Shown: one piece after another, positions 1-64,000 of the stretch
Layout of the letters: each line of letters begins with the position of its first letter
Numbering within the stretch: the first letter of the stretch is position 1
Source: Sphingomonas sp. NFR04
GTDB taxonomy: Bacteria; Pseudomonadota; Alphaproteobacteria; Sphingomonadales; Sphingomonadaceae
Reading direction: 5' to 3'
DNA: 64,000 nt
Assembly (NCBI RefSeq): GCF_900114095.1
Contig: NZ_FORV01000007.1
Coordinates: 62,001-126,000, forward strand
Made by a program: the position numbers and the translations under genes
Notes under the pieces: generated by a model
The model's input: the letters and a program-made list of their open reading frames with translations, nothing else
What the model was told of the DNA's origin: nothing
Databases searched by the model: none

Positions 1-940
1 AGCCGTAGAAGAAGATGTGGTCCTTCATGATCGGACCGGACAGCGAGACCAGCGTCTGCGTCGTCTCGCGCGTATCCTGCGAATTCTCGTCGACCAGCGT
101 GTTCGGGCGCGTCTCGTAGAGGCCGTTCGGGATATAGTTGAACAGCACCTTGCCGTGGAACTCGTTGCCGCCCGAGCGGGTGGTCGCATTCACGAAGCCG
201 CCGGTGAATCGGCCGAACTCGGCCGGGATGCTGCCGGTCTTCACTTCGATGGTGTTGTAGAGTTCGAACGGCACCTCGACCGAGCCCAACCCCTTGCGGA
301 AATCGGTGATGTTGAGGCCGTTGATGAAATAGGTGTTTTCGGAAACCGAACCGCCGGCGATCGCCGGCAGGCTGCCGAACGCGGAATCCCCCAGGGTCGT
401 GCCCGGGGCAAGCAGCACCACCGACGTAAGGTCGCGCGCCACCGGCACGCGGTCTTCGATCTCGGCGATGTTGATCACGGCGCCGGTGGTGGTGCGGTCG
501 AAGTCGGAGACGCGCACGCGGCTTCCGGTCACGATGATCTCGCTGCCCGCAGCCGCGATGTCCGCATTCGACACCAGCTGGAAGCTGTTGCCGCCGCTCG
601 CCTGCGTCAGGTCGACATTGTCGTCGCGGAAGGAACCGAAGCCGGTGGCCGAGATTTCGAAGGTATAGGCGCCCTGCGGGAGCAGCGGGATCCGATAGCT
701 GCCGCTGCCATCGGTCTCTACCGATCGTTTGAAGCCCTGTGTGTTCGAGGTCACGCTGACCGTGGCGCCGGGGATCGGCTTGCCGTTCTTGTCGACGACG
801 CGACCGGACGCGGTCACGTTGGTGAAGTCTTGTGCCGCCGCGGGCGCCGAAACGGCCACGGATGCGCATACGGTACCACCCAGCAGGGCGAGCACCGACA
901 AAGCGGAGCCGCCCCGCAGCTTGATCTGCGTCTTCTTCAT
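1..940 (-). CDS. TonB-dependent receptor with N-terminal carboxypeptidase-regulatory-like domain (partial, N-terminal part)
   Basis: Only the first ~313 codons are in the window; the gene runs off the left edge. The start is the ATG at 940, giving MKKTQIKLRGG and a signal peptide ending near residue 37 (APAAAQ). Residues ~40-115 form a CarboxypepD_reg-like beta-sandwich (GRVVDKNGKPIPGATV). A TonB-box-like segment EIIVTGSR at 134-141 and the start of a plug domain follow. This layout is typical of Oar/OmpA-related TonB-dependent receptors, which sit in the outer membrane and import large substrates with TonB energy. The substrate cannot be told. It is transcribed away from the second receptor at 2031. 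The barrel is not visible, so completeness is unknown. Confidence 0.9.
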   Translation of the reverse strand, partial: MKKTQIKLRGGSALSVLALLGGTVCASVAVSAPAAAQDFTNVTASGRVVDKNGKPIPGATVSVTSNTQGFKRSVETDGSGSYRIPLLPQGAYTFEISATGFGSFRDDNVDLTQASGGNSFQLVSNADIAAAGSEIIVTGSRVRVSDFDRTTTGAVINIAEIEDRVPVARDLTSVVLLAPGTTLGDSAFGSLPAIAGGSVSENTYFINGLNITDFRKGLGSVEVPFELYNTIEVKTGSIPAEFGRFTGGFVNATTRSGGNEFHGKVLFNYIPNGLYETRPNTLVDENSQDTRETTQTLVSLSGPIMKDHIFFYG

Positions 941-2030
941 CGATTTCCCTCGGTTTGCCCCGACCGAGTTCCCCAAGCCGGGGCCGTCTCCCAACTCCCT
1001 CCCGGCATAGCCCCATGCGCACCGGGAAGAGCTGCAACGAAGGAAGCAACGAACCCGGTCGGCTGTAAAGCTGTCATTCAGGTTCGGTATACACTTTCCC
1101 GAAGGTGTCTCCGCGCTGCAACACTACCGACGTAATATGTCTCAAACGCAACAATCTGCGATATTAAATGTTGGCGCACGGGGCATCCTGCCCAAACATG
1201 AGGCAGATTTCCACATATTGTCGCTTGCTATTCGAAGCCACGTGACAAGCTGCCGATGACCGCTGCCACCCCAGCAGACATGTCCAGCCGGATGATCCGA
1301 GCGTTCGAGCAGACCGCTGCCCCCGCAGAATTCGCGCGGTAGCTGTTTCCGCCGCAGCCGATCCGCGACGACGGGCGATGTTGCCTGCCGACTCGCCCAC
1401 GCAGGGGAGCGACAAACACCCACGCGGCGCAAGCGGCTTGATCGGAGGCATATCGACCGCGTCCTGCGGGTCCCGCTTGTCGAGCGCCACCGCTCCACAT
1501 CAACCATGTTGCCTTGCCACAACCAGACCGCCGCAACTCCTTGCAACGCTGTTGCGACAGTTCCGCGTCCTTCACGATTGGGGGGTTTCGCCGCCGCAAA
1601 CCAGACACATGATGCTGCGCACGCGTAGCAGCAACGGGCAACGTGGTCGCAATTCTCATCACCTGTCGCCTCCATGTCACAGGTGCGTAACTATATTTCT
1701 CACCAATCGTCTCAAAAGACACTAAATTCGGCAGTTGCGATCAGCACTGCGCATCAAAGCAGCATCTGGGCCGAGAACGCCTTGTTGCGGTGCAACATTT
1801 ATTCGCGTACCCCGCTCTTATCATTCTGTTTCGAACGCAAACTGTGTCCTTCGCGACACAGTTTGATACGAAATGGTAAGCATATACCTTGGCTTCCGCT
1901 TTACACCCCCACGTGAGAGCTTCATCCTTTTTGCAAGCTTCGCGACGGATTCAGGCAGCCGTTCGGCGAAGCGGGGAGACACCCCGCCCGGTCTTCGGGC
2001 TGCGCGGGTGAAACAAGGGAAAATCGACAC
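941..2030. other. 1.1-kb intergenic region between two divergent TonB receptors, no convincing gene
   Basis: This gap carries promoters for two divergent receptor genes. Its GC content is visibly lower than the surroundings from about 1130 to 1920. Open frames exist on both strands (for example 1142-1675 and 1228-1722 on minus, 1378-1725 on plus), but their translations are Arg-, Ser- and Cys-rich, lack recognisable motifs and have no clear ribosome binding sites. A 40-codon frame at 1137-1259 overlaps a 28-codon frame at 1256-1342 by ATGA; both look protein-like but are unidentified. A short inverted repeat (949-954 with 963-968) lies just upstream of the receptor start at 940. The region could be a decayed gene or a long regulatory region. 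Confidence 0.5.
1838..1865. promoter_or_regulatory. Perfect 11-bp inverted repeat upstream of the second TonB receptor
   Basis: CAAACTGTGTC at 1838-1848 and GACACAGTTTG at 1855-1865 are perfect reverse complements separated by the 6 bases CTTCGC. No T-run follows, so it is not an ordinary intrinsic terminator. It lies about 165 bp upstream of the receptor start at 2031. It could be a repressor operator or a leader hairpin; no regulator is identifiable from the sequence. Confidence 0.55.
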
Positions 2031-5009
2031 GTGAGAATGACACGACTTGCAAGTGGTCTTCGCGCCGGTACCGCGTTGGCGGGCTTGGGTGCGGTTGCGC
2101 TGTTTGCCGCACCGGCCATGGCACAGGATCAGAATGCCGGCGCGCAGGCGCCCACCACGCAGCAGGAGCCGCAGGGCGAAATCGTCGTGACGGGGTCGCT
2201 CTTCCGCCGCACCGACACGGAAACCACTTCGCCGGTGACCACGCTCACCACCGAAACCCTGCAGCGCGCAGGCACGACGACGATCTCGGATGCGATCCGC
2301 AGCGTTTCGGCCGATGGCGCCGGCTCGATCCCGACCGGCTTCCAGGGCGGCTTCTCTGCCGGTGGCGCTGCGGTCTCGCTGCGCGGCCTCGGCGTTTCGT
2401 CGACGCTCGTCCTGATCGACGGCCTGCGCACCACCAACTTCCCGCTCAACGACGACGGCCACAACGCCTATGTCGATCTGAACTCGATCCCGTTCAGCTT
2501 CGTCGAGCGCGTCGACGTGCTGAAGGACGGCGCATCGTCGACCTATGGCGCCGAGGCAATCGGCGGCGTGGTCAACATCATCCTGAAGAAGCACATCACC
2601 GGTATCCAGGGCAGCGTCGAGGCCGGTGCGGCAGGGAAGGGCTATGGCTCGCGCGTCCGCAGCTACCTGACCGCAGGCTATGGCGACTATGAGTCGACCG
2701 GTTGGAACGTGTTCGTCAACGGCGAATATCAGCGCGATGGCCGCATCTCGGCGCACGACCTTGGCTTCCCGTTCAACACCACCGACCTGAGCTCGATCGG
2801 CCTGGCCGACCAGAACTCGGCCGACAACGCGCTGAACGTGAATACGCCGAACGCCATTGTCCGCCGCGTCACCGGCAGCGACCCGAACAATCCCTTCGCC
2901 GGCGGCGCGACCGGTGCGAGCACCTACCAGCTGCTCAACCCGGCGCTGTGCAGCCGCACCTTTACCGTGGCCGGCGCTGCCGGCGGCACCGGCTGCGCGC
3001 ATGACCTGACCGATGAGTACACGCAGGTCCAGCCGTTCCAGGAGCGCTTCTCGGTCAATGGTCGTCTGAGCATCCGCCTCAACGACAATATCGAAGGCTA
3101 TGTGACCGGCAGCTATTCGCACAGCCAGGTCAACATCCTCACTGCCCCGTCGGCAATCCGTCAGCGCCAGCCTTATGGCGCTTCGCCGACCACCGCGTCG
3201 AACAACCCGGGCATCGCGCTGCCGGTCTATATCTGCTCGTCCGGCACCAATTGCTCGACGGCAGCCGACCGCCAGCTCAACCCGAACAACCCCTATGCCG
3301 CCGCCTTCGCGGCCGATCCGGCCAACGGCGCGGCCCGCATCTTCTATTCGTTCGGCGACATCGCGACGGGCACCCAGCGCGGCAACGAAGTCATTCGCGG
3401 CACCTTCGGCCTGAACGGCCAGTTCGGCGATGACTGGAACTGGCGAGCCGAGGCGGTCGGCGCGCGCGACAACATCAAGATGGCATCGTTCGGCACCATC
3501 AGCATCGACGGCCTTCGCCAGGCGGTGGCGACCGGCGCCTATAACTTCGTCAACCCGAGCCAGAACACCGATGCGACCCGCCAGCTCGTCGCCCCGGACA
3601 TCATCGCCCGCGGCTCCAGCTCGCTGGCCTCGCTCGATGCCTCGATCTCGCACTCCTTCCTCACCCTGCCGGGTGGTGACCTGCAGGTCGCGGTCGGTGG
3701 CCAGATCCGCCGCGAGACGCTCGACTATCCGGGCCTGAACCCGAACAAGACGAACTATGCCAATACCGCGGCGGCGTTCGGCAAGCGCACCGTGACCGCG
3801 GCCTATTTCGAAGTCAGCGCGCCGATCCTCAAGGAAGTCGAGCTCAGCGGTTCGGGCCGCTACGACCATTACTCCGAAGGCTTCAGCCGCTTCTCCCCGA
3901 AGGTCGGCATCAAGCTGAAGCCGGTCAAGGAGCTGATGCTCCGCGGCACCTATTCGGAAGGCTTCCGCGCTCCGACCTTCGCGGAAAGCAATCCGCGCTC
4001 CAGCTTCCCGGGCTTCGTGACCTATCAGCCGCCGTGCAGCTTCGTGCTGGCCCATGGCGGTACCGCGACGGCCACCGGCTGCACGACGACCAATCCGTAT
4101 GCGCAGTCGTACAGCGTCGGTGGCGGCTTCTCGGGCAACCCGAACCTCAAGCCCGAAACTTCGCGCAGCTTCACCGGCGGCGCCGTGTTCCAGCCGATCC
4201 GCGAGCTGAGCTTCACGATCGACTATTACAATGTGAAGAAGAAGAACGTGATCGTTGCCGGTCCGAACGCCGGTACCGCGCGCGCCAACTACTTCGCCGG
4301 TCTGCCGCTGCCCGCCGGTTACTCGGTCGGCGCCGTCGACGCGCCCGATCCGCTGTACCCGAACGCGCTGCCGCGCGTGCTGGTGATCAACGGCCCGTAC
4401 GTGAACGCCGGTTACTTCAAGACCCAGGGTCTCGATTTCGGCGCCTCGGCGGAGTTCGGCATCGCACCGGGCGTGAAGTTCTACAGCCGCCTCGACGTGA
4501 ACAAGATCCTGAAGTTCGACGTCGACTTCGGTGATGGCGTGGTCCGCAAATATGTCGGCACCGTCGGTCCGTACGAACTGTCGTCGGGCGCGGGCACGCC
4601 GGAATGGCGCGGAAACTGGCAGAACACGCTCGAGGTCGGCAAGTTCTCGCTCTCTGCTACCGCCTATTACGTTTCGCGGATCAAGCAGGTGGCTGCGGAC
4701 GAAGAATCGCCGAGCGCGAGCGGCAACATCGATCTGTCGTGCGGTGCGGCGGCCGGGAACCTGTATCCCTATCCGGATGACGCAGCGCTCAACAAGTTCT
4801 GCTACGTTCGTCGCTTCATCTATGCCGATCTGAATGCCCAGGTGCAGGTCAACGACGATTTCACCTTCTTCATGAACGTCGGCAACTTCACCAACGAACG
4901 CGCTCCGATTGCGACCTCGTCCTATTCGGGCACGAACTACCTGCCGACCTGGCACTGGGCCGGCGTCGTCGGCCGCACGTTCAGCGCCGGCGCACGGTTC
5001 AAGTTCTGA
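2031..5009 (+). CDS. TonB-dependent receptor (complete)
   Basis: A 992-residue outer-membrane active transporter. Residues 1-32 are a signal peptide (FAAPAMAQ). A TonB-box-like motif GEIVVTGSLF follows at 49-58, then a plug domain with LRGLGVSSTLVLIDGLRT and a long beta-barrel ending in the typical terminal phenylalanine (ARFKF). The start is taken as GTG 2031 because the purine-rich AAGGGA at 2014-2019 has normal spacing to it; ATG 2037 is an alternative two codons later. The plug has the usual VDVLKDGASSTYGAEAIGGV signature. It stands alone, flanked by the long upstream gap and a strong terminator, so the substrate (sugar, peptide or iron chelate) cannot be inferred from neighbours. Confidence 0.93.
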   Translation: MRMTRLASGLRAGTALAGLGAVALFAAPAMAQDQNAGAQAPTTQQEPQGEIVVTGSLFRRTDTETTSPVTTLTTETLQRAGTTTISDAIRSVSADGAGSIPTGFQGGFSAGGAAVSLRGLGVSSTLVLIDGLRTTNFPLNDDGHNAYVDLNSIPFSFVERVDVLKDGASSTYGAEAIGGVVNIILKKHITGIQGSVEAGAAGKGYGSRVRSYLTAGYGDYESTGWNVFVNGEYQRDGRISAHDLGFPFNTTDLSSIGLADQNSADNALNVNTPNAIVRRVTGSDPNNPFAGGATGASTYQLLNPALCSRTFTVAGAAGGTGCAHDLTDEYTQVQPFQERFSVNGRLSIRLNDNIEGYVTGSYSHSQVNILTAPSAIRQRQPYGASPTTASNNPGIALPVYICSSGTNCSTAADRQLNPNNPYAAAFAADPANGAARIFYSFGDIATGTQRGNEVIRGTFGLNGQFGDDWNWRAEAVGARDNIKMASFGTISIDGLRQAVATGAYNFVNPSQNTDATRQLVAPDIIARGSSSLASLDASISHSFLTLPGGDLQVAVGGQIRRETLDYPGLNPNKTNYANTAAAFGKRTVTAAYFEVSAPILKEVELSGSGRYDHYSEGFSRFSPKVGIKLKPVKELMLRGTYSEGFRAPTFAESNPRSSFPGFVTYQPPCSFVLAHGGTATATGCTTTNPYAQSYSVGGGFSGNPNLKPETSRSFTGGAVFQPIRELSFTIDYYNVKKKNVIVAGPNAGTARANYFAGLPLPAGYSVGAVDAPDPLYPNALPRVLVINGPYVNAGYFKTQGLDFGASAEFGIAPGVKFYSRLDVNKILKFDVDFGDGVVRKYVGTVGPYELSSGAGTPEWRGNWQNTLEVGKFSLSATAYYVSRIKQVAADEESPSASGNIDLSCGAAAGNLYPYPDDAALNKFCYVRRFIYADLNAQVQVNDDFTFFMNVGNFTNERAPIATSSYSGTNYLPTWHWAGVVGRTFSAGARFKF

Positions 5010-5039
5010 TCCCATCCCTTACGGGGAAGATCGACCTGG

Positions 5040-5072
5040 GAGCGGCACTCTTCGGAGTGCCGCTCTTTTTTT
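5040..5072 (+). terminator. Rho-independent terminator of the TonB receptor
   Basis: An 11-bp perfect stem (5040-5050 with 5055-5065) closes a TTCG tetraloop and is followed by seven T residues at 5066-5072. It begins 30 bp after the receptor stop codon. The M23 peptidase gene ends convergently 3 bp beyond. Confidence 0.95.
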
Positions 5073-5074
5073 GT

Positions 5075-5914
5075 CTAGTCTGCGGCACTCATTGCACCAG
5101 CAACCAGCAGCGGATCGATCCGCGCGCCGCGCCACATGATGCCCCAGTGCAGGTGCGGACCGGTTGCACGACCCGTCGCACCGACGGCGCCGATGGGTTG
5201 CCCTTGGCGCACCGCCTCGCCCTCATGCACGTCGATCCGCGAGAGGTGCAGGAACGCACTCGACAGGCCCATGCCATGGTCGAGCATCAGCAGATTGCCC
5301 TCCAGCGTGAAGGGCGCCTCGGCAGCGAGGATCACCACGCCGTCGGCCGGCGCGCGCACCGGGGTGCCGGTGGGCAGCGCGATGTCGATGCCCGAATGAT
5401 AGGCCCCCGGCTCGCCGGCATAGATACGCTGCGAACCGAACAGCGTGGAGATGCGGCCGGTGGCCGGCCAGGCGAAGCGCTGGCGCCAGCCTTCCGCCGG
5501 GGTTTGCAGCGCACGCGCGGCCTTGATGCGCGCAAGCTCGGCCGGACGCCTCGCCTCGAACTCTGCGCTGGGCACCGGGTACTTCGGCAGCTGGTCGAGC
5601 CGCGAGATGTTCCACTCGCGGGGCGCGATCTGCAGGTCCTCGCGCACCGTTCGGCCGTCCTTGCCCTTCGCTTCCAGCGCGGCGGCCGGCACCGCATCGC
5701 GGTCGAAGGCGATCAGGAAGCGGCGATCGGCGGCGAAGGGGATCGGCTGGCCATTGAACTGCAGCTCGGTGGTGCCGGGCGGCACCTGCCCGCGGGCGAT
5801 GCCGCCCTGCTCGAAGCTGCCGTCGAGCGCGAAGGCGTCCCCGCCCGCGCGTGCGGTCCGCGCCACCAGCGTCGTCGCCAGCATCGCCGCGGCGAAGCGC
5901 CGCCGGTCGATCAT
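5075..5914 (-). CDS. M23 family (LytM-type) metallopeptidase, secreted
   Basis: A 279-residue exported zinc peptidase or LytM-fold regulator of cell-wall hydrolysis. The N-terminus MIDRRRFAAAML resembles a twin-arginine signal. The C-terminal LytM domain (~150-279) has the zinc-ligand motifs HSGIDIA and HLHWG plus the linking stretch GQPIGAVGATGRATG, so the active site looks intact. The start at 5914 is chosen because it overlaps the stop of the upstream DUF2093 gene by ATGA, which suggests translational coupling; a longer frame to 6025 has no signal peptide and is rejected. It is the last gene of the xseA-DUF2093-M23 run. The likely substrate is peptidoglycan cross-bridges. Confidence 0.92.
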   Translation of the reverse strand: MIDRRRFAAAMLATTLVARTARAGGDAFALDGSFEQGGIARGQVPPGTTELQFNGQPIPFAADRRFLIAFDRDAVPAAALEAKGKDGRTVREDLQIAPREWNISRLDQLPKYPVPSAEFEARRPAELARIKAARALQTPAEGWRQRFAWPATGRISTLFGSQRIYAGEPGAYHSGIDIALPTGTPVRAPADGVVILAAEAPFTLEGNLLMLDHGMGLSSAFLHLSRIDVHEGEAVRQGQPIGAVGATGRATGPHLHWGIMWRGARIDPLLVAGAMSAAD

Positions 5915-6111
5915 GCCTCGAGCAGCGCCTTGGTGGCCGCCTCGGGCGTGGCATAGGCTTCCTGCCGCGCCACGCTCCAGTAGCGGAGCGAATCCACGGG
6001 GATGCGCTCGCCGGTGACCGCGCACAGCACATGGTCGCCGGGCGAGAGGACGCGGAAGCCATTGGCCATATAATGCAGCTTGGCGACGCGGGCGGTGTTG
6101 GACATCAGCAT
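5911..6111 (-). CDS. DUF2093 domain-containing small protein
   Basis: About 66 residues, containing ANGFRVLSPGDHVLCAVTGE and IPVDSLRYWSVARQEAYAT, a pattern I recognise as DUF2093, a short alphaproteobacterial family of unknown function. The start is uncertain: ATG at 6111 (MLMSN), 6105 (MSN) and 6123 (MAPPM) are in frame, and none has a textbook ribosome binding site. Its stop overlaps the M23 peptidase start by 4 bases, and xseA ends 40 bp upstream. No signal peptide or membrane segment is visible, so it is probably cytoplasmic. Confidence 0.85.
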   Translation of the reverse strand: MLMSNTARVAKLHYMANGFRVLSPGDHVLCAVTGERIPVDSLRYWSVARQEAYATPEAATKALLEA

Positions 6112-6151
6112 GGGCGGCGCCATTCCTGCTCTTGAAGGTGGTGGGTGCGCC

Positions 6152-7660
6152 CTAGAGCAGCGTCGGCTGTTCGGGCTTGGGCGGAGCATAGGCCTTGCCC
6201 GCGCCGCGCTCAACCCGGGCATCCACCGAACCATCGGCGAAATGCAGCGTCACGGCCTGTGCCGCGCGCGCATTCTCGGCCGAGGCGACCACCTTGCCGG
6301 TGCCGCGCCCCTCCACCCAGGCATACCCCTTTTTCAACGGCAGTTCGGGATCCAGAAGTTCGAGATGCCGGCCCATCGCCGTCAGTCGCTCCGACGCGGT
6401 GGCGAAGCGGCGCTCCAGGCTTGCGAGCTTCAGCGCCTCGGCCGGGCGCGCGAAGCGCTGGCGGAGGGCTGCCAGCTCGCGATCGGCGGCGCGGTCGAGC
6501 GCGACGCCGCCCAGCCGCTGCCGCGCGGTCGCCAGTCGCTGTTCGAGTGTCGCCGGGCGCAGCGCCGCGCCCGCACGATCGAGCTGCCCGCGCGCCACCG
6601 TCACCCGGCGTTCGAGCGCGAGCCCAAGTCGAGCGCCGACATCGTCGAGCCGCTGGCGCTGGGGCCCGAGCAACGCATCGCGGCGCGGCAGCACGCGGAC
6701 CAGCGCCGCCAGCCGCTCGCCGGCGCGCTCGTGATAGCGGCGGACACAGCGTTCGGTGCGGTGCGACAGCGTGGCGATGCCGTGACGGACTTCGGAGAGC
6801 ACCGGCACCGCGATTTCCGCGGCAGCCGTGGGCGTGGGCGCACGGAGATCGGCGGCGAAATCGCACAGGGTCGTGTCGGTCTCGTGGCCGACCGCCGAGA
6901 TGATCGGGATGGCGCATTCGGCCACGGCGCGGACAACGACTTCCTCGTTGAACGACCAGAGATCCTCGATCGAGCCGCCGCCGCGCGCGACGATCAGCAG
7001 GTCCGGGCGCGGCACCGCGCCGCCGGGGGCGATCGCGTCGAAGCCGCGCACCGCCCGCGCGATTTCCTGTGCCGAGCCGTCGCCCTGCACCTTGACCGGC
7101 CAGACGAGGACATGGGTGGGGAAGCGATCCTCCAGCCGGTGAAGGATGTCGCGGATCACCGCCCCGGTGGGCGAGGTGACCACGCCGATCACCCTGGGCA
7201 TGAAGGGCAGCGGCTTCTTGGCGCGGGCGTCGAACAGCCCCTCCCCCGCCAGCTTGGCCTTGAGCTTTTCGAGCAGCGCCATCAGCGCGCCCTCGCCGGC
7301 CAGCTCCATCCGCTCGATGACGATCTGATATTTGGAGCGCCCCGCATAGATGGTGAGCTTGCCGGTGGCGATCACCTCCAGCCCGTCCTGCGGCTGGAAG
7401 GGCAGCGCCGAGGCGGCACCACGCCAGATGACTCCGTCGATCACCGCGTCCATGTCCTTGAGCGCGAGATAGGCGTGCCCCGAGGCGGCGCGCTTCCAGC
7501 CTGAAATCTCGCCGCGCAGGCGGACATGGCCGAACTCGCCCTCCACCATCCGCTTCAGCCGGCCGGAGAGTTCGCTGACGCTCATCGGCGCCGCGTTGTC
7601 CCCGGGCACCGCCTCGGCTACGAGCCGCGTCGATGAAGTCTCGAAAAGGGGGTCGGCCAT
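6152..7660 (-). CDS. xseA: Exodeoxyribonuclease VII large subunit
   Basis: A 502-residue catalytic subunit of exonuclease VII, which degrades single-stranded DNA to oligonucleotides together with XseB (not in this window). Residues ~25-120 are the OB-fold DNA-binding domain ([20 protein letters not shown]). The central catalytic part contains [19 protein letters not shown]-like and [14 protein letters not shown] motifs, and a long coiled-coil region follows. The start is ATG 7660, with AGGA a few bases upstream; this codon overlaps the purD ATG (7659) on the other strand by two bases. An internal Met at residue 26 lacks a ribosome binding site. It precedes DUF2093 and the M23 peptidase. Confidence 0.96.
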
Positions 7661-8924
7661 GAACGTCCTGCTACTGGGTTCGGGGGGGCGCGAACATGCG
7701 CTTGCCTGGAAGCTCGCGCAATCGCCGCTGCTGACGCAGCTCTTCGCCGCACCGGGCAATCCGGGCATAGCGGCGCATGCCACGCTCGTCGACCTTGTGC
7801 CGACCGATCCGGCGGCGGTGCTTGCGTTTGCGCAGGCGAACGGCATCGGCTTGGTGATCGTCGGTCCCGAAGCGCCGCTGGTGGCGGGCGTCGGCGACAT
7901 GCTGCGTGAGGCCGGCATTCCGGTGTTCGGGCCCAACCGCCTGCCGGCACAGCTGGAGGGATCGAAGGGCTTCACCAAGGATCTCTGCGCGCGGGCGAAC
8001 ATCCCCACGGCGGGCTATGTCCGCGTCCACGGGCTCGATGAGGCGCTGGCGGCGCTGGAGCCGTTCGGCCTGCCGGTGGTGGTGAAGGCCGACGGGCTCG
8101 CGGCCGGCAAGGGCGTCACCGTTGCGATGACCCGCGACGAGGCGATCGGCGCCCTCACCGCGATCTTCGCCGATGCGGGCGCCAGCGCGGTAATCGAGGA
8201 ATTCCTCGACGGCGAGGAAGCCAGCCTGTTCGTCATCACCGACGGCACCGATGCCGTACTCTTCGGATCGGCGCAGGACCACAAGCGCGTCGGCGAAGGC
8301 GATGTCGGCCCCAATACCGGCGGCATGGGCGCCTATAGCCCCGCCCCGGTGCTCACCCCTGCGCTGGAGCGCGAGGCGATGGAGCGCATCGTCGCGCCGA
8401 CCATTGCCGCGCTTGCGGCCGAGGACATCCCCTATTCGGGCGTGCTCTATGCCGGGCTGATGCTCACCAAGCATGGGCCCAAGCTGATCGAGTATAATGC
8501 CCGCTTCGGCGATCCCGAATGCCAGGTGCTGATGCTCCGGCTGGAGGACGACCTGCTCGACCTGCTGCTCGCGACCGCACGCGGCGAACTCGCCGGCCGC
8601 CCAGCGCCCCGCTTCCGCGCCGACACGGCGCTGACGGTGGTAATGGCGGCGCGCGGCTATCCCGGCACGCCGGAGATCGGCGGCAGCATCGAAGGGATCG
8701 ACGCGGCCGAGGCCGGCGGGGTGCAGGTGTTCCACGCGGGTACCCGGCGCCAGGGCGATTCGCTGGTGGCGAGCGGCGGCCGCGTGCTCAACGTGACGGC
8801 CATGGGGCCGGACATCGCGACGGCGCAGGCCGCGGCCTATCGGGGCGTGGACGCGATCGACTTCCCCACCGGCTTCTGCCGGCGCGACATCGGCTGGCGC
8901 GAGTTGGCCCGCACGCGCGGCTGA
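7659..8924 (+). CDS. purD: Phosphoribosylamine--glycine ligase (GAR synthetase)
   Basis: A 421-residue ATP-grasp enzyme that joins phosphoribosylamine and glycine, the second step of de novo purine synthesis. [19 protein letters not shown] is the classical PurD N-terminus, and the ATP-grasp core shows [13 protein letters not shown] and [13 protein letters not shown]. The start ATG 7659 is preceded by AAAAGGGGG; in-frame codons upstream to 7596 lie inside xseA and add no conserved residues. The purD promoter and ribosome binding site therefore lie within the beginning of xseA. A hairpin follows the stop codon. It is a stand-alone gene, as in many alphaproteobacteria. Confidence 0.97.
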
Positions 8925-8933
8925 TCCTGGCGC

Positions 8934-8959
8934 GGCGCGGCTGCACCAGCAGCCGCGCC
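8934..8959. terminator. Hairpin between convergent purD and the 8980-10686 gene
   Basis: GGCGCGGCTGC at 8934-8944 and GCAGCCGCGCC at 8949-8959 form a perfect 11-bp stem with loop ACCA, 10 bp after the purD stop. There is no T-run on either strand, so it may be a weak or bidirectional terminator or an mRNA-stabilising hairpin. Confidence 0.6.
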
Positions 8960-8979
8960 CTGCCTCCTACCACATGCAC

Positions 8980-10686
8980 TCACGGCTTGGCGTTTGCGGT
9001 TTCGACCTCGTAGACGGGTGCCAATGCATCGATCACCTCGCGCGCTGCGATCGCTCGCGTGGCGAACGCCTCATAACCGGGCGGCGGGCCTTCCGGACCG
9101 AATCGGATCACGCGCAAATTGACGATATAACCGGATGCTATGGGACGGCCGAATCCCATATAGCCGTACATCGAGCTACGCCCGACGGCATCCTTGTCGA
9201 GCAGCGCAAATCGATCCTTTCCGGCGGCCAGCGCTTCTTCCGCGGCTTTGAGAAGCGCCAGTTCCTCCACCACAGCCTCTGACGCGTTCATCCCTTCGAA
9301 GCTTACCAGTTGAACGACGCCGTCCATGTCGAGGATGAAGCCGTTGCCGCTGTCACCCAGAAGCGCCTTGGACGACGCGTATTTGGGGACACGCCCCCGC
9401 GTTTCGGGCGCCGGCGCGATACGATATAGCTGGTCGACGGTGAGCGGAATCGGGTCGCGGTCATGCCGCGCCTTCGCTTCCGTCAGGGTAGCTTCGAGCG
9501 CATCGAGCGCAGCATTGCTGGCCTTGGCCTCTCGAAGGGCGCGCAGCATCGCCAGGCCGCGGCCGTTGTGCGGAACGGACCTCCGCTCGGCTTCCTTCAG
9601 GAAAGCCTGAGTGTCTCCCCGTCGGGCGAGCTCCATCAACGTGGCATCCGCGCGCGCGGCAGCAAGTTGCTGCTTCAGCTCATAGTGATACGCCTGAAGA
9701 TAGCGGTGCGCATCGCGCTGGACGCGGGGCTGCTTGCTGCCGTTTGGCTGAAGGGGAAGATCCGCCTTCAGCGGCTCCAGGCGCTGCGCCAGTGCGTTCA
9801 GCAAGGCCCGGCTGTCTGCATCCCGCCCTTGCGCCGCGAGTGCGAAGCTCGTCAGCGTGTCGAACCGGAAGCGATCTACGAAAAGGCGTGCTAGAACCAG
9901 CGGATAGTCCTCCATCAGGAAGCCCGCCTGGTGCTGCTTGGGTGGGGTGAAATCGAGCTGCGCCCGGGTCTCGATTACCTTGGCCCAATCGAGCCGATCG
10001 GCAGCCGCTTCGAGCGGCACCCGGCGCATGTTCGGATTGAGCGTGGCATCGGCATCCAGCGCCGCATAGCGGGCGTCGGGGTTGCGCTCCGCATTGAACA
10101 GCATGACGTTTGCCAGCCGCTGGATGGCGCCGGAATAGGGACGCGCCTTGGCAGTCTCGCGGGTCAGCGTGGCAGCCCGCTCCGCCTGCCCTTCCGAAAG
10201 CACGAAATAGGCGCGGAGCAGCTGATTGCCGAGCCCCATCGAGCGCAGATAGAAGCGATCGCTCTCGATCGCACCCTCGGCATCGGCCGCGTCGAGATCC
10301 GCCTGCGCGCCCCGCTTGTCATTGGTTCCGAACCGATGAATCGCCCGCGCCCGCAACAGGCTCGCGCGCCGAATATGATATTGCGGCAGCAACCTCTCCG
10401 TGTTGGCGAGTGCATCGGTACAGGCCTCGATACCAAAGGCCGAGACCGTCATTCCGCGCAACCCGGTGTCGCCCGACTTCGGCTCCGGAATGAAAATTCC
10501 CAGAAACCCGGAAGCGGCCTTGGTGATGCCGTCCCCATTCCCGTTGGGCGCGCCATAGCCATCGCACGTCTGGAAATTCTGTGCTGCACCCGGCTTGAGA
10601 ACGGGTCCCTGCGCCTGAGCGTACCCCGACGACGCGTGCAACACCGCGGCGGCGACGCCGCTCGCTTGAACGAACCATTTCAGCAT
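8980..10686 (-). CDS. Secreted protein of unknown function, helical-repeat (TPR-like)
   Basis: A 568-residue protein with a signal peptide (MLKWFVQASGVAAAV, cleavage near AQAQ) if started at ATG 10686; an upstream start at 10722 would add 12 residues and spoil the signal. The body is rich in alanine, leucine and arginine with repeated helix-pair patterns (for example ADLDAADAEGAIESDRFYLR and AERAATLTRETAKARPYSG), consistent with TPR-like repeats, though I cannot assign a named family. The C-terminal ~150 residues (IAPAPETRGRVPKYASSK onward) include a segment resembling a TonB-C-like fold, a weak impression only. It is probably periplasmic. It stands alone between purD (convergent) and tRNA-Arg. 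Confidence 0.75.
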   Translation of the reverse strand: MLKWFVQASGVAAAVLHASSGYAQAQGPVLKPGAAQNFQTCDGYGAPNGNGDGITKAASGFLGIFIPEPKSGDTGLRGMTVSAFGIEACTDALANTERLLPQYHIRRASLLRARAIHRFGTNDKRGAQADLDAADAEGAIESDRFYLRSMGLGNQLLRAYFVLSEGQAERAATLTRETAKARPYSGAIQRLANVMLFNAERNPDARYAALDADATLNPNMRRVPLEAAADRLDWAKVIETRAQLDFTPPKQHQAGFLMEDYPLVLARLFVDRFRFDTLTSFALAAQGRDADSRALLNALAQRLEPLKADLPLQPNGSKQPRVQRDAHRYLQAYHYELKQQLAAARADATLMELARRGDTQAFLKEAERRSVPHNGRGLAMLRALREAKASNAALDALEATLTEAKARHDRDPIPLTVDQLYRIAPAPETRGRVPKYASSKALLGDSGNGFILDMDGVVQLVSFEGMNASEAVVEELALLKAAEEALAAGKDRFALLDKDAVGRSSMYGYMGFGRPIASGYIVNLRVIRFGPEGPPPGYEAFATRAIAAREVIDALAPVYEVETANAKP

Positions 10687-10822
10687 TTTTTGGCAAGCCC
10701 CCCTGCGTGGGGGACAGGTCATAGCAAAACCGTGATCGCCGTCTACCCGGCGATCACGATGGATTGCGCGCGCGACCCGCGGCGGAGCAGCCGCGTACCT
10801 AGACAGCGAGGGTGAGAGAAAT

Positions 10823-10899
10823 TGGCGCGCCCGGAACGATTCGAACGTCCGACCCTCAGATTCGTAGTCTGATGCTCTATCCAGCTGAGCTACGGGCGC
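10823..10899 (-). tRNA. tRNA-Arg (anticodon ACG)
   Basis: A 77-base cloverleaf on the minus strand with 7-bp acceptor stem GCGCCCG/CGGGCGC, D-arm TAGCTCAGCTGGATAGAGCA, anticodon loop CTACGAA with anticodon ACG, and T-arm GTTCGAATC. The terminal CCA is encoded. It reads CGU/CGC/CGA codons after deamination of A34 to inosine. Confidence 0.97.
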
Positions 10900-10914
10900 G
10901 CGGTGAGGTGCGGC

Positions 10915-10942
10915 GCCTAACCGAGGTTTGCAGGTAGCGCAA
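10915..10942 (-). promoter_or_regulatory. Possible promoter of tRNA-Arg
   Basis: On the minus strand TTGCGC (10937-10942) and TTAGGC (10915-10920) are 16 bp apart and end 15 bp before the tRNA 5' end. They are moderate matches to -35 and -10 boxes; position is the main support. Confidence 0.35.
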
Positions 10943-10962
10943 CCCCTTTTTGCATGCGTCCC

Positions 10963-11379
10963 TCAATTATCGCGATAGGGCAGCATGTCCTCGTCGAACG
11001 AGCGCGGCTCGCTGCAGTGCCAGGTCGCGCCGTCCCAGCGGTCCTCGCGGTCGTCATACTGGATCAGCGTGCCCACCGAGCAGCCCAGCGACGCCAGCTC
11101 GTCGCGACAGAAGGCAAGGCCACGCTCGAGATCGACGAGATCGACATCGAGGATCGCGCAGGCCGGGCGCCACTGGCCGGCATCGTCGAGTGTCTCGATC
11201 AGCGTGCCGCCGCCGCAGGTGCCGAGCCCGGCGATGCGCAGCTCGGCATCGAGGAACACGCCGTAGCGGCCCTCGCGCTCATGCGGATCCATGTCGCCGG
11301 GAAAGGCGACCGACACCGAATGCGTGTCGAGCGGCTCTGCCAGAAGGGCGTCGAGCCCGGGAAGGAACCGCTCGATCAT
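10963..11379 (-). CDS. Small acidic protein of unknown function, downstream of pheT
   Basis: A 138-residue cytoplasmic protein (MIERFLPGLDALL start) that I do not recognise. It has no signal peptide or membrane segment. Notable features are a GTCGGGTLIE segment mid-protein, two further cysteines (FCRDELASLGCS) and a C-terminal Trp/Asp-rich tail ending MLPYRDN. The ATG at 11379 lies 4 bases after the pheT stop and has GAGGA upstream, so it is almost certainly the last gene of the pheS-pheT operon. The longer frame to 11496 reads into pheT and is Arg-rich nonsense. Cotranscription suggests constitutive expression; no function is implied. Confidence 0.8.
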   Translation of the reverse strand: MIERFLPGLDALLAEPLDTHSVSVAFPGDMDPHEREGRYGVFLDAELRIAGLGTCGGGTLIETLDDAGQWRPACAILDVDLVDLERGLAFCRDELASLGCSVGTLIQYDDREDRWDGATWHCSEPRSFDEDMLPYRDN

Positions 11380-11383
11380 CGCA

Positions 11384-13807
11384 TCATCCTCGCAGGGTCG
11401 CCCCAAGCTTCGCCGCCGCCGCGACGACCTTGTCGGCCACTGCCTTGAGGTCCGCGTCGGTGAAGCTCTTTTCGCCCGGTTGGAGCGTGACTTCAATGGC
11501 CAACGACTTCTGCCCCTCCGGCACGCCCTGGCCGGTGAACCGGTCGAACAGCCGCGCGTCGACGATGGTCCCCTTGTCGGCCCCCTTCACGGCGCGGATG
11601 AGATCGCCGGCCGCCAGCGCGGTCGGCACCAGGAAGGCGAAGTCGCGGGTCACCGCCTGCAGCGCCGGCGGCGTGAAGGCCGGACGGGTGAAGCCGGCGG
11701 CCTTCTTGGCGGGCAGCGCGTCGAGGTGGATCTCCACCGCCGCCACCGCGCCGTCGAGGTCGAACGCCTTGAGCACGCTCGGGTGGACCATGCCGAAGCT
11801 GGCGAGCACGGTCTTGGGCCCCAGCCGCAGCGTCGCCGACTGGCCGGGATGATAGGCAGCACCCGCCTCGCCCATCACCTGCAGATTGGCGACCGGCGCG
11901 CCGGCGGCCTCGAGCAGTGCCAGCGCTTCGGCCTTGGCGTCGAACGCGTCGAAGGGCTGGGCCTTGCCGGCCTGCCAGCCGCGCGCCGTCTTGTGACCCG
12001 CCAGCACCACGCCAAGCGTCAGCCGCTCCTTGTCCGCCAGATAGCGGCGGCCGACCTCGAACAGGCGGACGCTGGTGGCGCCGCGCTTGAGGTTGCGCTC
12101 CGCCGCCGCCAGCAGCCCGGGCAGCAGCGAGGGGCGCATGACCTTCATGTCCTCGCTGATCGGGTTGGCGAGCGTCCAGGCGCCGCCGCCGAACACTTCG
12201 GCCTGCGACTCGGGGAGGAAGCTCCAGGTGATCGCCTCGTTCAGCCCGCGTGCGGCAGCGGTGCGGCGCATCCGGCGCTCGAGCTTCTGCTCGGGCGTGG
12301 CGGTGGGCGTCGCGACGCCGGGGGTGCGGGGCAGCGGGACCGACGGCACATTGTCGATACCGGCGATGCGGATCACTTCCTCGACGATGTCGGCCGGGCC
12401 GTCGATGTCGCGGCGCCAGCTCGGCGCGGTGACGCGGAACGCCTCAAAGCCGCCGTCGAGCGCCACGGGATCGCCATTGCCGTCGAGCGGCTGCACGACG
12501 AAGCCGAGGCTTTCGAGGATCTCGACCTGCTGCTCAGCAGGAACGGCGAGGCCACCCAGCGTTTCCGCCAGGTTCGGATCATAGCCGACGACCGCGCCCA
12601 CCTTGGGCGGCGTGCCGCTGCGCGTAACCTCGCTGGGCGTACCGCCGCACAGCGCCAGCACCAGCCGGGTGGCGATCGTCAGCCCCTCGTCGAGGAACTC
12701 GGGATCGACACCGCGCTCGAAGCGGGTGCGGGCATCGCTGGTCAGCAGCAGCTTCTGGCCGGTGCGGGCGATATGCTCGGGATCGAAATAGGCGCATTCG
12801 ATCAGCACGTCGGTGGTGTCGTCCGAACAGCCCGAATGCTCGCCGCCCATGATGCCGCCGATGTCGTGGACCGCCACGTCGTCGGCGATCACGGTCATGC
12901 TGTCGGTGAGCGTGTAGCTCTTGCCGTTCAGCGCCAGCACGGTCTCGCCGTCCTTCGCCTTGCGCGCGACCAGCCCGCCCGAGAGCTTGGCCATGTCATA
13001 GACATGGAGCGGACGCCCCAGCCCGAACATCACGAAGTTGGTGATGTCGACCAGCGCGGAAATGGGCTTCTGCCCCACCGCCTTCAGGCGCTGCTGCAGC
13101 CAGTCCGGCGACGGCCCGTTCTTCACGCCGCGCACCACCTGGCCGTAGAAGGCCGGGCAGCCTGCGGTGTCGTCGGTGCGCACGTCGGGGCCCGCGCCCT
13201 GCGGCGCAATCGTCGGCAGACCGGCGACCACGGCATCGAGCGACTTGAGCGTGCCAAGGCCCGCTGCGGCGAGGTCGCGCGCGATGCCGCGCACGCCCAT
13301 GCAGTCCTGGCGGTTCGGCGTAATCGACACGTCGATGACGGGATCGTCGAGACCCGCATAATCGGCATAGGCCGTGCCCACCGGCGCGTCTTCGGGCAGC
13401 TCGATGATGCCGTCATGGTCCTCGCCGAGCTCCAGCTCCATCGTCGAGCACATCATGCCGTTCGATTCGACGCCGCGAATCGCCGAGACCTTGAGCTGCA
13501 TGCCGTTGGCCGGCACCACCGCGCCGGGCAGGCCGAGCACGCCGACGAGGCCCGCCCGCGCGTTCGGCGCACCGCAGACGACCTGCAGCACGCCGTCGCC
13601 GGTCTCGACGCTCAGCACCTGCAGCTTGTCGGCCTGCGGATGGCGCTCGGCGGTCAGCACGCGGGCGACGCGGAAGCCGGACAATCGCTCGGCGGGATTC
13701 TCGACGTCCTCGACTTCGAGGCCGACACGCGTCAGCGCCTCGAGGATCTCGGGCAGCGAGGCCTCCGTCTCCAGATGCTCCTTGAGCCAGCTAAGGGTGA
13801 ACTTCAT
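11384..13807 (-). CDS. pheT: Phenylalanine--tRNA ligase beta subunit
   Basis: An 807-residue beta subunit of the (alpha-beta)2 enzyme that charges tRNA-Phe. The start [15 protein letters not shown] is the conserved PheT N-terminus. An EMAP/tRNA-binding-like domain (~40-150, [18 protein letters not shown]), the B3/B4 editing domain (~200-400), B5 and the catalytic-like module follow, and it ends in a ferredoxin-fold anticodon-binding domain ([20 protein letters not shown]). The length is close to the usual ~800. Its ATG overlaps the pheS stop by 4 bases. It sits downstream of pheS and upstream of the 138-residue unknown gene. Confidence 0.97.
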
Positions 13808-14889
13808 GCGCCGACTCCCCCGCTCAGCGTGGGCACGTCGAGGGCCGAGAAGCCGTAATGCTTGAGCCAGCGCAGATCGCCGTCGAAGAAGGGGCGCAAG
13901 TCGTCCATCCCATATTTGAGCATCGCCAGCCGGTCGACGCCGGTGCCGAAGGCGAAGCCCTGCCATTCGTCCGGATCGAGCCCACAGGCCTCGATCACCC
14001 GCCGGTGCACCATGCCGCTGCCCAGCACTTCCATCCAGCCGCCGCCGGGCGCGTCGCCGCTGCCGCCAATCACGCGCTTGCCGTCCTTCCAGGTGAAGCC
14101 GACATCGACTTCGGCCGAAGGCTCGGTGAAGGGGAAATAGCTGGGACGCAGGCGCAGCACGATGTCGTCGCGCTCGAAGAACGCCTTGAGGAAGGTCTCC
14201 AGCGTCCATTTCAGGTGGCCGAGGGTGATGCCCTTGTCGATCACCAGGCCTTCGATCTGGTGGAACATCGGCGTGTGCGTCGCATCCGAATCCGAACGAT
14301 AGACGCGGCCCGGCGCGATGATGCGGATCGGCGGCTTGCTGCTCGTCATCGTGCGGATCTGCACGGGGCTGGTGTGCGTGCGCAGCACCATCGGGCGCTC
14401 ATGCTCGCCGGCGATGTAGAAAGTGTCGTGCATGGCGCGCGCCGGATGCGTCTCCGGAATGTTGAGCGCGGTGAAATTGTGCCAGTCGTCCTCGACCTCG
14501 GGGCCGGTGGCGACCGCGAAGCCCAGATCGGCGAAGATCTCGGCCAGCTCGTCCATCACCTGGCTGACCGGGTGGACCGAGCCCGGCGCGACGCCGTCGA
14601 CCGGCAGCGTCATGTCCACCGTCTCGCTGGCAAGACGCGCATCGAGCACGGCCTGCTCGAGAGCGGCCTTGCGCGTGGCGATCGCTTCGGTGACCGCCTC
14701 CCGGCGCGCATGGATCGCCGGAGCGACGGCCTGTCGCTCCTCCGGACTCAGCTTGCCCAGCGTCTTCAGCTCGGCGGTGATGACGCCCGCCTTGCCGAGC
14801 ATCTCGACGCGGATGTCTTCCAGCGCGGCAAGCGTGTCGCACTGCCGGATACGGTCCAGGATCGCTTCTTGCGGGTCCAGCTCTGCCAC
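13804..14889 (-). CDS. pheS: Phenylalanine--tRNA ligase alpha subunit
   Basis: A 361-residue catalytic subunit. The N-terminal coiled coil (~1-90) contacts tRNA-Phe. The class II synthetase core shows motif 2 ([12 protein letters not shown] and [20 protein letters not shown]) and motif 3 near [14 protein letters not shown] and [17 protein letters not shown]. The start codon is GTG (14887-14889) with GGAG six bases upstream. That GGAG lies at the end of the preceding GIY-YIG gene, whose stop is 3 bases upstream and whose last codons come from a palindromic repeat. The usual attenuator-type leader of pheST operons is therefore absent here. Confidence 0.97.
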
Positions 14890-14892
14890 AGT

Positions 14893-15240
14893 CTACTCCG
14901 TCATCCCCGCGGAGGCGGGGATCCATTTTCCAGTCGGTTGCCGGGGCTCGAACCCTAGTCCGATCGCGAGGTCAACCCATTGCGGGTTGCTGCGCTCGAT
15001 CAGGGAAAGCTTCCAGTCCCGATTCCACTTCTTGATCCGCTTTTCCCGAAGGATGGCGGCGCTCATGTCTTCATGCACTTCGAACCAGACGAGGCGGGCG
15101 ATCTCGTGCTCGGCGGTGAAGCCTTGGGTGACCTTCTCGCGGTGCTGGTAGAGGCGGCCCAGCAGGTTGGAGGTTACCCCGGTGTAGAGGGTCCCGTGCC
15201 GACGACTGGCGAGGATGTATACACACGGTTGCTTGTCCAC
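14893..15240 (-). CDS. GIY-YIG nuclease family protein
   Basis: A 115-residue single-domain GIY-YIG protein of the YhbQ/UPF0213-like group. The first strand-pair motif is CVYILASRRHGTLYTGVTSN (GIY = VYI, YIG = YTG), then LLGRLYQHREKVTQGF and WFEVHEDMSAAILREKRIK with the catalytic-type Glu/Arg. Such proteins are presumed structure-specific DNA nucleases. The start is GTG 15240. The C-terminal ~10 residues (WIPASAGMTE) are encoded by a palindromic repeat that runs into the pheS ribosome binding site, so the native C-terminus has probably been replaced or extended. Further repeat copies flank the 5' side. Confidence 0.9.
   Translation of the reverse strand: MDKQPCVYILASRRHGTLYTGVTSNLLGRLYQHREKVTQGFTAEHEIARLVWFEVHEDMSAAILREKRIKKWNRDWKLSLIERSNPQWVDLAIGLGFEPRQPTGKWIPASAGMTE
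14899..14926. repeat. Palindromic repeat, single copy (GTCATCCCCGCGGAGGCGGGG type)
   Basis: CGTCATCCCCGCGGAGGCGG and the following GGATCCAT form a hairpin (ATCCCCGC/GCGGGGAT). It matches the pair at 15260-15356. It encodes the last residues of the GIY-YIG protein and borders the pheS Shine-Dalgarno sequence. Confidence 0.85.
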
Positions 15241-15259
15241 GCCCTCTCCCCCACCCCCT

Positions 15260-15356
15260 CGTCATCCTCGCGAAGGCGGGGATCCATTGCCCGTGCCGAT
15301 CCAGCAGGAGCCGCACCCGCTGAGTCAATGGATTCCCGCCTTCGCGGGAATGACGA
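15260..15356. repeat. Inverted doublet of the GTCATNC-type palindromic repeat
   Basis: Copy one (15260-15288, GTCATCCTCGCGAAGGCGGG then GATCCATTG) and copy two (15326-15356, CAATGGATTCCCGCCTTCGC then GGGAATGACGAC) are inverted copies of the same ~28-bp palindrome, about 37 bp apart. This is a REP-like doublet. It separates the LysE gene from the GIY-YIG gene. Confidence 0.85.
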
Positions 15357-15376
15357 CTGGGGGGTGTTGGGCTTGA

Positions 15377-16000
15377 CTACACCCGGCTGCCTAGCAGCGC
15401 CGCACCGAACGCTACAAACACGCCGCCCGTCACCCGGTTGAACATCCGTTGCCGCGCCGCGGGTGCCAGCCAGGCTGCGAGCGAGCGACCGCCCAGCGCG
15501 TAAACCGAGAACCAGAAGGCCTCGATCACCGCGAAGGTCGCGATCAGGATCGCCAGCTGCGGCAGGAACGGGCGGTGCACGTCCAGGAACTGCGGGAACA
15601 GCGCCGCGGCGAAGACGATCAGCTTGGGGTTGGACAGCCCCGTGCCGAGTCCGGTCAGATAGCGCGCACGCGCCGACTGGCGCACCGGCACCGGTGCGTC
15701 GGCATGGGCCTCCTCCACCGGCGCGCGCCAGGCCTTGATGCCCAGCCACAGCAGATAGGCGACCCCGGCATAGCGCAGCACGTCGTACAGCCCCGGCGAC
15801 GCCTTGAGCAGCGCCCCCAGCCCCGCCGCCGAGGCGATCAGGCAGAACATATTCGCGCTCATCAGCCCCGCGGTGGTCGGCAGCACGCTGCGTGCGCCCT
15901 CGCGGATGCTCTGCACCATCACGTGGAGCATGTTCGGCCCCGGCGTCATCGACACGAAAAACACGGCGGTGACGTAGAGCCACCAGGTCTTCATCGCCAC
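15377..16000 (-). CDS. LysE/RhtB family amino-acid exporter
   Basis: A 207-residue inner-membrane translocator with about six hydrophobic segments. The N-terminal family signature FFVSMTPGPNMLHVMVQSIR is clear, as is GLSNPKLIVFAAALFPQF, typical of LysE/RhtB exporters of amino acids such as threonine, homoserine lactone or lysine. The start is ATG 16000; a second ATG two codons later is possible. It lies between rplT and the GIY-YIG gene, separated from rplT by a strong terminator, so it is likely expressed from its own promoter. The transported substrate is unknown. Confidence 0.92.
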   Translation of the reverse strand: MAMKTWWLYVTAVFFVSMTPGPNMLHVMVQSIREGARSVLPTTAGLMSANMFCLIASAAGLGALLKASPGLYDVLRYAGVAYLLWLGIKAWRAPVEEAHADAPVPVRQSARARYLTGLGTGLSNPKLIVFAAALFPQFLDVHRPFLPQLAILIATFAVIEAFWFSVYALGGRSLAAWLAPAARQRMFNRVTGGVFVAFGAALLGSRV

Positions 16001-16027
16001 GGGATCGCCTCCCCCCGGGTTGGAATG

Positions 16028-16060
16028 AAAAAGGGCGCCGAAGCCGCAGCCTCGACGCCC
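16028..16060 (-). terminator. Rho-independent terminator of rpmI-rplT
   Basis: On the minus strand a GGGCG...CGCCC stem with inner CGA/TCG and GC pairs (positions 16060 to 16033) is followed by five T residues (16032-16028). It lies 27 bp after the rplT stop and just before the LysE gene start. Confidence 0.9.
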
Positions 16061-16086
16061 CTATATCAGCTTGCGCGCAGGTCCGC

Positions 16087-16452
16087 TCAGGCGGCCTGGG
16101 GCAGTGCCGCCTTCGCCTGCGCGATGATGGCGCTAAATGCGTCACCTTCGTGCATCGCGATGTCGGCCAGGACCTTCCGGTCCAGTTCGACACCCGCCAG
16201 CTTCAGGCCGTGCATGAACTGCGAATAGGTCAGGCCTTCGGCGCGCACACCAGCGTTGATGCGCTGGATCCACAGGGCGCGGAAGCTGCGCTTCTTTACC
16301 TTGCGATCGCGATAGGCGTACTGGCCGGCCTTTTCGACAGCCTGGCGCGCGATGCGGATGGTGTTCTTGCGACGGCCATAATAGCCCTTCGCCTGATCCA
16401 AAATCCGCTTATGCTTCGCCTTGGTGGTCGTGCCACGCTTCACTCGTGCCAT
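16087..16452 (-). CDS. rplT: 50S ribosomal protein L20
   Basis: A 121-residue basic ribosomal protein needed for early assembly of the large subunit. [20 protein letters not shown] and [19 protein letters not shown] are the standard L20 N-terminal signature, and the globular C-terminal half ([20 protein letters not shown]) is complete. The start ATG 16452 follows a purine-rich ribosome binding site. It is 14 bp downstream of rpmI with which it forms an operon, ended by the terminator at 16028-16060. Confidence 0.99.
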
Positions 16453-16466
16453 TTTTCAGGACTCCC

Positions 16467-16670
16467 TTACTTCAGGCCGTACGGCGCCCACGCGACAACG
16501 CGCGCGACGTCTGCATCGGCCAGCACGGAAGTGCCGCGATTGGTACGGATATACTTGGAATTGTGCGAAATCAGGCGGTGGCGCTTGCCGGCGACGCCAT
16601 GCTTCACCTTGCCGGTGGCGGTGAACTTGAAGCGCTTCTTCACACCGCTCTTGGTCTTGAGCTTGGGCAT
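16467..16670 (-). CDS. rpmI: 50S ribosomal protein L35
   Basis: A 67-residue basic ribosomal protein. [20 protein letters not shown] and the [12 protein letters not shown]-like segment are diagnostic. It is the first gene of the rpmI-rplT operon. infC, which often precedes rpmI, is not present upstream; a divergent AsmA-like gene is there instead. No leader long enough for L20 autoregulation is obvious in the 152 bp to the next gene. Confidence 0.98.
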
Positions 16671-16822
16671 TTTCGTCTCCTTATGGTTCGACGATTGCAG
16701 ACAGCCGCGGCAGCCCTATTAGCCGGACGGTCCCTCGATCGCGGAAAGCGGGGCCCTTAGCGGATGGTTCGGCGATATGCAACCACCGGGGAACCGCGGG
16801 AGCCCCGAGGATTTGGAAGATC

Positions 16823-18958
16823 ATGGCCGATCTGGACACGCCCGTTCTCGCCGCCGAGCAGGCGCCCCCGCCGCCCCGGCCGGCGCGCGCGATGGGGACG
16901 CCGCTCGCCGCGACGATCGCCGTCGTCACCAGCTTCGTGGGCCTCGTGGTGCTGGCCTGGGCGATCCTGTTCGTCACCAAGGGTCGGTTCCTCAAGGGCA
17001 CGTTCGAATCGATCGCCAGTTCGAGCACGCACCGCAAGGTGCGGGTGGCTGGCGACTTCCAGCTCTATTTCGCGCCGTTCAACCTGAAGTTCGTGGCCGA
17101 GGGGCTCAACGTCGAGAACCCCAACTGGGCCGGCACCAGCCCCTTCTTCAGCGCCGCCCGAATCGATGCGCGAATCGCCACCTTCTCGCTGCTGGCGGAC
17201 CAGAAGCGCTTTCAGTGGCTCGGCCTCACCGACGGCCGAATCGACCTGCAATGGGATCGCGACGGCAAGCAGAACACATGGACCTTCGGCAGCGGCGGCG
17301 GAAAGCCCCTGACGATGCCGCTGATCCAGCGCGCGCGAATCGCCGGCACGCAGATCCGCTATCTCGATCCGCGCCACCAGCTCGATGCGGCGATTCGGGT
17401 CGACACCGTGGCGGCCGAGGACAATCGCTTCGCCGACACGATTCGGTTCGACGGCAACGGCACGGCGCGCGGCGCCCGCTTCACGCTGGCCGGCGCGCTG
17501 CTTTCCTCCAACAAAACGCTGGCGGGCGGCGAGAACCGGCTGAAGCTGCATGCCGAGGGCGTGCGCAGCGCGGTGGACATCGCCGGCACGCTGCCCGGCG
17601 CGACGGTGCTGGAGGGCGCCAAGCTCCACATGGACCTGCGCGGGCAGAACCTCGCCGACGTGTTCCTGCTCGCCGGGATCGCCGTGCCGGATACCCGCAC
17701 CTATCGGCTGACCTCGGTCGTCACCAAAGCCGGCGACGAGTGGCGTTTCACCGGTATGAAGGGCCGGTTCGGCGACAGCGATCTCGCCGGCAAGTTCACC
17801 GTCGCGCTGCGCCAGCCGCGCATGCTGGTGACGGCGGACCTGTTCACCCATGTCCTCGACATCGTCGATGCCGGACCCTTCATCGGCTACAATCCCAATG
17901 CGCTCGCCGCGCAGGGCGCAACGGCGGCGGTGACGCAGGTTTCCGGCACGCCGCGCCTGCTGCCCGACGCGCCGCTGCGGATCGAGGCGCTCAAGAATTT
18001 CGACGCCAAGGTGCAGTGGCAGGTGCGCACGGTGCGCGCACCCAATCTGCCGGTGTCGAACATCGAGCTGGGGCTCGATCTGAACGACCGGCTGCTCAAG
18101 CTGAGCCCGCTCAACTTCAGCCTCGCGCGCGGCACGGTCACGTCCGACATCAGCATCGACGCGCGCAAGGCGCCGGTGTTCACCACCTACGACATCCGCC
18201 TGTCGCCGACGCCGATGGGCGTGCTGCTCGCCGGCTTCGGCGCGGAGCAGTCCGGCACCACCGGCATGCTCAAGGCGCGAATCCAGATGAGCGGCAGCGG
18301 CAACAGCGTGCGCGATTCGCTCGCCAGCGCCAATGGCCGCATCGCGGTGATCCTGCCCAAGGGCGATTTCTGGACGCGCAACACCGAACTCGCCGAGTTC
18401 GATATCGGCACCTTCGTCCAGAAGATGTTCGAGAAGAAGCTGAAGGAGCCGGTGCAGATCAATTGCGGGCTGATCGGCTTCACCGTGCGCGACGGCATCG
18501 CCGCGGCGGACCCGATCCTGATCGACACGCAGAAGAACGTGATGCTCGGCCGCGGCGGGTTCAGCTTCAAGAACGAGACGATCGACCTTGCCTTCCGCGC
18601 CGATTCGAAGCGGTTCAGCCTGTTCTCGGGCCAGTCGCCGGTGGGGATCGGCGGATATTTCGCCAAGCCGGGGATCAGCGTGATCAGCCCCGAGCTGGTC
18701 GGCCGCGCCGGCGTCGGACTGGGGCTGGGCGTCGCCGCCTCGCCGCTGGCCGCGGTGCTCGCGTTCGTCGACTTCGGCAATGCCAAGGCGGCGGATTGCG
18801 GGCCGGTGCTGTCGGGTGCCACCGCTGCGAGCCAGCGCGACGTGAAGGGCCGCCCGCGCGACGATGTCGGCCACGGCACCACCGCCAAGTCCGAAAGCGG
18901 CAAGACGAACGCCGGCGAAGCCAAGCGCCAGCGCAAGAAGTTCCTCGGCATCTTCTGA
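16823..18958 (+). CDS. AsmA family protein
   Basis: A 711-residue inner-membrane-anchored periplasmic protein. The N-terminus has a short proline-rich cytoplasmic tail (1-25) and one transmembrane helix (~27-52, TIAVVTSFVGLVVLAWAILF). The AsmA N-terminal domain follows, with GDFQLYFAPFNLKFVAEGLN and IDARIATFSLLADQ, and the C-terminal AsmA_2-type region carries IQMSGSGNSVRDSLASANGR and FSFKNETIDLAFRADSK-like sequence. AsmA-like proteins are implicated in outer-membrane lipid homeostasis. The C-terminal tail is Lys/Arg-rich (KRQRKKFLGIF). It is divergent from rpmI; the esterase gene follows after 44 bp. Confidence 0.92.
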   Translation: MADLDTPVLAAEQAPPPPRPARAMGTPLAATIAVVTSFVGLVVLAWAILFVTKGRFLKGTFESIASSSTHRKVRVAGDFQLYFAPFNLKFVAEGLNVENPNWAGTSPFFSAARIDARIATFSLLADQKRFQWLGLTDGRIDLQWDRDGKQNTWTFGSGGGKPLTMPLIQRARIAGTQIRYLDPRHQLDAAIRVDTVAAEDNRFADTIRFDGNGTARGARFTLAGALLSSNKTLAGGENRLKLHAEGVRSAVDIAGTLPGATVLEGAKLHMDLRGQNLADVFLLAGIAVPDTRTYRLTSVVTKAGDEWRFTGMKGRFGDSDLAGKFTVALRQPRMLVTADLFTHVLDIVDAGPFIGYNPNALAAQGATAAVTQVSGTPRLLPDAPLRIEALKNFDAKVQWQVRTVRAPNLPVSNIELGLDLNDRLLKLSPLNFSLARGTVTSDISIDARKAPVFTTYDIRLSPTPMGVLLAGFGAEQSGTTGMLKARIQMSGSGNSVRDSLASANGRIAVILPKGDFWTRNTELAEFDIGTFVQKMFEKKLKEPVQINCGLIGFTVRDGIAAADPILIDTQKNVMLGRGGFSFKNETIDLAFRADSKRFSLFSGQSPVGIGGYFAKPGISVISPELVGRAGVGLGLGVAASPLAAVLAFVDFGNAKAADCGPVLSGATAASQRDVKGRPRDDVGHGTTAKSESGKTNAGEAKRQRKKFLGIF

Positions 18959-19002
18959 TCCGCTTGCGCGGGAGGCCGGCGCGGGCGCAGGATCGGTGCG
19001 CG

Positions 19003-20118
19003 ATGCTGCGCCTGCTGATCCTCTCCGCTGCGCTCGCCATGGCGGGCGATGTCCGGCCGCCGCAGCGGGTGACGATCGCGCCCGCCACATCGGATGCGGG
19101 GGAACGGTTGCCGGTCCATGTCGGCGGGCGGGTCGAGACCGGCCCAACTGGCTATCGCCATCAATGGCCCGGCATCTATTTCGAGGCTGCCTTTCGCGGA
19201 CCCCGCGTGGTGCTGCGGTTCGAGGATGCGATCAACGAATGGCGCGCGAGCATCGACGGCGCGCCGCCGGTTGCGATCGATCGTCCGGGCAAGGCCGATG
19301 TGACGATCGACGGCCTCGTGCCCGGCACGCATCGCATCCGGCTCGACAAGGTCACCGAAAGCGCCGCGCCTGCGCGCTTCGGCGGCTTCTTCGTCGGCCG
19401 AGGGAACAGCCTGCCCGCTCCCCAGCCGCGCCGACGACAGATCGAGTTCATCGGCGATTCGTCCATGGCGGGCTATGGCGCGCGGGCCGATCGCATCGAC
19501 TGCACCCAGGCGCAGGTCCGCGCCACCACCGACACGCCCGATGCTTTCTCGGCACTTGCTGCGCAGCATTTCGGGGCGGACTATCAAGTGAACGCGATCT
19601 CCGGTCGCGGGCTGATCCGCAATTTCGGCGGCACCGCGCCGCAGGGCACGATGGAGCAGCTATGGCCGCGCCGCCTGCCGGCCGAGCCCACGCCTTATGT
19701 CGATCCGCACTGGCAGCCGCAGATCGTGATGCTCAAGCTCCAGGCCGATTTCGTCGGCTTCCGCCCCGATGCGCGCTGGTCTACGCTCGATGCGCTCGTT
19801 GCCGACTATGCCAAGCAGTACGGCCAGTTCCTCGCGCAGCTGCACGGCCGCTATCCACGTGCCGTGTTCCTCCTGTGGTGGTTCGACACCAGCGGTGCGC
19901 CGCCCGAGCAGGTCGCGATGCTGCGTACCGCCGAGACGCAGATCAGCGCCGAAGCCCGAGCTGCCGGCGCGCGCGATGTGCTGTTCCTGCCCTTTCCGGC
20001 CGCGCAGTTCCGCGCAACCGCCTGCCACGGCCATTATGGCCTCGAAGCGCATCGGCAGATCGCCGATTGGCTGATCCGCGCGATCGATGCGCATCCGGGA
20101 TTCTGGGACGGGCGCTAG
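19003..20118 (+). CDS. SGNH/GDSL hydrolase of the carbohydrate esterase family 2 type
   Basis: A 371-residue exported esterase. A signal peptide (MLRLLILSAALAMAG) precedes an N-terminal jelly-roll domain (~20-130) and a C-terminal SGNH domain. The nucleophile motif is IEFIGDSSMAGYGA at 148-160 (Ser153), and the late His is in CHGHYGLEAHRQIADWL. This two-domain order is that of CE2 acetyl-xylan/glucomannan esterases, so the likely reaction is removal of acetyl groups from plant polysaccharide fragments. The start ATG 19003 has AGGA 10 bases upstream; the longer in-frame stretch to 16777 is an out-of-frame shadow of the AsmA gene. Confidence 0.88.
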   Translation: MLRLLILSAALAMAGDVRPPQRVTIAPATSDAGERLPVHVGGRVETGPTGYRHQWPGIYFEAAFRGPRVVLRFEDAINEWRASIDGAPPVAIDRPGKADVTIDGLVPGTHRIRLDKVTESAAPARFGGFFVGRGNSLPAPQPRRRQIEFIGDSSMAGYGARADRIDCTQAQVRATTDTPDAFSALAAQHFGADYQVNAISGRGLIRNFGGTAPQGTMEQLWPRRLPAEPTPYVDPHWQPQIVMLKLQADFVGFRPDARWSTLDALVADYAKQYGQFLAQLHGRYPRAVFLLWWFDTSGAPPEQVAMLRTAETQISAEARAAGARDVLFLPFPAAQFRATACHGHYGLEAHRQIADWLIRAIDAHPGFWDGR

Positions 20119-20124
20119 CTCCGC

Positions 20125-20907
20125 TCAGTGCCCGCGGCAGTCCATCGCCTCGAGGATGTCGTCGATCCGTGCCGGGTCGCCTGCCGCGATCACCTCGCCG
20201 TTGCTGCCGGCGTGGAGCGGGTCGCCCTGCCAGTCGCACATCCGCCCGCCCGCGCCTTCGATCACCGGCACCAGCGCGGCGAAGTCGTGCAGCTTGAGCC
20301 CCGCCTCGACGACGATGTCGAGCCAGCCGCTCGCCACGCAGCCATAATTATAGCAGTCGCCGCCGAGCACCGTGCTCATCACCTTGGCGTCGAGATGCTC
20401 GAAGGCATGCAGCTGGCCGTCGTCGAACAGCGCCGGCGAGGTGGTGGCGAGGATCGCCTGGTTCAGCTCGCGGCAGATGCGGGTGGTAGCGGGCTTGCCG
20501 TTGAACAGGGTCTGGCGGCCGGTCACGCCCAGCCAGCGCTCGTTGATGATCGGCTGGTCGATCACCCCCAGCACCGGCCAGCCATTGTCGACCAGCGCGA
20601 TCAGCGTGCCGAATACCGGCCGCCCGGCGATGAAGGCACGGGTGCCGTCGATCGGATCGAGCACCCATTGCCGACCGCTGGTGCCTTCGCGGACGCCGAA
20701 TTCCTCGCCGATGATGCCGTCCATCGGCCGCTCGGCGATCAGCAGCTTGCGCATCGCCTCCTCGCCGGCGCGATCGGCGAGGGTGACGGGCGACTGGTCT
20801 TCCTTGGCCTCCACGCCGTGCTCGGCGCGGAAATAGGGGCGGATCGCGGCGCCGGCGGCGTCGGCGAGGCGGGCGGCAAGCGCGATGTCGGTTTGGGAAA
20901 CGGCCAT
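20125..20907 (-). CDS. hisN: Histidinol-phosphatase, inositol-monophosphatase family
   Basis: A 260-residue Mg-dependent phosphatase. The metal-binding motifs are GIIGEEFGVREG and WVLDPIDGTRAFIAGRPVFG. Conserved details such as KVMSTVLGGDCYNYGCVASG and ICRELNQAILATTSP fit the HisN branch that completes histidinol phosphate dephosphorylation in alphaproteobacteria. One deviation is KLHDFAALVPVIEGAGG, where the usual WD of motif 2 is HD; this is common in HisN-type members. It is convergent with the esterase gene and divergent from phospholipase A (65 bp). An inositol or other sugar phosphatase role cannot be excluded. Confidence 0.88.
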   Translation of the reverse strand: MAVSQTDIALAARLADAAGAAIRPYFRAEHGVEAKEDQSPVTLADRAGEEAMRKLLIAERPMDGIIGEEFGVREGTSGRQWVLDPIDGTRAFIAGRPVFGTLIALVDNGWPVLGVIDQPIINERWLGVTGRQTLFNGKPATTRICRELNQAILATTSPALFDDGQLHAFEHLDAKVMSTVLGGDCYNYGCVASGWLDIVVEAGLKLHDFAALVPVIEGAGGRMCDWQGDPLHAGSNGEVIAAGDPARIDDILEAMDCRGH

Positions 20908-20971
20908 GCCCCAGCCCTACCGGGCCGAATTTGACTCGCCAAGGTCACAAACGCCTGCCACTTCGCTGAAT

Positions 20972-22039
20972 ATGCGTGGTATCGCCGCCCTTCCCCTGCT
21001 CGGCCTCAGCTTCGTCGCCCTGCCTGCGCTGGCGCAGGTGCGCGCGGTGCCGGCCCAGCCCGCCTCCGAACAGGCGGCGTTGCGCGGCGTGGAGGTGTTC
21101 CTGGTCAACGAGGGCGAGGCGCCGATCGCCGATGCCGGCCCGCGCCAGATCGAGATCACCGCCGCCGACGGCACCCGCCTGATGCTGGAGCGCACCCCCG
21201 GGCCCACCCCGACGATTGCCCCGAATGGCTTCGCCAAGGCACGCTACGTGCCGGTGGGCGTCGCCGGCGTCGCGGTGCCGCCGGCTGCGCAGCACAAGCC
21301 GGCGGAGATGCCCGAGCAGGAAACGGTGGTGCAGAGCTCCACCGGCAGTTCGAGCGGGCTGCTCGCCCGGTTCGAGCCGCACGAGCCGATCTACGGCGTC
21401 GCCGGGCTCAGCGACGCCGGGGCCAAGCTGCAGTTCAGCTTCGCGCTGCGCCCCTTCGCCGAGGATGCGCCGCTCCAGCTCGGCAACCTCCGCTTCGCCT
21501 ATACCCAGACGATGTTCTGGGCGCTAAACGAACCCTCCGGCCCGTTCCGCTCGACCAATTACAGCCCCGAGCTCTATGCCGATGTCCCCGTCGACGAGAC
21601 GGCGCGGGTCGCGCTCGGCTGGCGGCACGATTCGAACGGGCGCGGCGTCCGCGATTCGGTCGACATCAACCGCATCTTCGTGCGCGGCGAGAAGACCTTC
21701 GATCTGGGCGGCGACTGGCGGGTCGATGTCGCGCCGCAGGCCTGGTTCTATGTCGGCAGCAGCGGCACCTTCCACGACATGAAGGACTATTACGGCTATA
21801 CCGCGCTCGCCGCCTCGATCGCGCAGAAGGACGGGATCAAGCTCGCCCTCACCGCGCGCGGCAATGTGAAGACCGGGCACGGCGCGGCCGAGGCGTTCGT
21901 CTCCTATCCGCTGCGCCGGCTGGGCGGGGGCTTGGGCATCTACCTCTTCGGACAGGCATTCACCGGCTATGGCGAAGCGCTAGACCGCTACAACGTCAAC
22001 GACACGCACGCGCGGATCGGCATTGCCTTCACCCGCTAG
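20972..22039 (+). CDS. pldA: Outer membrane phospholipase A (OMPLA)
   Basis: A 355-residue outer-membrane phospholipase that hydrolyses misplaced phospholipids. The signal peptide (residues 1-21, LSFVALPALAQ) is followed by an extra N-terminal region of ~115 residues that looks like a small beta domain, then the 12-strand barrel. The catalytic triad is visible: WRHDSNGRG gives His219 and Ser221, and DINRIF gives Asn233. The start ATG 20972 is preferred because the upstream frame to 20885 lies over the hisN promoter and has no signal. The N-terminal extension is longer than in the E. coli enzyme but is seen in other sphingomonads as far as I recall. Confidence 0.93.
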   Translation: MRGIAALPLLGLSFVALPALAQVRAVPAQPASEQAALRGVEVFLVNEGEAPIADAGPRQIEITAADGTRLMLERTPGPTPTIAPNGFAKARYVPVGVAGVAVPPAAQHKPAEMPEQETVVQSSTGSSSGLLARFEPHEPIYGVAGLSDAGAKLQFSFALRPFAEDAPLQLGNLRFAYTQTMFWALNEPSGPFRSTNYSPELYADVPVDETARVALGWRHDSNGRGVRDSVDINRIFVRGEKTFDLGGDWRVDVAPQAWFYVGSSGTFHDMKDYYGYTALAASIAQKDGIKLALTARGNVKTGHGAAEAFVSYPLRRLGGGLGIYLFGQAFTGYGEALDRYNVNDTHARIGIAFTR

Positions 22040-22093
22040 CCGCCGCGTGTCGGGTGGCGTAGACACGGGACCAACCAGATCAGGGAGATCGAT

Positions 22094-22645
22094 ATGCGCC
22101 TGAAGCTCGCCCTTGCCGCCCTTGCCTTGCCCTTCGCCATGATGCCGGCGAACGCATCGCTCACCACCGGTGCCAAGGCGCCCGTGTTCACCGCAAAGGG
22201 CGCGGTGGCCGGCAAGCCGATCACCGTCGACCTCAAGGCCGCACTGAAGAAGGGCCCGGTCGTGCTCTACTTCTTCCCGGCCGCCTTCACCTCGGGCTGC
22301 AATGCCGAGGCGCATGCCTTTGCCGAGGCGCTGCCCGACTTCACCAAGGCGGGCGCCACCGTGATCGGCATGACCGCGGGCAATGTCGACCAGCTCGAGC
22401 AGTTCAGCAGCCAATATTGCGCGGGCAAGTTCGCCGTCGCCGCCGCCACGCCGGAAGTCGCTACGGGCTATGACGTGGCCGCCAAGAAGCCCGACGGCAC
22501 CGTCGCCAAGTTCACCAGCCGCACCAGCTATGTGATCGCCCCCGACGGCAAGGTGCTGTTCGTCCATTCGGATCCGAACCCCGCCGACCATATCCGACTC
22601 ACTCTCGCCGCCGTGGAAAAATACCGCGCGACTCACCGGAACTGA
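22094..22645 (+). CDS. Peroxiredoxin (AhpC/TSA-Bcp type), periplasmic
   Basis: A 183-residue thiol peroxidase with an N-terminal signal peptide (LALPFAMMPANA, cleavage near 21), so it acts in the periplasm. The thioredoxin fold has the peroxidatic Cys69 in FPAAFTSGCNAEA (the PxxxTxxC motif) and a possible resolving Cys109 in SSQYCAGKF. It lies 54 bp after pldA in the same direction and might be read with it; an AGGGAGAT ribosome binding site precedes the ATG. It probably reduces peroxides near envelope lipids, which would fit its neighbour phospholipase. Confidence 0.92.
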   Translation: MRLKLALAALALPFAMMPANASLTTGAKAPVFTAKGAVAGKPITVDLKAALKKGPVVLYFFPAAFTSGCNAEAHAFAEALPDFTKAGATVIGMTAGNVDQLEQFSSQYCAGKFAVAAATPEVATGYDVAAKKPDGTVAKFTSRTSYVIAPDGKVLFVHSDPNPADHIRLTLAAVEKYRATHRN

Positions 22646-22682
22646 GCCGCCCGGCGCGTCCGCCCCGAGGCCCTTGTCCGTG

Positions 22683-22713
22683 CCGATCCAGAGGCGTTAA
22701 TCCTCCGGATCGG
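22683..22713 (+). terminator. Long hairpin after the peroxiredoxin gene
   Basis: CCGATCCAGAGG (22683-22694) and CCTCCGGATCGG (22702-22713) pair over 12 positions with one mismatch around the loop CGTTAAT. No T-run follows directly, so termination would be inefficient or Rho-assisted. Confidence 0.6.
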
Positions 22714-22731
22714 TGCAGACTCGCTCAGCTT

Positions 22732-22762
22732 TTGCACCAAGCTTCTGAATTTTCGCTATAAT
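22732..22762 (+). promoter_or_regulatory. Candidate sigma-70 promoter for the diguanylate cyclase
   Basis: A perfect TATAAT (22757-22762) is preceded by TTGCAC (22732-22737) at a 19-bp spacing. It would give a leader of about 135 nt before the start at 22903. The -10 is strong, the spacing is long. Confidence 0.5.
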
Positions 22763-22902
22763 GTGGGGGCGCTTCGCCGTCCCCTCTCTTTGGCTGCGTG
22801 CAGGGTGAACCGCGCGGCAACCCAATATTAGCACTCTCGGCTTATTCCTTGTGCGCAACATAGCGGCCGTCATGCCGTGATTTGCACGGGGGTTAGGAGC
22901 GT

Positions 22903-23964
22903 ATGCGCATCGCGCGTGCCATTCGTTCAGAGATGGAGGGGGATGAAGGCCGGGCGCTCTTCGAGCGGATCGGCGCGTTCCTCCTCGACCAGCGGCTGGC
23001 ACCGACGCCGACCAACTATGCCTTTGTCCACCGGCTGTTCACCGAACCCGACGATGCGCTCGCCCGCGCGGTCGAACTGATCACCGAGCGCGGCGTGCGG
23101 ATCACCCCGCGCGACATCCAGACGCTCACTGCCGATCATGGCCCCGAAGACCCGCAGGACTGCCATATCGACCTCAAGGCGCGCACCGAAGGGCTGGTCG
23201 CGCGCACCCAGATGCAGGTCGAGGGCTTTGCCGACATGGTGACGGCGATGCGCGCCGAAACCGCCGATTTCGGCCGCGACTTGGCGGCGAGCGCCGAGGC
23301 GATGTCCACCGGCAGCGATGCGCCCCAGGCAAGCGACGACGTCGTCCGCATTACCGCCGCGATGCTCGACCGCATCCGCGTCGCCGAGGAGAAACTGGAG
23401 AGCACGACACGCGAGGCGAACGACCTGCGCGAGAAGCTGGAAGAAGCGCGCGACAATGCGCGCCGAGATCCGCTGACACAGTTCCCCAACCGCCGCGCCT
23501 TCGAGGAAGCCTTCGCCGCGCAGGAAGCGACCGGTGGCAGCATGTGCATCGCGGTTTGCGACATCGATCACTTCAAGTCGGTGAACGACCGCTTCGGCCA
23601 TGCGGTGGGGGATCGCGTATTGCGGGTGATCGCCGATGCGCTGAGCCTGTGCTGCCGCGGGCACCTGGTCACCCGCTATGGCGGCGAGGAGTTCGCGATC
23701 CTCTTCACCAACGTGCCGTTGGAGCAGGCGCGCGCCGTACTCGAACATGCACGCGGCACGGTACAGGCCAAGCGCTACAAGCTGCGCGACAACGACGCGC
23801 CTTTGGGAGAAATCACCTTCTCGGCCGGACTGACTCCCGTGGAGTTGGGTGAGATGCATCAAACCGCGTTCCACCGCGCCGACCGCCTGCTGTATCTCGC
23901 AAAGCATGAGGGCCGCAATCAGGTGAAGATTGGCAGCGCCAGCTATAGCGAATTTCGCCGCTGA
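22903..23964 (+). CDS. GGDEF domain diguanylate cyclase
   Basis: A 353-residue cytoplasmic protein that should make cyclic di-GMP. Residues 1-90 form an uncharacterised helical N-terminal domain (GAFLLDQRLAPTPTNYAFVH), residues ~155-187 a coiled coil (EKLESTTREANDLREKLEEA), and 188-345 the GGDEF domain with RRDPLTQFPNRRAF and the active-site motif GGEEF at 260-264. The inhibitory I-site position (RxxD just before the active site) reads C-R-G-H, so feedback inhibition through that site is probably lost. No transmembrane segment is seen. It has its own promoter (22732-22762) and is followed by the small-protein unit. Confidence 0.93.
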   Translation: MRIARAIRSEMEGDEGRALFERIGAFLLDQRLAPTPTNYAFVHRLFTEPDDALARAVELITERGVRITPRDIQTLTADHGPEDPQDCHIDLKARTEGLVARTQMQVEGFADMVTAMRAETADFGRDLAASAEAMSTGSDAPQASDDVVRITAAMLDRIRVAEEKLESTTREANDLREKLEEARDNARRDPLTQFPNRRAFEEAFAAQEATGGSMCIAVCDIDHFKSVNDRFGHAVGDRVLRVIADALSLCCRGHLVTRYGGEEFAILFTNVPLEQARAVLEHARGTVQAKRYKLRDNDAPLGEITFSAGLTPVELGEMHQTAFHRADRLLYLAKHEGRNQVKIGSASYSEFRR

Positions 23965-24056
23965 ATGGCGGGATTTACCACCTCAATTCGCAAATCACAC
24001 CGGTGCACTGAGGCCCATTTCCAAGATATCTCGATATGACAGCCACTTAGCGAAGT

Positions 24057-24072
24057 TGGCACGCTCCCTGCA
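24057..24072 (+). promoter_or_regulatory. Sigma-54 (-24/-12) type promoter
   Basis: TGGCACGCTCCCTGCA matches the sigma-54 consensus TGGCACG-N4-TTGCW at all but one defined position, with the invariant GG and GC exactly 10 bases apart. It lies 58 bp upstream of the first small ORF (24131), and a short palindrome ATATCTCGATAT sits about 20 bp upstream. rpoN itself is in this window at 52848-54356. Confidence 0.6.
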
Positions 24073-24130
24073 AAACTGCTGGCATCGGCCGCCGGATGGT
24101 CCGCCAGCCGAACCACAGGGAGTAACTACC

Positions 24131-24238
24131 ATGACCGCTCGTCTCGTTTCGCTGCACCAGACCGTTGCCGTCAGCGCCGCCGTCCTGCTCACCGCCGCGC
24201 TCGTCCTGTTCTCCACCCCCGTGATCCCGGTCGCATGA
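24131..24238 (+). CDS. Small membrane protein, 35 residues, unknown function
   Basis: This short gene starts at ATG 24131 with a strong GGGAG eight bases upstream. The product starts MTARLVSLHQTVAVSAAV and continues as one hydrophobic helix (about residues 12-32), ending PVIPVA. It is expected to be a single-pass inner-membrane peptide. It is the first of two small genes between a sigma-54-like promoter and an intrinsic terminator, which supports its being real. I do not recognise a family. Confidence 0.65.
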   Translation: MTARLVSLHQTVAVSAAVLLTAALVLFSTPVIPVA

Positions 24239-24267
24239 TCGCGCTTGCACCCATGGAGAAGATCAGC

Positions 24268-24363
24268 ATGTTCCGCAGCTTTCTCATCGGCGTCGCATCG
24301 TTCGGCATCACCAGCGTGATGATCCTCGGTAGCGGCCTGCAGGGCTCCAGCCTCCTCGGCTGA
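24268..24363 (+). CDS. Small membrane protein, 31 residues, unknown function
   Basis: Starts at ATG 24268 with GGAG nine bases upstream; in-frame ATGs at 24235 (overlapping the first small gene by ATGA) and 24253 are alternatives. The product MFRSFLIGVASFGITSVMIL is a single hydrophobic helix with a Gly/Ser-rich C-terminus (GSGLQGSSLLG). It is 29 bp after the first small gene and 7 bp before a terminator hairpin, so the two are very likely cotranscribed. No family is recognised. Confidence 0.6.
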   Translation: MFRSFLIGVASFGITSVMILGSGLQGSSLLG

Positions 24364-24370
24364 CCCTGCC

Positions 24371-24391
24371 GGCCGCCCCGGCGGCCCTTTT
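24371..24391 (+). terminator. Intrinsic terminator of the small-protein unit
   Basis: GGCCGC (24371-24376) and GCGGCC (24381-24386) pair around CCCG, followed by CTTTT. It closes the unit that begins at the sigma-54-like promoter. Confidence 0.7.
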
Positions 24392-24395
24392 CCCC

Positions 24396-24421
24396 GGAAC
24401 TTGGAGCCCTTGCGCCCGGTT
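24396..24421 (+). promoter_or_regulatory. Possible EcfG-type general-stress promoter of the SDR gene
   Basis: GGAAC (24396-24400) is followed after 17 bp by GGTT (24418-24421); the consensus is GGAAC-N16/17-CGTT, so there is one mismatch. It would place transcription start about 30 bp before the SDR start codon. Confidence 0.4.
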
Positions 24422-24459
24422 CTTTCGGCACCCCTCCCCAACACCCAGGAGCCGTGCCG

Positions 24460-25317
24460 ATGTCCGAAACCCCTGTAATCGATCGAGTCCGTGAGGATGC
24501 GCTCCCCGGTGAGGAGCGCTCCCTCGATCCCAAGCCGGAATGGCAGCCGCGCTATCGCGGGTCGGATCGCCTGAAGGACAAGGTGGCCATCGTCACCGGC
24601 GCCGACAGCGGAATCGGCCGCGCGGTCGCCGCGCTCTATGCCCGCGAAGGCGCCGATGTCGCCATCGTCTATCTGAACGAGCACCAGGATGCCGAGGACA
24701 CCGCGGAAGCGGTCCGCGCCGAGGGCCGCCGCGCGATCACGATTGCCGGCGATGTCGGCGACAAGGCGTTTTGCGAGCAGGCCGTTCAGAAGGTGATTGC
24801 CGAGTTCGGTCGGATCGACGTGCTGGTCAACAATGCCGGCGAGCAGCACCCGGACAAGGACATCACCGACATCACCGAGCAGCAGCTGCGCCGGACCTTC
24901 CAGACCAACATCTTCGGGATGTTCTTCATGGTGCAGGCCGCCTCGCCGCATCTGAAAGAAGGCGCCGCGATCGTGAACTGTACCTCGGTGACGATGTACC
25001 AGGGCGAGCCCGAGCTGCTCGACTATAGCGCCACCAAGGGCGCGATCACCGCCTTTACCCGCAGCCTGTCGATGAACCTGATCGAGAAGGGCATCCGCGT
25101 GAACGCGGTGGCACCGGGCCCGATCTGGACCCCGCTAAATCCCAGCGGTGGCGCGAGCCCGGAGAAGCTCGAGCATTTCGGCGAGGACGTGCCGATGGGC
25201 CGGCCGGGCCAGCCCAACGAAGTCGCGCCGGCCTTTCTGTTCCTCGCCTGCGAGGATTCGAGCTATATGTCGGGCCAGGTGCTCCACCCGAACGGCGGCA
25301 CCGTCGTCAACGGCTGA
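24460..25317 (+). CDS. SDR family oxidoreductase (YhdF/YdaD-like, glucose-dehydrogenase type)
   Basis: A 285-residue NAD(P)-dependent short-chain dehydrogenase with a ~40-residue N-terminal extension ending PEWQPRYRGSDRLKDK. It has the cofactor motif TGADSGIGRAVA, NNAG (VLVNNAGEQHP), and the active-site pair Tyr/Lys in DYSATKGAITAF. This extended subgroup is known as general-stress SDRs (YhdF, YdaD/GsiB-type company in Bacillus). The start ATG 24460 has AGGAG eight bases upstream; the GTG two codons earlier is less well placed. The EcfG-like promoter upstream fits a stress role. Substrate unknown. Confidence 0.92.
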   Translation: MSETPVIDRVREDALPGEERSLDPKPEWQPRYRGSDRLKDKVAIVTGADSGIGRAVAALYAREGADVAIVYLNEHQDAEDTAEAVRAEGRRAITIAGDVGDKAFCEQAVQKVIAEFGRIDVLVNNAGEQHPDKDITDITEQQLRRTFQTNIFGMFFMVQAASPHLKEGAAIVNCTSVTMYQGEPELLDYSATKGAITAFTRSLSMNLIEKGIRVNAVAPGPIWTPLNPSGGASPEKLEHFGEDVPMGRPGQPNEVAPAFLFLACEDSSYMSGQVLHPNGGTVVNG

Positions 25318-25324
25318 AGGCGCG

Positions 25325-25349
25325 CCGCGCCGGTCTCAGACCGGCGCGG
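25325..25349. terminator. Perfect 12-bp inverted repeat between convergent genes
   Basis: CCGCGCCGGTCT (25325-25336) and AGACCGGCGCGG (25338-25349) are perfect reverse complements around one base. It overlaps the 3' end of the PEBP gene and follows the SDR stop by 7 bp, so it may end transcription from both sides. There is no T-run. Confidence 0.6.
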
Positions 25350-25947
25350 TCTCGCCCACCAGCCCGGTCGGCGCCTCCTCGCCGCGCGAATAGACGCCGG
25401 TGAGCAGCCCGGCGGCAAGCACATGCCCTGCCATCGCCTTGACTAGCGCGCTGCGGCCGGGATTTTCGCCGATCTCGCACCCGCCGCCGAGCGCGAACAG
25501 CTGGAAGGCATAGTTGTGGGGCCCATGGCCGGTCGGCGGATCGGGCGGCAGCCAGCCCTCGCCAAGATAGCTGTTGCGGCCGACATCCTTGCCTTCGGCG
25601 CCTGCGCCATCCGCACGGATCGCGCCTTCCTTGAGGTCGCCGTCTGCCGGCAGACCCCAGACGACAGCATGGACGAGCGGCTGCGGCGCCGGGGCGTCGG
25701 GATCCTCGACAATCAGCGCCAGGCATTGGGTACCCTCAGGCACGCCCGTCCAGAACAAGGGTGGGGAGACCCCCTCGCCATCCGCGGTGAAGCGCTCGGG
25801 CAACCGCCCGCCATTGGCAAAGGCAGGGCTGGCGAGGTGGAGCACCTCGAAGCTGCCAAGTTCGGGCTGGACGATCGCCAGCTTGTTGGCGCCGGCGCGC
25901 AGGCCTTTCAGCGCGCTTCCCAGCCAGTGGGGTATATGTTCGAGCAT
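25336..25947 (-). CDS. YbhB/YbcL family PEBP (Raf-kinase-inhibitor-like) protein
   Basis: A 203-residue phosphatidylethanolamine-binding-protein fold. The family motifs are visible: LIVEDPDAPAPQPLVHAVVW (DPDxP and the His) and GHGPHNYAFQLFAL (GxHxY). The first ~30 residues (MLEHIPHWLGSALKGLRAG) are amphipathic, as in other bacterial members, and there is no clear signal peptide. The biochemical role of bacterial PEBPs is unsettled. It converges on the stress-type SDR. The last residues (ETAPV) are encoded inside a 12-bp inverted repeat. Confidence 0.9.
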   Translation of the reverse strand: MLEHIPHWLGSALKGLRAGANKLAIVQPELGSFEVLHLASPAFANGGRLPERFTADGEGVSPPLFWTGVPEGTQCLALIVEDPDAPAPQPLVHAVVWGLPADGDLKEGAIRADGAGAEGKDVGRNSYLGEGWLPPDPPTGHGPHNYAFQLFALGGGCEIGENPGRSALVKAMAGHVLAAGLLTGVYSRGEEAPTGLVGETAPV

Positions 25948-26003
25948 CGCGGACTCTCTCCCGTTTGGCAGCCAAACGCGCCGGGCCCCGCGATTATCCC
26001 GCG

Positions 26004-26675
26004 TTAGAGGTCCAGCTTCTCGTAATCGGCCGGCGGCGTGATTCCCTCCATCCGCTCGGCGAGCAGCTGGCGGAAGCTCGGGCGGCTCTTCATCCCGATA
26101 TACCAGCGCTTGGCGAGTTCGTGGCTCTTCCAGTCGATCCCGCCCAAATAATCGGCGACCGAGATCTGCGCGGCAGCGGTGATGTCGGCAAGGCTCATCG
26201 TCGCGCCTGCCAGCCAGGTGCGGTGGTCGAGCAGGTAATCGATATAGTCGAGATGGCCGACCGCCGCCTTCATCGCGTCGCGCAGCACCTTGGCGTCAGG
26301 GGGCTGGCGATAGACGATGCGCTTGATCATCCGCTCGTGCAGCAGCGGCGCGGTGATGTCGCTGTAGAAATTGTTGTCGAACCACACGACCAGCCGGCGG
26401 ATCTCGGCGCGATCGACCGCCGAGCCGTTGAGCAGCGCGTTCTTGCCGACCGTCTCTTCGAAGAACTCGCAGATCACGGTGGAGTCGATCAGCGTCACGT
26501 GGCGCTCCGCATCGATCATCACCGGGGTCTGGCCGGTGGGATTGAGATCGAGAAACTCGTCGCGCCGCAGCCAGGGCGATTCGCGCACCGGCTCATAGGC
26601 GATACCCTTCTCGCCCAGCAGGAGCCGGACCTTGCGCGAGAAGGGACAGAGCGGGAATTGAAGGAGCTGCCACAT
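26004..26675 (-). CDS. Glutathione S-transferase family protein
   Basis: A 223-residue cytosolic GST. The N-terminal thioredoxin-like domain starts MWQLLQFPLCPFSRKVRLLL, with Cys9 in a CPFS motif, and has the cis-proline region NPTGQTPVMID and DSTVICEFFEE. The all-helical C-terminal domain carries LAGATMSLADITAAA. The start at 26675 fits this conserved N-terminus; ATG 26687 would add four residues. A CPFS motif is typical of beta/omega-like GSTs that form mixed disulfides rather than classic conjugation. It is separated from the divergent vapB gene by about 100 bp. Confidence 0.9.
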   Translation of the reverse strand: MWQLLQFPLCPFSRKVRLLLGEKGIAYEPVRESPWLRRDEFLDLNPTGQTPVMIDAERHVTLIDSTVICEFFEETVGKNALLNGSAVDRAEIRRLVVWFDNNFYSDITAPLLHERMIKRIVYRQPPDAKVLRDAMKAAVGHLDYIDYLLDHRTWLAGATMSLADITAAAQISVADYLGGIDWKSHELAKRWYIGMKSRPSFRQLLAERMEGITPPADYEKLDL

Positions 26676-26774
26676 GCGCAAAGCCATAAGCGGCGGAAAT
26701 AGGCCGGGGAAGACTCGTTGTGCCGCCGCCCGCATTTCTATATTTTAGGCGGCATTCTAGAACGGAGCCGCACC

Positions 26775-27047
26775 ATGGCGCTCAGCATCAAGGACGAAGA
26801 GACCGACCGACTGGTGCGGCGCTACGCCCGCGCCAAGGGCGTGAGCTATACTGCGGCGATCAAGTTGGCCGTAAGCGAAGCGATGCGTCGCAGCGGCGAT
26901 TCCGTGGCCGACCCGGACGTCGAGCAGCGTCTGGCCGACTATCGTTCGGTGGCCCGGGAGGTGCGCCAGGCGTACGCCGCCATGCCGACGCTGGACCCGC
27001 GGGACGCTGACGCCATCCTGTACGACGAGGATGGCCTGCCGAAGTGA
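26775..27047 (+). CDS. vapB: VapB family antitoxin
   Basis: A 90-residue antitoxin. MALSIKDEETDRLVRRYARA and AAIKLAVSEAMRR are typical of the Rv0623/PSK-type VapB transcription-factor domain, which binds the operon promoter; the acidic C-terminal tail (DPRDADAILYDEDGLPK) should wrap the toxin. The start ATG 26775 is used because the upstream GTG frame gives an unrelated extension. Its stop overlaps the toxin GTG by 4 bases (GTGA). The pair is expected to be autoregulated. Confidence 0.9.
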   Translation: MALSIKDEETDRLVRRYARAKGVSYTAAIKLAVSEAMRRSGDSVADPDVEQRLADYRSVAREVRQAYAAMPTLDPRDADAILYDEDGLPK

Positions 27048-27433
27048 TCGCCGCCGATACCTCGGCACTGATGGCGATCCTGCAGGACGAAGCCGAGGCG
27101 GAAATCTTCCTCCGCGCGATCGCTACGCCAGACCGGGTGCTGCTCGGTGCGCCAACCGCGTTCGAGTTCCGGCTGGTGGTACTGCGGCAAAAGGGCCCTG
27201 CCTTTCTGCCGGCGGCAGAGCGGCTGCTGCACCTGCCAACGATCGAGATCGTGCCTTGGACGGAAGAGCATGCCCGGATTGCGATCGAGGCGCTCACCCG
27301 TTTTGGCGGACGGCCCGCGCGCCTGAACTATGGCGACTGCATGGCCTATGCGGTCGCCGCACTGGCCGACTGCCCGCTGCTCTTCAAGGGCGACGACTTC
27401 CGCCATACCGACGTCATCGCCGCCCTCGATTGA
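27044..27433 (+). CDS. vapC: VapC family PIN-domain ribonuclease toxin
   Basis: A 129-residue PIN-domain toxin. The four acidic residues expected for Mg-dependent RNA cleavage are visible: Asp5 (ADTSAL), a Glu in the first half (PTAFEFRLV), Asp in LNYGDCMAYAVA and Asp in LFKGDDFRHTD. Targets of VapC toxins are usually tRNAs or 23S rRNA; the target here is unknown. The start codon is GTG and overlaps vapB, indicating translational coupling. Both genes look complete, so the module is likely functional. Confidence 0.92.
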   Translation: MIAADTSALMAILQDEAEAEIFLRAIATPDRVLLGAPTAFEFRLVVLRQKGPAFLPAAERLLHLPTIEIVPWTEEHARIAIEALTRFGGRPARLNYGDCMAYAVAALADCPLLFKGDDFRHTDVIAALD

Positions 27434-27437
27434 GCGA

Positions 27438-31954
<4,517 letters not shown>

Positions 31955-31955
<1 letters not shown>

Positions 31956-32527
31956 CACTTCTTGTCCTGTTCTGCGGCGAGCTTCGCCACCATCGCCTGC
32001 GCACGCTCCATCGTGCCGCGGATCGACTTCTCCATCACGGCGCGCTGCGCGGCGAGGACGTCGGGATCCGCCATGATCGTCGGCGCCTGTTCGGCGTAGA
32101 GTTTGCCCGAAGGCGTATCGAAGAAGGTGCTGACATCGTTCAGCTGCGCAACGGTGAAGCGCCGCGCATAGGCCCGGGCCATCGCGTCCATCATGGTCGG
32201 CATCGACGATTTCGTCAGCGCCATCGAATGCCGGAGCTCCTCGTCGACGAAGGTGTCCAGCACCCCCTTGGCTTTCGGGTCCTTCGCGAACGCAGCCTGC
32301 AGCTGCGGCGCCTGCGCCATCGCGTTGCGGAGATTTTCCATCATCGGCCGCATCATCTGGTCGATCATCGCGTCGATCCGCTCGGGCGGCATGATCTTTG
32401 CGATCAGCGCCTTGGCGGCCGCGAGGCGTGCAGGCTCGGGAGCCTGGGTGACGGCGGGCGCGGCCTGCGCCATTGCGGCAGCCGGCGCTGCGAAGGCGAT
32501 CAGCAGTGCGGTGGCAAGCGCCTTCAT
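31955..32527 (-). CDS. DUF2059 domain-containing exported protein
   Basis: A 190-residue protein with a signal peptide (MKALATALLIAFAAPAAAMA) and a helical body containing MPPERIDAMIDQMMRPMMEN and the family-typical ARRFTVAQLNDVSTFFDTPSGKL. DUF2059 proteins are periplasmic or membrane-associated and functionally unknown. It is squeezed between gltD and gltB with overlaps at both ends (ATGA with gltD, TGATG with gltB), so it is translated in step with glutamate synthase although it should be exported. A start further upstream (32584) lies inside gltD and has no signal. Confidence 0.9.
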
Positions 32528-33984
32528 GCGACGCTCGCTTCGCGCTTCGCCGAAACCTTCGCCTTCGCATGCGCCTTCATCCACGCATGCATGTGCGCCG
32601 CCACGTCGCGGCCGTCGCGGATCGCCCAGACGACGAGGCTCGCGCCGCGGACGATGTCGCCGGCGGCGAACACGCCGTCCATGCTGGTCATCATCGTCTT
32701 GCCGTCGGTACGCAGCGTGCCCCAGCGGGTGACGCCCAGTTCCTCGGCGCCGAACAGCTTGGGCAGGTCCTCGGGCTCGAAGCCGAGCGCCTTAATGACG
32801 AGATCGGCCGGCATCTGCAGCGCCCCGCCCGGATCGACTTCCGGCGCGCGGCGGCCGGACGCGTCCGGCGCGCCGAGCCGCATCTTGGAGGCGCGGACGC
32901 CGCTTACCTGCTCGGTGCCCTCGAACGCCTCGGGCGCGGAGAGCCAGACGAACTCGACGCCTTCCTCCTCGGCATTGGCGACCTCGCGCTGCGAGCCCGG
33001 CATGTTCGCCCGGTCGCGGCGATAGAGGCACTTCACCGAGGCAGCACCCTGGCGGATCGCGGTGCGGACGCAGTCCATCGCGGTGTCGCCGCCGCCGACG
33101 ACCACGACATGCTTGCCGAGCGCGTTGAGGCTGCCATCGTCATAGGCGGGCACCGCGTCGCCGAAATTCTTGCGGTTGGACGCGGTCAGATAGTCGAGCG
33201 CGTCGACCACGCCCCTGGCGCCGACGCCCGGCGCCTTGATCGCGCGCGCCTTGTAGACGCCGGTGGCGACCAGGATCGAATCGTGGCGCTGGCGCAGTTC
33301 GCCCAGCGTCGCGTCGCGACCGACCTCGAAATTGCGGTGGAAGACGATGCCCGCCTGCTCGAGCCGATCGACGCGGCGCATTACCACGTCCTTCTCCAGC
33401 TTGAAGCCGGGGATGCCATAGGTGAGCAACCCGCCCGAGCGATCATAGCGGTCATAGACGTGCACGGCATAGCCATAGCCGCGCAAATATTCGGCGGCGG
33501 CGAGGCCCGCCGGGCCCGCACCGATGATGCCGACCGACTGGCCGCGATCGCGCCCGACCTGCACCGGCTCCACCCAGCCCTCGGCCCAGGCGGTGTCGGT
33601 GATGAACTTTTCGACCGAGCCGATCGTCACCGATCCGTGGCCCGAGAATTCGATCACGCAATTGCCTTCGCATAGCCGGTCCTGCGGGCAGATGCGGCCG
33701 CAGATCTCGGGCATGGTCGAGGTGCTGTTGGAGAGCTGGTACGCCTCCTGCAGCCGCCCCTCGGCGGTCAGGCGCAGCCAGTCCGGGATGTGGTTGTGGA
33801 GCGGGCAGTGCACCGAACAATAGGGCACGCCGCACTGGCTGCAGCGGCCTGCCTGCGATTCCGCATCGGGCACCGCATAGCGCTCCGCGATCTCGCGAAA
33901 GTCTTCCGCGCGCAGCTGGGCGGGGCGCTTGGCCGGATACGCCTGCGGGCGCCCGACGAATTTGAGCATGGGATCGTCAGCCAT
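32524..33984 (-). CDS. gltD: Glutamate synthase (NADPH) small subunit
   Basis: A 486-residue FAD-NADPH oxidoreductase that feeds electrons to GltB. The N-terminal iron-sulfur region has CSQCGVPYCSVHCPLHNHIP and CGRICPQDRLCEGNC. The FAD-binding motif is VGIIGAGPAGLAAAEYL and the NADPH-binding motif VVVVGGGDTAMDCVR. The start is ATG 33984. It is the first gene of gltD-DUF2059-gltB; its stop overlaps the next start by ATGA. GltD before GltB is the reverse of the enterobacterial order. The upstream 122 bp should contain the promoter, but no convincing -35/-10 pair stood out. Confidence 0.98.
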   Translation of the reverse strand: MADDPMLKFVGRPQAYPAKRPAQLRAEDFREIAERYAVPDAESQAGRCSQCGVPYCSVHCPLHNHIPDWLRLTAEGRLQEAYQLSNSTSTMPEICGRICPQDRLCEGNCVIEFSGHGSVTIGSVEKFITDTAWAEGWVEPVQVGRDRGQSVGIIGAGPAGLAAAEYLRGYGYAVHVYDRYDRSGGLLTYGIPGFKLEKDVVMRRVDRLEQAGIVFHRNFEVGRDATLGELRQRHDSILVATGVYKARAIKAPGVGARGVVDALDYLTASNRKNFGDAVPAYDDGSLNALGKHVVVVGGGDTAMDCVRTAIRQGAASVKCLYRRDRANMPGSQREVANAEEEGVEFVWLSAPEAFEGTEQVSGVRASKMRLGAPDASGRRAPEVDPGGALQMPADLVIKALGFEPEDLPKLFGAEELGVTRWGTLRTDGKTMMTSMDGVFAAGDIVRGASLVVWAIRDGRDVAAHMHAWMKAHAKAKVSAKREASVA

Positions 33985-34106
33985 GCCGCCCCCGTACAGG
34001 AGAGCGGCAGGACGATAAAGACAGCAATACTGACCTATAAGAGCTCAGGAGCCAAAAATCGGCAGCTTTAGGGCAAAATAGTCACCCATAAAGGTCCGAA
34101 GCGGTC

Positions 34107-34913
34107 TCATCGCATGGATAGCCAAATCAGGGCGGCGGTTCCCGCAACAATACGATAGAACGCGAAGGGCGTGAAGCCATGCTTGCTCACGATCCCGACA
34201 AACCATTTGATCACCGCGAGCGCGACGACGAACGCCACGACGAAGCCGACGCCGATCTCGCCCCAGCCCACGCCGCTGGTCGCCAGCATCTCGCGGTTCT
34301 TGAGCAGCTCGAGCGCGGTGGCGCCCAGCATGGTCGGGATGGCGAGGAAGAAGCTGAACTCGGCCGCCGTGCGCCGCTCGACGCCCAGCGACAGCGCACC
34401 CATGATCGTCGCGCCCGAGCGGCTGACGCCGGGCACCATCGCCAGGCACTGGACGAAGCCGATGCCGAGCACGCGCACCACCGGGATCTCAGCGATGCCG
34501 TGGATCGTCGCCGACTTCACCAGCCGCTCGATGACCAGGATCGCGACGCCGCCGACGATCAGCGCCCAGGCGACCACCTTGGGCGCGCCGAGCAGCGCCT
34601 CGATATGCTTGTGGAGCGCCAGCCCGATCACCGCAGCGGGGATGAAGGCGATCAGCAGGTTGCGGACGAAGCGGATCGACACCGGGTTGAGCTTGATCAG
34701 CCCGTCGAGCACCGCCCAGAAGGTGCGCCAGTAGAGCACCACCACCGCCAGGATCGCGCCCAGCTGGATGACGATGTTGAACATCGCCCAGCGCGCCGAA
34801 TCATAGCCCATCAGCTCGCTGGCGAGGATCAGGTGCCCGGTCGAGGAGACCGGCAGAAATTCGGTAACGCCTTCGACGATGCCGAGCAGGATCGCCACCA
34901 GCAGCGTGGTCAT
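34107..34913 (-). CDS. uppP: Undecaprenyl-diphosphatase (bacitracin resistance)
   Basis: A 268-residue polytopic inner-membrane enzyme that recycles undecaprenyl pyrophosphate to the monophosphate carrier for peptidoglycan and other wall polymers. Both catalytic signatures are present: GVTEFLPVSSTGHLILASE and VPGVSRSGATIMGALSLG. About eight hydrophobic segments are visible and the length matches E. coli UppP/BacA. The start ATG 34913 has AAGGAG upstream. The next gene upstream, an NDUFA9-like protein, ends 68 bp away on the same strand. Confidence 0.97.
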   Translation of the reverse strand: MTTLLVAILLGIVEGVTEFLPVSSTGHLILASELMGYDSARWAMFNIVIQLGAILAVVVLYWRTFWAVLDGLIKLNPVSIRFVRNLLIAFIPAAVIGLALHKHIEALLGAPKVVAWALIVGGVAILVIERLVKSATIHGIAEIPVVRVLGIGFVQCLAMVPGVSRSGATIMGALSLGVERRTAAEFSFFLAIPTMLGATALELLKNREMLATSGVGWGEIGVGFVVAFVVALAVIKWFVGIVSKHGFTPFAFYRIVAGTAALIWLSMR

Positions 34914-34981
34914 GGAAAGGCTCCTTCAAGGGGTCGCGCCCGGCGACCCCCTGCAAGGCGCCGCCCGGCAGGGGGAATGGA

Positions 34982-35917
34982 TCAGGCGGTCGCGCGGAAG
35001 CGGCTGAAGCGGCCGGCCTGGCGGAAGCGCACCAGCCAGCTCGGCGCCACCGTCGCCATCGGCGTCGGCTGCACGCTCAGCGCGGCGAGGCCCTCGGCAC
35101 CCGCCGGCACGACATTGTCGGCCTGCAGCATCGCGAACTGGTCGCGCGTGATCGGCGTGCCCGGCAGCGACGCCACCAGGCTGGCCAGCGAATCGGGGAG
35201 TTCGACGAAGTGCGGCTTGCGGCCGATCGCGCCGGCGATCCAGTGGAGCAGCGCCGACATGCTCAGCACGTCCGGGCCGCCCAGCGAATAGGTCTTGCCG
35301 GCATGCGCGGCCGGATCGGCGAGCGCGGCGGTGATCGCCTGGGCGACGTCGGTCACGAACACCGGCTGGAACTTGGTCTCGCCGCGCACGACCGGCACGA
35401 TGTTCAGCGGGGCACCCGCGATCATGCCGGCGAAGCGGTTCACGAACGCGTCCTCGCGACCGAACACGATCGAGGGCCGCAGGATCGTCGCACCCGGGAA
35501 GACGGCGAGCACGGCCTGCTCGCCGGCCGCCTTGCTGCGGCCATAGCCGGAAGGAGAATTCTGGTCGGCGCCAATTGCCGAGATGTGCACCAGCGCGCCG
35601 GCCCCGGCGGCCTTCGCAGCCTCGGCGACGTTGCGTGCGCCCTGAACATGCACCTTGTCGAAATCGCCGGCGAGGATGCCGACGAAGTTCACCACCGCGT
35701 CGCTGCCCTGCAGCGCGCGGGCGAGCGTCTCGGGCTTGGTGATGTCGCCGACGACGAGCTGGGTCTGGCCCAGATTGCCCTGGGTCTTGAGGAACCATGC
35801 GTCGCGCGGCTTGCGCTCGACGACGCGGACGCGCGCGCCGGCGGCGAGCAGCTCCTGCGCCACGTAGCGGCCGAGGAAGCCTCCACCGCCGATCAGGGTT
35901 ACCAGCCTGTCCTTCAT
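34982..35917 (-). CDS. NDUFA9-like complex I-associated NAD(P)-binding protein
   Basis: A 311-residue atypical SDR. The N-terminal Rossmann motif VTLIGGGGFLGRYVAQEL, then DAVVNFVGIL, VHISAIGAD and SGYGRSKAAGEQAV, match the alphaproteobacterial NDUFA9 family, homologous to the mitochondrial complex I accessory subunit. In mitochondria it stabilises the ubiquinone-binding module; in bacteria the role is inferred. The start ATG 35917 has GAGG six bases upstream; the longer frame to 36001 adds an Arg-rich stretch without support. It is followed by uppP. A quinone-related or nucleoside-sugar epimerase function cannot be excluded. Confidence 0.88.
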   Translation of the reverse strand: MKDRLVTLIGGGGFLGRYVAQELLAAGARVRVVERKPRDAWFLKTQGNLGQTQLVVGDITKPETLARALQGSDAVVNFVGILAGDFDKVHVQGARNVAEAAKAAGAGALVHISAIGADQNSPSGYGRSKAAGEQAVLAVFPGATILRPSIVFGREDAFVNRFAGMIAGAPLNIVPVVRGETKFQPVFVTDVAQAITAALADPAAHAGKTYSLGGPDVLSMSALLHWIAGAIGRKPHFVELPDSLASLVASLPGTPITRDQFAMLQADNVVPAGAEGLAALSVQPTPMATVAPSWLVRFRQAGRFSRFRATA

Positions 35918-36018
35918 CTTCCGCCTCACTGCCTGCGCGAACCTTGCGGCCCCAATGCCGTGGGACGGGCTAAACGGCAAGCGCGACGCGAAGTCCAACA
36001 TTTTTCGAAAAAAGGTCG

Positions 36019-36048
36019 TTGACAGGTCCGCCGATCCTCCCCTAGAGG
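36019..36048 (+). promoter_or_regulatory. Promoter of tRNA-Leu
   Basis: A perfect TTGACA (36019-36024) is followed after 17-18 bp by CTAGAG/TAGAGG (36042-36048), and the tRNA begins 17 bp further on. The -35 is consensus, the -10 weaker but like those of other sphingomonad stable RNAs. Confidence 0.7.
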
Positions 36049-36064
36049 CGCCGGCCTACCCCGT

Positions 36065-36151
36065 GCCCAGATGGCGGAATTGGTAGACGCACCAGCTTCA
36101 GGTGCTGGCGATCGCAAGGTCGTGGAGGTTCGAGTCCTCTTCTGGGCACCA
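36065..36151 (+). tRNA. tRNA-Leu (anticodon CAG)
   Basis: An 87-base class II tRNA. The acceptor stem is GCCCAGA/TCTGGGC, the D-arm TGGCGGAATTGGTAGACGC, the anticodon loop TTCAGGT with anticodon CAG, a long variable arm, T-arm GGTTCGAGTCC, and encoded CCA. It reads CUG, the major Leu codon in this GC-rich genome. Confidence 0.98.
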
Positions 36152-36298
36152 CTTCCCCCCGCCGGGGGCGAAGCGCAAAAATTCAGATCTACCAACGATG
36201 TGGCGCTGCGGTCTTTCGACTGACGGCGCTTCGTCGCGTTCTGCGTCCGCGCGACGAAGCGGCCCCCGCACCGCCGGGTGCGAGGGCCGAAGCGAGGC

Positions 36299-36943
36299 TC
36301 AGCGCCGGGGCGTGGCGCTGGGCGTCGGCGCCGGAGGCGGCGGGATGGCCGCACCGGGGGCCGGTGCAACGCCTGCCGCGGGCGGCGGCGCTACCGCCCC
36401 CTCGGGCGGCGGCGGGGGCACTGCGCCAGGGGCTGGCGGCACCGCTCCCGGCGGCGGGGGCGGCGGAGCGCCGGCACTCGGCGGAGGCGGCGGCGGGGCG
36501 CCCGGCCCACCCGGAGGGGGCGGCGGCGGCGGGCCGTGCGGACCCCCCGGCGGGGGCGGCGGGGCACCTACTGCCTGCACATTGCCCTGGCCGTCTACGA
36601 GGTAGGAGGCGTGCAGCTGGCCATCGAGATAGCGACCCTGCACCGTCAGCGCGGCGCCGGACTGCACATCGGCCGCACCCCGGCCGGCATCGACCAGCGT
36701 CCGTCCCGAACCATCCTGCAGCACGAAACGATCGCCATAGGTCTCGGCGACGCGTCCCTTCACGGTCACGATGCCGCTCGTCTGTGCGAGCTTTGCGACT
36801 GCGGTCGGCACCGTCGGCGCCATTTCCACGGTCGGGCGGGTGAGCTGCACCGCGCCGGCGCCGCCCGCGGCACCCAGCGCCAGCAGCGCCGCGGCGGCTA
36901 CGGCAAGACGATTGCGCGGCAACGTATTCTTCCAATCGGTCAT
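36299..36943 (-). CDS. Exported OB-fold (BOF/YgiW-like) protein with long proline-rich tail
   Basis: A 214-residue protein. A signal or membrane-anchor segment (residues ~12-33, AVAAAALLALGAAGGAGA) precedes an OB-like domain (~50-125: GIVTVKGRVAETYGDRFVLQ, then SGRTLVDAGRG). The C-terminal ~90 residues are almost only Pro, Gly and Ala (PPPPPGGPHGP-type repeats). The OB part resembles the BOF family (YgiW/YdeI), whose genes often sit next to QseBC/PmrAB-like two-component systems, as here: the response regulator gene is divergent, 111 bp away. The proline tail could span or bind the cell wall. Family assignment is by pattern and context only. Confidence 0.72.
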   Translation of the reverse strand: MTDWKNTLPRNRLAVAAAALLALGAAGGAGAVQLTRPTVEMAPTVPTAVAKLAQTSGIVTVKGRVAETYGDRFVLQDGSGRTLVDAGRGAADVQSGAALTVQGRYLDGQLHASYLVDGQGNVQAVGAPPPPPGGPHGPPPPPPPGGPGAPPPPPPSAGAPPPPPPGAVPPAPGAVPPPPPEGAVAPPPAAGVAPAPGAAIPPPPAPTPSATPRR

Positions 36944-37003
36944 TCCATCAACTCCTCTTGGGTGTTCGATGGCATCGGTCTAGCGAGTCGCACCCGACCT
37001 CCG

Positions 37004-37032
37004 CTGAACCCCGCGGTTCAGTTTGGGTTTAA
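37004..37032. promoter_or_regulatory. Candidate response-regulator binding site in the divergent promoter
   Basis: Two half-sites GTTCAG (37016-37021) and GTTTAA (37027-37032) are spaced 11 bp start to start, the period of tandem OmpR/PmrA-family sites. The first overlaps an imperfectly spaced palindrome CTGAACC-CCGC-GGTTCAG (37004-37021). It lies between the BOF-like gene and the response regulator gene and could control both. Confidence 0.5.
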
Positions 37033-37054
37033 GCCGGGAGGCTAGGCGACACGC

Positions 37055-37726
37055 ATGCGGATCCTGCTGGTAGAAGACGACCCCGATCTCGGCCCCGCCA
37101 TCGCGCGGGCGCTGCGGGCGGAGCATTGCGCGGTCGATCTCGCCGCCGACGGCGTCGATGCACAGCATCTCGGCGAGACCGAGGCCTATGACGCGGCGGT
37201 GCTCGACCTGGGGATGCCGGGCCGGACCGGGGCCGAGATCCTCACCGCCTGGCGCGCGAACGGGCGGGCGCTGCCCGTGCTGGTGCTCACCGCGCGCGAG
37301 GCATGGGCGGACAAGGTGACGGCGTTCAAGGCTGGCGCCGACGACTATCTGACCAAGCCCTTCCGCGTCGAGGAACTGATGATGCGGCTGCGCGCGCTGG
37401 TTCGCCGCGCCGCCGGCCATGCCCAGACGCGGATCGAATGCGGCCCGCTCGCCTTCGAGAGCCAGACCGGCCAGTTCGAGCTGGACGGACTGCCGCTCAA
37501 GCTCACCGCGTTCGAGTGGCGCGTGCTCTCGCAGCTGATCCTGCGGCGCGAGGTGGTGATCGAGCGGCTCGAATTGCTCGAGCGCGTCTATGAAGGCGAT
37601 GCCGATGTCGATTCGAACAGCCTCGAGGTCATCATCGGCCGGCTGCGCCGCAAGATCGGCGCCGAGCGGATCGAGACGGTACGCGGCCGCGGCTATCGGC
37701 TGACCTGCGGCGCGCAGCCCGCATGA
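37055..37726 (+). CDS. OmpR-family response regulator (QseB/PmrA-like)
   Basis: A 223-residue DNA-binding response regulator. The receiver domain (1-115) has the acidic pocket VEDD (8-9), phosphorylation site Asp51 in VLDLGMPGRTG, Thr79 and Lys101 (YLTKPF). The winged-helix output domain (~125-220) ends GRLRRKIGAERIETVRGRGY. Its stop overlaps the kinase start by ATGA, so they are cotranslated. Sequence style and gene order match the QseB/PmrA/TctD group that responds to divalent or ferric metals, cationic peptides or organic acids. It probably autoregulates through the site at 37004-37032. Confidence 0.95.
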   Translation: MRILLVEDDPDLGPAIARALRAEHCAVDLAADGVDAQHLGETEAYDAAVLDLGMPGRTGAEILTAWRANGRALPVLVLTAREAWADKVTAFKAGADDYLTKPFRVEELMMRLRALVRRAAGHAQTRIECGPLAFESQTGQFELDGLPLKLTAFEWRVLSQLILRREVVIERLELLERVYEGDADVDSNSLEVIIGRLRRKIGAERIETVRGRGYRLTCGAQPA

Positions 37727-39027
37727 CGCGCGGGTCGCTACGCACGCGGATGGTGCTGCTGTCGGCGCTGGTCACGCTGGTGGCATTGGGGCTCGCGGGG
37801 TGGACCATGGCGGGCGTGCTCGGCCGGGTGGTGACCGGCGGTGTCGACCAGCGGCTCGACGCGCAGCTGGCGGTGCTGGCGAGCGCGGTGCGCGACGACG
37901 GCAGCGTCGATCGCGCGCGATTGGCGGCACGGCAAGGTGCCCTTGCGGCGGGGCCGGGCTGGCGATGGCGGATCGAAGCGCCTCGCGAGACGGTGGGCGA
38001 TGCCGATTTCCCGGCGCTGCACCTGCCCTTGCCGGGCCCTGCCGAAATTGCCCCCGCAGCGCTGCCCACCCCCCTCGACGGCGAAGATGCCAAGGGCCGC
38101 GTTCATGCCCGGCGGCTGGTGCTGGCGAGCAGCGCCGGCCCGGTGACGCTCACCGCCGCCGCGCCCGGCCGGGTGATCGGCCGCCCCGTCCGCGACGCGC
38201 TGGTGCCACTCGCCAGCGTGATCGTGGCGCTGGCGGTGATCTTCGCGGCGGCCGCCTGGGTGCAGCTGCGCTTGGCATTGCGGCCGCTCGCGGCGCTGGT
38301 CGGGCAGATCGGCGCGATCCGCCGCGGCGAGCGCGCGGCCGTTGACGAGGATCAGCCTGCCGAGCTGCGGCCGCTTGCCACCGAGCTCAACGCCCTGGCG
38401 GCCGCCAATGCCGCGACCCTGGCGGCGGCGCGGCAGTCGGCGGCCAACCTCGCCCATGCACTGAAGACCCCCGTCGCGACGCTGGCGCTCACGGTGGCGC
38501 CGAACACGCCGGAGGCGGCGCAGGTGCGCCGCATCGAGGGCGTGATCCGGCATACGCTCGCGCGCGCCCGGGCTGTGGCCGTCAATCGGCGCGCCAGCAC
38601 GGAGATCGCCCCCGTCGCCGCCGACGTCGCGGGCGTGCTGCGCACGCTCTACCCCGCTATCACGCCGCGCCTGGAGATTGGCGCGGGCGTGCGCATCGCG
38701 ATGGACGCGCACGATCTCGCCGAGATCCTTGGCAATCTGCTCGACAATGCCGCGCGGCATGCGCGCAGCACCGTCGTCCTCACGGCGGCGGCGGCGGACG
38801 GCACCGTGCTGACGATCGACGATGACGGCCCCGGCATCGCTCCCGAACGACGCGAGCAGGTGCTGCAGCCTGGCGTACGGCTGGACGAAGGGCCGGCGGG
38901 CGACGGGTTCGGTCTCGCGATCGTCCGCGATCTGGTCACGCTCTATGGCGGCACGATGGCGCTGGAGCAGAGCCCGCTCGGCGGCCTGTGCGTCCGGCTC
39001 ACCTGCCCCGATGGCGCGACTGCTTGA
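37723..39027 (+). CDS. Sensor histidine kinase (QseC/PmrB/PhoQ-like)
   Basis: A 434-residue inner-membrane kinase with transmembrane helices at ~11-33 and ~158-180 flanking a ~125-residue periplasmic sensor region, then HAMP, the phosphoacceptor His245 in NLAHALKTPVATL, and an ATPase domain with the N-box ILGNLLDNAARHA and G-boxes DDDGPGIAP and GDGFGLAIV. LAHALKTP is the H-box form of PhoQ/QseC-type kinases. It partners with the overlapping upstream response regulator. The periplasmic part is Arg/Ala-rich without obvious acidic metal-binding clusters, so the signal is open. Confidence 0.94.
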   Translation: MTRGSLRTRMVLLSALVTLVALGLAGWTMAGVLGRVVTGGVDQRLDAQLAVLASAVRDDGSVDRARLAARQGALAAGPGWRWRIEAPRETVGDADFPALHLPLPGPAEIAPAALPTPLDGEDAKGRVHARRLVLASSAGPVTLTAAAPGRVIGRPVRDALVPLASVIVALAVIFAAAAWVQLRLALRPLAALVGQIGAIRRGERAAVDEDQPAELRPLATELNALAAANAATLAAARQSAANLAHALKTPVATLALTVAPNTPEAAQVRRIEGVIRHTLARARAVAVNRRASTEIAPVAADVAGVLRTLYPAITPRLEIGAGVRIAMDAHDLAEILGNLLDNAARHARSTVVLTAAAADGTVLTIDDDGPGIAPERREQVLQPGVRLDEGPAGDGFGLAIVRDLVTLYGGTMALEQSPLGGLCVRLTCPDGATA

Positions 39028-39031
39028 GCGA

Positions 39032-40069
39032 TCAGTCCTTCGGCGGCACTGCCGTCGAGCTGCGCTTGACGATTTCGTGCTCGAGAACACGATCGCGGCG
39101 CGTGCGGGTCTTGGCCGAGGCGCCGCGCGCTTCGTCCGCCACCAGCGCCAGCGCCTCGGCGGCAAGGCGGCGGACCGGCTGGTGGATGGTCGTGAGCGGC
39201 GGCCACAGCGTCACCGCCGCCGTCGTGTCGTCGAAGCCCACCACGGTGAGCTGGCGCGGCACGTCGAGCTGGCGGCGGTGCGCGACCGAGACGATCGCCG
39301 CCGCCATGTCGTCGTTGCTGGCAAACACCGCGGTGGGCGGTGCGGGCCCGTCGAGCAGCGCCTCCCCCGCGGCGAGGCCCGAGGCATAGCTGAAATCGCC
39401 CTGCACCAGCTGCACGCCCGCATCGGGGAAATCGCGCATCGCATCCTCCACCCCGGCACGCCGCTCGGCGCTCGCCGCCTGGTCGGGATTGCCGACGACG
39501 AAGCCGAGCCGGCGATGGCCGAGATCGAGCAGGTGGCGCGTCATCTCATGCGCGGCACGGCGGTCGTCGATCCGCACGCAGGTGGCGCCGGGCACATGAT
39601 AGGCGCCGATCGCGGCGATCGGCACGCCCGCCCCCTTCAGCGCCCGCAACACCACCGGCGCCTCGCCGAGCGGCGGCGCGAGCAGGATGCCCGAGAGCCC
39701 CGAGGCCGCAAAGCGCGCCAGCTCCGCCTCCGCGGGCGGGCGCCCGCCCTCGCCCTTGAGCAGCACCAGCCGCGCGCCCCAGGTCGAGGCTTCCTCGAAC
39801 ACGCCGGTGAGCAGCTCGCTCATGAAGGCGGCGCTGGGGTTGGAATAGACCACGCCGATGCGCAGCTCGGCCGAGGTGACCAGGCTGCGCGCGGCGACAT
39901 TGGGGACATAGCTGAGCTCGGCGATCGCCCGCTCCACCGCCTCGCGCGTCGCGGCGCTCACCCCGCTGCGGCCGTTGATCACCCGCGACACGGTCATGGC
40001 GGAAACGCCCGCCTTCGCCGCCACGTCGATGATCGTCGCCCCCTGCACCGGCCTGCCCGCCTTCGCCAC
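39032..40069 (-). CDS. LacI family transcriptional regulator
   Basis: A 345-residue repressor with N-terminal HTH (ATIIDVAAKAGVSAMTVSRV, residues 11-30) and hinge helix (YVPNVAARSLVTS), then a periplasmic-binding-protein-like sugar-sensing domain (RIGVVYSNPSAAFMSELL; ASNDDMAAAIVSVA; TVVGFDDTTAA). The start is GTG 40069 with GGGAG upstream. It is divergent from the mutarotase gene, so it probably controls the sugar-catabolic genes at 40200-42462. A 20-bp palindromic element (40079-40098) overlaps its own ribosome binding site region. It converges on the histidine kinase with only 4 bp between stops. Confidence 0.94.
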   Translation of the reverse strand: MAKAGRPVQGATIIDVAAKAGVSAMTVSRVINGRSGVSAATREAVERAIAELSYVPNVAARSLVTSAELRIGVVYSNPSAAFMSELLTGVFEEASTWGARLVLLKGEGGRPPAEAELARFAASGLSGILLAPPLGEAPVVLRALKGAGVPIAAIGAYHVPGATCVRIDDRRAAHEMTRHLLDLGHRRLGFVVGNPDQAASAERRAGVEDAMRDFPDAGVQLVQGDFSYASGLAAGEALLDGPAPPTAVFASNDDMAAAIVSVAHRRQLDVPRQLTVVGFDDTTAAVTLWPPLTTIHQPVRRLAAEALALVADEARGASAKTRTRRDRVLEHEIVKRSSTAVPPKD

Positions 40070-40078
40070 TTTGCTCTC

Positions 40079-40098
40079 CCTGCCCCGAATTCGGCAGG
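40079..40098. promoter_or_regulatory. Candidate LacI-family operator
   Basis: CCTGCCCCGAATTCGGCAGG contains the perfect palindrome CCGAATTCGG (40085-40094) and 6-bp outer arms CCTGCC/GGCAGG. It lies 10 bp upstream of the lacI-type gene start in the divergent intergenic region, a usual operator place. Confidence 0.5.
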
Positions 40099-40199
40099 AC
40101 GTACGCGATGCGGGCGGATCGGAAAAGACGCGATGCGGTGCCGGCTTGTGCCATCGCAGACCGCGGCTATGCAGACCACCATCAAGGAGAGAGTTTCCG

Positions 40200-40544
40200 A
40201 TGCGCCACGTCCTGCTGCTCGACCTGAACGACGATCCCGAGGCGATCGCCGCCTATCGCCACTGGCACCGCCCCGGCGGGCCGCCCGCCGCGGTCACCCA
40301 GTCGATCCGCGATGCCGGCATCGACGCGATGGAAATCTGGCAGGCGGGCGACCGGCTGGTGATGGTGATGGAGACCGGCCCGAGCTTCGATCCGGAGGCC
40401 AAGCGCGCCCGCGACGCCGCCGATCCCGACGTGCAGGCCTGGGAGACGCTGATGGACGGCTTCCAGCGCCGGCTCGCCTTTGCCGAGCCGGGCGTGAAAT
40501 GGGTGCCGACCGAGCAGATCTTCACGCTCGCCGATCAACCCTGA
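40200..40544 (+). CDS. L-rhamnose/L-fucose mutarotase family protein
   Basis: A 114-residue dimeric alpha-beta barrel of the RhaM/DUF718 type, interconverting anomers of a 6-deoxyhexose. Typical positions include the catalytic-type His in AAYRHWHRP, IDAMEIWQAGDRLVMVME and the C-terminal WVPTEQIFTL. The start ATG 40200 has AAGGAGAGAG upstream; the longer frame to 39975 runs over the LacI gene. It is divergent from the LacI regulator and converges on a zinc dehydrogenase. With a lactonase-type amidohydrolase nearby this points to non-phosphorylating L-fucose or L-rhamnose catabolism, but the group here is incomplete. Confidence 0.88.
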   Translation: MRHVLLLDLNDDPEAIAAYRHWHRPGGPPAAVTQSIRDAGIDAMEIWQAGDRLVMVMETGPSFDPEAKRARDAADPDVQAWETLMDGFQRRLAFAEPGVKWVPTEQIFTLADQP

Positions 40545-40563
40545 CCGACGAGCGCTGCGTCCG

Positions 40564-41571
40564 TCAGAAGGCGACGATCGCCTTCAGCACATGATCGGCC
40601 TCCTCGATCAGCGCGGGCAGGCGCTGGGGGAGGTCGTCGGCATCGACGCTGTGGGTGTGGAGCCTGTCGGTAGGCACGTCGCCCGAGCGGATTGCCGCGA
40701 TCACGCGCTGGAAATCGCTGGCGAGCGCGTTGCGGCTGGCGATCAGCACCGCCTCGCGCTTGTGGAATTCGGGATCGGCGAAGCTGAGGTCGCCGGGCGC
40801 CACGCCGACCAGCAGCAGCGCGCCGCCATGGCCGACGAAATCGAGGCTGCGGCGCATCGCCGGCAGCGAGCCGGTCGCGTCGATCACCACGTCGAACATG
40901 TCGCCTTGCGTCCGCGCCGCCAGCGCTTCGCCGAGCGCGTCGTCGACGACCAGCCCGTCGAAGCCGAGCTGCTCGCGCGCGAAGGCGAGCCGCTGGGCGC
41001 GCTGGTCGACCAGGGTCACCTGGAAGCCGTCGAGCCGCGCGAACAGCGCGCTGGCGATGCCGATCGGCCCGGCGCCGACCACCAGCATCCGCCCCTCGCC
41101 GTCCTTGGGTGCGCGCGACACGGCATGCGCGCCGATCGCGAGAAACTCGATCATCGCCGCCTGGTCGACGCTCAGCCCCTCGGCATCGATCACCGCGCTG
41201 GCGGGGACCGCCAGAAGATCCGCCATGCCGCCGTCGCTGTGGACGCCGAGCACGCGAATGTTGACGCAGGCATTGGGCTTGCCCTTGCGGCAGGCGACGC
41301 AGTGCCCGCAGGCGATGTACGGGTTGATCGCCACCGTCTGCCCGAGCGTGAGCGTCGTGCCCTCGCCCATCGCCACCACCTCGCCGCCCAGTTCATGCCC
41401 CATCACGCGCGGGTATTGCAGGAACGGGTGGCGGCCCGCGAAGATGTGATAATCGGTGCCGCAAAGGCCGACGCGGTGGATGCGGATCAGCACCTCGCCG
41501 GGGCCGGGCTCGGGCGCCTCCCGCTGGATCTGGGTCAGTTCGAACGGCGCGTTGCAGAGGATGGTACGCAT
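40564..41571 (-). CDS. Zinc-binding alcohol dehydrogenase family protein
   Basis: A 335-residue medium-chain dehydrogenase. Catalytic zinc ligands are in VGLCGTDYHIFAGRHP and VMGHELGGEV; the structural-zinc cysteines are CGHCVACRKGKPNAC; the NAD site is MLVVGAGPIGIASALFA. It resembles L-galactonate/L-fuconate or L-threonine-type polyol dehydrogenases. The start is ATG 41571 with GGAGA eight bases upstream. It is followed on the same strand (upstream) by the amidohydrolase gene, 60 bp away, with which it likely forms an operon. The likely role is oxidation of a deoxy-sugar acid; substrate inferred from neighbours only. Confidence 0.9.
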   Translation of the reverse strand: MRTILCNAPFELTQIQREAPEPGPGEVLIRIHRVGLCGTDYHIFAGRHPFLQYPRVMGHELGGEVVAMGEGTTLTLGQTVAINPYIACGHCVACRKGKPNACVNIRVLGVHSDGGMADLLAVPASAVIDAEGLSVDQAAMIEFLAIGAHAVSRAPKDGEGRMLVVGAGPIGIASALFARLDGFQVTLVDQRAQRLAFAREQLGFDGLVVDDALGEALAARTQGDMFDVVIDATGSLPAMRRSLDFVGHGGALLLVGVAPGDLSFADPEFHKREAVLIASRNALASDFQRVIAAIRSGDVPTDRLHTHSVDADDLPQRLPALIEEADHVLKAIVAF

Positions 41572-41631
41572 GGCATGGGTCTCCTGCCGAAGCCCTGCCA
41601 TGACCGTTCGCATATATGCAAGCCGGTTTTC

Positions 41632-42462
41632 TTATTCACTCGATTTCAGTGCATAGGCACGGGCCGCGTTGCCGCCGAACACCGCCGATTCCATCTCCGG
41701 ACAGTGCCGCGCGACGTAGCGCGCGATAAGGTCGTGCGTGTCGGCATAACGGCCGGCGAGTTGGCACACCGGCCAGTCCGATCCCCAGAGGATGCGGTCG
41801 GCGCCGAAGCAGGCGAAGACGTGGTCGAGATAGCGTTCGAAGTCGTCCGGCTGCCAGTCGCGCGCGGCCTCGGTGATCAGGCCGGAGACCTTGCAGAACA
41901 GGTTTGGGTAGCGGGCGGCAGCAGCGATCTGCTCGGCCCAGGGCTGCCAGACGCCCGCGGCGATGTTCGGCTTGGCGGCATGATCGAGGATCAGCCGGCC
42001 TTCGCCGACCCGGTCGAAAAAGCGGGGAAGCGTGCCGAGCTGCGCGGCATTGACCAGCACGTCGTAGCTGAGCCCGGACGCGAGCACCGCGCGCACGCCG
42101 GCGACGAAGGCGTCGCCCAGCAGGAAATCGGCATCGAGTTCGTCCTGCACAACGTGCCGGTAGCCGACGATAGGCCCCGCCGGTCGCGTGGCGATCCGCT
42201 CGGCGATGTCGGGCGCGCGCAGGTCGATCCAGCCGACCACGCCCGCGATCCGCGGCTGATGCGCGACGCAGTCGAGGAGGAAGTCCGTCTCGGCCTCGCT
42301 CTGCCGCGCCTGTACCGCGACCGCACGATCGATGCCCGAAGCGGCCATCTCCTCGGCCAGATCGTCGGTGCCGAAGTCCCGCGCGATGGCGCTGCCGGAT
42401 TCGATCCAGCCGAACGCTTCGGTAGTGTAGTGCCAGAGGTGGTGGTGGGCATCGATCCGCAT
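41632..42462 (-). CDS. Amidohydrolase family protein, L-fuconolactonase-like
   Basis: A 276-residue TIM-barrel amidohydrolase (amidohydrolase_2, COG3618 type). MRIDAHHHLWHY gives the HxH metal motif and start; later ligands are in ILDHAAKPNIA and LWGSDWPVCQLA. COG3618 members hydrolyse sugar lactones such as L-fucono-1,5-lactone or L-rhamnono-1,4-lactone. The start is ATG 42462; the 27-residue in-frame extension to 42543 is basic and unconserved. Together with the mutarotase, zinc dehydrogenase and LacI regulator it makes a small deoxyhexose-oxidation group; the sugar dehydrogenase and sugar-acid dehydratase are not in the window. Confidence 0.88.
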   Translation of the reverse strand: MRIDAHHHLWHYTTEAFGWIESGSAIARDFGTDDLAEEMAASGIDRAVAVQARQSEAETDFLLDCVAHQPRIAGVVGWIDLRAPDIAERIATRPAGPIVGYRHVVQDELDADFLLGDAFVAGVRAVLASGLSYDVLVNAAQLGTLPRFFDRVGEGRLILDHAAKPNIAAGVWQPWAEQIAAAARYPNLFCKVSGLITEAARDWQPDDFERYLDHVFACFGADRILWGSDWPVCQLAGRYADTHDLIARYVARHCPEMESAVFGGNAARAYALKSSE

Positions 42463-42611
42463 GGCCCGTGCATAGCCGAACCCGTCGCGCTTCGGGAAGC
42501 GCCGCGACCGCACGAGCAAGGCTTTGTTTTGAAAGCCTTGCAACCCTTGCTCGTGCCTCCGGTTGATCGAGCGACACGGCGCCGTCCGCGCTGGCTGCTC
42601 GGAGACCCTGC

Positions 42612-43598
42612 TTGGCGACGACCCTATCCCCCCGCACCGCCGTGATCACCGGCGCCTCCAGCGGCATCGGCCGCGCCACCGCCCAGCTGTTCGCCGAACG
42701 CGGCTGGCGGCTGGTGCTCGCCGCGCGCGACGCCGACGCGCTGGACGCCCTTGCCGGCGATCTGCGCGGACGGGGGGCGGCGGTGCAGGTGGTGCCCACC
42801 GACATCGGCGACAACGCCGCCGTCGTGGCGCTGGCGGAAGCGGCGCAGACGTTCGGCGGCACGATCGACCTGTGGTTCGCCAATGTCGGCATCGGCGCGG
42901 TCGGTCGGTTCGAGGACGTGCCGATCGAGGCGCATGAACAGATATTGCGATCGAACCTGCTCGGCCACCTCTACGAAGCGCATGCGGTGCTGCCGATCTT
43001 CCAGCGTCAGGGCCGGGGCGTGTTCGTCAACATGATCTCGATGGTCGGCTTCGCCGCCGCGCCGCTGGCCGCCGCCTATTCGGCGAGCAAGTTCGGGCTA
43101 AAGGGCCTGTCCGAAGCGCTGCGTGCCGAACAGGCGGTGCACCCGCACATCCATATCTGCGACGTCTATCCGGCGCTGGTCGACACCCCCGCGCTCGACC
43201 ATGCGGGCAACTATACCGGCAAGGCGATCCATCCGCCGACGCCGCTGCTCGATCCGCGCCGCGTAGCCGAAGCGGTGGTGCGCCTCGCCGATCATCCCCG
43301 GGCTACCACGCTGGTGGGCGCGCAGAACTGGGCGGCGCGGATCGGCCATGCGCTGGCGCCGACGCTCAGCCTGAAAATCATCGACCGCTGGTTCGAAGGC
43401 TATTTCGCCCAGGCGCAGCCGGCGGCCATCACGTCGGGCAACCTGTTTGCCCCGCCCGAGGACAGCCCGCGTGTCGCTGGCGGCTTCCGCAAGCCGCTGA
43501 CCCGACGGCTGCCGCTGCTGCTGGCAGGCGGGACGTTGCTGGCGGTGGGGGGCGCCGCACTGCTCCGGCAGCGCGCATCGCGAACGGAACCAAGCTAG
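42612..43598 (+). CDS. SDR family oxidoreductase with C-terminal membrane segment
   Basis: A 328-residue short-chain dehydrogenase. The cofactor motif is TGASSGIGRATAQLF and the active-site segment AAYSASKFGLKGLSEALRAE; the usual NNAG is FANVGIG. A ~75-residue C-terminal extension ends with a hydrophobic segment (LPLLLAGGTLLAVGGAALL) and a basic tail, suggesting membrane attachment. The start is the rare TTG at 42612 with GGAG seven bases upstream; no better ATG keeps the Rossmann fold intact. It is divergent from the lactonase gene by about 150 bp. Substrate unknown. Confidence 0.88.
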   Translation: MATTLSPRTAVITGASSGIGRATAQLFAERGWRLVLAARDADALDALAGDLRGRGAAVQVVPTDIGDNAAVVALAEAAQTFGGTIDLWFANVGIGAVGRFEDVPIEAHEQILRSNLLGHLYEAHAVLPIFQRQGRGVFVNMISMVGFAAAPLAAAYSASKFGLKGLSEALRAEQAVHPHIHICDVYPALVDTPALDHAGNYTGKAIHPPTPLLDPRRVAEAVVRLADHPRATTLVGAQNWAARIGHALAPTLSLKIIDRWFEGYFAQAQPAAITSGNLFAPPEDSPRVAGGFRKPLTRRLPLLLAGGTLLAVGGAALLRQRASRTEPS

Positions 43599-43610
43599 GC
43601 TATGTTCGTC
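43586..43610 (+). promoter_or_regulatory. Possible EcfG-type promoter of the small acidic protein gene
   Basis: GGAAC (43586-43590) and CGTC (43607-43610) are 16 bp apart; the consensus second element is CGTT, so one mismatch. It lies 27 bp before the start codon at 43637 and overlaps the end of the preceding SDR gene. Confidence 0.35.
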
Positions 43611-43636
43611 GCCTCGACGTTGAGAGAGGAATGCAG

Positions 43637-43855
43637 ATGACCACCAATCCGACGCGCGACCGTACCGAGACCGAACGCCACGCTCATGAAGTTGACGCGC
43701 AGGGCGCCCCGCCGCGCGACGGGCGCCTGGATGCGCTGGCCGGGGACGATCCGGACGGGATTCCGATGACGGGGGAGGAAGATCCTTGTGTGGAGGTGGA
43801 GCAGCTCGCCGACGACGCGGGTACCGACGCTGAGGCCGAAGCGCACCCGTCGTAA
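43637..43855 (+). CDS. Small acidic protein of unknown function
   Basis: A 72-residue very acidic, disordered-looking protein (MTTNPTRDRTETERHAHEVD, ending EVEQLADDAGTDAEAEAHPS). ATG 43637 is preferred over ATG 43631 because GAGAGGA is then six bases away. It has no membrane or signal segment and one Cys. Similar short acidic proteins are common in sphingomonad stress regulons, and a weak EcfG-like motif lies upstream, but no family is recognised. It is followed by a repeat doublet. Confidence 0.6.
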   Translation: MTTNPTRDRTETERHAHEVDAQGAPPRDGRLDALAGDDPDGIPMTGEEDPCVEVEQLADDAGTDAEAEAHPS

Positions 43856-43865
43856 CGCGCCTGAA

Positions 43866-43972
43866 GCCCCTCCTCCTTGGAGGAGGGGTTTGGGGGTGGA
43901 GGGATTCCAGAACGCCCGTTGGTCTCTGCGAGACACAGCCCCACCCCAACCCCTCCCCTAAAGGGGAGGGGC
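43866..43972. repeat. Inverted doublet of a GCCCCTCC...GGAGGGG palindrome
   Basis: Copy one (43866-43903) starts GCCCCTCCTCCTTGGAGGAG and goes on to GGGTTTGGGGGTGG; copy two (43937-43972) is the same element reversed, CCCCACCCCAACCCCTCCCC then TAAAGGGGAGGGGC. About 33 bp separate them. Each copy folds as a hairpin and the pair could form a cruciform. It lies between the convergent acidic-protein and DUF445 genes. Confidence 0.85.
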
Positions 43973-43982
43973 TTAAGATCGG

Positions 43983-45242
43983 CTACAGCACCACATCCAC
44001 CGCGTGGATCGCCACGCCGACCAGCCCGCCGACCACGGTGCCGTTGATCCGGATATATTGCAGGTCGCGCCCGACCGCATTCTCCAGCCGCGAGGTGACC
44101 GTCTGCGCATCCCAGCCGCGGATCGTGTCCGAGACCAGCCGGACAATGCCGTCGCCATAGTCCGATGCCGCGCCCACCGCCGAGCGGCGCACGAAGCGGT
44201 TGATGGTTCGTGCCAGCTTCCGGTCCGTCTGCAGCGTGCCACCGAACTGGCGCAGCGCCTCGCCCATCCGGCCGCCCAGCGCGCGTTCGGGATCGCGCGC
44301 CAGCCGCAGCATCGCGCCGCGGCTCTGCTCCCAAAGCCCTTCCACCCAGCGCTGGAAGCCTTCATTCTCCAGCATCTCGAGCTTGAAGCTCTCCACCTTG
44401 GCCTGCAGCTCGGGATCGTGCTGCAGCCGGCCGGCGAGGCTCTCCAGCCCCTCCTCCACCTTGGCGCGGACGGGATGCTCCGGATCCTCGGCCATCTCGT
44501 CGATCAGCTTCTTCAGCCCCTCGATGATCTTGGTCGCCAGCGTCTCGTCGAGCCCGGTCCAGCGCATCACCGATCCGGCGCGGGCATGGACCATCTCGCG
44601 GATCAGATGCTCGTTCGCCTCCAGGATGCGCGCGCCGCCGCGGATCATCGAATCGAGCAGCGGCAAATGCCGCCCATTGGCGATCGCCGCCGCCAGCGCC
44701 TGGCCGAACAAGGGCGCGACGTCGATCGCGCGCAGCCGCGAGGCGATCGCGCCCTTCACCATGCCGCCCAGCCGCTCCTGGTCGAGCGATTCGAGGATGT
44801 TCGCCGCCAGCCGCGAAGCACCCGCGCCGATCCGCCCGGTGCCGTGCGACGGCGATGCCAGCCAGCGCCCCGCCGCGCCGGCCACGTCGAGCCGCTGCAT
44901 CCGCCGCGCCACCACGCGGGGGATGAGGAAATTGGCGCGGAGGAACTGGCCCAGCGTGTCGGCAATGCGATCCTTGTTGCGCGGGATGATCGCGGTGTGC
45001 GGGATCGGCAAATGGAGCGGATGGCGGAACAGCGCGGTCACCGCGAACCAGTCGGCCAGCCCGCCCACCATCGCCGCCTCGGCAAAGGCGCGGACGAAGG
45101 GCAAGGCCGGGTGGAGGCCCTGGAAATGGCGCGCCGCAAGGAACAGCGCCGCCATCGCCAGCAACAGGCCGGTGGCGACCATCCGCATCCGGCGCAGGCC
45201 GGCGGGCGGAGGGTCGCTGCGGAGGCGGGGGGCAAGGCTCAT
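43983..45242 (-). CDS. DUF445 family membrane protein
   Basis: A 419-residue protein with an N-terminal transmembrane helix (~20-38, MVATGLLLAMAALFLA), the family signature AAMVGGLADWFAVTALFRHP and IPHTAIIPRNKDRIADTLG, a long helical middle, and a C-terminal hydrophobic segment (INGTVVGGLVGVAIHAVDVV). DUF445/YjiN-like proteins are inner-membrane proteins of unknown function. The length and both conserved ends are intact. It is separated from the upstream YdfG-like SDR by 37 bp on the same strand. Confidence 0.93.
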   Translation of the reverse strand: MSLAPRLRSDPPPAGLRRMRMVATGLLLAMAALFLAARHFQGLHPALPFVRAFAEAAMVGGLADWFAVTALFRHPLHLPIPHTAIIPRNKDRIADTLGQFLRANFLIPRVVARRMQRLDVAGAAGRWLASPSHGTGRIGAGASRLAANILESLDQERLGGMVKGAIASRLRAIDVAPLFGQALAAAIANGRHLPLLDSMIRGGARILEANEHLIREMVHARAGSVMRWTGLDETLATKIIEGLKKLIDEMAEDPEHPVRAKVEEGLESLAGRLQHDPELQAKVESFKLEMLENEGFQRWVEGLWEQSRGAMLRLARDPERALGGRMGEALRQFGGTLQTDRKLARTINRFVRRSAVGAASDYGDGIVRLVSDTIRGWDAQTVTSRLENAVGRDLQYIRINGTVVGGLVGVAIHAVDVVL

Positions 45243-45279
45243 GGCTGGTGCAACGCTGCGAGGGCCGCGTGCGCTCCGC

Positions 45280-46014
45280 TCAGCCTTCGCGCTGCACCGC
45301 GAACGGGCCGTTGGCCTGGTTCACCGGCATCAGCTCCAGCGTGTTGACCGCGAAGTGCGGCGGCAGCGTCGCTACCCACAGCATCGTCTCGGCAATGTCC
45401 TCGGCCGTCATCGGGTTCACGCCGGCATAGACCTTGTCCGAGGCCTCCTGGCTGCCGGTGCGGACCAGCGTGAACTCGGTCTCGACCATGCCCGGCTCGA
45501 TCGAGGTGACGCGCACGCCGGTGCCGATCAGGTCGGCGCGCAGGTTGAGCGTGAACTGGCGGACGAACGCCTTGGTCGCGCCGTACACATTGCCGCCCGG
45601 ATAGGGATAGGTCGCCGCCACCGACGACAGGTTGATGATCCCGCCCTTCCGCGCGACGAGGCCCGGCAGCAGCTTGTGGGTGATCGAAACCAGGGCGGTG
45701 ATGTTGGTGTCGATCATCGTCCGCCAGTTATCGAGCGACGCCTGCTGCGCGGGCTCGAGGCCGAGTGCGAGGCCGGCATTGTTGATCAGCAGGTCGATGT
45801 CCGAAAAGGGCGCGGGCAGGCCGTCCAGCGCCGCTTCGCGCGCGGCATCGTCGCGGATGTCGAAGGCGAGGGTGTGGACGCGCTCGCCGGCGAGCTTCTC
45901 CAGCCGATCGGCGCGGCGACCGGTCGCCACGACATGCCAGCCGGCATCGGCAAAGGCGCGGACCGAAGCTTCGCCGATTCCGGCGGTGGCGCCGGTGATG
46001 AGTACGGTAGGCAT
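45280..46014 (-). CDS. SDR family oxidoreductase, YdfG-like (3-hydroxy acid dehydrogenase type)
   Basis: A 244-residue NADP-dependent short-chain dehydrogenase. It has VLITGATAGIGEASVRAF, LLINNAGLALG, and the Tyr/Lys pair in YPYPGGNVYGATKAFVRQF, with the C-terminal VETEFTLVRTGS segment typical of YdfG (serine/3-hydroxyisobutyrate/malonic-semialdehyde reductase). The start ATG 46014 has AGGAG upstream. It is divergent from the EcfG-driven small gene pair at 46177. Confidence 0.93.
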   Translation of the reverse strand: MPTVLITGATAGIGEASVRAFADAGWHVVATGRRADRLEKLAGERVHTLAFDIRDDAAREAALDGLPAPFSDIDLLINNAGLALGLEPAQQASLDNWRTMIDTNITALVSITHKLLPGLVARKGGIINLSSVAATYPYPGGNVYGATKAFVRQFTLNLRADLIGTGVRVTSIEPGMVETEFTLVRTGSQEASDKVYAGVNPMTAEDIAETMLWVATLPPHFAVNTLELMPVNQANGPFAVQREG

Positions 46015-46121
46015 GGCAACTCCTGAGCGTAACGGGTTTCCCCTCCTATACGCACGCCGAGGCGGTTTGGATCAGCTTTTTGCGCGGGGCACAGCGACCG
46101 CGGCGGAACGGCCAGCCGCTC

Positions 46122-46147
46122 GGAACCGCGCCCATGCTCGTGCCGTT
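46122..46147 (+). promoter_or_regulatory. EcfG (general stress response) promoter, full consensus
   Basis: GGAAC (46122-46126), 17 bp, CGTT (46144-46147) is an exact match to the alphaproteobacterial EcfG consensus GGAAC-N16/17-CGTT. It lies in the intergenic region 30 bp upstream of the start at 46177, which also argues against the earlier ATG at 46162. Confidence 0.8.
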
Positions 46148-46176
46148 TCGATCCCCAAGCGATGGAGTATTTTGGA

Positions 46177-46464
46177 ATGGCCGCACCGCAGCTGGAAATC
46201 GACGACACCACCCTGTTCGACAATCTCGACGATCGCCAGCTCGAGTTCGATGGCGAGGTCGATGGCGACGCCTATCAGTTCGCGGTGCAGTATAGCGTGC
46301 TCGAGGCGCTGAGCGGCAGCCAGCCCGACGGCGATGCCGAGGAAAGCTTCCGCCGCTACCGCGACCCCATCCTGCAAGCCGCTCTCGCCGCGCTTGCCAA
46401 GGGTCCCGACCGGCCGATCATCGTGATCAGCGAGAACGATCTCGACCAGGAGGCACAGGCATGA
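46177..46464 (+). CDS. DUF1488-like small protein
   Basis: A 95-residue protein, MAAPQLEIDDTTLFDN start. The pattern of FDGEVDGDAYQFAVQYSVLE, FRRYRDPILQAALAAL and IIVISENDLDQEA resembles DUF1488, a small family of unknown function. ATG 46177 has GGAG nine bases upstream and follows the EcfG promoter at a normal distance; ATG 46162 would leave almost no leader. Its stop overlaps the next gene by ATGA. The promoter predicts induction in stationary phase and stress. Confidence 0.72.
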   Translation: MAAPQLEIDDTTLFDNLDDRQLEFDGEVDGDAYQFAVQYSVLEALSGSQPDGDAEESFRRYRDPILQAALAALAKGPDRPIIVISENDLDQEAQA

Positions 46465-46730
46465 CCGAGGCACGCTGGGGCGACGACGCCAAAAACCCGC
46501 CGATCGACTGGACGATGAGCGCGGCGCTGGAAAATGTCGTGCGCGGCGGCGGGGACATCGCCGAGGTCACCAATCTGGGCGCGGCGGTGCGCGCCTGGCG
46601 CGACCTGGATCCCGACCACCGGGCGCACGCCGTCCTGATCCTCGACCATCCGGTGCACCTCGACGGCGCGGCAGTGAATCGCTTCGAAGGCGAAGGCATC
46701 GCGGCGCTGGCGGAGCGCCTTTCCGACTAA
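46461..46730 (+). CDS. Small protein of unknown function, cotranscribed with the DUF1488-like gene
   Basis: An 89-residue soluble protein (MTEARWGDDAKNPPIDWTMS start) with a central NLGAAVRAWRDLDPDHRAHA segment and C-terminal GAAVNRFEGEGIAALAERL. No family is recognised. It overlaps the preceding gene by 4 bases, so it is translationally coupled and shares the EcfG promoter. A repeat doublet follows directly. Confidence 0.7.
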   Translation: MTEARWGDDAKNPPIDWTMSAALENVVRGGGDIAEVTNLGAAVRAWRDLDPDHRAHAVLILDHPVHLDGAAVNRFEGEGIAALAERLSD

Positions 46731-46742
46731 AGCGGCATCCGC

Positions 46743-46910
46743 CTCCCCTCTCCCGCTTGCGGGAGAGGGCCGGGGTGAGGGTGAGTCGGGCGAAGGAGAG
46801 GGCCGCATTGGCCCCACACACCCTCACCCTTCCGCCGCCTGCCAGCGGCTCCCTCCCTCTCCCGCAGGCGGGAGAGGGAAAGACCGATCCTCCTCCCGCC
46901 AAGGGGAGGA
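46743..46910. repeat. Inverted doublet of CCCTCTCCCGC palindromes
   Basis: Copy one (46743-46785) folds CCCTCTCCCGC with GCGGGAGAGGG and continues GGGTGAGGGTGA. Copy two (about 46820-46879) is inverted: CACCCTCACCC, a G/C-rich insert, then CCCTCTCCCGCAGGCGGGAG. A shorter palindrome, TCCTCCTCCCGCCAAGGGGA (46888-46907), follows. It lies between the stress gene pair and the convergent gyrB. Confidence 0.8.
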
Positions 46911-46936
46911 TAAGGTGCTAGCCTCCGCGCTTTCGA

Positions 46937-49652
<2,716 letters not shown>

Positions 49653-49728
49653 GGCATCTCTCCGTTTTGCCAGGACCAACGAAGCCTGCGCCCCTTTCGA
49701 TCCGTGCCCGCGCCCCCATATCGCCGCC

Positions 49729-50724
49729 ATGACGCTCGGCAGCTGGCTCACCCCCGATCCTTGCGGGATCTACCTTCCGGCGGCGGACGCGTGGATCGAC
49801 CCGTCCAAGCCGGTCGCGCGGGCGATCATTACCCACGGCCATGCCGATCACGCCCGCGGCGGTCATGGCGAGGTGTGGGCGACGCCGGGTACGCTGGCGA
49901 TCATGGCGGCGCGCTACGGGCCGCAGAACGGCCGGTCGGTCGACTATGGCGAAAGCATCCAGCTGGGCCCCATCGAGGTAGGGTTCGTGCCCGCGGGGCA
50001 TGTGCTCGGTTCGGCGCAGGTGGTGCTGGATCATGCCGGCGAGCGCATCGTCGTCTCGGGCGATTACAAGCGTCGGCCGGACCCGACCTGCACGCCCTTC
50101 CAGCCGGTGAAGTGCGACGTGTTCGTCACCGAGGCGACCTTCGGCCTGCCGGTGTTCCGCCACCCCGAGACCACCGACGAGATCGACAAGCTGCTGTCCG
50201 CGCTCCGCACCGAGCCCGAGCGCTGCGTGCTGGTCGGCGCCTATGCGCTCGGCAAGGCGCAGCGGGTGATCGCCGAGCTGCGCGCGATGGGATTCGACGA
50301 TCCGATCTACATCCACGGCGCGCTCCAGGCGCTGTGCGACCTCTATGTCGAGCACGGCGTGGCGTTGGGCGAGCTGCGCCCCGCCACCGGCGTCGCGAAG
50401 AAGGAATTGGAGGGACGGATCATCCTCTGCCCGCCGGGCGCGCTCAACGATCGCTGGTCGCGGCGGCTGCCCGATCCGATCACCGCGATGGCGAGCGGCT
50501 GGATGCGGGTGCGCCAGCGCGCCCGCCAGCGCAATGTCGAGCTGCCGCTGATCCTCTCCGACCATGCCGATTGGGACGAGCTGACCCGCACCATCGAGGA
50601 ACTGGCCCCGCGCGAAGTGTGGGTGACACATGGCCGCGAGGATGCGCTGGTACATTGGTGCAGGCTGCGGCAGATACGCGCCCGAGCGCTCGATCTCGCC
50701 GGGTTCGAGGACGAAGACGATTAA
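49729..50724 (+). CDS. Ligase-associated DNA exonuclease (metallo-beta-lactamase fold)
   Basis: A 331-residue member of the metallo-beta-lactamase/beta-CASP group known as the DNA-ligase-associated exonuclease. The metal motif is ITHGHADHARGGHG (HxHxDH), followed by VGFVPAGHVLGSAQVVL, VVSGDYKRRPDPTC and ILSDHADWDELT. It acts in DNA end processing with the PP_1105-type ATP-dependent ligase. In many genomes the two genes are adjacent; here the ligase is at 61166-62743. The start is ATG 49729; the extended frame to 49516 is antisense to the small membrane gene. Confidence 0.92.
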   Translation: MTLGSWLTPDPCGIYLPAADAWIDPSKPVARAIITHGHADHARGGHGEVWATPGTLAIMAARYGPQNGRSVDYGESIQLGPIEVGFVPAGHVLGSAQVVLDHAGERIVVSGDYKRRPDPTCTPFQPVKCDVFVTEATFGLPVFRHPETTDEIDKLLSALRTEPERCVLVGAYALGKAQRVIAELRAMGFDDPIYIHGALQALCDLYVEHGVALGELRPATGVAKKELEGRIILCPPGALNDRWSRRLPDPITAMASGWMRVRQRARQRNVELPLILSDHADWDELTRTIEELAPREVWVTHGREDALVHWCRLRQIRARALDLAGFEDEDD

Positions 50725-50737
50725 GGGAGTTTTGGTG

Positions 50738-51343
50738 ATGGCGAAGGGCAAGACCTGGGCCTGGGTTGGCGGCCTGCTGGGCGGCACGGTGATCGTGGGT
50801 GCGGCGGCCTATTATGCGTTCGAGAAGGCGAGCGAACAGCCGCCCTTCACGCTGGTGGAAAAGGACGGCGCCTTCGAGATCCGCGACTATCCCGAGCTGG
50901 TGGTGGCGGAAACGCGCGCGATCGGCACGCGCGAGGCGGCGCTCAACGCAGGTTTCTCGCGTCTCGCCGACTATATCTTTGCCAAGCGCCGCGGCGATAA
51001 TGGCGGCAGCGGCGGCGAGAAGATTTCGATGACCGCGCCGGTGCTCAGCACCAAGCAGGATGCCAGTTGGCGGACGCAGTTCGTGATGCCGTCGAAGTTC
51101 ACCCTGGCGACGCTGCCCAAGCCCTCGGACAATGTCGATCTGGCGACCCGCCCTGCGCGGCGCGTCGCGGTGCTGCGCTTCTCGGGTTCGCCCGACGACG
51201 CTGCGCTGGAGAAGCGCGAGGCCGAGCTGCGCAGCTGGCTGGCAGCGAAGGGGATCAACGGCGGCGCGGTGGAATATGCCTTCTACAACTCGCCCTTCAT
51301 TCCCGGCCCGCTGCGGCGGAACGAAGTGCTGATCGCGCTCTGA
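50738..51343 (+). CDS. SOUL family haem-binding-like protein
   Basis: A 201-residue protein with an N-terminal transmembrane anchor (~7-27, WVGGLLGGTVIVGAAAYYAF) and a SOUL/HBP domain (FTLVEKDGAFEIRDYPELVV; GGEKISMTAPVLS; QFVMPSKFTLATLP; YNSPFIPGPLRRNEVLI). SOUL proteins bind haem or related tetrapyrroles in eukaryotes; bacterial roles are unknown. ATG 50738 is preceded by AAGGGAG. It is 13 bp after the exonuclease stop, so the two are probably cotranscribed. A repeat doublet follows. Confidence 0.9.
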   Translation: MAKGKTWAWVGGLLGGTVIVGAAAYYAFEKASEQPPFTLVEKDGAFEIRDYPELVVAETRAIGTREAALNAGFSRLADYIFAKRRGDNGGSGGEKISMTAPVLSTKQDASWRTQFVMPSKFTLATLPKPSDNVDLATRPARRVAVLRFSGSPDDAALEKREAELRSWLAAKGINGGAVEYAFYNSPFIPGPLRRNEVLIAL

Positions 51344-51350
51344 CTCCAGA

Positions 51351-51488
51351 TCCTCCCCTGATAGGGGAGGTGGCGCGCGCAGCGCGACGGAGGGGTGTCA
51401 GCGCTGGTGCGTCGTACGCCGCTTCGACGGGGACACCCCTCCACCACCGCCTTCGGCGGCGGTCCCCCTCCCCTTCCAGGGGAGGATC
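51351..51488. repeat. Inverted doublet of a TCCTCCCCTG...GGAGGGGTGTC element
   Basis: Copy one (51351-51399) reads TCCTCCCCTGATAGGGGAGG, a GCGCGC core and GGAGGGGTGTC. Copy two (51431-51488) is the same element inverted, GACACCCCTCCACCACC, a GCC-TTCG-GGC hairpin, then CCCCTCCCCTTCCAGGGGAG. About 30 bp separate them. It lies between the SOUL gene and the 51532 gene. Confidence 0.85.
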
Positions 51489-51531
51489 TTTTTGCCGCGA
51501 TCTTGCCGCGGAGCTTTCCTACTGGAGCCCC

Positions 51532-51999
51532 ATGACGATTCGCCCGCTCTTCGCCGCCGCTGCGGCCTTCGCTTCCTTCCTCGCCCCCGCCGCTGCGCAG
51601 GCACAGGCGCGCGACCCGTTCGGCGAGTGCCTCCGCGCGCGCACCAGCCGCGCCGATCGCGACGTGCTGATCCGCTGGGTGTTCGCCGCCGTCGCGCAGA
51701 GCGCCGCGGTGCGCGACATGGTGAAGGTCGACGAGGGCCGCCGCGTCGAGGCCAGCCAGCAGGCGGGCCAGCTGATCACCCGCCTCGTCACCCGCGATTG
51801 CCGCGCCCAGGCGATGGACCGGATGAAAAGCGATCCAGGCGCGCTGCAGAACAGCTTCACCGCGCTCGGCCGCGTCGCGCTGATGGACCTGGCGCAGGAC
51901 CCCAACGTGGTCGGCACGCTCGCCGGCGTGCTCCAGTACACCGACATGGGCAGCATCACGATGATGCTGATGGAAGGCGGCCTGCGCCCCGGCGGCTGA
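51532..51999 (+). CDS. Exported small protein of unknown function
   Basis: A 155-residue protein with a signal peptide (MTIRPLFAAAAAFASFLAPA, cleavage near AQAQA). The mature part is helical with two conserved-looking cysteines (FGECLRARTSRADR and RDCRAQAMDRM) that could form a disulfide. I do not recognise the family, although the pattern DVLIRWVFAAVAQSAAVRDM is one I would expect to be conserved among sphingomonads. The ATG 51532 has GGAG four bases upstream. It converges on the EEP phosphatase gene. Confidence 0.78.
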   Translation: MTIRPLFAAAAAFASFLAPAAAQAQARDPFGECLRARTSRADRDVLIRWVFAAVAQSAAVRDMVKVDEGRRVEASQQAGQLITRLVTRDCRAQAMDRMKSDPGALQNSFTALGRVALMDLAQDPNVVGTLAGVLQYTDMGSITMMLMEGGLRPGG

Positions 52000-52005
52000 G
52001 CCGGC

Positions 52006-52845
52006 TCAGCGCGCGAACCGCACCCGGGCGACGACCGGATAATGGTCGCTCGGGTAGACCTCGCCCCGATGGCTGTCCACGGTGGTGACCCGCTCGACCG
52101 CGAAGCCGCGCGTCAGGATCCAGTCGATGCGGCGGTCGCCCTTGCCGGTGAAGCCGTGGAAGGTGAAGTCGGGGCCCTGACGGTCCGGCCGCGACGCCCA
52201 GGCATCCGCGAGCGTCTTGGTCAGCACCGCATGGGCGGGCTTGTCGGCCGTGGTGTTGAAGTCGCCGGTTAGAATGACCGGCATATCCTTGGGGCCCGCC
52301 GCGATCCGATCGGACAGCAGCTGCGCACCCCGGGTGCGCGCATCCTCGTCCTCGTCGCGATAGGGGAAATGCGTGTCGTAGAAGCGGAAGCGGTGCCCGT
52401 CGCGGGTCTCGAAGGTCGCCCAGTTCACCATCCGCGGCAGCGGGTGGCCCCAGCTGATGCTGGCCGGCACCTCGGGCGTGTCCGAGAGCCAGAACTGGCC
52501 CTGCTCGACGATTCGCAGCCGGTCGCGCCGGTAGAAGATGCCCATATGCTCGTTGGCGTGCCCGCCATAGCGGTCGGTGCCGAACCAGGCATATTGCGGC
52601 AGCGCCTTGACGACGTCGTCCCCCTGGCGCTGGAACAGCTCCTGCGTGCCGATCAGATCCGGATCCGCTGCGCGGATCGTCGCGAAGGTGAGCTCGCGGC
52701 GCTTCTCCCACAGGTTCGCGCCGTCGCCATCGCTCGGCATGCGGATGTTGAGGCTCATCACCGTCAGCTCGGGCGCGCCTTGCGCCAGCGCCGGCGCGCA
52801 CGCCAGCATCGCGGCAAGCGCCGCCACCATACCCCAAACACGCAT
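52006..52845 (-). CDS. Endonuclease/exonuclease/phosphatase (EEP) family protein, exported
   Basis: A 279-residue EEP-fold enzyme with a signal peptide (MVAALAAMLACAPALAQG). All catalytic blocks are present: LTVMSLNIRM, LIGTQELFQ, MGIFYRRDRL, TGDFNTTADKPAH, RRIDWILTRG and YPSDHYPVVARV. It could be a secreted phosphodiesterase, sphingomyelinase-like phosphatase or nuclease. The start is ATG 52845, only 2 bases after the rpoN stop, so it is the end gene of the lpt-rpoN operon, in the place where hpf and ptsN often sit. Confidence 0.9.
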   Translation of the reverse strand: MRVWGMVAALAAMLACAPALAQGAPELTVMSLNIRMPSDGDGANLWEKRRELTFATIRAADPDLIGTQELFQRQGDDVVKALPQYAWFGTDRYGGHANEHMGIFYRRDRLRIVEQGQFWLSDTPEVPASISWGHPLPRMVNWATFETRDGHRFRFYDTHFPYRDEDEDARTRGAQLLSDRIAAGPKDMPVILTGDFNTTADKPAHAVLTKTLADAWASRPDRQGPDFTFHGFTGKGDRRIDWILTRGFAVERVTTVDSHRGEVYPSDHYPVVARVRFAR

Positions 52846-52847
52846 GA

Positions 52848-54356
52848 TCAACCCGCTCCTTCGAGTGCCTTCTGGCGCCGGCGTTGCACCGAGCTGCCAA
52901 TGCCCATCGCCTCGCGATATTTCGCGACCGTGCGCCGGGCGATATCGAAGCCCTTCGCATTGAGCATTTCCACGAGCGTATCGTCCGAAAGAATTTTCTT
53001 CGGGTCCTCGGCAGCGATCAGCGTTTTGATCGCGCTCTTCACCGCCTCCGCCGACACCGCCTCGCCGCCATCCGCCGACTGGATCGCGCTGGTGAAGAAA
53101 TATTTCAGTTCGAAGAGGCCGCGCGCGCAGCTGAGATATTTGTTGCTGGTGACCCGGCTGACCGTCGATTCGTGCATCTCGATCGCGTCGGCCACCTGGC
53201 GCAGGGTCAGTGGGCGGAGATGCGCGACGCCTTTCAGGAAGAAGCCTTCCTGCTGCTTCACGATCTCGCTCGCCACCTTGATGATCGTGCGCTGGCGCTG
53301 ATCGAGCGCCTTGACCAGCCAATTGGCGCTGGCGAGCATGTCGGTGAGCCAAGCCTTGCTCGCCTTGTCCTGCTTGCCCCCCGAGACCTCGGCATAATAG
53401 GCCCGGTTGACCAGCAGCCGCGGCAGCGTCGCCGCGTTGATCTCCACCGCCCAGCCAGTGCCGCGCCGCGCGACGAAGATGTCGGGGGTCACCGCCGGCA
53501 CCGGATCGCCGCCATAGCGGCAGCCGGGCTTGGGATCGTAGTTGCGCAGCTCGCGGATCATGTCGGCGAGATCCTCGTCGTCGACATTGCAGATCCGCCG
53601 CAGCCGGGCGAGATCGCCGCGCGCGACCAGTTCGAGATTGTCGATCAGCCGCGCCATGCGCGGATCGTAGCGATCCGCCTCCTTGGCCTGGAGCGCGAGG
53701 CATTCGGCGAGGTCGCGCGCGCCGACGCCGGTGGGATCGAAGGTCTGGATCACTGCCAGCACCCCCTCGACCCGCGCGAGCGGCACGCCCAGCCGCTCGG
53801 CGATCTCGCGCAGCGGCACGGTAAGGTAGCCGCATTCGTCGATCTGGTCGATCAGATGCTGGGCGATGAACAGGTCGGGGCCCGAGACGCTCGAGCCCGC
53901 CTGGGCGAGCAGATGGTCGGCAAGGCTGAGGTCGCCGCTCCCGAGGCTGTCGAGATCGGAGCCCTCCTCCGATCCGCCGCCGCCGGCGCCGGTCATCCCG
54001 AGCCCGCCGTCGAGCCCGCCGATCGAGTCGCTGGCCGAATCATGGTGGAAGGCTTCGGTGGCGAGATCGACGTCGAGCGCCGCCTCCCCGCTCGCCTCGC
54101 CGCCGCCGAGGATCAGCTCGCTCGCATCGGCCGGGCCGTCGCGCGGCTCGAAATCGTCAGCGCTGTCGGCAGGCTCCGGCGGGCCGCCGTCGTCGCTGCC
54201 CTGCGCGTCGAGCAGCGGGTTGCGCTCGACTTCCTCGGCGATGAAGGTCTCGATCTCGAGGTTGGACAGCGCCAGCAGCTTGATCGCCTGCTGGAGCTGC
54301 GGCGTCATCACCAGCGATTGCGACTGGCGCAGATCGAGGCGAGGCGCGAGACTCAT
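52848..54356 (-). CDS. rpoN: RNA polymerase sigma-54 factor
   Basis: A 502-residue sigma-54. Region I (residues 1-50) is Gln/Leu-rich (LRQSQSLVMTPQLQQAIKLL). Region II (~51-140) is a long acidic, Gly-rich linker. Region III includes the core-binding and HTH parts (LRQVADAIEMHESTVSRVTS), and the RpoN box is ARRTVAKYREAM near the C-terminus. It directs transcription from -24/-12 promoters with an enhancer-binding ATPase. It is 5 bp after lptB and 2 bp before the EEP gene. A candidate target promoter lies at 24057-24072. Confidence 0.98.
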   Translation of the reverse strand: MSLAPRLDLRQSQSLVMTPQLQQAIKLLALSNLEIETFIAEEVERNPLLDAQGSDDGGPPEPADSADDFEPRDGPADASELILGGGEASGEAALDVDLATEAFHHDSASDSIGGLDGGLGMTGAGGGGSEEGSDLDSLGSGDLSLADHLLAQAGSSVSGPDLFIAQHLIDQIDECGYLTVPLREIAERLGVPLARVEGVLAVIQTFDPTGVGARDLAECLALQAKEADRYDPRMARLIDNLELVARGDLARLRRICNVDDEDLADMIRELRNYDPKPGCRYGGDPVPAVTPDIFVARRGTGWAVEINAATLPRLLVNRAYYAEVSGGKQDKASKAWLTDMLASANWLVKALDQRQRTIIKVASEIVKQQEGFFLKGVAHLRPLTLRQVADAIEMHESTVSRVTSNKYLSCARGLFELKYFFTSAIQSADGGEAVSAEAVKSAIKTLIAAEDPKKILSDDTLVEMLNAKGFDIARRTVAKYREAMGIGSSVQRRRQKALEGAG

Positions 54357-54361
54357 GCGGC

Positions 54362-55144
54362 TTAGAGCGAGAAGCTTTCGCCGAGATAGAGGCGGCGGAC
54401 ATTCTCGTCGCGCACCAGATCGTCGGGCGAGCCCGCGAACAGCACGCGGCCATCATAGATGATATAGCCGCGATCGACGATTTCGAGCGTCTCGCGGACA
54501 TTATGGTCGGTGATCAGCACGCCGATGCCGCGCTGCTTGAGCTGCTTCACCAGGTCGCGAATGTCGGAGATCGAGATCGGATCGATGCCCGCGAACGGCT
54601 CGTCGAGCAGGATGATCGTCGGATTCGCGGCCAGCGCGCGGGCGATTTCGGCGCGGCGCCGCTCGCCGCCCGAAAGCGCCATCGCCGGCGAGGTGCGCAG
54701 GCGGGTGAGGCCGAACTCGTCGAGTAGTTCCTCGAGCCGCGCCTGACGCGCATCGCGGTCCGGCTCGGCGAGTTCGAGCACCGCGGCGATGTTCTTTTCG
54801 ACGCTGAGGCCGCGGAAGATCGAGGTTTCCTGCGGCAGATAGCCGAGGCCCAGGATCGCGCGGCGGTACATCGGCAGACGGGTGATGTCCTCGCCGTCCA
54901 GCATGATGCGGCCGCTGTCGGGCTTCACCAGTCCCATCACCGAATAGAAGCAGGTCGTCTTGCCCGCACCGTTCGGGCCGAGCAGGCCGACCACTTCGCC
55001 ACGGCCCACCGATACGGAAACGTCGGTGAGCACCGTGCGCTTGTCGTAGGACTTGGCGATCGAGACGACCGCAAGGCCGCGATCGGGCAGCGGCACGGGA
55101 TCCGGGGCGGAGCTTTCGGGGGCGGCGATGGCGACGTCGGTCAT
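54362..55144 (-). CDS. lptB: LPS export ABC transporter ATP-binding protein
   Basis: A 260-residue ABC ATPase that powers LPS extraction with LptFG. The Walker A is GLLGPNGAGKTTCFY, the signature ALSGGERRRAEIARAL, Walker B ILLDEPFAGIDPIS, and the switch His in LITDHNVRETLEI. The N-terminal ~25 residues (ESSAPDPVPLPDRG) are an extension. The start ATG 55144 has AGGA six bases upstream. It lies 125 bp after lptA, separated by a hairpin, and directly before rpoN. Confidence 0.97.
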   Translation of the reverse strand: MTDVAIAAPESSAPDPVPLPDRGLAVVSIAKSYDKRTVLTDVSVSVGRGEVVGLLGPNGAGKTTCFYSVMGLVKPDSGRIMLDGEDITRLPMYRRAILGLGYLPQETSIFRGLSVEKNIAAVLELAEPDRDARQARLEELLDEFGLTRLRTSPAMALSGGERRRAEIARALAANPTIILLDEPFAGIDPISISDIRDLVKQLKQRGIGVLITDHNVRETLEIVDRGYIIYDGRVLFAGSPDDLVRDENVRRLYLGESFSL

Positions 55145-55180
55145 GACGGGTCCTGCAAGGGTAACGCTGTTCTGGTCCCC

Positions 55181-55202
55181 GCCAAGCGCGTGGCCGCTTG
55201 GC
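55181..55202 (-). other. Perfect 8-bp hairpin between lptA and lptB
   Basis: GCCAAGCG (55181-55188) and CGCTTGGC (55195-55202) pair around CGTGGC in the 125-bp lptA-lptB spacer. There is no T-run, so it may be an attenuator or RNA processing site. Confidence 0.55.
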
Positions 55203-55269
55203 AAGGTTCCTGCATGATAACGCGCACAAAGGGAAGACAGTGCACGGCGTGCCGTGGCATTGCCCCGTC

Positions 55270-55812
55270 TTACTGCTTCGACGCGTCGCGATTGGGCACG
55301 GAGAAGCGGCCGGTCACGCGACCGCCCGAATTCTGCGTGCTCGGGCCCGCCGGTGCGCCGCCGAAGGTGGCTCGGCTGGTGTCGAGGTTGATCGTCAGCC
55401 GCGGACCCGCCGCATTGGCGACGTTCGACCCGGCCTGCTGCAGCGTGACGTTGCCGATCATCGTGATGATCCGCCGGTCGACATCGTACACGGCATAGCT
55501 GGAGCGCGCGGTCTGGTTGGGCCGGGTAACGGTGACGCCGCCGGTCGCGTCGAGGCGTGAGGCCTGGGGCGAGCCGTTGAGTGCGCTGCCGCTATACGCG
55601 ACGGTCACCCGTGCGGCGCGGAGCGTCATGTCCGACTGCTTGATGACGACGCCGCCGCTCAGGATCGCGCGGTTGGCCTTGTCGTCGAGCTGGATGTTCT
55701 TCGCATCGAAATCGATCGGAGCGTTCGAATCGTGCCGCGCCTGCGCCACCGCGGGAACAGCGGCGAGCAGCAGCGGCAGCCCGAGGGCGAGCGGAGCGAG
55801 AGCGCGGGTCAT
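55270..55812 (-). CDS. lptA: LPS transport periplasmic protein LptA (OstA-like)
   Basis: A 180-residue periplasmic bridge protein carrying LPS from LptC to LptD. A signal peptide (LGLPLLLAAVPAVAQA) precedes the beta-jelly-roll OstA domain: NIQLDDKANRAILSGGVVIK, MTLRAARVTVAYSG, ASRLDATGGVTVTRP. The C-terminal ~35 residues are Gly/Ser/Pro-rich. The ATG 55812 overlaps the lptC stop by one base. Confidence 0.92.
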   Translation of the reverse strand: MTRALAPLALGLPLLLAAVPAVAQARHDSNAPIDFDAKNIQLDDKANRAILSGGVVIKQSDMTLRAARVTVAYSGSALNGSPQASRLDATGGVTVTRPNQTARSSYAVYDVDRRIITMIGNVTLQQAGSNVANAAGPRLTINLDTSRATFGGAPAGPSTQNSGGRVTGRFSVPNRDASKQ

Positions 55813-56456
55813 CAGGGCCTCCTTGCCGGCTTCGGCGTCATCCGCAAGTGCGCATTGCCTTCGAGCGAGATCAGACGCTTGTCGAGATCGGCACGCAGGC
55901 GATCGGCGCGGAAAGTGCCGGTGGGCGTATCGCCGGTCACCGCCCCGCCGCTTTCCAGCTGCCGCGTCTTCAGGTCGATCGTCGCGTCATGGGTGTTGAG
56001 CAGATAGCCGTCGCTCGTCTGGAAGCGAATCGGCCCGTCGATCATCATCTGATCGGTATTGAGATTGTAGCGGCCGTGATTCGCCACCAGCGTGGCGGGG
56101 CCGTCGGTGAGGCTCAGCCGCGCGTTGAGCTGGTTGAGCTGCACCACCGGTTCCGCCGAACTCTTCTGCACCGCGGAGCCCGCATGCAGCTCGAACTGGC
56201 GGCCCTTGGAATCCTCGCCGCGATAATCGGCAGCGACGATCTTCAGCCGCTCGGGCGACATCGCCACCTTGTTCTTGTCGAGCACGAAGCTAACGTCGCC
56301 GCCCATGAACAAGGGCGCGCTGACCAGAAACGCGGCGAGCGCGCCGATCAGGACCGGCAGCAGCACCAGCGCGATGCGCACGGCACGATCGTGGCTGCTC
56401 CCGGGATGGGCCCAGGCGCGGTTCTGCGTGGTCAATCGGGCGGCGATCTCAGACAT
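55812..56456 (-). CDS. lptC: LPS export inner-membrane protein LptC
   Basis: A 214-residue bitopic protein. One transmembrane helix (~27-47, IALVLLPVLIGALAAFLVSA) anchors a periplasmic jelly-roll (FELHAGSAVQKSSAEPVVQL; LVANHGRYNLNTDQMMIDGP; DATIDLKTRQLESGGAVTGD) that receives LPS from LptFG and passes it to LptA. The start ATG 56456 fits the short basic N-terminus; an earlier in-frame start is at 56492. It is the first gene of lptC-lptA-lptB-rpoN-EEP and follows nrnC by 71 bp on the same strand. Confidence 0.92.
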   Translation of the reverse strand: MSEIAARLTTQNRAWAHPGSSHDRAVRIALVLLPVLIGALAAFLVSAPLFMGGDVSFVLDKNKVAMSPERLKIVAADYRGEDSKGRQFELHAGSAVQKSSAEPVVQLNQLNARLSLTDGPATLVANHGRYNLNTDQMMIDGPIRFQTSDGYLLNTHDATIDLKTRQLESGGAVTGDTPTGTFRADRLRADLDKRLISLEGNAHLRMTPKPARRP

Positions 56457-56527
56457 AGGCTCCCTTGTGGGGAGCCGAAACGGCCGAGACAACTACTCGA
56501 TCCCTGCCGTCAAGAATGGCCGTGCGC

Positions 56528-57148
56528 TCACGCATGGGCGAAGATATCCACCTCGGGCCAGCCGGCGATATCGAGCTCGGCGCGCCAGGGCAGGAAGTCG
56601 AAACAGGCCTGCGCCATTTCGGTGCGACCCTCGCGCTCGAGTCGCTTGTCCAGCTCGACCTTCATCGCGTGGAGGAAGCGCACGTCGGACGCGGCATAAT
56701 CGCGCTGAGCATCAGACAGATCCGGGCCGCCCCAGTCCGAAGACTGCTGCTGCTTGGAAATCTCCGCACCAACCAGATCGCGCGCCAGGTCCTTGAGGCC
56801 ATGGCGATCGGTATAGGTGCGCACCAGCCGCGAGGCGATCTTGGTGCAATAGACCGGTCCGGCGGTGACGCCGAGATAGAAGCGAATCGCCGCCAGATCG
56901 AATCGGGCGAAGTGATAGAGCTTCAGCCGCTCCGGATCGGCCAGCACCGCGCGCAGGTTCGGCGCGGCATAGTTGGACTGCGGGCCAAAGCGCACCAGGT
57001 GCTCGTCGCCCGACCCGTCGGACAGCTGGACCAGGCACAGCCGGTCGCGCGGCGTGATCAGGCCCATCGTCTCCGTATCGACGGCGATGGCGGCGCCGGG
57101 CGCGAACACGCCTTCCGGCAGGTCTTCTTCGTGGAAATGGACGGTCAT
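56528..57148 (-). CDS. nrnC: NanoRNase C / RNase D-like 3'-5' exonuclease
   Basis: A 206-residue DEDDy exonuclease without an HRDC domain, the form and length of alphaproteobacterial NrnC, which degrades dinucleotides and nanoRNA at the end of RNA decay in place of Orn. Motif ExoI is AVDTETMGLI, ExoII LYHFARFDLAAIRF, ExoIII RDYAASDVRFLHAM. The C-terminal FDFLPWRAELDIAGWPEVDI is typical of NrnC. The start ATG 57148 suits this; the longer frame to 57370 is basic upstream sequence. It precedes lptC on the same strand. Confidence 0.9.
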   Translation of the reverse strand: MTVHFHEEDLPEGVFAPGAAIAVDTETMGLITPRDRLCLVQLSDGSGDEHLVRFGPQSNYAAPNLRAVLADPERLKLYHFARFDLAAIRFYLGVTAGPVYCTKIASRLVRTYTDRHGLKDLARDLVGAEISKQQQSSDWGGPDLSDAQRDYAASDVRFLHAMKVELDKRLEREGRTEMAQACFDFLPWRAELDIAGWPEVDIFAHA

Positions 57149-57492
57149 CGGGTTCGCGTAGCGGGGTTGGCGCCGCACCTCAATGCTTTGCCGTGCCTGC
57201 ACGGCTTTGCATTTTGCGATTCGAAGGGATAGAGGGCGCATCCGACCGGCTGGCCGGGTCCAACTGGTCGCGAAAATGGCACGGTTCACGCGCGGCCAAC
57301 CCTGAAAGCGTGGCACGGCGGACACTTTCCTGCCGCAAAGCGGCCATGCGCGCGATTTTCGTTCGCGCACCCGATTTTTTTGGGTTATGACATGCAGTGT
57401 GGCGCTACGTTAGTGCCGTAAGACCTGCGTTTTTCGTCCGGCGCTCGGTTTTGATTGGTAGTTTGAGGGCGAACCGGGAAGACGAACAGGGC
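57149..57492. other. 344-bp divergent region upstream of nrnC and the cold-shock gene
   Basis: No gene is seen here. The part near the cold-shock gene contains T-rich runs (ATTTTTTTGGG at about 57372-57382) and TTTTTCGTC near 57430, suggesting a long leader, as cold-shock mRNAs often have. Two TGGCACG stretches (57276 and 57306) look sigma-54-like but lack a proper -12 TTGC. No clear -35/-10 pair was found. Confidence 0.4.
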
Positions 57493-58317
57493 ATGAGTTT
57501 CGATAGAGGACGTCGCGGCGAGCGCGGTGGGCGCGGCAGAGACAAGCGCGATGGTTTCGGCGACGATAACTTCGGCGGCGGCAGCAGCTTCGGCGGCGGC
57601 GGCTTCGAAGATCGTGGCGGCTTCGGTGGCGGCAATCGTGGCGGCTTCGGCGGCGGCGGTGGCGGTGGCTTCCGCAGCGGCGGCGGCTTCGGCGGCGGCG
57701 GCGGTGGTGGCGGCTTCGGCGGCGGCGGCGGCGGCGGTGGTTTCCGCGGCGGCGGCGGCGGTGGCGGCGGCATGCCCCCCCAGGTGATCGGCGAAGGCAC
57801 CGGCGTGGTGAAGTTCTTCAACGCGCAAAAGGGCTTCGGCTTCATCGTTCGCGATGACGGTGGCGAAGACGTGTTCGTGCACATCTCGGCCGTCGAGCAG
57901 GCGGGCCTGACCGCGCTGGCCGAAGGCCAGCCGCTCGGCTTCACGCTCGTCGATCGCGGGGGCCGCATCTCGGCGACCACGCTGAAGATCGATGGCGAGC
58001 CGATGGCGGTTACCGAGCGCGCCCCGCGCGAGGATTCGCAGGGTGGCGGCTTCGGCGGCGACCGCGGTGCTCCGCGTGGCGGCCCGCAGCGCCAGCTGAC
58101 CGGCGAGAAGGCGACCGGCACGGTCAAGTTCTTCAACGCGATGAAGGGCTTCGGCTTCATCCAGCGCGATGACGGACAGCCCGATGCGTTCGTGCACATC
58201 TCGGCCGTCGAGCGCGCCGGCATGCCGACGCTCAACGAAGGCGACCGGCTCGAGTTCGAGCTGGAGGTTGATCGTCGCGGCAAGTACGCAGCGGTGAACC
58301 TGTCGCCGCAGCAGTAA
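57493..58317 (+). CDS. Double cold-shock-domain protein with glycine-rich N-terminal region
   Basis: A 274-residue RNA/DNA-binding protein. Residues 1-95 are a disordered region of basic RGRRGERGGRGRDKR then FGGG/GGFRGGG-type repeats. Two cold-shock domains follow: ~98-165 (GVVKFFNAQKGFGFIVRDDG, EDVFVHISAVEQAG) and ~205-272 (GTVKFFNAMKGFGFIQRDDG, DAFVHISAVERAG), each with RNP1 and RNP2 motifs, joined by another Gly/Arg-rich linker. Two-domain CSPs occur in alphaproteobacteria, but the long Gly-rich head is unusual. ATG 57493 is chosen over the basic upstream extension. It likely acts as an RNA chaperone and may condense. A terminator follows. Confidence 0.9.
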   Translation: MSFDRGRRGERGGRGRDKRDGFGDDNFGGGSSFGGGGFEDRGGFGGGNRGGFGGGGGGGFRSGGGFGGGGGGGGFGGGGGGGGFRGGGGGGGGMPPQVIGEGTGVVKFFNAQKGFGFIVRDDGGEDVFVHISAVEQAGLTALAEGQPLGFTLVDRGGRISATTLKIDGEPMAVTERAPREDSQGGGFGGDRGAPRGGPQRQLTGEKATGTVKFFNAMKGFGFIQRDDGQPDAFVHISAVERAGMPTLNEGDRLEFELEVDRRGKYAAVNLSPQQ

Positions 58318-58344
58318 CCCGAACGGGCTACTGACGGATCGAAG

Positions 58345-58371
58345 AGGCCGGGCGGCAACGTCCGGCCTTTT
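58345..58371 (+). terminator. Rho-independent terminator of the cold-shock gene
   Basis: AGGCCGG (58345-58351) pairs with CCGGCCT (58362-58368), followed by TTTT to 58371, 28 bp after the stop codon. Confidence 0.8.
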
Positions 58372-58404
58372 CTGTGTTTGGAGACACTCGCTGGAGAGAC
58401 GCCC

Positions 58405-59040
58405 GTGCAGATCGCCGTTCTGACCTTTGATGGGTTCAACGAGCTGGACAGCTTCGTGGCGGCGGCGATCCTCAACCGGATGCGCGCGCGAGGCTGGGCC
58501 GCGCACATCACCTGCCCGACCGAGGAGGTGACCTCGCTCAACGGCGTGACGGTGCGCCGGCAGCGGCCGCTGTCCTTCGCCGCGGAAGCCGACGCGGTGA
58601 TCATCGGCAGCGGCAGCAAGACCCGCGAGATCGCGGCCGACGCCGATCTGCTCGCACAGATCCGGCTCGATCCGGCGCGCCAGCTGATCGGCGCACAATG
58701 TTCGGGCACGCTGTTGCTCGCCAGGCTCGGCCTGATCGGCACCCTGCCCGCCTGCACCGATCTTACCACCAAGCCCTGGGTGGTCGAGGCCGGGGTCGAG
58801 GTGCTGGACGCGCCCTTCGTGGCGCATGGCAATGTCGCGACCGCGGGCGGCTGCCTGGCTTCGCAATATCTCGCCGCCTGGATGCTCGCGCGCGGGGGTT
58901 CGCTCGAAGCGGCGCGAGAGGCGATCCATTATGTCGCGCCGGTCGGCGAAAAGGAGGCGACGGTCACTCGCATTCTCGGCGTCATCGCGCCGTTCCTCGC
59001 CGGGGCGGACAGCACGGCATCGGATCGCGTCGACGCTTAG
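58405..59040 (+). CDS. DJ-1/PfpI family protein
   Basis: A 211-residue class I glutamine-amidotransferase-like protein. IAVLTFDGFNELDSFVAAA is the typical start, and the nucleophile elbow is IGAQCSGTLLLARLG (Cys near residue 99) with a nearby Glu and a His in FVAHGNVATAGGCLASQ. It could be an isonitrile hydratase-like, glyoxalase/deglycase or regulator-type member. The start is GTG 58405 with GGAGA upstream; the 9-codon TTG extension to 58378 starts in the terminator. Its stop overlaps that of the convergent histidine kinase by 4 bp. Confidence 0.88.
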   Translation: MQIAVLTFDGFNELDSFVAAAILNRMRARGWAAHITCPTEEVTSLNGVTVRRQRPLSFAAEADAVIIGSGSKTREIAADADLLAQIRLDPARQLIGAQCSGTLLLARLGLIGTLPACTDLTTKPWVVEAGVEVLDAPFVAHGNVATAGGCLASQYLAAWMLARGGSLEAAREAIHYVAPVGEKEATVTRILGVIAPFLAGADSTASDRVDA

Positions 59041-60188
59041 GCAGTCCCGTCGCCGGGCGCGACCCGCTCTTCGAACAGCGCCGGTGCCGCCGCCTCGATC
59101 GAACATACCAGCCCGTCCGGCGCGAAATCGAGCCGCACCTGTGCCTTGAGATCGCCGGCCAAAGCGCGTTCGAGCATGCGCGTGCCGAAACCGCGACGCG
59201 TAGGCGGAGTCACCGCAGGGCCGCCCCGCTCGCGCCACTCCAGCAGCAGCCTGGGTGGCCCCTCCTCCAACCGCCAGCTGAAATCGACTCGGCCCGCCTC
59301 GGTCGAGAGTGCGCCATATTGGATCGCATTGGTGGAAAGCTCGTGCAGTGCCATCGCCACGGTCACTGCGACGCGCGATTCGAGCCAGATCGTCGGGCCG
59401 CCCGTCCGCACCCGATCGGCGACGCCGCTCGAATCGAGCGCGCCTTCGGCCACATCGGCCAGCTCGGCCTTTCCCCAGTGGACGCGCGTCAACGTGTCAT
59501 GGGCGCGCGCAAGTGCCGCCAGCCTCCCCTCGAACGCCAGTTGCGCGGCGGCGGGATCGGGGTTGCGGCCGATCGTCTGCCGCGCAAGCGATTGCACAAC
59601 GGAAAGCATGTTCTTCACGCGATGGTTGAGCTCGTCGATCAGCAGGCGCTGCCGCCGCTCGGCCTCGACCAGGGCCCGTTCCGCCGCGCGCAGCGCGGTA
59701 GAGGCGAAATCGTAGCAGATCACGCCCTGTCGCCCTTCGGGCAAGCGTGCGCGGTGGAGTTCCCACGCATAGCCGTCGACCTGCTCCCCACCGGCACGCG
59801 GCTCGACGAACGCGTCCGAGCGATAGGGCTCGCCGGTCTCCAGCGTATGACGGAATTGACCGACAATCTCCTGCGCGACCGCTTCCGGCCACAGGATGCG
59901 CATCGCTTCCTCGAACGGTCGGCCGATCACCGGACGCACATTCTGGAACGCTCCTTCCTGGCTGCGCGCGTTCATCGCCACGATCGTCAGCGAATCGTCG
60001 ACGAGATAGATGCCGAACGGGCATTTGTTGATCAGCTCGACGAAGATCTCGCCCTGCCGCGCGCTATGCTCGGCGACCTCGCGGACCCAGGCTTCGGGCG
60101 CATCGCCGGCGACGCGCCGTAGCAGCGCATCCCGCCCGCTGAAGCGTTCCGACAATGCCGCGGATTCGAAGCCCGATCTGGTCGGCAT
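59037..60188 (-). CDS. HWE-family sensor histidine kinase with PAS domain
   Basis: A 383-residue cytoplasmic kinase. A PAS domain (~45-160: FVELINKCPFGIYLVDDSLT) precedes the HWE dimerisation region with phosphoacceptor His189 in LLIDELNHRVKNMLSVVQSL and an ATPase domain containing ALHELSTNAIQYGALS and the family W-x-E in LLLEWRERGGP. HWE kinases in sphingomonads often feed the PhyR-EcfG general stress pathway, but no partner is next to it. ATG 60188 has GAGGAG upstream. No response regulator or transmembrane segment is present, so this is an orphan soluble sensor (light, redox or ligand). Confidence 0.93.
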   Translation of the reverse strand: MPTRSGFESAALSERFSGRDALLRRVAGDAPEAWVREVAEHSARQGEIFVELINKCPFGIYLVDDSLTIVAMNARSQEGAFQNVRPVIGRPFEEAMRILWPEAVAQEIVGQFRHTLETGEPYRSDAFVEPRAGGEQVDGYAWELHRARLPEGRQGVICYDFASTALRAAERALVEAERRQRLLIDELNHRVKNMLSVVQSLARQTIGRNPDPAAAQLAFEGRLAALARAHDTLTRVHWGKAELADVAEGALDSSGVADRVRTGGPTIWLESRVAVTVAMALHELSTNAIQYGALSTEAGRVDFSWRLEEGPPRLLLEWRERGGPAVTPPTRRGFGTRMLERALAGDLKAQVRLDFAPDGLVCSIEAAAPALFEERVAPGDGTA

Positions 60189-60302
60189 TGCATCTCCTCG
60201 GGGGAACGGCCCCGCCGAAGCGCGGACACGGAACGTGCAAGCGGTTCCCCGAGGGTCTTACCGTTGCGGGCGAGCGCTTGTCCAATCGCGCCCGCGCGCC
60301 GG

Positions 60303-61091
60303 TCAGCGGATGAAGTACCCGATCACGCGCCAGCCGCTGCCTTCCCGCACGAGCATGACCGTCTCGACCGAATTGGGGCGGTCCGCGAACGCGGTCTGGA
60401 ACTTCAGGATTTCATAGTCGCCGTCGGGCGCCCCGGGCAGCGTCTTGCTCTTGAGCACCGATTCGAACGTGCGCGACACCACCGCGCCCAGCGGCTTCCG
60501 GACCGGCGTCACCATCTCGGCCCAGCGCGCGTCGGAAACCTGGGCGCGGAACATGCCGGCAGCGGCCTGCCAGCTCTCCTGCCATTTGCCCTGATCGACC
60601 AGCGCCACCCAGGCCAAGGCGGCATCGAGGCTGGCGGGCGTGTTCTCGGCGGCAGGTGCGGTGACAGGCGCCTGCGGGGCCGGGGCGGACGGGGCGTGCA
60701 GCGCGATCGCGGCGACGGCGGCGATGAACAGCGACATGATGAGCATTCCTCCACTCAGCCAGGCGAGCCGGGGCAATCGTTGCGGCCGGACCGCTGGCAG
60801 ATCGGGAGAAGCCATGAATACCGGCGCCGGCGACACCCCGAACGGCGCGTCCCCAGGTTTTTGGGGGTCCGCCGCTTCGCTTTCGGCCAGTCTCCGCGCG
60901 GCTTCGCGGCTGCTGGCCACGCCCAGCTTCCGCCGCGCATCGCGCAGCCGCTCGTTGACGGTGTGGACGGAGAGGCCGAGTTCGCGCGCGATCGACTTGG
61001 CGTCGTGCCCGGCGAGCAGCAGGCGAAGCGTCGTCTTCTCGCGCTCGGTCAGCGCCCTGTCGTCGCGCAGATGCGGCGATGCGTCCCCCAT
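60303..61091 (-). CDS. Membrane-tethered LuxR-type regulator with periplasmic DUF4019 domain
   Basis: A 262-residue protein. The N-terminal LuxR HTH (~12-66: LTEREKTTLRLLLAGHDAKS, SVHTVNERLRDARRKLG) is followed by a linker, one transmembrane helix (~109-131, AWLSGGMLIMSLFIAAVAAI) and a C-terminal DUF4019 domain (~150-262: WVALVDQGKWQESWQAAAGM, ending VREGSGWRVIGYFIR). This topology, DNA-binding head inside and sensor outside, is ToxR-like. The start is ATG 61091 (61097 also possible). It precedes no obvious partner; target genes unknown. The larger in-frame region to 62072 is a shadow of the ligase. Confidence 0.88.
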   Translation of the reverse strand: MGDASPHLRDDRALTEREKTTLRLLLAGHDAKSIARELGLSVHTVNERLRDARRKLGVASSREAARRLAESEAADPQKPGDAPFGVSPAPVFMASPDLPAVRPQRLPRLAWLSGGMLIMSLFIAAVAAIALHAPSAPAPQAPVTAPAAENTPASLDAALAWVALVDQGKWQESWQAAAGMFRAQVSDARWAEMVTPVRKPLGAVVSRTFESVLKSKTLPGAPDGDYEILKFQTAFADRPNSVETVMLVREGSGWRVIGYFIR

Positions 61092-61165
61092 GCCCATGCC
61101 CGCTTGTACGAAGCGGCGCAGGGGCCCGCCAGCCTCCCCCGCGCGGACCCCAAGAAATTTGTCCC

Positions 61166-62743
61166 TCAGGTCACCATCCGGCGCAGACCCGCAATGGTGT
61201 CCGCCTCGGCGACGGGCTTGTCGGTGCGGATACGAGCGATTCGCGGGAAGCGCATCGCCAGCCCCGATTTGTGCCGCTTCGATTCGTGGATCGAATCGAA
61301 CGCCACTTCCAGCACCAGCGACTTGTCGGTCTCGCGCACCGGGCCGAAGCGATTGACCGTGTGGGTGCGGACATGGCGGTCGAGCCATTTCAGCTCCTCG
61401 TCGGTGAAGCCGAAATAGGCCTTGCCGACAGGGAGCAGTTCGCCGCTCTCGGTCCAGGCCCCGAAAGTGAAGTCCGAATAGAAGCTGCTGCGCTTGCCCG
61501 AGCCGCGCTGGGCATACATCAGCACGCAATCGGCGGTGAGCGGATCGCGCTTCCACTTGTACCACAGCCCGACCCGGCGTCCGGTGACGTAGGGGGAATC
61601 GCGGCGCTTGAGCATCACGCCTTCGATCGCCGCATCGCGCGCGCCGGCGCGGATTTCCTCGAGCGCGGCGAAATCGGCGGCATCGATCACGGCGGAAAGG
61701 TCGAAGCGTTCGGCATCGAGGCCGGGGACGAACGCCTCCAGCCGCGCGCGGCGCGCATGCCAGGGCAGCTCGCGGACGTCCTCGGTCCCGTCGAAGAGGA
61801 TGTCGTAGAGGCGGACGAAGGCGGGAAACTCGGCCAGCGTCTTGGCGGAGACGATTTTGCGCCCCAGCCGCTGCTGGAGCGCGTTGAAGCTGCCCGCCTC
61901 GCCCCCCTGCACCTCGCCGCGGACCAGCAGCTCGCCGTCGAGCACGCCTGGCGTGGCGAACGCCGCGGCTACTTCGGGGAAGCTGCGGGTGATGTCGTCG
62001 CCCGCCCGGCTGTAGAGCCGGGTCTCGCCGCCGGCATGGACGAGCTGGACGCGGATGCCGTCCCACTTCCACTCCGCCGCATAGTCGGAGAGGCTGACCT
62101 GCGTCTCCTCCAGCGGGTGCGCGAGCATGAAGGGGCGGAACACCGGCACGTCCTGCACGCGCGGCTGCGCCGCACGGCCTTCGGCCCAGTCGAACAGCCG
62201 GTCATAGGGCGGGTGCAGCCCGTGCCACACTTCCTCCACCGCATCGACGTCGAGCCCGAAGGCCTGGGCGAGCGCGGTCTTGGCCAGCCGTGCGGAGATG
62301 CCGACGCGCAGGGCGCCGGTCGCCAGCTTGAGCAACGCATAGCGCTCGTCCGATTCGAGCCGGTCGAGCATCGCCGCCAGCACGCCCGGTGCATCGGAGC
62401 GCGACAGGGCACCCAGCGTCGACACCACTTGCGACAGTGTGAGCGGCGCGCTTTCGGGCGGCGGGACGTGCGGCTCGGGCCAGAGCAGCGCGATGGTCTC
62501 GGCCGAGTCGCCGACGAAATCGCGGCTCATGCCGTACAGCACCGGATCGACCCGCGATTCGATCATCGCGCGGAGCAGCGCCGGCTTCACCGCCGGCAGG
62601 TCGAGCGCGCCGGTCAGCGCCGCCATCGCCCAGCCGCGATCCGGATCGGGCGTCACGCGCAGATAGTCGCCGATCAGGCGGAGCTTGGCATTGCGCGAGC
62701 GGGTGTAGATCAGCCGGTCGAGCAGGTCGGCAAAAGCGCGCAT
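61166..62743 (-). CDS. ATP-dependent DNA ligase (cisplatin-damage-response / PP_1105 type)
   Basis: A 525-residue ATP-dependent ligase. An N-terminal helical DNA-binding domain (~1-190) precedes the nucleotidyltransferase core with Lys226 in AEWKWDGIRVQL (KxDG), FDGTEDVRELPW, EGVMLKRRDSPYVTGRR and WYKWKRD, then an OB domain. It seals nicks in DNA repair and is often coded with an exonuclease, helicase and phosphoesterase; here the exonuclease is 10 kb away (49729-50724) and the helicase is not seen. The start is ATG 62743 (MRAFADLLDRLIYTRSRN). Confidence 0.95.
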   Translation of the reverse strand: MRAFADLLDRLIYTRSRNAKLRLIGDYLRVTPDPDRGWAMAALTGALDLPAVKPALLRAMIESRVDPVLYGMSRDFVGDSAETIALLWPEPHVPPPESAPLTLSQVVSTLGALSRSDAPGVLAAMLDRLESDERYALLKLATGALRVGISARLAKTALAQAFGLDVDAVEEVWHGLHPPYDRLFDWAEGRAAQPRVQDVPVFRPFMLAHPLEETQVSLSDYAAEWKWDGIRVQLVHAGGETRLYSRAGDDITRSFPEVAAAFATPGVLDGELLVRGEVQGGEAGSFNALQQRLGRKIVSAKTLAEFPAFVRLYDILFDGTEDVRELPWHARRARLEAFVPGLDAERFDLSAVIDAADFAALEEIRAGARDAAIEGVMLKRRDSPYVTGRRVGLWYKWKRDPLTADCVLMYAQRGSGKRSSFYSDFTFGAWTESGELLPVGKAYFGFTDEELKWLDRHVRTHTVNRFGPVRETDKSLVLEVAFDSIHESKRHKSGLAMRFPRIARIRTDKPVAEADTIAGLRRMVT

Positions 62744-62776
62744 GGTCAAGTAGATGGGTGCGCGGGGCGGAGGGCG

Positions 62777-63502
62777 CTAGACCTTGGCCTTGCCATGCGA
62801 GTCGTTTGGCGCCGCCAGGATCCAGTCCACCGCCGCAGCGGCGTGGAGCGCGGTCGTGTCGAAAACCGGCACGGGGCTGTCTTCGGCACCGATCAGCAGC
62901 ATGATCTCCGTGCAGCCCAGGATCACCGCCTCGGCCCCGGCGGCGACCAGCCGTTGGATGATCGCGCGATACGCCGCCCGCGAGTCGGCGATGACCTTGC
63001 CGGCGACCAGCTCCTCGTAGATCACGCGGTGCACGACGGCGCGATCCGCGATGTCGGGAACGAGCACGCGCAACCCGTGCCGTTCTGCCAAGCGATCCTT
63101 GTAGAAGGCCTGTTCCATGGTGAAGGCGGTGCCGAGCAGGCCGACCGTGGTGAAGCCGGCCGCCTTGATTCGTTCGGCGGTCGGATCGGCGATGTGCAGC
63201 AGCGGCATCTCCACGGCAGCCTCCACCTGCGCCGCCAGCCGGTGCATCGTGTTGGTGCAGATCAGCAGGCCCTCGGCACCGCCGGCCTCGAGCCGCTGCG
63301 CCGCATCGACGAGCCGGTTGCCCAGCGCGTCCCAGTCGCCGAGGTGCTGCAGCGCCTCGATCTCGGCGAAGTCGAACGACCAGAGCAGGCAGCGTGCCGA
63401 GGCGGTCGGTCCCAGTCGGTCGCGTACGCCCTGATTGAGGATGCGATAATATTCCGCCGAGCTTTCCCAGCTCATCCCGCCGATCAGTCCGATCATCCGC
63501 AT
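62777..63502 (-). CDS. Aspartate/glutamate racemase family protein
   Basis: A 241-residue cofactor-independent racemase. Start MRMIGLIGGMSWESSAEYYR; the two catalytic cysteines are in LLICTNTMHRLA and VILGCTEIMLLI, each in its usual place. Conserved IADPTAERIKAAGFTTVGL supports the YgeA-like broad-specificity amino-acid racemase group. Two adjacent start codons (63502, 63496) are possible. It lies 33 bp before the ligase in the same direction and is divergent from the metallophosphoesterase. D-amino acid supply or recycling is the likely role. Confidence 0.92.
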   Translation of the reverse strand: MRMIGLIGGMSWESSAEYYRILNQGVRDRLGPTASARCLLWSFDFAEIEALQHLGDWDALGNRLVDAAQRLEAGGAEGLLICTNTMHRLAAQVEAAVEMPLLHIADPTAERIKAAGFTTVGLLGTAFTMEQAFYKDRLAERHGLRVLVPDIADRAVVHRVIYEELVAGKVIADSRAAYRAIIQRLVAAGAEAVILGCTEIMLLIGAEDSPVPVFDTTALHAAAAVDWILAAPNDSHGKAKV

Positions 63503-63596
63503 GCCGGCAGCGTGCCACGACCGGCCGCCGACATCCACCGCCGGATTGCCGCCGACCGGGGTACGAAAATCGCGCGCCTTGTTCTAGGGCCGGCAC

Positions 63597-64000
63597 ATGA
63601 AGCGTTTCCTCCTGTGCCTGCTCGCGCTGATCCTGCTGCTCGGCGGCATTCTCGGCTTCGGCCTCTCGACGGCGATGCGCGACCCCGTCGTGCGCCGGCT
63701 GACCATCCACATGCGCGACTGGCCGAAGGGCGCGGCGCCGATGCGCGTGGTGCTGATCAGCGACCTGCACGTCGCCGGCCCCGAAACGCCGCCGTCCCGG
63801 CTCGCGCGCATCGTCGGCCAGGTCAACGCGCTGCGGCCGGACCTGGTGCTGATCGCCGGCGACATCGAGCAGTATCGGCGGGTGACGACGCGCGTCTATG
63901 ACGCGGAAGAGGCGACCGCGCCGCTCGCCGCACTGCGCGCGCGCCATGGCGTGGTCGCGGTGCTCGGCAACCATGATTATGGGCGATTCGACAAGACCGA
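63597..64000 (+). CDS. Metallophosphoesterase (partial, N-terminal part)
   Basis: The first ~134 codons of a calcineurin-like phosphoesterase; the gene leaves the window. An N-terminal membrane anchor (~4-25, FLLCLLALILLLGGILGFGL) precedes the metal motifs VVLISDLHVAG (DxH), LIAGDIEQY (GD) and AVLGNHDYGRF (GNHD). Membrane-anchored members include YkuE-like and UDP-2,3-diacylglucosamine hydrolase-like proteins, so lipid or nucleotide pyrophosphate substrates are possible. The C-terminal His ligands are outside the window. It is divergent from the racemase gene. Confidence 0.9.
   Translation, partial: MKRFLLCLLALILLLGGILGFGLSTAMRDPVVRRLTIHMRDWPKGAAPMRVVLISDLHVAGPETPPSRLARIVGQVNALRPDLVLIAGDIEQYRRVTTRVYDAEEATAPLAALRARHGVVAVLGNHDYGRFDKT

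Follow-up and report, generated by a model that had tools for sequence, protein, structure and literature searches.

The locus described here raises the question of why two very small, predicted membrane proteins should stand behind a sigma-54-type promoter of their own, and which activator would fire it. It lies in a contiguous stretch of 64,000 nucleotides from the genome of Sphingomonas sp. NFR04, to which we refer as the window. The original prediction regarded sigma-54 control of a dedicated pair of membrane microproteins as unusual; the promoter and the pair are both supported, although together they have the look of a PspF-regulon satellite and not of an isolated oddity. We consider it likely that it is a satellite operon of this phage-shock regulon, comparable in that respect to pspG of E. 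coli, with microproteins that are unrelated to PspG. The evidence to be drawn from sequence comprises the promoter, the two ORFs, their conservation and the selection acting on them, an enhancer motif shared with psp, and PspC-like neighbours in sister genera; judged from these, the conserved microprotein operon is real and PspF control probable. The features concerned are collected in Table 1.

Table 1. Features of the microprotein unit and its surroundings (positions are those of the window unless a locus is named)
Feature	Position	Strand	Basis or remark
GGDEF gene, upstream neighbour	22903-23964		window
Second enhancer-like site, weaker	23943..23963	+	PWM 6.3 bits at -113
PspF-like enhancer site (candidate) GAATGGCGGGATTTACCACCT	23963..23983	+	psp-derived PWM, 9.5 bits
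-24/-12 promoter element TTGGCACGCTCCCTGC	24056..24071	+	sequence and conservation before ORF1
Leader hairpin	24085..24111	+	between expected transcript start (~24083) and ribosome-binding site
Ribosome-binding site AGGGAG of ORF1	24117..24122	+	sequence
ORF1, 35-aa single-helix microprotein	24131..24238	+	conservation, pN/pS
ORF2, 42 aa from overlap start	24235..24363	+	inner ATG 24268 gives 31 aa
Possible intrinsic terminator	24371..24391	+	hairpin 24371-24386, then CTTTT
rpoN	52875-53354	-	Sigma54_DBD match, E 3e-68
psp leader ORF, 35 aa, single helix	L017:942-1049 (own genome, C14)		between sigma-54 promoter and pspA

The -24/-12 element TTGGCACGCTCCCTGC has the exact GG-N10-GC spacing originally claimed for it. 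Taken alone it is poor evidence for a promoter, because the strict pattern TTGGCACGN5TGC has seven matches in the 4.77-Mb genome as against three for a reversed control. We judge the promoter to be real because the element is conserved across units: TGGCAY-N6-NGC stands 5' of ORF1 in 48 of the 49 units that were opened, and in the sole exception (L042) the element is short by one base. Transcription would presumably start near 24083, as we take it from the usual sigma-54 spacing. The genome contains both rpoN, within the same window about 29 kb from the unit, and pspF.

Both small ORFs are present as first described, with 35 codons for ORF1 and 31 for ORF2 when the latter is read from the inner ATG, and each encodes a single hydrophobic helix, the best 19-residue Kyte-Doolittle means being 2.21 and 1.85 respectively. 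The inner ATG exists, but ORF2 probably begins 33 nucleotides earlier, at an ATGA that overlaps the stop codon of ORF1. Of 36 distinct loci, 29 have an overlap frame that runs without a stop into ORF2, and 26 of these carry ATGA or GTGA where the two ORFs meet; in L033, which has no inner ATG, the overlapping start is the only one left. In 7 of the 36 loci this frame fails to join ORF2, and there the inner ATG must therefore serve. ORF2 is conserved less than ORF1, and went unrecognised in 3 of 40 loci. Pairwise pN/pS of ORF1 is 0.13 among nine close relatives and 0.44 over all 30 loci; the corresponding values of ORF2 are 0.46 and, over 29 loci, 0.64. ORF1 is under purifying selection, and ORF2 more weakly so, among close relatives. 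The invariant residues of ORF1 are M1, S28, P30, P33 and A35 in an alignment of 19 rows, and only M1, P33 and A35 when divergent members are included (20 rows); those of ORF2 are M1, R3, S4, G8, F12, T15, Q25, G26 and S27 in 17 rows, and only M1, R3 and T15 with divergent members (18 rows).

By tblastn, 84 of 295 genomes of the genus match ORF1 at E<=1, and a 19-row ORF1 profile finds 132 of the 295 at E<=0.1 and 87 (counted by hand) at E<=1e-3. The original prediction was to be refuted if neither the ORFs nor the -24/-12 element were conserved in relatives; this last count and that of the promoter elements do not refute it. Promoter, leader, ORF1 and ORF2-like sequence follow one another in a common order in the 30 loci that were fetched, in 29 of which ORF2 could be aligned; the loci are from related species, and all such counts are of non-independent events. 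A family-wide search matches ORF1 in 35 of 397 genomes at E<=0.01, several of the weak matches sitting in long frames and probably being unrelated. The order-wide search, in a sample of 296 genomes whose make-up by other families is not itemised, gives 33 at E<=1e-3, every match falling within the Sphingomonadaceae, the family of the window. The neighbourhood is also retained, with the GGDEF gene upstream in 33 of 33 loci and an SDR gene downstream in 29 of 33. The eight best named relatives of the GGDEF gene, with 54-90% identity, were examined; they come from Sphingomonas pituitosa, S. xinjiangensis and others, together with one Sphingomonadaceae MAG, and in every one a promoter of this type precedes an ORF resembling ORF1. 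The other 72 loci listed are at most 46% identical. In S. pituitosa NBRC 102491 the ORF1 sequence is identical to that of the window. Co-occurrence with pspF is uninformative within the genus, because pspF is in every genome (all 295 have a match at E<=1e-60, and 289 of these exceed the cut-off).

The leader of the window folds no better than its own shuffles (z 0.25). Its hairpin recurs in many relatives, in which the stems are altered yet still paired, and stems of at least six pairs occur in 47% of 47 leaders as against 19% of mononucleotide shuffles; it is not universal. We note that the hairpin has a UGG loop directly 5' of the ribosome-binding site, and that it is found too in L119 and L120, which belong to other genera. 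The sequence CAGGGAG is retained in most of the relatives displayed. The short palindrome noted upstream in the original prediction could mean either this hairpin, which recurs, or a sequence at about 24026-24038, which is absent from the close relative L024. Pairing of CTCCCTG in the promoter with CAGGGAG at the ribosome-binding site was considered and dropped, since it is not conserved in all relatives and the CTCCCTG copy precedes the expected transcript start, and so was a short upstream ORF within the hairpin, the reading frame of which varies among relatives. The intrinsic terminator claimed at the 3' end is plausible but weak: a GC-rich hairpin with TTTT is present, but its folding does not surpass that of shuffled sequences (z -0.41), and it is absent from the list of a terminator scan with a criterion of five T in eight.

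In the psp operon of the same genome pspF is divergent from the promoter TTGGCACGCCTCCTGC, the palindrome TTGGCGAATTTTCCCAA is found some 90 bp 5' of that promoter, and the gene order is a 35-aa single-helix ORF, pspA, pspB and pspC. In psp promoters the distance from the site to the -24 box is in most cases 90 bp, with a range of about 79-103. A PWM built solely from 29 psp-promoter sites, leaving out the psp locus L083, whose region looked displaced, scores highest at -88 to -93, counted from the -24 box, in 28 of the 30 micro-units, distances that are accurate within a few bases since the -24 position was set by a fixed offset where the script missed it; in the other two (L025 and L028) the best site is at about -70 and the second best at about -92. 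The median score is 19.0 bits; 120 control pieces drawn from these loci reach at most 9.7, a value exceeded by 29 of the 30 units. A second site 20-22 bp from the first is common among the units. The exception is the window itself, in which GAATGGCGGGATTTACCACCT, at -93, has the lowest score of the 30 units, its relatives being strong at the equivalent position. Three other places in the 64-kb window reach or exceed this score (11.2, 10.4 and 9.7 bits), and about 1% of 1200 mononucleotide-shuffled upstreams match it (99th percentile 9.4 bits, maximum 17.0). The weaker second site is 20 bp upstream of GAATGGCGGGATTTACCACCT and overlaps the final codons of the GGDEF gene. Because the site in the window is the weakest, the case for an enhancer rests on the relatives, and in some of these ORF1 is identical; the family carries PspF-type enhancer sites, of which the window's own copy is a marginal one. 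The probable enhancer of the window unit lies at 23943-23983, outside the interval (24057-24391) that the original prediction addressed.

Other genera provide a tie to the phage-shock system that is independent of the DNA motif. In L119-L121, where the units have low PWM scores (8.6, 8.4 and 3.9 bits respectively), the next ORF after the ORF1 homologue is PspC-like and 61-62 aa long; the two that were scanned, those of L119 and L120, have Pfam PspC matches with E-values of 5.5e-15 and 5.7e-13. Small leader ORFs are also frequent in psp operons themselves: an automatic search of 30 pspF loci from other species finds a clear leader ORF (35-50 aa) in 20, L061 proceeds directly to pspA without one, and the remaining loci either escaped the promoter pattern or were truncated. 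Comparison of ORF1 with the psp leader ORF by hhalign is at most suggestive of homology (probability 15.7, E 0.0017), and the ORF1 profile did not match the leader ORF of its own genome at E<=0.1. Downstream of pspC in this genome (L017:2494-3852) are four further small ORFs of 109, 88, 92 and 89 aa, similar in appearance, of which just the first has a PspC match, a weak one.

A Pfam scan of ORF1 and ORF2 gave no match and an NCBIfam scan, run with ORF1 and the 31-aa form of ORF2, gave none above cut-off (the best for ORF1 being MIGRI, with 15.5 bits against 28), in agreement with the original statement that no described family was known for either peptide. ORF1 and ORF2 are new protein families; the unit itself would be of a known kind, an orphan PspF target. 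Identity with PspG was rejected given the lengths of 35 and 42 or 31 aa, one helix each, and no PspG among NCBIfam matches at E<=1; identity with PspC was likewise rejected, since neither ORF has a PspC domain match and PspC-like ORFs occur only as neighbours elsewhere. Passages of a Psp survey (PMC9239133) describe pspG as the only known orphan PspF target in E. coli, and the PspG of E. coli and Yersinia as a small integral inner-membrane protein encoded away from psp under PspF and sigma-54, features that resemble those proposed for the unit described here. PspG differs in its length, 80 aa from its coordinates as against the two microproteins, and in having two predicted helices, as stated in part of PMC2763126, as against one in each of them. 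The Sphingomonas psp operon shares with the window unit its enhancer motif, a similar spacing and the promoter type, together with a 35-aa single-helix first gene in the same genome; the window unit, in contrast, is followed by the SDR gene instead of pspA, pspB and pspC. A third point of comparison is E. coli YohP, which according to a portion of PMC12719787 has fewer than 50 aa, a single transmembrane domain, stress induction and a link to phage shock, but triggers phage shock instead of being a PspF target.

The unit could depend on sigma-54 and still answer to another enhancer-binding protein with a PspF-like DNA site, an explanation that draws on the 11 sigma-54 activator domain matches in the genome, at least six of them strong, and on the weakness of the window's own enhancer site. 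We regard it as improbable, given that a motif learned solely from sites beside pspF recovers the pspA enhancer of E. coli (TGTTAGTGTAATTCGCTAACT, 16.5 bits, the next best in 6 kb being 9.1), with a further site 20 bp off at 8.6 bits. In ten loci of the Sphingomonas genome (six sigma-54-like sites and four activator regions) psp alone scores high, with 25.7 bits, and the others reach at most 9.7; the four activator regions (L019-L022) have no strong site, in a scan that left out L009-L012. The PspC-like neighbours in other genera also argue against a different activator. The PWM does miss or underrate a known PspF target, because with 5.9 bits the pspG region of E. coli ranks no higher than fourth within its locus. 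Control by PEP-CTERM/PrsR, the initial idea, was set aside solely on the appearance of the PspF-like site. Yet more remote is the explanation that an RNA, either the leader hairpin or a short transcript, is the functional product and the ORFs are of little importance: the recurrence of the hairpin with altered but paired stems is consistent with it, as is the annotated small RNA pspH that follows pspG in E. coli, and the low pN/pS among close relatives, particularly of ORF1, the fixed residues in both ORFs and the patchy occurrence of the hairpin argue against it.

Granted PspF control, there is the further question of what the peptides do. The main functional rival to protection is a membrane-depressing role like that of YohP, and we think it unlikely, if well short of negligible, that the peptides depress membrane activity in this way or feed back on the Psp sensors. 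YohP provides the precedent of a stress-induced single-helix protein in E. coli, and ORF1 is very short with an invariant C-terminal Ala; the likeness of YohP to ORF1 and ORF2, however, is one of description, and a protective role is our first guess because the known Psp effectors of E. coli, which include PspG, maintain the proton motive force, according to part of PMC2763126.

By analogy, an effector role is the most likely one for both peptides of the proposed PspF satellite operon. The course of events that we infer, from PspF binding and induction through translation and topology to the effector role, would begin with inner-membrane stress and the freeing of PspF from PspA, a release that a section of PMC9239133 treats as established in E. 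coli. PspF would then occupy its sites, which lie some 90-115 bp further up, and act with the sigma-54 form of RNA polymerase to fire the promoter at 24056, giving a leader of about 48 nt followed by the two microproteins, which would probably be translationally coupled. Each would span the membrane with one helix, its N-terminus inside as expected from the positive-inside rule, and the two would act as small envelope-stress effectors alongside PspA, PspB and PspC, as PspG does in E. coli. More tentatively, and with rather less than even confidence, we suggest a sphingomonad microprotein branch of phage shock, a family of single-helix proteins of about 35 aa, all fired by PspF and serving as sensors or effectors at the stressed inner membrane, of which one member would head psp and another the satellite operons, with either ORF2 or a mini-PspC.

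The unit looks like an undescribed arm of the phage-shock membrane-stress response. The searched portions of the open-licence literature on phage shock, PspF, Psp evolution and small proteins contain no description of these microproteins, none of the titles listed for phage shock with Sphingomonas concerns psp genes, and a word search of the main texts of two Psp surveys (PMC9239133, PMC11237479) finds sphingomonads unmentioned. With a conserved operon of two microprotein genes, the Psp response would reach below the usual size range of gene finders, and one could test directly whether peptides of a single helix protect the inner membrane under stress or tune it; the operon would also supply a Psp reporter for a genus of soil and plants.

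The regulon may have further members. The combined pattern of site, 62-86 bp and -24/-12 element is found in 131 of 151 genus genomes, as against 26 of 151 for the reversed control (counted by hand); the third match in the window's own genome, C13:302459, is taken as chance. Among the matches listed, 20 second sites were picked by eye, and their split into five micro-units, seven PspC-like ORFs and eight small, probably exported proteins is therefore a biased count; their PWM scores of 6.1 to 22.9 bits are those of sites preselected by the combined pattern. In L093, L098, L099, L101, L102, L104 and L105 a PspC-like ORF stands alone behind a PspF-like site and a sigma-54-like promoter, the calls for L098 and L099 having been made by eye from partial ORFs, and two of three same-genus PspC-like ORFs scanned are above the Pfam PspC cut-off. 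The probably exported ORFs, of 77-103 aa (L091, L096, L097, L103, L106, L107, L109 and L110), have a common Cys and a C-terminal Thr-Gly-Ser-Arg-like motif containing Trp, and are preceded by a TGGC...CCA site and a TGGCAY-N6-TGC element, between which AAGTCATTGA is often present.
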